From IMG/VR virus record IMGVR_UViG_3300028581_000290, positions 1-21,137 of that record: a stretch of 21,137 bases of DNA. One strand, written 5' to 3'. Under the pieces are notes generated by a model. That model had not been told where the DNA came from. It saw only the letters and a list, made by a program, of their open reading frames with translations, and searched no databases. The translations under genes and the position numbers were made by a program. Origin of the DNA: a virus. Below, one piece after another: positions 1 through 21,137 of the stretch (within the stretch, counting starts at the first letter, position 1; the number at the start of each line of letters is the position of its first letter).

Positions 1-3000
1 ACTTGGTCTAGTATTTAACGAAGCAGGTAGTCCATCTAGTAGAAAACTCTGTTTGTCTCTGTAGTTACCAAAAGAGCCAAATGTGGTATTGACCTGTACG
101 CCCGCAGCGCCGGTTGTAACCCCGCTAGATAGATCCAATCTCCAAACTCTTCGTCTTATTGCAGTATTGGTTGAATCACAGTATGCTACAGGCACCTGTA
201 TGTCAGTGGATGATGCAGACACAACTCCATATGGATAATACAATCCTGTTGAGTGTAATATTTCAACTTCTGATCCGTTCATTGGATAATTTGTTAAATC
301 GAATACAAATAATGTCTGATCGCCTTCGTTTGAAGTAAATCCTATACTGTTTATAGATACCGGAACACCGTATGTTGTAACAGAGTTGATGTTGTTAAAT
401 GCACCATTTACCAGTGTTTGTACATATGCAAGTGTGTTTCCTGATACTTCTTCTGTGTATGCAACAATACCAGTAACTGTTACAGCACCTTGGACTTGTG
501 TTAATGTATCACCATCGGAAATACCCAATCCAGTTCCACTCAATCCTACAATTTGATCAACATTGTATATTTTTACAGGCTGAGCCAAATCTTGAGTCAA
601 CAAAACTGTTGATGCTTTTTCTTCTGGATCACTTCCTTCGGAAACCAATCCAAACGTACCATAACTGTTGTTACCAGTTAGAGATCTAATCTGAGATCCG
701 TTTAGTGAGTAATATCCTGTATAACAGTAATATGTAAAAACTGATACTAATTCAGTGCTTGCGTTATTGTTTGCAATGATTCCATAACCTAAATCGTTTA
801 TATTGGTATAATCGTTTGCAAGTATAGATTTATTACCACCGGTTAATAACGTAACATCAAAATATTGACTGTTTGTAGAAACCGGAACTGTTAGACCATT
901 TCCGCTGTTGCTGGTTTCATTTAGCATAAGTGTTGTTTTTGCAACAGTAGTTGAACCGTCAGCACTTAATGCAACAGGTTCGTAATCCTTGATAGCATTA
1001 ACTTGATATCGTACCCCGTCAATAAAAAAGCTAGTCGGCAATGTCGGTTTACGAATACCAAGCCCAGTGTATACTGGAGTCTCAACATCTAATTCAAAAT
1101 TTCCATTTTTTCCAACTATTCTAACAGCCATGTTTCCACTGTAGCCGTCTATGTATGCACCACCCGAAAATGTCTTGGCATTCTTGCTTCTGGAAAAACT
1201 TGAGCACGATTGTATAAATGGCGAACGTGTAAGTATTTGTCCTTCTGGATCTAGTACAACAGCAAATCCGCCGTGTCGTTGGAATGTTAAACTACGTAAA
1301 ATAGTTCCATCATTCATCATAAACATATCTAGATCTTTGTTATTTTTAGGTATGCTGTTGGCATTGCTTGGATCAGTTAGATAATGGTGTCCATAGTACC
1401 CAGTTAGGGTACTGTCAGATCCGTACTTTCCTTCAAGGCCGCCAGTTGCTACAGTGTTCCCGTCAATAACAGCATCTCTATAAAACCAAATGTCAGCCCA
1501 TGGAGATTGACTTGGGCCGTCTGCTGGTCTTACTATAGTTCTTCTAAAATCGTCACCTATGATAGATGTGTTGGTAGGAACACGCAACGGTAAATGCTCG
1601 TCATATATACCAGTTTCGACGTTGATTGTAACCTGTTGAACATTGGATAGATTGTTGTATTCTAGTTCTTCGCCTACTTCAAACTCAACAGGTTCAAGCA
1701 GCTGAATAGTTACTTCATCGTAAGAAGGCGTTCCTACAATATCTTCGCCTCTAGTATAAGTAACAATTCTACCTATAGCACTGGAACTTTTTCCTCTAAT
1801 TAATTTTCCAGGAAATATATCAGGATTGGATGATATCGACTGGTCAACATAACTGTTTGGACCACTATTAATTCTAAATGTATAATAATTTGTACTTTCA
1901 ATCAGTGCAGGATCGTTGACATTTGGGTTGATAACATCTAATACGGTATCAAACAGGTCTTTAACAGCATCATTCCATTCTGTGCTTTCGAGTATGGATG
2001 CAGCTACCAATGCTGCAACAGTTGCAGTACGAGTTTGAGTAATAGCATATGCAGTTTGCGTATATTGTCCATTAGCATCAACTGCTACTTCTGCAACTGG
2101 ATTTCTAAAATATCTCAGTCCAGCATATCTTGACAAATAATTGTGTTTGATTCCACTAGATATGCCTGCTTGTACATCTAGTTTAACAGCATCAAGTATG
2201 TAGTTTAAATCTGCTCTCCATTGAGTTTCGTCGAAAATAAAAGTAGGATATTGAGATTCTATTGCTGCGATTGCTGTGTTTACAATTGATAACCTTTGAG
2301 CTTCAATAGTAGAAACTACTAGGTCTTGATCCACATCTGTATTATAGCCCGGAGTGCTGTTGACATCTGCATTTATAGCACCATCGTTGTAGGTTATAGT
2401 TTGTGCATAAGGTCCTAGTTCTGGTGCACTTCCTTGCTGTAGACGTTCTGCTTTTTGACAAGCCGCAGAAATTGTTCTGTATGCATAGCTGAAAGATCTT
2501 CCTGTTTTACCCGGAGGAGTGTTTGGTTGTATGTCAAATCCAGATGTAGCAACAAATAGGTTAATAATACTTGCGAACGATGACGAATCAACATAAAGTT
2601 TGGTTGCAGCTTGTAGGTCAAATTCGGTATTAGGAGTTCCAACTCCGTTAAACGGATAAGGATGATCTGAAAGATACAAAGGTCCTTGCATTGTATCGCC
2701 CTGGCGACGAACTATTACTTTTCTTGGAACAGCTTCGTTTTCTAACCAGTATCCTTCAAAAAGTTCATTGATTCCAGTATCGGTTATGGTTTGTACTCCA
2801 GACCCGCCGCTGAGAGTAATTTTATTTGCTCCAGACTTAGCATCTGCAATAGTATAATGAAAGCTCAATTGGTTAGAATTAACAAATCTTACAAAATAAA
2901 CTGCGGCAGCAACACCAGAACCTGATCCGACTCCTGTTGCAACAAACCGATCTCCTACAGCAAACGTGGTTGCACCAATAGCCGACCAGTTAGTGTCTCC

Positions 3001-3780
3001 TACAGTTAGAATTTCATAGGTTCTTCCAGCGACAAAACTGCCTGCGTTGACGTTTTCCAACAACGGAGTTGCATTTGAACCAGTGCTGTTGTATAAAAAT
3101 CCAACTCCGTTAATACCGCTGTTGAAACCATGATTGTTTATTACAGCATTTCCGCTGGTGAAACTGTTAATCGTTTTTGTATATTCTGCAAAACTAGTAG
3201 GTTCTTCTCTAACACGTATAGGACCCGAAGGTTGCAGATAATTTGCATCTGTATACCCTTTGCTTACAAGTAAATTGTCTGCTGAGATCGGACTTCCTGC
3301 ACCGTGTACAGTGTTCCACTCGTTAATAAGTGTGTTAACTCCTGCGGTATCTAATAAATCTGCTTGAGTTAAATTGTCATATGCAATTGCTGCACCTAGT
3401 TTCAAAGGTTGTACAGTAAATGGTGCAGGGTCTTGACTCAATTTGGTGTTAACAGCTTTAACCATCAGTTTTCCGTCTGCAACAGAAAACGCAATAGTAT
3501 TGGCAGGATCTAATGGATCATTGGTTCCAGCATCAGAAACAAATGAGAAAAAAGATATACCCGATGCATCATTGTTAACAAGTAAAACTTTGTTTTCGTC
3601 TTGACCTACAACGTATTCTTGCGGCACATCATCTAGTGTCGTAAAACTGATCTGGCCGCCAAGTCCAAATACTGCGTAAAGTTCGTTAAGATTTTCGTTA
3701 ACTTTACGAAAGGATTCGCGGATACTATCGCCGGTGCCGTCGTTTCCTTCTACGCCAATGTTAACTATTTGTTGTGCCAT
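1..3780 (-). CDS. Giant virion structural protein (tail/baseplate-fibre type), 3' end outside window
   Basis: An open frame of 1260 codons runs from ATG at 3778-3780 to the window edge without a stop. The N-terminus (MAQQIVNIGVEGNDGTGD, then SIRESFRKVNENLNELYAVFG) is typical, from memory, of large structural proteins of marine T4-like phages. The body is rich in Gly, Asn, Thr and Ser and suits a beta-helical or fibre fold; near residues 740-830 it reads IYDEHLPLRVPTNTSIIGDD and later HGGFAVVLDP. Residues about 245-287 form a Gly-rich module (YEILTVGDTNWSAIG then FVATGVGSGSG) of a type that recurs in phage structural proteins. GGAG lies 7 nt before the ATG. The start sits just downstream of the Fe-S carrier gene (13 nt), so the two may share a late transcript. 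The exact role (baseplate wedge, tail fibre or whisker) cannot be decided here. Confidence 0.85.
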   Translation of the reverse strand, partial: MAQQIVNIGVEGNDGTGDSIRESFRKVNENLNELYAVFGLGGQISFTTLDDVPQEYVVGQDENKVLLVNNDASGISFFSFVSDAGTNDPLDPANTIAFSVADGKLMVKAVNTKLSQDPAPFTVQPLKLGAAIAYDNLTQADLLDTAGVNTLINEWNTVHGAGSPISADNLLVSKGYTDANYLQPSGPIRVREEPTSFAEYTKTINSFTSGNAVINNHGFNSGINGVGFLYNSTGSNATPLLENVNAGSFVAGRTYEILTVGDTNWSAIGATTFAVGDRFVATGVGSGSGVAAAVYFVRFVNSNQLSFHYTIADAKSGANKITLSGGSGVQTITDTGINELFEGYWLENEAVPRKVIVRRQGDTMQGPLYLSDHPYPFNGVGTPNTEFDLQAATKLYVDSSSFASIINLFVATSGFDIQPNTPPGKTGRSFSYAYRTISAACQKAERLQQGSAPELGPYAQTITYNDGAINADVNSTPGYNTDVDQDLVVSTIEAQRLSIVNTAIAAIESQYPTFIFDETQWRADLNYILDAVKLDVQAGISSGIKHNYLSRYAGLRYFRNPVAEVAVDANGQYTQTAYAITQTRTATVAALVAASILESTEWNDAVKDLFDTVLDVINPNVNDPALIESTNYYTFRINSGPNSYVDQSISSNPDIFPGKLIRGKSSSAIGRIVTYTRGEDIVGTPSYDEVTIQLLEPVEFEVGEELEYNNLSNVQQVTINVETGIYDEHLPLRVPTNTSIIGDDFRRTIVRPADGPSQSPWADIWFYRDAVIDGNTVATGGLEGKYGSDSTLTGYYGHHYLTDPSNANSIPKNNKDLDMFMMNDGTILRSLTFQRHGGFAVVLDPEGQILTRSPFIQSCSSFSRSKNAKTFSGGAYIDGYSGNMAVRIVGKNGNFELDVETPVYTGLGIRKPTLPTSFFIDGVRYQVNAIKDYEPVALSADGSTTVAKTTLMLNETSNSGNGLTVPVSTNSQYFDVTLLTGGNKSILANDYTNINDLGYGIIANNNASTELVSVFTYYCYTGYYSLNGSQIRSLTGNNSYGTFGLVSEGSDPEEKASTVLLTQDLAQPVKIYNVDQIVGLSGTGLGISDGDTLTQVQGAVTVTGIVAYTEEVSGNTLAYVQTLVNGAFNNINSVTTYGVPVSINSIGFTSNEGDQTLFVFDLTNYPMNGSEVEILHSTGLYYPYGVVSASSTDIQVPVAYCDSTNTAIRRRVWRLDLSSGVTTGAAGVQVNTTFGSFGNYRDKQSFLLDGLPASLNTRPS

Positions 3781-3792
3781 ACTCAAACTCCA

Positions 3793-4158
3793 TTATATGT
3801 CAGACGATTCAAGCTCGTCAAGATTAAAATTTACACTTACTCCGCAACCGCAACTGTTTTTTGCATTTGGATTGCGAATTTCAAAGTTGCTGCCTACTAA
3901 ACTACGAACATAGTCTACTTCAGTTCCGATTAAAAACATAAGACTGTGCGCTCCTATAACAAACCTCCCTGCATTGTCTGTATGTACAACAACGTCATTG
4001 GTTACTAATTCCGAAGGATGAGCCATAGTGCCCCAGTCGTATTCAAATCCTGCACATCCGCCGCCGCGAATATTCAAGCTAATTGCATAGCAATTGTTTT
4101 CTTGACAAAGCGTGTCGATCTGTTTTTTAGCTGATTCTGTAAGTGTGCAAACTTCCAT
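3793..4158 (-). CDS. A-type iron-sulfur cluster carrier (HesB/IscA/ErpA family)
   Basis: This 121-aa protein matches the A-type Fe-S carrier family in length and motif layout. The three ligand cysteines are present: C35 in RGGGCAGFEYDW, and C103 and C105 in the C-terminal SCGCGVSVNF. Such proteins accept or bind a Fe-S cluster and pass it to apoproteins in the cytoplasm. A phage copy could support cluster supply to host or phage Fe-S enzymes during infection (inference). The start ATG at 4158 has a good RBS (AAGGGAA) and a perfect T4-type late promoter TATAAATA at 4175-4182, so it is probably transcribed late together with the structural gene that follows 13 nt downstream. Confidence 0.9.
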   Translation of the reverse strand: MEVCTLTESAKKQIDTLCQENNCYAISLNIRGGGCAGFEYDWGTMAHPSELVTNDVVVHTDNAGRFVIGAHSLMFLIGTEVDYVRSLVGSNFEIRNPNAKNSCGCGVSVNFNLDELESSDI

Positions 4159-4174
4159 GTTATTCCCTTTCTAT

Positions 4175-4182
4175 TATTTATA
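4175..4182 (-). promoter_or_regulatory. T4-type late promoter TATAAATA
   Basis: TATAAATA on the minus strand, an exact match to the T4 late promoter element. It lies 16 nt before the Fe-S carrier start, with an RBS in between. Confidence 0.75.
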
Positions 4183-4219
4183 GGTATTTTTTGTAATCTT
4201 AATGTAACTAAATATATAT

Positions 4220-4507
4220 ATGTTTATCAAACAAAGCATAGTCAAAACCTCACACGTGAGAAAAAGCAAAACTGGAGTTGAACATCATTATACCCGCAAG
4301 AAAACCATTGTGCATTTTCGTTGCGACAATTGTAATGAAGAATTTACACGTGAAAGAGGATCAATGGATCCTAAAAGATTGAGCAACAATTACTTTCACG
4401 TATGCACACTCTGCGACATAAAAAAATTCGCCCAACGCAAGGGCGTTGAGCGTAAAAAAGTTTGGACGTTAAATGCTAGTTCAGGGTTGCCTATAAATAA
4501 ACTTTAA
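4220..4507 (+). CDS. Small zinc-ribbon protein, conserved-type marine phage protein
   Basis: A 95-aa basic protein, the only convincing plus-strand gene in the window. It carries a four-ligand zinc-ribbon pattern: C35-x2-C38 (FRCDNC) and H60-x-C62-x2-C65 (HVCTLC), flanked by Lys/Arg-rich segments, which suggests nucleic-acid or protein binding. I recall similar proteins (MFIKQSIV... SMDPKRLSNNYFHVC) as unnamed proteins in T4-like marine phages, but I cannot name a function. It diverges from the Fe-S carrier gene across an AT-rich 61-bp spacer. Its stop codon shares the palindrome TTAA (4504-4507) with the stop of the convergent gene on the other strand. Confidence 0.8.
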   Translation: MFIKQSIVKTSHVRKSKTGVEHHYTRKKTIVHFRCDNCNEEFTRERGSMDPKRLSNNYFHVCTLCDIKKFAQRKGVERKKVWTLNASSGLPINKL

Positions 4508-4788
4508 TCCGAACGTCTGTTAAATGTTTGTATTGCTTGCTTACGCTCGTTGCTTTCAGTACGCATTCGACGCTCTAGAGTAGCAAGTCTAATATCTTGC
4601 TCTCTAATTTTTTGTTCAAGATTTTGAACATATTTTTGTGTAGGAACATTGCGTTCGACTCCGTCTTCACCGAGCATAGAATAGTGATCAGCGCCTTGCC
4701 CGCGCAGGCCACCTAACACTCTATTTGTGTTTTTATTTGATTCAGCGGAAGGTCTTGACCCACCGTACATGCGATTTAAATAACTCAT
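4504..4788 (-). CDS. Hypothetical coiled-coil protein (94 aa)
   Basis: A 94-aa charged protein. The N-terminal half is Gly/Ser/Asn-rich (MYGGSRPSAESNKNTNRVLG); residues about 52-85 (YVQNLEQKIREQDIRLATLE) have a heptad-like pattern that predicts a coiled coil. No catalytic motif is seen. Its ATG overlaps the TGA of the upstream UV endonuclease gene as ATGA (4785-4788), so translation is likely coupled. Upstream, inside the endonuclease C-terminus, is AATAAATA at 4793-4800 only four bases before the ATG, a possible late promoter giving a near-leaderless mRNA. Function unknown. Confidence 0.75.
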   Translation of the reverse strand: MSYLNRMYGGSRPSAESNKNTNRVLGGLRGQGADHYSMLGEDGVERNVPTQKYVQNLEQKIREQDIRLATLERRMRTESNERKQAIQTFNRRSD

Positions 4789-5816
4789 ACAGTATTTATT
4801 TTTTTAGACTGCTGATACAACGTTATTGATGCAAGATTTTTCATTTTAGCTTCGACCATAATGTCAGCATGGGGCCAAAAGCTCAATGCCCAATCGTTTG
4901 CTGATTTGTTCCACATGTAATCGCTATGCGCTCTGAGTTTGGCCTTTTTGTGACCAGCGGCCAGCAATCCAGAAAAATCAGGCTTGACATTTTTATCGTG
5001 ATCAACTAAGTAATCTTCTCTGCTTAAACTGTAATGCAGTGCAGGACGAACGCCGCGCCAGCTGTCGACAATTCTCTTAACGCGATCGTCGTCGACACTG
5101 ATGTATTCGCCGCCGCTGTGACACCAATGGTGATGGAGATCTAGCACAAGAGCAACATGCTTTTCAAGTTCAAGACTTGCATCAATACCCCAACTGTTTT
5201 CATCATTCTCAATAGTAATACAGTTTCTTGCTTCAGGACTTAGTTTGCCAAGAGCATCAATAATGCCAGCAGGGCCTCTACGTCCACTGATATGTACGTT
5301 GCATTTAAAGTCTTGCCATTGCTTGCCATATCCCATCCAGCGGATAAGGTCGCAGTGATATTCAAACTCGTCAATGCTGCGAGCTACGATGTCGTCGTTG
5401 TCGCTGGCTAAAACAGTGAACTGACCAGGGTGCATACTCAATCGAACATCAAGTTTACGTGCAGTTTCGCCAACAGCACCATAGTGTTTTTCGCAGTATG
5501 CCAGCACATCAGGTTTACGCCAAAAATAACGCCAATCGTCCTGTGTAGCACAGGGCAACTGGTTGCTGCCTAGTCGAACCATTCTAAGTTCTGGAGGCAA
5601 GCTTCCTACATATTCTACTAATTTTTTAGCTGCGGCAGCATTGTGTTCCATGATTGTCCACAATTGTTGTTCAGCAACATCTCGAGTCTGACGGTTAAGC
5701 CAAGCAACTGTAGTACACTTTTCTGTTAATGGACGTTGAATCTCTTCCAACAATTTTGTTGAAAGAGTTTGATCATTGTGCAGATACTTGCAAGCAAAGC
5801 CGATTCGTTGTGTCAT
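4785..5816 (-). CDS. uvsE: UV-damage endonuclease (UvdE/UvsE family)
   Basis: A 343-aa TIM-barrel endonuclease that cuts DNA 5' to UV photoproducts and some other lesions, starting alternative excision repair. Family landmarks are present in order: N-terminal RIGFACKYL (4-12), MVRLGSNQLP (79-88), RLSMHPGQF (125-133), NVHISGRRG (173-181), TIENDENSWG (201-210), VLDLHHHWCH (224-233), HYSLSRED (261-268) and KLRAHSDYMW (293-302). These contain the expected His/Glu/Asp metal ligands. Length is slightly above the bacterial norm of about 300. It is the first gene after a 119-bp spacer; no strong RBS or promoter is visible in front. A phage copy is plausible for sunlit surface water (inference). Confidence 0.92.
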   Translation of the reverse strand: MTQRIGFACKYLHNDQTLSTKLLEEIQRPLTEKCTTVAWLNRQTRDVAEQQLWTIMEHNAAAAKKLVEYVGSLPPELRMVRLGSNQLPCATQDDWRYFWRKPDVLAYCEKHYGAVGETARKLDVRLSMHPGQFTVLASDNDDIVARSIDEFEYHCDLIRWMGYGKQWQDFKCNVHISGRRGPAGIIDALGKLSPEARNCITIENDENSWGIDASLELEKHVALVLDLHHHWCHSGGEYISVDDDRVKRIVDSWRGVRPALHYSLSREDYLVDHDKNVKPDFSGLLAAGHKKAKLRAHSDYMWNKSANDWALSFWPHADIMVEAKMKNLASITLYQQSKKINTV

Positions 5817-5935
5817 ATTTTTGTGCTGTCCGTGTTAAAATGTTTGCTGTTATACCAAGCGTATTCAACTGTTTATAGCATTGTGCTCTTTAGAACGCAA
5901 GAGCTTATACCATTCAAAAAATAGTTTTATTCGTT

Positions 5936-6745
5936 TCATACCCAATTTGTTCTTGGCCATTCATCAACACAATCCGGTATGTTGGGTTCCCCATGAAATA
6001 CTGCAATGCTTGTTTGATCTAGTATTTTAGGAGTTCCTGGATGTCTAAAATTTCTTCGCCCATTAACAACACCTAAATCGTTTCTACTGCGCATTTCCCA
6101 TTTATAGCTTTGTATCCACTCGTCGGGCCAGAAAACAAATTCTTTTATATGTTTGAACATCCAATCCTGGTCACCATGCATTCTTCGGGTAAACTGTTGA
6201 GGGTCTTTCTTAAAAATTTGATATTCATTATTATAGTATCCTGTTTTTACTCTAAAAACACTGCTGTTCATACGATCCCAACTTTGTCTAATATTTCTGT
6301 TGAAGTCTCTTATTATACAAAATTTTTTTTCAGGTTTATAAGTAAACAATTTATCAATGTTTTTAAATACTATAAGATCAAGGTCTAAAAAAATTAAAGT
6401 TCCGTTGATAGGAAGTTCGTTGCTCAAAAACCAAACTTTATACCACCAGCCAGACACTGGTATATCAGGTAATGGTTCTACTCTTATAGATTTGTCAATA
6501 CCAGAACGGTTTTCTGTAAAGCAAATAAATTCATGATCAACAGTTAGATTTCTTGATACCATAGACTTTAGTTTGTTGACATATTCAGGGCCATACTTGT
6601 TCCCCCATTTAAGACAAACAACATAGTTTTTATTATTTGTAGTGATAGTTGGTACAACTACTTTTGATTCAATAGTAGAAAGGCCCGCTTTCTCACGAGC
6701 CTTTCTTGCTTTACGTTCTTGTTTATTTTCAGACTGAGGGTTCAT
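5936..6745 (-). CDS. Glycosyltransferase, GT-A fold with DxD motif
   Basis: I start this 269-aa protein at the ATG at 6743-6745, because the upstream extension of the frame runs deep into the queD-like gene and has no better start. The first 25 residues are very basic (KQERKARKAREKAG). The core fits a GT-A nucleotide-sugar transferase: KNYVVCLKWG near 39-48, the acidic metal motif FLDLDL with D121 and D123, HGDQDW at 190-195 and AVFHGEPNIPD near 248-258. Its acceptor (virion protein, DNA base or host glycan) cannot be told. It overlaps the end of the QueD-family gene by 17 bp. The frame remains open to 6817. Confidence 0.8.
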   Translation of the reverse strand: MNPQSENKQERKARKAREKAGLSTIESKVVVPTITTNNKNYVVCLKWGNKYGPEYVNKLKSMVSRNLTVDHEFICFTENRSGIDKSIRVEPLPDIPVSGWWYKVWFLSNELPINGTLIFLDLDLIVFKNIDKLFTYKPEKKFCIIRDFNRNIRQSWDRMNSSVFRVKTGYYNNEYQIFKKDPQQFTRRMHGDQDWMFKHIKEFVFWPDEWIQSYKWEMRSRNDLGVVNGRRNFRHPGTPKILDQTSIAVFHGEPNIPDCVDEWPRTNWV

Positions 6746-7214
6746 TAAATGACATTTTCTGTAATCGGAAAGGTGTATAGATTGCACTATTAGCACCATG
6801 CTCCGCACATTCCACACTCTCGACCCAGCAACGTCTATCGGTCATCTCTTTTACCAACTGATTAGCAAACACATGGGCATGATAAGCAAACTTCTCAACA
6901 CCTACTCCATCAAGGATGGTTAGCTGTGCAAGACCTTTGTCCGCAAGCAACTTAAAGTCGTCAAGGTGAGGATCTGCTGCGTCGAGAACAACTTTGTGAT
7001 CGAATGTATCTTCCAGCCACGCTTTGAGAGGCTTTAAACCACCAAAGTCAACTACCCAGTTCTTGTTGTCTAGATCGTTACATCCAAATACAAACTTAAA
7101 CTGCAAGCTATATCCGTGTAAGAATCGACAGTGCGAATGATCTGCATGTGGCTGACGGAAGCAAGCACTCAACCCAATGTTGTGTCCGTATGTTTTAGTA
7201 GAATAGTATGCCAT
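6729..7214 (-). CDS. queD: QueD / 6-pyruvoyl-tetrahydropterin synthase family protein
   Basis: A 161-aa protein of the QueD/PTPS fold. QueD makes 6-carboxytetrahydropterin, the second step toward preQ0 and queuosine or 7-deazaguanine DNA bases. Seen: the Cys motif HCRFLHGYS with C29 and H33, WVVDFGGLK near 53-61, FDHKVVLDAAD near 71-81, and the pterin-end CAEHGANSAIY near 136-146. Of the three zinc histidines of E. coli QueD, only one aligns clearly (H33): the HGH motif reads HGY and the first His (FEAAH) reads SACF, though H23, H26 and H28 are nearby. I recall other marine relatives with FRQ...HC...HGY, so this may be a distinct subfamily with a different reaction. AGGAG lies before the ATG inside a possible hairpin (7221-7239). 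Confidence 0.82.
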   Translation of the reverse strand: MAYYSTKTYGHNIGLSACFRQPHADHSHCRFLHGYSLQFKFVFGCNDLDNKNWVVDFGGLKPLKAWLEDTFDHKVVLDAADPHLDDFKLLADKGLAQLTILDGVGVEKFAYHAHVFANQLVKEMTDRRCWVESVECAEHGANSAIYTPFRLQKMSFNEPSV

Positions 7215-7220
7215 TTTTAT

Positions 7221-7278
7221 ACTCCTATGTTAATGGAGTGTGCGGAATATTTAGAGTGGGTCGAACACATAGTCCACT
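7221..7278 (-). promoter_or_regulatory. Two-hairpin leader in front of the queD-like gene; RBS in second stem
   Basis: The 82-bp spacer before the queD-like gene holds two short hairpins on the mRNA strand. The first pairs AGTGG with CCACT (7274-7278 and 7255-7259). The second pairs ACTCC with GGAGT (7235-7239 and 7221-7225), and the GGAGT arm is the ribosome binding site. This could limit translation until melted or bound. It does not match the preQ1-I riboswitch pattern that I know. Confidence 0.4.
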
Positions 7279-7296
7279 TGCAATACTTATGAAAAG

Positions 7297-7575
7297 TTAG
7301 ATGATATCTTTTCGAATTTGTTCGACTTCAAGTTTAATTTTCTCCAACTCGCCAACAGTAACATTGATAAATTTAGTTAATTTTAGAATACAATGCAGTG
7401 CCCACAACCAGCAACATGAAATAACAATAACCCATGTAAAAATTGCAATATTAAAAAACGTATCTAAAATTAATATGTTTAGTATAAAAAATGTAATAGT
7501 AAACAGAATGGTTAACACTGTAATTAAATACAACACTTTTAACCATTCTATTTGCTGTGTGTTAATTGTTTTCAT
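7297..7575 (-). CDS. Small two-helix membrane protein (92 aa)
   Basis: A 92-aa hydrophobic protein with two predicted transmembrane helices: about residues 13-35 (VLYLITVLTILFTITFFILN) and 40-64 (FNIAIFTWVIVISCCWLWAL). A charged amphipathic C-terminal helix follows (VGELEKIKLEVEQIRKD). Topology and size would fit a holin, antiholin or superinfection-exclusion protein, but no family is recognised. A perfect late element TATAAATA lies at 7580-7587, only four bases before the ATG, and there is no RBS, so the mRNA may be leaderless. It follows clpP by 40 bp. Confidence 0.7.
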   Translation of the reverse strand: MKTINTQQIEWLKVLYLITVLTILFTITFFILNILILDTFFNIAIFTWVIVISCCWLWALHCILKLTKFINVTVGELEKIKLEVEQIRKDII

Positions 7576-7579
7576 AAAA

Positions 7580-7587
7580 TATTTATA
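7580..7587 (-). promoter_or_regulatory. T4-type late promoter TATAAATA abutting a start codon
   Basis: TATAAATA followed by TTTT and then ATG. T4 late transcripts start about six bases downstream of the element, which here is at or just inside the start codon. Confidence 0.65.
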
Positions 7588-7615
7588 CAGGCAATAATTT
7601 AATTAAACACACTAT

Positions 7616-8203
7616 TTAACGAGACTGGACAACAGAATCAGCCAGGCCGTAATCAACTGCTTCTTTAGCACTTAAGAAAGTATCTCTATCCATATCATGT
7701 TCAAAGTCTTTGTATGTTTTACCTGCACTGTTATGCTGCACATACAACTCAGTTAATCGAGTTTTCCAATACATAAGTTCTCTGTAGGAAATTTCAATGT
7801 CACTGGCCATGCCGCTTGCGCCACCGCTGGGTTGGTGAATCATATGTCTAGCATTTGGAAGTAAATATCTATGTCCTACTGCACCAGCCTGCGCCAAGAA
7901 AGATCCCATGCTACAGGCTTGCCCCATTACAATAGTATGCACTTTGGGTTTAATAAATTGCATAGTATCGTAAATGCTCATACCAGAAGTAATAACGCCT
8001 CCGGGGCTGTTGATGTAAAACTTGATTGGCTTTTCAGCGTCTTGTGACTCTAAGAAAAGCATTTGAGCAACGATTAGATTTGCTCCGTTATCTTCCACAG
8101 GACCGTTTAGCATAACAATACGATCTTTTAAAAGTCTACTGTAAATGTCATAAGAACGCTCTCCTCGAGATTCTTGTTCAATTACCATAGGTACTAAGGG
8201 CAT
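7616..8203 (-). CDS. clpP: ClpP-type serine protease (ATP-dependent Clp protease proteolytic subunit)
   Basis: A 195-aa protein collinear with bacterial ClpP. Catalytic elements are visible: Ser98 in GQACSMGSF, His123 in HMIHQPSGG, and the Asp in [10 protein letters not shown] (residues 170-179). The substrate-groove segment [20 protein letters not shown] (65-83) and the C-terminal [10 protein letters not shown] are also conserved. There is almost no N-terminal propeptide. ClpP tetradecamers degrade proteins delivered by ClpA/X/C, so a phage subunit could replace or mix with the host peptidase to change proteolysis during infection (inference), or act in capsid maturation. RBS AAGGAA precedes the ATG. 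Confidence 0.95.
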
Positions 8204-8256
8204 GTTTTTTCCTTCTTTATAAAAACACTATATAACATTTTTTTATTTTATCAATT

Positions 8257-9465
8257 TCAATGAGATGTTTTAAGAATAACTACATCGGCACCGATTCTTC
8301 CACTGAGTACAGTCTCGGTGGTGTTGATTTCTTCTAAAAACTTTCTTAGCTTGATTTTGCCTGCTGCTTTGAATTCTTTCAATGTTTCTTCAGGTTTTCT
8401 AAGAGTTTTTTGCAAAGATTTTACTTCGTCGTAACCTATGAGAGCACTGCCTTTTACAGTCATAACACCAGCATCACTGGCTGCAACATATTTTCCCAGT
8501 TTGCGAGTTTTGGTATTGAACACCCAAATTTCTGTGCTCTGCAACAACTCAAGAGGATTAACACTCGCAATCTGATACTTGTCATCTACCTGTTTGTATT
8601 TGAGTCCTGCTACAATCTTGTCCTTGCTTGGTGCTTTTTTAACCCTTGGTTTTCGAGTAGCTTTACTGGAATCAATTACCAGCATACAAGCACCTACAAG
8701 CATCTCTAACGCTGCTAAGTAGTTCTGAGCATCCTTTTTAGTAAGATGCTTGTAACCGTCGCGTATTTGCTGTGCAAAGTCTTTTTCACGCTCGTCTTTG
8801 ATCTTAGCAATACTTTGCGGAGTAGGCAGGTTGACAATTAAACGTGCCTCCTCAAGTTCGCTTTCATAAATTTTCATGATCTTGCGAGCGTGTGCTTGAG
8901 TTATTTTATATTTTACAAAGTGTCCTGTAAAATCAAAACCTTTAGGATCAAACGTTTCCTTGTTTATTAAGAAACTGTCCATCCATTCCTCAATATCTTC
9001 TAGAGCGTCAGCAACTTGCATCTGAATACGTTCTTGTATCGTAGGCACATATTTTACTTTAGGCTGCTCTACTACTGCTTCGCCGACCTCTACTTCTGGT
9101 TTGAGCTTGGCTAAAATTTGACCTTCTTCAGTTAGATTGCCGATATACTTGACTATTCCAGTTTTGTATTGTTCTGGCACTAGTTCCGGATTAGTCTTCA
9201 ACAAATATGCGGTGGTGGCCCAATGACTGAAATTTGAAGTCTTCCATTCAGGTAATCTATTGATATTTGCCACTGCTTTTCGATCAAAGTTTGCTTTGAT
9301 GTATTCTTTAACTTGAACGCCCCATTCTTTTGATTCGATTTCATAGTGAACAAAATGTTTTGCTCGCCAGAAGTCATCAGTGGGCATAAGCGCAAATCCA
9401 CTTACCCGACGTGTTGCACGTACAGTTGCTTTTTTCTTTGGTTTTAATACTGCGCTGCGGGCCAT
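8257..9465 (-). CDS. Large basic phage protein of unknown function (402 aa)
   Basis: A 402-aa Lys-rich protein. The first 20 residues are strongly basic (SAVLKPKKKATVRATRR). Two helical segments near residues 140-230 (IQERIQMQVADALEDIEEWM and ARKIMKIYESELEEARLIV) and a compact C-terminal part with strand-like repeats (IWVFNTKTRKLGKYVAA, GVMTVKGSALIGYD) follow. The tail KFLEEINTTETVLSGRIGAD resembles ends I recall in unnamed T4-like marine phage proteins. No catalytic motif is seen. It has its own very good sigma70-type promoter (9493-9521) and RBS (GAGG), so it is likely expressed early from its own start site, separately from the ligase operon that ends just upstream. Confidence 0.85.
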   Translation of the reverse strand: MARSAVLKPKKKATVRATRRVSGFALMPTDDFWRAKHFVHYEIESKEWGVQVKEYIKANFDRKAVANINRLPEWKTSNFSHWATTAYLLKTNPELVPEQYKTGIVKYIGNLTEEGQILAKLKPEVEVGEAVVEQPKVKYVPTIQERIQMQVADALEDIEEWMDSFLINKETFDPKGFDFTGHFVKYKITQAHARKIMKIYESELEEARLIVNLPTPQSIAKIKDEREKDFAQQIRDGYKHLTKKDAQNYLAALEMLVGACMLVIDSSKATRKPRVKKAPSKDKIVAGLKYKQVDDKYQIASVNPLELLQSTEIWVFNTKTRKLGKYVAASDAGVMTVKGSALIGYDEVKSLQKTLRKPEETLKEFKAAGKIKLRKFLEEINTTETVLSGRIGADVVILKTSH

Positions 9466-9492
9466 AACAATCCTCGTTTCGTGTTACATTTA

Positions 9493-9521
9493 AATATACT
9501 ATACTTTATAGTTATTGTCAA
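9493..9521 (-). promoter_or_regulatory. Sigma70-type early promoter for the 402-aa gene
   Basis: TTGACA (9516-9521), 17-base spacer, TATATT (9493-9498) on the minus strand, 27 bp before the ATG. The -35 box overlaps the stop codon of the preceding gene by a few bases. Confidence 0.8.
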
Positions 9522-9748
9522 TATTTAATCCTATAAAGCGTTTCGTGCTTAGGATCGAGATAAAATTCAAACGTTACTTCGTACATGTGTATTGCCGCTA
9601 GGTATTGTGGATCTTTAAACTCGATCTTAATAGCGTGTTTCTTTAAATAAATTAACCAATCCATGAAACAGAAAGAATCAAGGGTCATCATAACAGTTTC
9701 ACGAGTGTGGCAATCAATTGGATCAAGTCTAAATGGTACAGCTATCAT
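9518..9748 (-). CDS. Hypothetical small protein (76 aa), last gene of ligase operon
   Basis: A 76-aa protein with no recognised family. Its layout resembles the gene just upstream: W-x2-YL-x2-H (MDWLIYLKKHA) then a Y-x-(I/V)T-(W/F)E segment (MYEVTFEFYL) and a KHETL/KETWF ending. I infer a diverged tandem paralog pair. Its ATG overlaps the upstream TGA as ATGA, so translation is coupled. Its 3' end carries the -35 box of the next promoter. Confidence 0.7.
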   Translation of the reverse strand: MIAVPFRLDPIDCHTRETVMMTLDSFCFMDWLIYLKKHAIKIEFKDPQYLAAIHMYEVTFEFYLDPKHETLYRIKY

Positions 9749-10014
9749 GTTAGTCTTTTAATGTTGTTGTAATCTTCGCTAAATTGTAAATAAAACCAAG
9801 TTTCTTTTTCAGCAGATAATTCCCATGTAATTTTATATGTATCTGTGTACGCATAATTGTCTTTGTAATGATCTACATTTACAATTTTACCGTGTTCCTG
9901 CAGATATCTAACCCAAGGCAGTGAATACCACTCAGATAGTTTTTCAACAAAGGCAACAGGCTGACCTTTTATTTGTATATTTTTCTCGTCAACTCGTAGT
10001 AGCGTGTTTATCAT
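9745..10014 (-). CDS. Hypothetical small protein (89 aa), paralog of the following gene
   Basis: An 89-aa protein of unknown function. Residues about 29-47 (WYSLPWVRYLQEHGKIVNV) and 58-80 (TDTYKITWELSAEKETWFYL) share the spacing of W/YL/H and T-W/F-E motifs with the 76-aa gene that follows it. Both ends are ATGA overlaps with neighbours (10011-10014 and 9745-9748), placing it firmly in the translationally coupled operon. Confidence 0.7.
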   Translation of the reverse strand: MINTLLRVDEKNIQIKGQPVAFVEKLSEWYSLPWVRYLQEHGKIVNVDHYKDNYAYTDTYKITWELSAEKETWFYLQFSEDYNNIKRLT

Positions 10015-10211
10015 TCTTCTACTCCGAAATGTCTTAAAATTTGATGTTGATAAAATATCGACGGATTTGTTCCGTCATATATGACTTTATTACATTCTCG
10101 AATAATCAACTCGGCAAACATTGCGCTTTGTCTAGTTGGCATATCACATCCACAACCACACATGTCCAATCCGGCTTGTACAGCAATTTCACGAATCAGA
10201 TCATAGTTCAT
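10011..10211 (-). CDS. Small protein of the (F)AELIIREC / HFGVEE phage family (66 aa)
   Basis: A 66-aa member of a family common in phages, with a central AELIIRECNKV helix and a C-terminal ILRHFGVEE. Its first 15 residues (MNYDLIREIAVQAGL) are identical to those of the upstream paralog, and the DNA over this part and the few bases before the ATG is nearly identical too, showing a recent tandem duplication. The insert MCGCGCDMP is Cys-rich and could bind metal, but may just be loop variation. ATGA overlaps at both ends. Function unknown. Confidence 0.75.
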   Translation of the reverse strand: MNYDLIREIAVQAGLDMCGCGCDMPTRQSAMFAELIIRECNKVIYDGTNPSIFYQHQILRHFGVEE

Positions 10212-10564
10212 GCGTCGACTCCAAAATGTTCTTTTAGAGTATGTACTGCGTCTTCTTTTAAGCGAAAAGCAGTAAACAGTGCTTCACCGACCTGATGTTC
10301 ATACCCTTTAGGAGGGTTTTTGGCAAACTCTGCCCATCCGTCACCTTCTTTTGTCAAAAGATCACAGCACTCTTGCACAATCAATCTAGCAAACTTTCCT
10401 AGACCATCCTCGCTTAACATAGCAAGAACGGCATCTTGGTTGTTTGATATGAAGTCATCGTCGCTTTCTAAATAACCGCCAAGACAATCATCGTCGTATG
10501 GTCTGCGGGGTTTTATTTCCAATCCGGCCTGTACAGCAATTTCACGAATCAGATCATAGTTCAT
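10208..10564 (-). CDS. Paralog of the AELIIREC / HFGVDA phage family (118 aa)
   Basis: I place the start at ATG 10562-10564, which overlaps the upstream TGA as ATGA, rather than at the longer frame opening at 10609, because the sequence from this ATG (MNYDLIREIAVQAGL) matches the start of the next paralog exactly. The 118-aa product has the family features FARLIVQECCDLL and a C-terminal LKEHFGVDA, with an acidic insert near 20-40 (DDDCLGGYLESDDDF). Part of a tandem run of three related genes; function unknown. Confidence 0.75.
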   Translation of the reverse strand: MNYDLIREIAVQAGLEIKPRRPYDDDCLGGYLESDDDFISNNQDAVLAMLSEDGLGKFARLIVQECCDLLTKEGDGWAEFAKNPPKGYEHQVGEALFTAFRLKEDAVHTLKEHFGVDA

Positions 10565-10803
10565 TCGTCGACTCCAAAGTGGGCTTTTATGAATCCACCA
10601 ACTGGGCAAAATCCACGATCATAGTTGTTGTCTGCAACTTCGGCACATTCCCGAATAATCAGTTCAGCAAACACTGCCAACGATCCAGGATTGTTCAGGG
10701 ACTCCTGCCAAATACGCACAGGTTCTCTATCTGTTTCTTCATCTGCCCATTTGGTTTGTTTCAATCCTGCTTGCTTGGCAAGTTCTTTAATGCGGTTGTT
10801 CAT
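10561..10803 (-). CDS. Paralog of the AELIIREC / HFGVDE phage family (80 aa)
   Basis: An 80-aa protein opening with MNNRIKELAKQAGL, with a central VFAELIIRECAEVADNN and ending IKAHFGVDE. This is the most typical member of the tandem trio; similar small proteins are frequent and unnamed in T4-like and other phages. ATGA overlaps with the neighbours on both sides (10800-10803 and 10561-10564). Confidence 0.78.
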   Translation of the reverse strand: MNNRIKELAKQAGLKQTKWADEETDREPVRIWQESLNNPGSLAVFAELIIRECAEVADNNYDRGFCPVGGFIKAHFGVDE

Positions 10804-11075
10804 TTGTTACCTTCGCTGTTTTTAACTGTATCAAGCATCATAGTTTTATTGTACATGTCTTCAACTTCGGCATATTTGGATTGAAGCTTGCTAATATGTT
10901 CGCCTAAATATTTTAAGTTAGTACGACTAATAGATCTAAGAGAGTCAAGCGTATCAAATGCACGGTCTAAAGGAACCTCGTCGCCTATGCTATCTAATTT
11001 TACTCCAAGCAGTGATACTTCACGTCGAGACATTTCGCAAATGTATCCGCCATTTGTGTTTGCAATAATTTTCAC
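10800..11075 (-). CDS. Hypothetical helical protein (91 aa)
   Basis: A 91-aa protein of unknown function. The N-terminal third (MKIIANTNGGYICEMSRREV) looks like a small beta or DNA-binding start; residues about 38-85 (FDTLDSLRSISRTNLKYLGE and SKLQSKYAEVEDMYNK) are helical and coiled-coil-like. Its ATG overlaps the ligase stop codon as ATGA, and its stop overlaps the next start the same way, so it is co-translated with the ligase. Confidence 0.7.
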   Translation of the reverse strand: MKIIANTNGGYICEMSRREVSLLGVKLDSIGDEVPLDRAFDTLDSLRSISRTNLKYLGEHISKLQSKYAEVEDMYNKTMMLDTVKNSEGNK

Positions 11076-12397
11076 AGCTTCTCACCTTTGTCAAATCCAC
11101 GGAATGTCTTAAAGCGTGGAAAACGCAAGCTGTAAGTGCCGTCCTGGTTCTGTGTTACTGCATCAGCCCTAACTTCCACAAGAGATCCAATAACACGATT
11201 ATAGTCACGCCAAAAAGCATCGCGCTGTTCGTCTGTGAGACCGCTACCAACATTAACCCTAATATCTTTCCCAAGATCTTGCCCAGCGCATACCAGAGCC
11301 CCGAGTCTTCCTGCATTTTTACCCGTTCCTTCTTCAAGAGAAATAACCTCCAACGTTACTTCAATAAATGGTTTTGCTTTAAGCCAACTAGAACTACGTT
11401 TGCATTCATAAGGCGCATCCGGGTCCTTGATCATTACGCCTTCATAACCACCATCTACAGCCGCCTTATTAAGCTCTACAAAGCGTCGATAGCCTTCTGC
11501 GGTATCCAGGTCTACGGTTTCCCAACCTAGTACTGTAACGTGCTGTAGCGTGTCTGCGTGGTCGTCTACCCAGGCACTGATCATTTGGCTACGAAAGTTT
11601 TGAGGCTTATCCCATTGTTTGTTTTTAAAACAGCCTAGCGGAATGATATCAAACAAGTTGAGTACTGCATCTTTTGCGTTTACGTTTGACTTGCGCTGCA
11701 CTTGTCGCATAAGGTCTTGGAAGGTGGCACTCATGATTTCTCCATCCAGCACCAATGGATATGGCGCAGGATGATCTTTAAGAACTGCACGGATTTCTTC
11801 AATGATATGATCAAAGTTATGAAACTGTTTGCCGTTGCGACTAAACATTTCGATGCTCTTTCCGTGTCTGTCGTTGATAACAACGAGCACACGAACGCCG
11901 TCTAGTTTGACTTCGATCTGCTTCTTGCCACGCATCTTGTCTTCGTGATTTGCACTGTCATGTGCAAGTTGGCATTCAAACACAGGAACTTGATACTGCG
12001 GGTGCTTTTTACAAACTTTGTTAACGGTTTTTTCGCTCATACCGCAGCGCAAATCTTTGATAAGAATGCGACGATACCAGTCGTTCCACTGACCTGTGGT
12101 AGCTACACTCATTGCCAAGTTAATAGCATCACGTGCAGCATGTCCAGTTAGATTACGATAACGTAGATCGTTGGCCAGTTGTACAAAAACAGACCAAGGT
12201 AGTCCTTGGCTGTCGTTAGTATCTTTAAATGGCACTTGCTTAACGCCAAATGTAATCAGCGGATCCAGTGCCATACGCACACCTTCAAAGAACTCGTCTA
12301 GTCCTTCTTTAACGGCTGCGGCTAGAATAGCTTCTTTGTCAAGACGACTGTTGTGATTTTCTAGATCTCGAATAATAGAGTCGGGTTGTGTACGCAT
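11072..12397 (-). CDS. lig: ATP-dependent DNA ligase, T4 gp30-like
   Basis: A 441-aa ATP-dependent DNA ligase, which seals nicks during phage replication and repair. The adenylation Lys is K164 in motif I, EVKLDGVR (162-169). Further motifs: MFSRNGK (motif III region), LVLDGEIM (Glu of motif IIIa/IV), EGVMIKDPDAPYEC and the motif V WLKAKP. The C-terminal OB-fold part contains VGSGLTDEQRDAFW and the final RFPRFKTFRGFD. An N-terminal helical domain of about 130 residues (DLRYRNLTGHAARDAINLAM) precedes the core. RBS AAGGA lies before the ATG, 23 bp downstream of the DUF2786-like gene. Confidence 0.95.
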   Translation of the reverse strand: MRTQPDSIIRDLENHNSRLDKEAILAAAVKEGLDEFFEGVRMALDPLITFGVKQVPFKDTNDSQGLPWSVFVQLANDLRYRNLTGHAARDAINLAMSVATTGQWNDWYRRILIKDLRCGMSEKTVNKVCKKHPQYQVPVFECQLAHDSANHEDKMRGKKQIEVKLDGVRVLVVINDRHGKSIEMFSRNGKQFHNFDHIIEEIRAVLKDHPAPYPLVLDGEIMSATFQDLMRQVQRKSNVNAKDAVLNLFDIIPLGCFKNKQWDKPQNFRSQMISAWVDDHADTLQHVTVLGWETVDLDTAEGYRRFVELNKAAVDGGYEGVMIKDPDAPYECKRSSSWLKAKPFIEVTLEVISLEEGTGKNAGRLGALVCAGQDLGKDIRVNVGSGLTDEQRDAFWRDYNRVIGSLVEVRADAVTQNQDGTYSLRFPRFKTFRGFDKGEKL

Positions 12398-12420
12398 GTT
12401 ATATCCTTATTTAATTTTTA

Positions 12421-12774
12421 TTACTGCGAGGCAATACCAGTTAGCAGTGCTGCAAGTGTTACTATGGTGAATCCTAAAAAATACACAAGAGATAGATAAA
12501 ACTCTGATTGTTTTTTAGACTTTATAAACTTTGCATCGGCATCTGCAAACTTTTGTCTATAGTCATTTTTCGTAGCAAGTAGATCAATGTAATTGTTTAC
12601 TAAATCGTTATACTTATCAACAAGATCGATCAATTTCTGACGATCTTCAGTAGTCTCACTTGAGATTTTATTTTTCATAACCATAGATTTCTTACGAGCC
12701 ATAAGCAAACAAGCAATTGCTTCTTGTTCACTTGTTGTACTTAATGCTTTAGCAATTAATTGATCAGCGCTCAT
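12421..12774 (-). CDS. DUF2786-like N-terminus fused to coiled coil and C-terminal TM helix (117 aa)
   Basis: I start at ATG 12772-12774, which forms an ATGA overlap with the upstream stop; the open frame extends to 12843 but only inside the neighbour. Residues 5-31 (QLIAKALSTTSEQEAIACLL, then MARKKSM) resemble the DUF2786 motif (A-K-A-x-ST-x2-EA-x-A). The middle (about 40-85) is a likely coiled coil, and residues about 92-114 (FYLSLVYFLGFTIVTLAALL) form one transmembrane helix. It may tether something to the membrane; no enzymatic motif is seen. Confidence 0.75.
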   Translation of the reverse strand: MSADQLIAKALSTTSEQEAIACLLMARKKSMVMKNKISSETTEDRQKLIDLVDKYNDLVNNYIDLLATKNDYRQKFADADAKFIKSKKQSEFYLSLVYFLGFTIVTLAALLTGIASQ

Positions 12775-13334
12775 GTTGATGCTCCAAATAGTGAAATTAG
12801 TTTTTGCAGGAATGAGCGTTTGGCTTGGCCAGTTGCGTACCATTCATTTAGTAGTTGTTTAGAAACTGATCGTGCTTCTACTTCCCAAGGAAAGTTTTTA
12901 TATTCTTTATAAGTGGCTTTTTCTATCGCGTCAACCGAAAACCGTGTGTTTTGATAATAATAATCACCAGTGTCAAGGTGTTTAAAGTCGCCGCGCATTT
13001 CTTGTAGCACATGAGTCATCTCGTGAAAGATAATCCCAAAGATGGTGTGCATGGAATTGTTAGCAGAAATCTTAACTATAAAGTGACTGGGTTTGATCAC
13101 AACGCCGTATTTCATATACTTGGTTGTACACAGTCCACTAGTTGACAAACTAAGATTTTCCAGTGTTTGGCCTTCAGTTCTATGTTCGATATGCTCCGGA
13201 AAGGTCACATACACAGGAGGTGTATAGACACTCATTTTATATTTGTTAATGAAAAACTCAAATGCATCGTGAATCTGCTGCCACTGTTCATGTGTAAAAT
13301 TCTTGCTAGCTGTGGTATGTAACTTAACTTTCAT
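12771..13334 (-). CDS. Predicted zincin-type metallopeptidase (HExxH), 187 aa
   Basis: Start chosen at ATG 13332-13334 (MKVKLHTTAS), because the longer frame to 13397 would cover the sigma70-type -10 and -35 boxes of the operon promoter. The protein has the zinc protease signature HEMTH at 104-108 (IIFHEMTHVLQEMRG) and a downstream FPWEVEARSVSKQL (148-161) whose Glu may be the third ligand. No signal peptide is seen, so it is probably cytoplasmic. It is the first gene of the early operon with the ligase. The substrate is unknown; a role in clearing a host factor early in infection is only a guess. Confidence 0.75.
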   Translation of the reverse strand: MKVKLHTTASKNFTHEQWQQIHDAFEFFINKYKMSVYTPPVYVTFPEHIEHRTEGQTLENLSLSTSGLCTTKYMKYGVVIKPSHFIVKISANNSMHTIFGIIFHEMTHVLQEMRGDFKHLDTGDYYYQNTRFSVDAIEKATYKEYKNFPWEVEARSVSKQLLNEWYATGQAKRSFLQKLISLFGAST

Positions 13335-13368
13335 TGAAGCTATCTCTACGTTGTATAATCTATAGTTC

Positions 13369-13397
13369 ACTATAACAAAAAATTGTACAGCGGTCAA
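13369..13397 (-). promoter_or_regulatory. Sigma70-type early promoter of the metallopeptidase-ligase operon
   Basis: TTGACC (13392-13397), 17-base spacer, TATAGT (13369-13374). It follows the tRNA-cluster terminator by only four bases and precedes the 13334 start by 34 bases. Confidence 0.8.
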
Positions 13398-13400
13398 GAT

Positions 13401-13423
13401 AAAAGGCGCACAAGGCGCCTTTT
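13401..13423 (-). terminator. Intrinsic terminator at the end of the RNA transcript
   Basis: AAAAGGCGC and GCGCCTTTT form a 9-bp stem (13401-13409 with 13415-13423) around a 5-base loop, with the T-rich side of the stem at the 3' end on either strand. It closes the tRNA/ncRNA transcript just before the next early promoter. Confidence 0.75.
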
Positions 13424-13436
13424 ATTTCTTATTAGT

Positions 13437-13513
13437 TGGTGCCCTTGGCGAGACTCGAACTCGCACTAAACAGAGTTTGAACCTGCTGACTCTACCAATT
13501 GGCCTACAAGGGC
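13437..13513 (-). tRNA. tRNA-Leu (anticodon CAA), short variable loop
   Basis: Acceptor GCCCTTG pairs with CAAGGGC, discriminator A, CCA encoded. T-arm GCGAG-TTCGAGT-CTCGC is perfect. Anticodon arm GCAGG-TTCAAAC-TCTGT gives anticodon CAA (reads UUG, Leu), with two G-T pairs. The D-arm is weak. The variable loop is only about 5 nt, unlike the long arm of ordinary bacterial tRNA-Leu, so the identity is less certain than the gene itself. Confidence 0.8.
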
Positions 13514-13519
13514 AAAGTG

Positions 13520-13650
13520 TTGTTTAAAGGTGGTATCAGCAATTTGTCTAGTACAAATTTATCGGGCCCAGATGCGTTCAAACAACTATGTGTTTATTTT
13601 TACACCTACGTAAGGACTAGAATGTTTTTTATCCTTACTCCTTTAAACAA
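13520..13650 (-). ncRNA. Cloverleaf-like structured RNA, 131 nt
   Basis: Closed by an 11-bp perfect helix TTGTTTAAAGG/CCTTTAAACAA (13640-13650 with 13520-13530). Inside are GTAAGGA/TCCTTAC (13632-13638 with 13610-13616), GTGT/ACAC, and AATTTGT-ACTAG-ACAAATT (13541-13559). No protein frame or T-loop is seen. It lies between tRNA genes on the same transcript. Confidence 0.6.
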
Positions 13651-13658
13651 TTTAGTAA

Positions 13659-13736
13659 TTAGCCTAGCAATAACCTATAGCATATCGCCGGGTCGCGGTC
13701 GACTCACTTCTCTTACACCCTCAAGGTGCAGGCTAA
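13659..13736 (-). ncRNA. Cloverleaf-like RNA without T-loop, 78 nt
   Basis: tRNA-sized. Closing helix TTAGCC/GGCTAA, then three hairpins in order: CACC-TTGAG-GGTG, GTCG-ACCG-CGAC, and GCGATA/TATTGC. It has the shape of a cloverleaf but no conserved T-loop, anticodon loop or CCA. It sits directly before tRNA-Leu and the 131-nt RNA. Confidence 0.55.
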
Positions 13737-13739
13737 AAT

Positions 13740-13817
13740 TGGTTGCGGTGGGTAGGAATCGAACCTACGTATTCGGCTTATGAGACCGTGCTGGAACCAC
13801 CTCCAGTCTACCCCGCA
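13740..13817 (-). tRNA. tRNA-Met (CAT)
   Basis: Acceptor TGCGGGG pairs with CACCGCA (one G-A mismatch), followed by A and CCA. D-stem CTGG/CCAG; anticodon loop CTCATAA; T-arm GTAGG-TTCGATT-CCTAC. One base more than usual lies between T-stem and acceptor. Whether it is initiator, elongator or an Ile(CAU) precursor cannot be decided by eye. Confidence 0.8.
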
Positions 13818-13819
13818 AT

Positions 13820-13947
13820 AATTCTGTTTTCAACTGCACTACCAAAGGACTCGAACCTTTTTCCCACTACCAAAGTTTAACACGGAATTGAACCGTCGGC
13901 CGCGCTTGTGGCGCCCACCATGGAGAAGTGCATGTGAAAACAGAATT
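13820..13947 (-). ncRNA. tRNA-like RNA with long closing helix and two T-arm-like hairpins, 128 nt
   Basis: Ends pair perfectly over 13 bp, AATTCTGTTTTCA with TGAAAACAGAATT (13935-13947 with 13820-13832). Inside, an acceptor-like GCACT/AGTGC encloses GTGG-GCG-CCAC, ACGG-TTCAATT-CCGT and AAAGG-TTCGAGT-CCTTT. The last is a canonical T-arm and the one before it looks like a second T-arm (or an anticodon arm with CAA). Not a normal tRNA. Confidence 0.6.
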
Positions 13948-13966
13948 GCTTCTTTACCCTGTAATA

Positions 13967-14054
13967 AACTTAACTAGTTGAACAGTCTCGGAAATGGAGT
14001 AGTTGTCTACTTCCAAGTGGGTCGGAACTCGAAAACTGTTCAACAAGTTTAGTT
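13967..14054 (-). ncRNA. 88-nt hairpin unit at the 3' end of the large RNA
   Basis: Strands 14035-14054 and 13967-13986 are complementary over 20 bases with two mismatches. Inside are TTCC/GGAA and GTAG-ACAA-CTAC hairpins. No T-loop. Confidence 0.5.
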
Positions 14055-14385
14055 TTTGCACAGGCTGAGATTATACCGTGCGTTGAGCGCCTTTGCAGAG
14101 TACCCAGTCCCTTGCGAGGATGGTTGCCGCTTTGTCCACAAGAGCCATTTCTGGTCATCTTGTATCGCTCAGTGCTGCCTTGTTAAGGTGTGGCGTGTCA
14201 CCTGTCGCACACTGCTATTCGTCCTTCTATCTTCCGCCTACCTTGCGAGCAGTTCACAGTCGCTAAACCGTTACGTCTTCTTTCCGAACAACCACGTCCG
14301 CCTTGCGAGCTTCTGTGGACCACATTCTGTTGCCAGTGTGGTATTAAGCACCTTTCACAGTGTACCGGAGTAGTCTTTCGCTTTT

Positions 14386-14456
14386 GTTTCAAAACAGGGA
14401 TTGAACCTGTGCCGATTCCTTAGAAGGGAATTACTCTACCGCTGAGTTATTTGCGA
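14386..14456 (-). tRNA. tRNA-Arg-like domain (TCT) embedded in the large RNA
   Basis: Perfect anticodon arm ATTCC-CTTCTAA-GGAAT (anticodon TCT, Arg) and perfect T-arm ACAGG-TTCAATC-CCTGT. D-arm present. The acceptor TCGCAAA/TTTGAAA has two mismatches and no CCA. It is enclosed by TTCGC/GCGAA and then by CTGGAGTAG/CTACTCCGG (14472-14480 with 14365-14373), so it looks like a tRNA domain inside a larger fold rather than a free-standing gene. Confidence 0.65.
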
Positions 14457-14905
14457 ACCTATTGAGATGTGCTACTCCAGTTGCACCATATCTTGTTAGA
14501 TACAGTATACAACACACCTCCTGCTTTTGGCCTTGCGGGCTACTAAGCGTTACTTCAAGTATCCGGGTCCTAACCCTTCCACTCTTGTAATGCTACTACG
14601 CCTTTGCTTGCGGGCTCAGACAGTGTAGCTACCTGTTAACTTTCAGCATTCGTTAGTTTGGCTGAACAGTGTTTGGGCGCCAACCCTTTTACTACTCACC
14701 GACCGGCTCCGTAGCTATCCTTTCGGACACTGTTCCTAACTTACTGCCTACCGCCTTTCTACGGACGGAAGTTGCTTTCGTTTGCACGAGTCAACTTTAG
14801 TTCAGGCTTGCTTAGATGGACCATTGCTGGCGCCGGTTTATAGGAAACCCGTCTTTGGGTGCATTACTGCACTTACCCTTGTATGGACGCTAAGCCGCCC
14901 ATCTT

Positions 14906-15016
14906 ACTGTGTTTAAAACTATACATTGTGGAATTGAACCACCGAGTCGACCGTAAGGTCGACCTGTTCCATAACATCGGCGCGGCCTACGCCTTATGTA
15001 TAGTTTAAAACACAGT
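14906..15016 (-). ncRNA. Class II tRNA-like unit at the 5' end of the large RNA, without normal anticodon loop
   Basis: Terminal strands of 21 bases (14996-15016 and 14906-14926) pair almost fully. Inside, D-like GGCG-TAGGCCG-CGCC, a short TGTT-ATGG-AACA hairpin where the anticodon arm should be, a 7-bp long variable arm GTCGACC-TTAC-GGTCGAC, and a T-arm GTGG-TTCAATT-CCAC. It resembles a class II tRNA that has lost a 7-base anticodon loop. Confidence 0.55.
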
Positions 15017-15071
15017 CATTACCTAATTTTCAAAGAACGTGTAAACTGCGTTGTTTGCTGCTTACTTGTTT

Positions 15072-15100
15072 AATATAGTGTATCTTCTTGTGTTTGTCAA
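15072..15100 (-). promoter_or_regulatory. Consensus sigma70 promoter driving the large RNA
   Basis: TTGACA (15095-15100), 17-base spacer, TATATT (15072-15077). The predicted start is near 15065, about 50 bases before the first RNA unit. Confidence 0.8.
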
Positions 15101-15118
15101 CTACTTTTTAGTCTTTTT

Positions 15119-15208
15119 TCAAACTTTTTTGCGCAGCATATTCAAGTAATCAATTAATGCTACAGTTTCTACAAACATAGTAAGCTCTTTGTCAGAATAC
15201 TCAGACAT
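15119..15208 (-). CDS. Micro-protein, 29 aa
   Basis: ATG at 15208 with a strong RBS (AGGAGAAC, AGGAG 7 bases before) and a stop 30 codons later. The product MSEYSDKELTMFVETVALID continues YLNMLRKKV: an acidic N-terminal part and a basic helical end. It has its own sigma70-type promoter (15233-15261) and lies just downstream of the RelE/YafQ-like gene. Too short for a family call; an antitoxin-like or regulatory peptide is possible but only a guess. Confidence 0.6.
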   Translation of the reverse strand: MSEYSDKELTMFVETVALIDYLNMLRKKV

Positions 15209-15232
15209 GCTGTTCTCCTCTGTGTATCACTA

Positions 15233-15261
15233 TGTATAGCATAGCGCATACACTAGGTCAA
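15233..15261 (-). promoter_or_regulatory. Sigma70-type promoter for the 29-aa gene
   Basis: TTGACC (15256-15261), 17-base spacer, TATACA (15233-15238). The -35 starts directly after the TAG stop of the upstream gene; it is 25 bases before the RBS-linked ATG. Confidence 0.6.
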
Positions 15262-15263
15262 CA

Positions 15264-15644
15264 CTAAAATTTACCAACCTTACAATCTTCATGAGTGCCC
15301 AAACACAACAGTTGTATTTCTCCAGGAGTTACTTTAAAAACTAATCCAATTCTAGATCCCATTAAATGCGCCCAAAGTGGTCTTTCGTACAAAGTGTGAT
15401 ACTGCAACATGTGAACGTTGAACTCGGGTGGATAATCTCGCATAGATGGTTGCTGATCATATTGCTCAATGAACGACAACAGTTTTTGCAGTGGTTGCAT
15501 AACTCTTGATTCTTTGCTGTACTTTTTAAAAGCACGTTTATACGCAGAAGTCTGAGATACAGTCCAACTACCTTTTTGTTCAGTTAAAACAAAAGTAGTG
15601 TAATCTGCAAGAGAGTTTGTTTCAATGATTTCAAATATTTTCAT
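15264..15644 (-). CDS. RelE/YafQ-superfamily toxin-like protein (126 aa)
   Basis: The C-terminal 95 residues follow the YafQ/RelE ribonuclease pattern: a basic helix YKRAFKKYSK (35-44), a second helix LQKLLSFIEQ (52-61), a PPEFN segment replacing the usual DHPL, then strands PLWAHLMGSRIGLVFKV (89-105) and EIQLLCLGTHEDC (109-121). H118 in GTHEDC matches the catalytic His position of YafQ (H87). This fold cuts mRNA at the ribosome; T4 RegB, which trims early mRNAs, also has a RelE-like fold (established knowledge), so a role in mRNA turnover is a reasonable inference. The first 34 residues (MKIFEIIETN...) are an extra N-terminus. Stop is TAG. AATAAATA ends four bases before the ATG and there is no RBS. 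Confidence 0.68.
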   Translation of the reverse strand: MKIFEIIETNSLADYTTFVLTEQKGSWTVSQTSAYKRAFKKYSKESRVMQPLQKLLSFIEQYDQQPSMRDYPPEFNVHMLQYHTLYERPLWAHLMGSRIGLVFKVTPGEIQLLCLGTHEDCKVGKF

Positions 15645-15648
15645 ACAA

Positions 15649-15656
15649 TATTTATT
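15649..15656 (-). promoter_or_regulatory. Late promoter AATAAATA abutting the RelE-like start
   Basis: AATAAATA, then TTGT, then ATG. The element also forms part of an AAATATT/AATATTT stem whose loop holds the start codon. Confidence 0.5.
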
Positions 15657-15661
15657 CTTAA

Positions 15662-15735
15662 TGGTGCCGGTAGAGAGAATCGAACTCCCGTCAGCTGATT
15701 ACTAATCAGCTGCTAAACCACTCAGCTATACCGGC
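15662..15735 (-). tRNA. tRNA-Thr (AGT)
   Basis: Perfect acceptor GCCGGTA/TACCGGC, A, CCA. Anticodon arm GCTGA-TTAGTAA-TCAGC gives AGT (Thr, ACU codons). T-arm GGGAG-TTCGATT-CTCTC. An A at position 34 is rare in bacterial tRNAs outside Arg(ACG). Confidence 0.85.
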
Positions 15736-15738
15736 TAA

Positions 15739-15894
15739 TTATTTGCGTACTAAAAAACAACTTTCCTCTATTCTAGATTCGTATCTATTTGGAAAAAGTT
15801 CTTCTACTACTTTATAAACATCGCCCCAGGTCGGCTCTGTTGGATACGAAAACCAGCCTTGGATTTTATTATAAAAATGTGAAATTTTACTCAT
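15739..15894 (-). CDS. Small hypothetical protein (51 aa)
   Basis: ATG at 15892-15894, stop TAA at 15739-15741. The product begins MSKISHFYNKIQGWFSYPTE and ends EESCFLVRK; it is compact, with aromatic residues and a PTWGDVYKVVEELF helix. It fills the gap between tRNA-Thr and another small gene, and codon choice looks phage-like. A weak purine stretch (AGAAAG) precedes the start. Function unknown. Confidence 0.62.
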   Translation of the reverse strand: MSKISHFYNKIQGWFSYPTEPTWGDVYKVVEELFPNRYESRIEESCFLVRK

Positions 15895-15927
15895 CTAAAT
15901 ACTTTCTATTATAGAAGACGTTATTTT

Positions 15928-16101
15928 TTAATCCCACTCAAACCAGTAACCACATTGCACCCAGTCGCGCATTGCTGCGTCACAAAAGTCAACTTGTAGT
16001 TTTTCATCAGTTTCTTTGTGGATGACAGGTCCTCCGCATTCAATATTCATTAGCGAAATATATTCTTCTTTGTTCTTTTGGTAAATCCAAACGTATATCA
16101 T
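15928..16101 (-). CDS. Small hypothetical protein (57 aa)
   Basis: ATG at 16099-16101, stop TAA at 15928-15930. The product starts MIYVWIYQKNKEEYISLMN and ends VQCGYWFEWD; it contains ECGGPVIHKETDEKLQVDF in the middle. AAGG lies about 8 bases before the ATG, and the start is 20 bases after tRNA-Gly(GCC), so it can be translated from the tRNA transcript. No family recognised. Confidence 0.62.
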   Translation of the reverse strand: MIYVWIYQKNKEEYISLMNIECGGPVIHKETDEKLQVDFCDAAMRDWVQCGYWFEWD

Positions 16102-16121
16102 GTAGAGGACCTTTCTTATCT

Positions 16122-16195
16122 TGGAGCGGGTAACGAGAATCGAACTCGTGCATTAACTTTGGCAAAGTTATAGGCTACCATTACATCATACCCGC
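16122..16195 (-). tRNA. tRNA-Gly (GCC)
   Basis: Perfect acceptor GCGGGTA/TACCCGC, discriminator T, CCA. Anticodon arm TAACT-TTGCCAA-AGTTA gives GCC. T-arm ACGAG-TTCGATT-CTCGT. Confidence 0.92.
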
Positions 16196-16203
16196 ATTTT
16201 GTA

Positions 16204-16211
16204 TATTTATG
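16204..16211 (-). promoter_or_regulatory. Late promoter CATAAATA directly before tRNA-Gly(GCC)
   Basis: CATAAATA lies 8 bases upstream of the mature tRNA 5' end. Nearly the same flank (CATAAATATACAAAAT then GCGGGTAT) recurs at 18865-18890 in front of a broken tRNA. Confidence 0.5.
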
Positions 16212-16214
16212 ATC

Positions 16215-16787
16215 TCAATTTTCATAAAGATCTTCATAATCAAAGTCTTCATCTTCGGATAACCATTTGTCATCCGGTGCGGCTTGATCATATTGCTTGT
16301 AATAGTCCTCATTGGGCATTAACTGCCTTATGTGAGGAATTTGTAGCTGTAATATTGTAAAATGTTTCTTGCTTGGAATGTCTGTAATAAACCAAAGTGT
16401 ACCACATCCTCCGCCTGCTAAACGAATTGGTCCATGTGCCATACTACTAATAGCAGACTTTAATTTGGCACCGTGTTCAGTAATAACTCTTACAGTTTTA
16501 CGGTGTTCAAGACGTAATCTGTCTGCTGGAGTCATTACTCTAATATCGGCACAGTTCTCATTGTCGATTGTAACCACACAATCTTTGATTTTAATAGAAC
16601 CTTTGGTGTGTGTGTTATCTGGCGTTTCTTTGGTGCTCCATGGAACACTACAATTTACGTGGTTAACGTAATAGGTTTCGCCTTTGAATTTGATAACCCA
16701 CATAGGAATGGTCTCATCTTCTAAGTGTTTCTTGTTAAAATGAAACACTGCATCTCTACAAGCATATTCAATTTTGATCTATGACAT
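16215..16787 (-). CDS. Conserved-type phage protein with in-frame amber at codon 3
   Basis: A strong RBS (AAGGAG, 16794-16799) lies 6 bases before ATG 16785-16787, but the third codon is TAG (16779-16781). The same frame then stays open to a TGA at 16215-16217, reading IKIEYACRDAVFHFNKKHLE and on into MWVIKFKGETYYVNHV. The continuation looks like real protein from the codon after TAG, suggesting that the gene starts at the RBS-linked ATG (190 codons counting the amber). I recall similar MWVIK...YYVNHV proteins as unnamed in T4-like cyanophages. Without readthrough, translation could use GTG at 16746-16748 (177 aa) or the later Met of MWVIK. The C-terminus is very acidic (WLSEDEDFDYEDLYEN). 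The tRNA with anticodon CTA ends 20 bases before the RBS. Confidence 0.75.
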
Positions 16788-16818
16788 TTTATTCTCCTTG
16801 AAAGTCAATTTATAGTAA

Positions 16819-16893
16819 TGGTGCGTCCTACAGGTATCGAGCCTGCCTCCTGGGTTTTAGAAGCCCGTGACAATCCATCTTGTCCAAGGACGC
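16819..16893 (-). tRNA. Candidate amber-suppressor tRNA (anticodon CTA), alternative Arg (TCT)
   Basis: Perfect acceptor GCGTCCT/AGGACGC, A, CCA; T-arm GCAGG-CTCGATA-CCTGT. Counting 26 positions to the anticodon stem gives CGGGC-TTCTAAA-ACCCA: three central G-C pairs, flanked by two C-A mismatches, and anticodon CTA, which reads UAG. Shifting the loop to CTTCTAA (TCT, Arg) breaks the stem almost completely, so CTA is the better geometric fit. The D-arm (GGACAAGATGG) matches that of the Met(CAT) gene at 17662. Confidence 0.7.
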
Positions 16894-16900
16894 AAAAGTT

Positions 16901-16980
16901 TGGCGAGGGTGTGAGGAATCGAACCCCTAGCGGACGGTTTTGGAGACCGTTGATGGCACCAGCCAACTTTACGCGACACC
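16901..16980 (-). tRNA. tRNA-Trp (CCA), irregular acceptor
   Basis: Perfect anticodon arm ACGGT-CTCCAAA-ACCGT (CCA, Trp). T-arm about AGGGG-TTCGATT-CCTCA. Only GGTGT/ACACC pair clearly at the acceptor and the D-arm is unusual (GGC-TGGT-GCC), so folding or function may be impaired. It starts just after the stop codon of the 61-aa gene. Confidence 0.7.
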
Positions 16981-16984
16981 GACG

Positions 16985-17170
16985 TTATTCTTTTGGTTGT
17001 TCTGCTGTTACTGAATCAGTAATTTGAGGATCTACAGTTGTTTCAACTGTAGGAGGATTAATAAGAGTGTCTGTGACAACTTTTATTACACCTTCGTAAA
17101 ATACTGCAAATGCTGCTAAAAATGCGGCTGCAATACCAGCTATAATCTTTTTCTTGTGTTCAGCAAACAT
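16985..17170 (-). CDS. Small single-TM protein (61 aa)
   Basis: A short basic N-terminus (MFAEHKKK) followed by one hydrophobic helix, residues about 9-31 (IIAGIAAAFLAAFAVFYEGV), and an acidic Thr/Pro/Val-rich tail (PTVETTVDPQITDSVTAEQP). A very good RBS (AAGGAG) precedes the ATG; CATAAATA at 17196-17203 is a likely late promoter. It could be a holin partner, spanin-like or a membrane effector; no family recognised. Confidence 0.72.
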   Translation of the reverse strand: MFAEHKKKIIAGIAAAFLAAFAVFYEGVIKVVTDTLINPPTVETTVDPQITDSVTAEQPKE

Positions 17171-17195
17171 AATGTTCTCCTTGTGTTTTGCAAGT

Positions 17196-17203
17196 TATTT
17201 ATG
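17196..17203 (-). promoter_or_regulatory. Late promoter CATAAATA for the 61-aa membrane protein
   Basis: CATAAATA 25 bases before the ATG, with the RBS between. Confidence 0.5.
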
Positions 17204-17220
17204 TACATGCAAAAAAAATT

Positions 17221-17301
17221 AAACAAGTCCCGATCAGCATTCTGTTTATAACAGAGCCACCGCCTCACGACCCGAGCGTAAAAGCCACGGACCGCTTGTT
17301 T
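17221..17301 (-). ncRNA. tRNA-sized structured RNA with acceptor-like helix, 81 nt
   Basis: Ends form AAACAAG/CTTGTTT (7 bp). Inside are a TCTGTT-ATA-AACAGA hairpin at the anticodon-arm position and GTCC/GGAC near the base. No T-loop and no CCA. Confidence 0.5.
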
Positions 17302-17510
17302 GTCCCCACCGCGTTGCTGGATCTCACGTATTAGTCGATCCGAAAGTTGTCCAGCATTACGACCACATTGTGGTATCTAGATCAACAGTTTAAAATTGCA
17401 GAGCAGTTTTACAACGTTTATTTCTACTCAGGTTGTAACCAGTTTAACGACCTGTATATTTCGCCAGCTTTAGCTAAGGTCGAGTCTTGACATAAGACTC
17501 CTATGGCTGG
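17302..17510 (-). ncRNA. Structured RNA region between tRNA-Gln and the 81-nt unit
   Basis: No protein frame. Helices seen: CCAGC/GCTGG (17464-17510) around the 7-bp hairpin GAGTCTT-ATGTC-AAGACTC (17482-17500); TTACAAC/GTTGTAA (17409-17438); CAGGT/ACCTG (17429-17454, alternative); ACCAC/GTGGT near 17370; TGCTGGA/TCCAGCA (17315-17356) with an alternative GGATC/GATCC. The first helix overlaps the 3' end of tRNA-Gln by a few bases. Confidence 0.5.
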
Positions 17511-17579
17511 GTGGGCAGGATTCGAACCTGCAACCTGCGCATTCAAAGTGCGTTGCTCTACCAATTGAGCTACCTCCCA
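17504..17579 (-). tRNA. tRNA-Gln (TTG)
   Basis: Acceptor TGGGAGG/CCACCCA (one A-A mismatch), G, CCA. D-arm AGCTCAATTGGTAGAGC; anticodon loop CTTTGAA with stem CGCA/TGCG gives TTG. T-arm GCAGG-TTCGAAT-CCTGC. Confidence 0.9.
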
Positions 17580-17580
17580 A

Positions 17581-17659
17581 AATAGTTTTAGTGTATTAAG
17601 TTATTGATGTTCATTTTTCACCTTGGTTGTCTACGTAGACTCTAATGTCAACAACTATT
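17581..17659 (-). ncRNA. tRNA-sized RNA closed by a 7-bp helix, 79 nt
   Basis: AATAGTT/AACTATT close the unit. Inside is a GTCTACGTAGAC palindrome near 17630; the rest is AT-rich. It fills exactly the gap between tRNA-Gln and tRNA-Met, and has no T-loop. Confidence 0.45.
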
Positions 17660-17661
17660 CT

Positions 17662-17739
17662 TGGTTGCGGGAGGGGCGCTTGAATCCCCCAGAGTTCTTG
17701 GTTATGAGCCAAGTGACTAACCATCTTGTCCTTCCCGGC
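17662..17739 (-). tRNA. tRNA-Met (CAT), second copy, irregular acceptor
   Basis: Perfect anticodon arm CTTGG-CTCATAA-CCAAG (CAT). 3' end TCCCGCA, A, CCA. The 5' strand reads GCCGGGA, matching from the third base on; positions 1-2 do not pair, as if one C were inserted. T-stem GGGGA/GCCCC has one mismatch. May be a degenerate or initiator-like gene. Confidence 0.75.
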
Positions 17740-17766
17740 ACAGTGTTCTGTGTTGTAGTAAGTTTT

Positions 17767-17829
17767 TGGTGCGGGTAAAGAGACTCTAACCCTCTACCTG
17801 CGTTGCTCTACCAATTGAGCTACCTCCCA
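17767..17829 (-). pseudogene. Chimeric tRNA: Gln 5' half joined to a different 3' half, no anticodon loop
   Basis: The first 31 bases repeat the 5' half of tRNA-Gln at 17549-17579 exactly, up to CGCA of the anticodon stem. They are then joined to GGTAGAGGGTTAGAGTCTCT and TTTACCCGCACCA, a 3' half related to the one at 18056-18088. The anticodon loop is missing and the acceptor strands do not match. Confidence 0.75.
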
Positions 17830-17836
17830 AAAATTC

Positions 17837-18034
17837 TTATTCTGTTGCTTTAGCAACACCTACTGCGGTGTCAGTTAAGTATCGCAACACAACGTTTGCA
17901 AAGCCTACAACTAGCATTATAATTGGTTCGCTGCCTGGTGCAACAACATTAATCAAACCTGATAGTTCACCAATACCTGCTAAAATAGTTGCAACGTTAA
18001 AAATAATAGTCCTGTAACCTTTTAAAAATGTCAT
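17837..18034 (-). CDS. Holin-like small membrane protein (65 aa)
   Basis: A 65-aa protein with two hydrophobic helices, about residues 10-31 (IIFNVATILAGIGELSGLIN) and 36-57 (EPIIMLVVGFANVVLRYLTD), and a short basic N-terminus. The opening KGYRTIIFN and the VLRYLTDTAVG end match a type of short phage membrane protein I recall as holin-like or unnamed. RBS AAGGAG precedes ATG 18034. A holin makes membrane holes for lysis, but no endolysin is in the window to support this. It lies between two tRNA fragments. Confidence 0.7.
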   Translation of the reverse strand: MTFLKGYRTIIFNVATILAGIGELSGLINVVAPGSEPIIMLVVGFANVVLRYLTDTAVGVAKATE

Positions 18035-18055
18035 TATATTTCTCCTTTTCTAATT

Positions 18056-18088
18056 TGGTGCGGGTAGAGGGACTCGAGTCCCTCTCGC
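18056..18088 (-). pseudogene. tRNA 3' half (split tRNA A)
   Basis: A palindromic T-arm (GAGGGACTCGAGTCCCTC, 18069-18086 region) followed by TACCCGC, A, CCA. The acceptor strand is a perfect 7-bp match to GCGGGTA of the 5' half at 18850-18871, on the other side of the HNH gene and tRNA-Leu. Confidence 0.7.
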
Positions 18089-18104
18089 AGTTTAATAGTA
18101 TAAT

Positions 18105-18181
18105 TGGTACCCCTGGAGGGACTCGAACCCCCAAACTACCGGACCTAAGCCGGACGACTTTACCAATTTGCCCACAGGGGC
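18105..18181 (-). tRNA. tRNA-Leu (TAG), short variable loop
   Basis: Acceptor GCCCCTG/CAGGGGT, A, CCA. Anticodon stem CCGG/CCGG with loop CTTAGGT gives TAG (Leu, CUA). T-arm GGGGG-TTCGAGT-CCCTC. The variable loop is only about 5 nt. Its first G is also the last base of the HNH stop codon TAG. Confidence 0.82.
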
Positions 18182-18807
18182 TAAATTGAATCAATTAGTT
18201 TATACTGGAATAATACTTTCTTTACAGTTGTAGCACTACCCCAGTTATATCCTAACTCTTTCAACGTAGTATTCATACTATTATTATTTTTAAATGCAGC
18301 AATAATTTCTTCATCGCTACATTTTCTAACTTGCTTTCCTTGGCGCTGTCCTACTTTCCAAGTATCAGTAATACTATGGCAGTTGGGGCAAAGACATCTC
18401 AAGTTGCTTCTAACATTGTTTTTGTTGTTTCCGTCAATGTGATCCAACTCTAATGTTATACGCAAACCCATCCACTCGTTAAGTTTGCAATGCGAGCATT
18501 TATATTCCTGCTCTTCCATTACAATCTTTTTGCGCAGCCTATGTCCAAGTTCTTCAAAAGATTTCTTTTCTACTAACCTGCGTCTATGACTAATATGCGA
18601 TTTCTCACGCATTTCATCTGTAAAGACAGGTACTCTTCCTTCAGCATGGGCTTGCTTTAAGCCTTTGCTGTTCTTTGCTCTGTTAGCAGGACAACTATTA
18701 GAACTGTTAGCACATCTGTACCTGCCTGTGCCTTTACTAAAATATTGCGCCGGCTGGCCACAGCCACTATCGCACCGTTTTCCTTGTGGTATAACTATAT
18801 TATTCAT
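18181..18807 (-). CDS. HNH homing-type endonuclease 1 (208 aa)
   Basis: An N-terminal zinc-ribbon-like part (C12, C16, C32, C39), then a Lys/Arg-rich linker (KNSKGLKQAHAEGR), then the HNH domain: C104-x2-C107, LDHIDGNNKN (121-130) with the catalytic D122/H123, N135, and CPNCH at 140-144. A C-terminal helix-turn-helix-like segment (SDEEIIAAFKNNNSMNTTLK) probably reads the DNA site. Such enzymes cut cognate loci lacking the element and spread it. It sits, with tRNA-Leu, between two tRNA halves. The start ATG is preceded by late element GATAAATA (18813-18820) and lies in a hairpin AACTATAT-GAATA-ATATAGTT. Confidence 0.88.
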   Translation of the reverse strand: MNNIVIPQGKRCDSGCGQPAQYFSKGTGRYRCANSSNSCPANRAKNSKGLKQAHAEGRVPVFTDEMREKSHISHRRRLVEKKSFEELGHRLRKKIVMEEQEYKCSHCKLNEWMGLRITLELDHIDGNNKNNVRSNLRCLCPNCHSITDTWKVGQRQGKQVRKCSDEEIIAAFKNNNSMNTTLKELGYNWGSATTVKKVLFQYKLIDSI

Positions 18808-18820
18808 ATAGTTATTTATC
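18793..18820 (-). promoter_or_regulatory. Late promoter overlapping a start-codon hairpin (HNH 1)
   Basis: GATAAATA at 18813-18820. AACTATAT (18806-18813) and ATATAGTT (18793-18800) form an 8-bp stem around GAATA; the ATG is at the top of the 5' arm. A transcript starting about six bases after the element would lack most of the 5' arm. Confidence 0.6.
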
Positions 18821-18849
18821 TAAATTAGTAGACAAACGCTAATTTGTTC

Positions 18850-18871
18850 CTACCAATTGGCCTATACCCGC
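18850..18871 (-). pseudogene. tRNA 5' half (split tRNA A)
   Basis: GCGGGTATAGGCCAATTGGT through GGTAG: acceptor strand and D-arm of a tRNA, then unrelated sequence leading into HNH 1. CATAAATA at 18883-18890 precedes it, in a flank nearly identical to that of tRNA-Gly(GCC). Confidence 0.7.
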
Positions 18872-18882
18872 ATTATTTTGTA

Positions 18883-18890
18883 TATTTATG
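18883..18890 (-). promoter_or_regulatory. Late promoter CATAAATA before split tRNA A
   Basis: CATAAATATACAAAAT precedes the tRNA 5' half, matching the flank at 16196-16211. Confidence 0.45.
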
Positions 18891-18909
18891 TTCTTGTACA
18901 ATTTTGTAA

Positions 18910-19347
18910 TTAAATTATAGTAACTTCTACTGGTTGTTTGAGAACATCAGTAACATAGGTACTCCTATGATGTCCACCTAATAACCAAATCCCACCAGTT
19001 TCAGGATCTTGAAGATATATAGGACGCTCTACTTGCTTGTCTTTTCCGTATAGCTTTGGTGCGCGGGCGCTTTTTGCAGGTTCAGTCCATTTGAGCGTAC
19101 CAGTCCAACTATCACCTGTATTGCCTGCGCCTCTTACATCGTTCCTAGACAACAACTTTATTTTTGCCCTTGCAAGTGCAGCACGAAATACTCTCTTGTC
19201 TGCTAGTTTCTGCAAACGTTCATGCACCCAATCTGGCATCCACTGCGGATCGTAATTTTCAAGTTGATAAAGAACTTCGTTATGCTCCTGATCTGCGTTA
19301 GGAGCAATCCAATTTATTTTACCTTGATAAATTTCAAATATTTTCAT
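18910..19347 (-). CDS. ParB/sulfiredoxin-like GHHR protein (145 aa), function unknown
   Basis: The C-terminal third reads ERPIYLQDPETGGIWLLGGHHR (108-128) and then STYVTDVLKQPVEVTII, which resembles the ParB-N/sulfiredoxin fold pattern (strand, GxHR, helix, PV-x-V). Residues 33-65 (DPQWMPDWVHERLQKLADKR) are helical; a Trp/Thr-rich loop (GDSWTGTLKWTEP) follows. The first six residues, MKIFEI, equal those of the RelE-like protein. AATAAATACTGT stands directly before the ATG with no RBS. A nuclease, kinase or DNA-binding role is possible. Confidence 0.65.
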   Translation of the reverse strand: MKIFEIYQGKINWIAPNADQEHNEVLYQLENYDPQWMPDWVHERLQKLADKRVFRAALARAKIKLLSRNDVRGAGNTGDSWTGTLKWTEPAKSARAPKLYGKDKQVERPIYLQDPETGGIWLLGGHHRSTYVTDVLKQPVEVTII

Positions 19348-19351
19348 ACAG

Positions 19352-19359
19352 TATTTATT
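19352..19359 (-). promoter_or_regulatory. Late promoter AATAAATA abutting the GHHR protein start
   Basis: AATAAATACTGT then ATG; the same 15 bases precede the coiled-coil gene at 4788. Confidence 0.5.
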
Positions 19360-19362
19360 ATT

Positions 19363-19444
19363 TGGAGGTCGATGTGAGAATTGAACTCACTACTTACGTG
19401 CCTGGGATTTGCAATCCCGCCCCTTACCATCCGGGCCACCGACC
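19363..19444 (-). tRNA. tRNA-Cys (GCA)
   Basis: Acceptor GGTCGGT/ATCGACC, T, CCA. Anticodon stem GGGA/TCCC with loop TTGCAAA gives GCA. T-arm GTGAG-TTCAATT-CTCAC. Variable loop longer than usual (about 12 nt). Confidence 0.88.
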
Positions 19445-19453
19445 ATTTAGTTT

Positions 19454-19529
19454 TGGTGCCCCCAGCGAGAATCGAACTCACTATCTTCGGGTTACAAATC
19501 CGTTGCATCGCCAGCAATGCTTTAGGGGC
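19454..19529 (-). tRNA. tRNA-Thr (TGT)
   Basis: Acceptor GCCCCTA/TGGGGGC, A, CCA. Anticodon loop TTTGTAA with stem CGG/CCG gives TGT. T-arm GTGAG-TTCGATT-CTCGC. Confidence 0.88.
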
Positions 19530-19544
19530 GTTGTATTGTCTATA

Positions 19545-19811
19545 TTATAAATGTTTCTCTTTGTCAAGAACAATGTGCAAATAATCATATACAGCTTCAT
19601 ATGAGTTGAACATTCGTGTTCCGTGCCGGCTTATGACTCTCACAATACTACCATAACAGTGTATTAGGCCAAATCCTGAGTAACGTCCGTTACCAAGTCT
19701 ACGTGTATTCCATCTAGTTTTTTTTGCTACAGGTTTGTTGTAAACGTGTGCTATTCCTAGTATTTCTGAGCATTGTTCGTAAAATGCTCTCTTTTCATCT
19801 TCAGTTTTCAT
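19545..19811 (-). CDS. Hypothetical phage protein (88 aa)
   Basis: An 88-aa basic protein: an acidic helical start (MKTEDEKRAFYEQCSEILGI), then an Arg-rich core (KKTRWNTRRLGNGRYSGFG), and a helical end (FNSYEAVYDYLHIVLDKE). I recall like proteins, unnamed, in marine T4-like phages. RBS GAGG before the ATG. The basic core suggests nucleic-acid binding. It lies between tRNA-Gly(TCC) and tRNA-Thr. Confidence 0.72.
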   Translation of the reverse strand: MKTEDEKRAFYEQCSEILGIAHVYNKPVAKKTRWNTRRLGNGRYSGFGLIHCYGSIVRVISRHGTRMFNSYEAVYDYLHIVLDKEKHL

Positions 19812-19836
19812 ATTGTCCTCTCACATACGGATTATT

Positions 19837-19910
19837 TGGAGCGGGTAACGAGATTCGAACTCGTGACAAGAGCTTGGAAGGCTCGCATGTTACCGCTACA
19901 CCATACCCGC
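19837..19910 (-). tRNA. tRNA-Gly (TCC)
   Basis: Perfect acceptor GCGGGTA/TACCCGC, T, CCA. Anticodon arm CGAGC-CTTCCAA-GCTCT (TCC). T-arm ACGAG-TTCGAAT-CTCGT. Confidence 0.93.
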
Positions 19911-19922
19911 AATTTTGACGGT

Positions 19923-20042
19923 GTTTGTTAACGCAGACCGACAACTGCTTCACAATTCAATTTCGTCACGCAGCCCCCTGCCCGCTCGTGGCGTGACCCA
20001 ACCATTTTCCGCCCAATCCGAATCAACGGGCTAAACGCAAAC
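19923..20042 (-). ncRNA. Structured RNA between tRNA-Asp and tRNA-Gly, 120 nt
   Basis: GTTTG/CAAAC at the ends encloses GCCC/GGGC (20028-20031 with 20011-20014), the 7-bp helix GTCACGC/GCGTGAC (19991-19997 with 19965-19971) and GCAG-TTGTCGGT-CTGC. GC-rich compared with its surroundings. The reading frame across it is probably spurious. Confidence 0.5.
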
Positions 20043-20062
20043 TTTGAGTCTTCCTTTATTAA

Positions 20063-20136
20063 TGGCGACCGATACGGGACTCGAACCCGTTTTACCTGGT
20101 GGACAGCCAAGTGTAATACCCATATACCAATCGGCC
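20063..20136 (-). tRNA. tRNA-Asp (GTC)
   Basis: Acceptor GGCCGAT/ATCGGTC, G, CCA. Anticodon arm CTTGG-CTGTCCA-CCAGG (GTC). T-arm ACGGG-TTCGAGT-CCCGT. Confidence 0.92.
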
Positions 20137-20140
20137 TAAA

Positions 20141-20263
20141 ACACTGTATACTATCTCGTTCCAAACCAACATCCAGTGTTGATATGCTTTCAAAAGCCCC
20201 GCACTGTTATTTCAAACAGTTGCTCACGTTGCTATGCTTACGCTACTTGAGGGTTCACAGTGT
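20141..20263 (-). ncRNA. Multi-hairpin RNA closed by a 7-bp helix, 123 nt
   Basis: ACACTGT/ACAGTGT close the unit. Inside are a GC-GTAA-GC GNRA-type loop, CTGTT-TGAAAT-AACAG, GCTT-TTGA-AAGC and CAAC-ACTGGAT-GTTG. It fills the gap between tRNA-Ser and tRNA-Asp; no T-loop. Confidence 0.55.
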
Positions 20264-20273
20264 GCGTTTAATT

Positions 20274-20365
20274 TGGCAGACAGGGTGGGATTCGAACCCA
20301 CGGAACGCTACTAACGTTCGACGGTTTTCAAGACCGTTGTAATAATCCATCTCTACCACCTGTCC
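20274..20365 (-). tRNA. tRNA-Ser (TGA)
   Basis: Acceptor GGACAGG/CCTGTCT, G, CCA. Perfect anticodon arm ACGGT-CTTGAAA-ACCGT (TGA). Long variable arm (GAACG...CGTTC), as expected for Ser. T-arm GTGGG-TTCGAAT-CCCAC. Confidence 0.95.
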
Positions 20366-20369
20366 GTAT

Positions 20370-20402
20370 TGGTGCGGAATGACGGACTCGAACCGCCCAC
20401 CT
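20370..20402 (-). pseudogene. tRNA 3' half (split tRNA B)
   Basis: T-arm GGCGG-TTCGAGT-CCGTC followed by ATTCCGC, A, CCA. No 5' half adjoins it. Its acceptor strand pairs with GCAGGAT of the 5' half at 20920-20940 with one mismatch and one G-T pair. Confidence 0.62.
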
Positions 20403-20412
20403 CGCTATAGTT

Positions 20413-20487
20413 TGGTGCGTGAAGAGGGTATCGAACCCCCGACCTGAGGTGTGTAAAACCCCTGCTCTACCACTGAGCTACCCACGC
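20413..20487 (-). tRNA. tRNA-Val (TAC)
   Basis: Acceptor GCGTGGG/TTCACGC, A, CCA. D-arm AGCTCAGTGGTAGAGC; anticodon arm GGGGT-TTTACAC-ACCTC (TAC). T-arm CGGGG-TTCGATA-CCCTC (one mismatch). Its first 10 bases encode the last codons and the TAG stop of HNH 2. Confidence 0.92.
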
Positions 20488-20888
20488 AACTTATCTCTAT
20501 ATTTACGTTGATATCTGCTTCTTGCAGAGTTCTTTTTATTTCTGCCTTTAAAAGTGTCAGTTTGACTATGACAGTTTGGGCATAACAAACGTAAATTGTT
20601 AGGAAAATTGTTATCACTGTCACCGTCAACATGATCAACAGTAAGTGTTAATGGTTTTCCATTGTAAGAATTCCCAACATTGCATTCTTCACAATGTTCT
20701 CCTCTAGTCTCAACTAAGTATTTTTTTAGTGCTGGACTACCGTCACTCACCAAACCTGTTTCGACTTCAAGTTTCTTTTTAGAATTCCATTTGTGTTGTT
20801 GAAAACAATCTCCGTTGCAATACTTATTTGTAGTGCTATGTTTCCAATTGTTTTCTTTACCGCAGTTTAAGCAAAAAAATGTTTTCAT
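20478..20888 (-). CDS. HNH homing-type endonuclease 2 (136 aa)
   Basis: N-terminal zinc-binding pattern C6-x2-C9 and C24-x3-C28, then the HNH domain: C66-x2-C69, TVDHVDGDSDNN (83-94) with D85/H86, N98, and CPNCH at 103-107. A very basic C-terminus (FKGRNKKNSARSRYQRKYRD) follows. Its final codons and TAG stop lie inside the 5' end of tRNA-Val. Together with that tRNA it separates a tRNA 5' half (20920-20940) from a 3' half (20370-20402), the same layout as HNH 1. RBS AGGAG is in the loop of a hairpin; late element GATAAATA at 20913-20920. Confidence 0.88.
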   Translation of the reverse strand: MKTFFCLNCGKENNWKHSTTNKYCNGDCFQQHKWNSKKKLEVETGLVSDGSPALKKYLVETRGEHCEECNVGNSYNGKPLTLTVDHVDGDSDNNFPNNLRLLCPNCHSQTDTFKGRNKKNSARSRYQRKYRDKLRG

Positions 20889-20925
20889 TGGTAGAGTATC
20901 TCCTATTTAAAGTATTTATCTACCA
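20889..20925 (-). promoter_or_regulatory. Late promoter overlapping an RBS-sequestering hairpin (HNH 2)
   Basis: TGGTAGA (20919-20925) and TCTACCA (20889-20895) form a 7-bp stem directly before the ATG; the 23-base loop holds the AGGAGA ribosome site. GATAAATA (20913-20920) overlaps the 5' arm, so late transcripts would start inside the loop and lack that arm. Confidence 0.65.
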
Positions 20926-20940
20926 CTGCGCCAATCCTGC
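20920..20940 (-). pseudogene. tRNA 5' half (split tRNA B)
   Basis: GCAGGATTGGCGCAGTGGTA: acceptor strand and D-arm start of a tRNA, running straight into the late promoter of HNH 2. Confidence 0.62.
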
Positions 20941-20947
20941 ATTGTTT

Positions 20948-21030
20948 TGGTATCAACCAAGGACTTGAACCTTGAGCACAACCAGCACGACGCCTGTGAT
21001 GCCACTGCTGCCTGCAAACCTGCATTGATA
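20948..21030 (-). ncRNA. tRNA-like RNA with T-arm but no normal D/anticodon arms, 83 nt
   Basis: Acceptor-like TATCAAT/GTTGATA followed by CCA, and a perfect T-arm CAAGG-TTCAAGT-CCTTG. The middle is GC-rich, with CAGCA/TGCTG enclosing 18 bases instead of a 5-7-5 anticodon arm. Confidence 0.55.
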
Positions 21031-21039
21031 TATTTCGAG

Positions 21040-21117
21040 GGGTTGACCCGTTGCACCTTGAACAAACATTCTAGACTATTTGTTCTTCCTTGTTGCCAAG
21101 GCTCAGTGTGTCAACCC
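21040..21117 (-). ncRNA. tRNA-sized RNA closed by an 8-bp helix, 78 nt
   Basis: GGGTTGAC/GTCAACCC (21110-21117 with 21040-21047). Inside are CCTTG-GCAA-CAAGG with a GNRA loop (21088-21101) and GAACAAA/TTTGTTC. No T-loop. Confidence 0.55.
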
Positions 21118-21137
21118 AACTTATTGGTGGACCGTAT

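Follow-up and report, generated by a model that had tools for sequence, protein, structure and literature searches.

An in-frame leader stop codon conserved in a family of phage genes, and a linked suppressor tRNA predicted to read it

The stretch of DNA analyzed here (the window; 21,137 nucleotides, positions 1 to 21,137 of the IMG/VR virus record IMGVR_UViG_3300028581_000290) encodes on its minus strand a gene with an amber codon close to its start, preceded by a tRNA gene (Table 1). A sequence-only reading of the window had pointed to a ribosome-binding site, an ATG, a TCA, the TAG, and 187 further codons in the same frame, and we found all of these, with the frame past the stop remaining open up to a TGA. 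It had further assigned the anticodon CTA to the tRNA, which lies 31 nt upstream of the gene on the same strand. The tRNA is called neither by ARAGORN with default settings nor by Rfam, because its anticodon stem contains C:A mismatches (27:43 and 31:39); with the -ps80 setting, ARAGORN recovered it with the anticodon CUA. The concern that it might be a misassigned Arg(TCT) tRNA was set aside, since the anticodon loop is UUCUAAA, with CUA central, and default settings suffice for a CUA call on the tRNAs of relatives. Relaxed or hand-made searches retrieved CUA tRNAs of degenerate or unusual form (those of the window, L021, L212, L214, L215, L226, and others). Position 31:39 is unpaired in 58 of 95 CUA tRNAs of related loci (C:A in 34) versus 16 of 664 other phage tRNAs, a feature that may tune suppression or evade modification or nucleases. 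Comparison by similarity gave these tRNAs no clear amino acid identity; they look Thr-, Lys-, and Arg-like.

Table 1. Features of the gene with the leader stop and of the adjacent tRNA in the window
Feature	Position	Strand	Remarks
Leader (AAGGAG-AATAAA-ATG-TCA-TAG-ATC...)		-	
Shine-Dalgarno sequence AAGGAG	16794..16799	-	6 nt 5' of the ATG
ATG start codon	16785..16787	-	Counterpart ATG in 109/109 contexts
Leader stop UAG, in frame, codon 3	16779..16781	-	TAG in 109/109 distinct contexts
Gene (MS-X-IKIEYACRD...)	16215..16787	-	190 codons, TGA terminator
Conserved WW-like domain	16533..16778	-	FHFNKKHLED..PMW..K.KGETYYVNHV....PWSTKETPDN..TKGS
C-terminal part	16218..16532	-	Long form (about 185 aa) only
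Suppressor tRNA, anticodon CUA, encoded CCA	16819..16893	-	ARAGORN -ps80

The domain directly past the amber resembles a WW domain in its aromatic block YYVNH and its W, and profile comparison matched it to WW domains in NEDD4L, with E values of 6e-4 and 9e-5. The best score against the Pfam WW domain (PF00397), 12.4 bits, misses the cut-off of 26.9 bits; we therefore describe the domain as WW-like only and do not call it a WW domain. In the AlphaFold model the residues past the amber have a mean pLDDT of 83.9, with a predicted beta strand beginning at residue 3 past the amber. A fold search of PDB with both models gave no significant match, and among viral structures the first model matched nothing but a homolog; likewise, no match was recovered in PHROGs or NCBIfam, and no homologs of the domain were found in bacterial and archaeal genomes. 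The C-terminal part is missing from a short form of 76 to 84 aa (L015, L017, and L219).

Scanning IMG/VR with the window protein recovered 14 relatives with 44 to 99% identity, in all of which the ATG is followed by one to three more codons, a TAG, and then the frame IEYACKDVVFHFNKKHLED or similar. A profile scan recovered 369 relatives, the best 80 of which were read together with 80 from a second profile. In the first scans, the TAG was present in every stand-alone relative and a CUA tRNA in nearly every one. Across the 109 distinct amber contexts of the WW-like family, the leader invariably consists of an ATG, zero to five codons, and a TAG; an SD-like sequence is present in 104 of them, and the base after the TAG is A in the window and in 103 of the 109. 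In five such genomes TAG terminates 2.5 to 8.4% of the genes, and hence a mere stop at this position would seldom be expected to be TAG. Differences between the sequences past the TAG fall mostly at third codon positions (4738, versus 2309 and 2026 at the others), which argues that these codons are translated. Thus, the UAG of the window is no error, and the frame that read-through would open is conserved. The family extends to a cultured phage, Rhizobium phage RHph_I1_18, where the gene (MSEFM-UAG-NESCREVIFHFNK) is unannotated and lies just upstream of a tRNA labeled by the depositors tRNA-Pyl(cta).

That the genome as a whole is not recoded, as the sequence-only reading had held, was borne out by a comparison of five genomes: only this gene has a conserved in-frame UAG (i.e., one shared across several partners), and genome-wide recoding was rejected on a coding fraction of 0.85 to 0.90 under the standard code. 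The rarity of TAG was also considered as a mark of suppression in its own right and dropped; Atu_ph07, in which we found no CUA tRNA, is equally TAG-rare, and rarity is therefore no evidence for suppression.

We collected 112 distinct loci, 86 of them with 5 kb of sequence on each side. A CUA tRNA lies within 5 kb in 69 of these 86 at default settings, as against 16 for the next most common anticodon, and wherever a single tRNA lies within that distance (52 loci), it is without exception the CUA tRNA. The CUA tRNAs are on the strand of the gene in 86 of 86 cases, a strand that the other tRNAs at these loci also share. In G002, the CUA tRNA stands beside the gene at 83.7 kb, >200 kb from a tRNA array at 300 to 315 kb. 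The same-strand CUA tRNA is the sole recurrent neighbor of the amber gene; other neighbors (a peroxiredoxin-like protein, an AhpD-like protein, and a 274-aa protein) occur in 29 to 40 of the 112 loci. Several loci (e.g., L023, L037, and L236) have a leader stop and no suppressor tRNA in the available sequence, and several of those without a visible tRNA are short contigs. Two CUA tRNAs per genome, at times in tandem, were also observed (L347:4091-4256; XacN1 36047-36205; Phosso 171983 and 446731).

Five stand-alone homologs scattered in the tree (L208, L233, L246, L250, and L270) lack the amber and begin with an ATG at the domain. In four of these (L208, L233, L250, and L270) an upstream gene of the PTH2 type carries an amber at codon 3 to 5, and the PTH2-type gene upstream of the fused WW forms of Phosso, L284, and L285 does likewise. 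The fifth, L246, has kept the tRNA, and the stretch read there yielded no amber in another gene. Thus, where the WW gene is without an amber, the PTH2-type gene, first of the cluster, usually bears it. The PTH2 proteins of Phosso (72.9 bits) and L208 (88.9 bits) pass the Pfam cut-off of 23 bits for PF01981 (E = 3e-20 and 3.5e-25), and the annotated coding sequence of Phosso begins within the domain because of the amber. A divergent PTH2-like type (L270, L233, and BF) scores 15.8 to 20.1 bits, below that cut-off, and in L270 and BF the G-K motif found in active enzymes is absent; hence, this type may not hydrolyze peptidyl-tRNA. The gene predicted to be locked heads a set encoding a PTH2, a helical protein, and a WW-like protein. 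We detected no PTH2 gene in the window, whose gene is the WW-like partner, and its sole tie to PTH2 is through gene order in other phages. In L243, ambers occur in both types of gene (5970 and 6385), with near-identical starts: MKSEN-UAG in the WW-like one and MKAEN-UAG in the PTH2-like one.

Two scans for the PTH2 types yielded 38 loci, of which 33 have a TAG leader, 3 a TGA leader, 1 a TAA leader (L328), and 1 no leader stop (L329). Most of the 33 TAG loci have a CUA tRNA within 6 kb. The metagenomic loci L343 and L345, with TGA leaders, have a linked tRNA with the anticodon UCA, and pattern searches of their genomes recovered no CUA tRNA, the look-alikes being Arg(UCU). The third TGA leader belongs to the PTH2 gene of the cultured phage Atu_ph07; a search made after this leader was seen uncovered a UCA tRNA at 430713-430787, far from the gene. 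As L343 and L345 are related to each other, these represent perhaps two independent UGA/UCA cases. In RaK2, neither a leader stop nor a suppressor tRNA was found. The PTH2-like gene of L328 (5980-6000; MLPHT-TAA-VAEPKQ) has a TAA leader, and no UUA tRNA was found in its 33-kb contig. The switch of stop and anticodon together most strongly supports the proposed pairing of a suppressor tRNA with a stop-locked gene.

Among cultured phages, a UAG leader together with a CUA tRNA occurs in Serratia BF, the Erwinia pEa phages (MTH-UAG-NDKTW), CBB, GAP32, XbC2, ME3, and Arash, where the tRNA is annotated as Phe. Phosso, CM1, RHph_I1_18, and XacN1 also fit the predicted scheme: ORF364 of XacN1 reads MK-UAG-TIKAMKL, and its relative in CM1, a phage with a CUA tRNA, reads MK-UAG-TLNKLKN with no nearby Met start. 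The authors of the XacN1 study searched for a target of its amber tRNAs and found none (PMC5852040), a question that the amber of ORF364 answers if it is read as we predict. The authors of the Atu_ph07 study reported the UCA tRNA and named no target (PMC6102473); they and the authors of the RsoM2USA study (PMC8504454) assumed several targets for suppressor tRNAs. Thus, a conserved target can be named for the orphan suppressor tRNAs of XacN1 and Atu_ph07, the anticodon can be predicted from the leader stop, as held for Atu_ph07, and the annotation can be corrected for locked genes missed or begun too late in BF, RHph_I1_18, and Phosso. More generally, the open-access literature offered no known use for the suppressor tRNAs that some large standard-code phages carry, and a conserved target is now given.

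We found in these phages a conserved in-frame stop with a translated frame beyond it, and a matching anticodon that changes with the stop; this strongly supports read-through of the predicted tRNA-gated gene, whose product would then depend on the tRNA. The pairing, kept in phages that have diverged widely, and the anticodon changing with the stop suggest that a translation-related gene overlooked by annotation is under a lock operated by a tRNA of its own. On this comparative evidence, we regard it as highly probable that the leader stop is read through in the cell and as very likely that a single stop-locked gene is opened by the linked tRNA in phages whose genes are otherwise read with the standard code. 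Without the phage CUA tRNA, translation would halt at codon 3; once transcribed, processed, and charged by a host synthetase, the tRNA would outcompete release factor 1 at the UAG, and the protein would be made. In other phages, the lock would sit on the gene of a PTH2-type peptidyl-tRNA hydrolase adjoining the WW-like gene. The self-contained pairing of suppressor tRNA and amber gene proposed by the sequence-only reading is thus supported by conservation, linkage, and the anticodon switch; the pair may act as a timed switch, and the competition with the release factor and the dependence on charging are inferred. If it works in this manner, it would amount to a naturally occurring circuit, with a single gene controlled by one tRNA via one stop codon.

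As to purpose, PTH2 releases tRNA from stranded peptides, and a possible role for it as a rescue enzyme in jumbo phages has been raised (PMC7824862), and drop-off is frequent at the first codons (PMC10192219). Our best guess, offered tentatively and at rather less than even likelihood, is feedback control of peptidyl-tRNA rescue: suppression would let ribosomes pass stops and leave peptidyl-tRNA stranded, while one suppression event would also turn on the rescue genes. Permuted tmRNA genes directly upstream of the CUA tRNA (L004:9336-9744 and L012:8469-8849) were counted in favor of this purpose. We would lean only a little against a still more general device, in which a leader stop in a ribosome-rescue gene and its cognate suppressor tRNA form a self-tuning translation circuit; if real, it would tie the capacity for rescue to how much suppression takes place, and would have changed between UAG/CUA and UGA/UCA at least once and probably twice. 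The same tmRNA genes, along with the frequent identity of the locked gene as a peptidyl-tRNA hydrolase and the retention of the tRNA in L246 despite the loss of the amber from its WW gene, also favor a different purpose, namely, that the suppressor tRNA mainly disturbs or recodes host genes, with the leader stop as a level sensor and the locked protein limiting the damage. We consider this unlikely as the chief role; it is compatible with the main explanation and differs from it in purpose.

An account in which the tRNA is irrelevant is a leader minigene, where a di- or tripeptide ends at the UAG and ribosomes restart at a downstream codon; the sequence-only reading had raised this as an MS* peptide coupled to the GTG at 16748. 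The good SD sequence and ATG ahead of an open frame of one to six codons would suit it, as would the GTG that 33 of 56 aligned contexts share at a single position; however, in the remaining 23 a different codon for Val takes its place, and 21 of 61 contexts offer no start codon anywhere from the TAG to the domain. Moreover, the WW family never has TAA or TGA, the stops preferred by these phages, in place of the TAG; the TGA in the PTH2 family is accompanied by a UCA tRNA, the predicted strand starts a few residues past the UAG, and without exception the CUA tRNA and the gene share a strand. We therefore regard the minigene as very improbable. Slightly less credible still is the insertion of a special residue (pyrrolysine or another) required by the protein. 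In 56 of 61 contexts the UAG does keep a constant distance of 9 residues to the FHFNK that follows it, whereas the start position varies, but amber-less homologs begin with Met near the same place, the stop-to-domain distance varies in the PTH2 genes, and UAG is replaced by UGA. Likewise, the CUA tRNAs have an ordinary architecture in ARAGORN drawings, with a short variable loop, G1:C72, C2:G71, and mostly A73, and the Pyl or SeC label given by ARAGORN derives from the anticodon alone. An in-frame stop usually means sequencing error or a decaying gene, but the first of these, also listed with point mutation by the sequence-only reading, and the second are in practice already excluded by the TAG in every context, its presence in 63 rows of <85% identity that come from numerous samples as well as a cultured phage, and a frame under selection.

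Phages with genetic code 15 (crAss-like and Lak) similarly encode a CUA suppressor tRNA that makes in-frame UAG readable (PMC9523058, PMC10879173, PMC8346664). This tRNA is common to both systems; however, the code 15 phages have many ambers in many late genes, whereas the present phages use the standard code and have a single stop near the start of one gene, usually with the tRNA nearby. The orphan suppressor tRNAs of XacN1, Atu_ph07, and RsoM2USA are of the same kind, and in our analysis XacN1 and Atu_ph07 are members. As with selenocysteine and pyrrolysine, a dedicated tRNA would read a stop codon in particular genes, but here the inserted residue seems dispensable, and incidental inspection of the surroundings brought no special synthetase or signal element to notice. 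In prfB (RF2), an early in-frame stop ties the synthesis of a translation factor to the state of termination; there the mechanism is a frameshift at UGA, whereas here a dedicated tRNA would mediate read-through, and the protein made is not a release factor. The bar minigenes of phage lambda are very short open frames tied to peptidyl-tRNA hydrolase biology. They are free-standing, in contrast to the present stop, which lies within the gene of the hydrolase or its partner; Pth1 is known to act on minigene products (PMC3856088).

Finally, we noted other RNA elements in these regions. Directly upstream of the suppressor tRNA in the window, at about 16900-16973 on the minus strand, is a degenerate tRNA-like sequence with the loop CTCCAAA and the anticodon CCA (Trp), which no program calls Trp. 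A GOLLD RNA (182 bits) lies at 14062-14520 on the minus strand with a tRNA-Arg(TCT) within it at 14386-14456, and the relative L003 has its counterpart at 15354-15816. In L003, a Skipping-rope RNA (Rfam RF02924; L003:9820-9911) is situated between the amber gene and the CUA tRNA.
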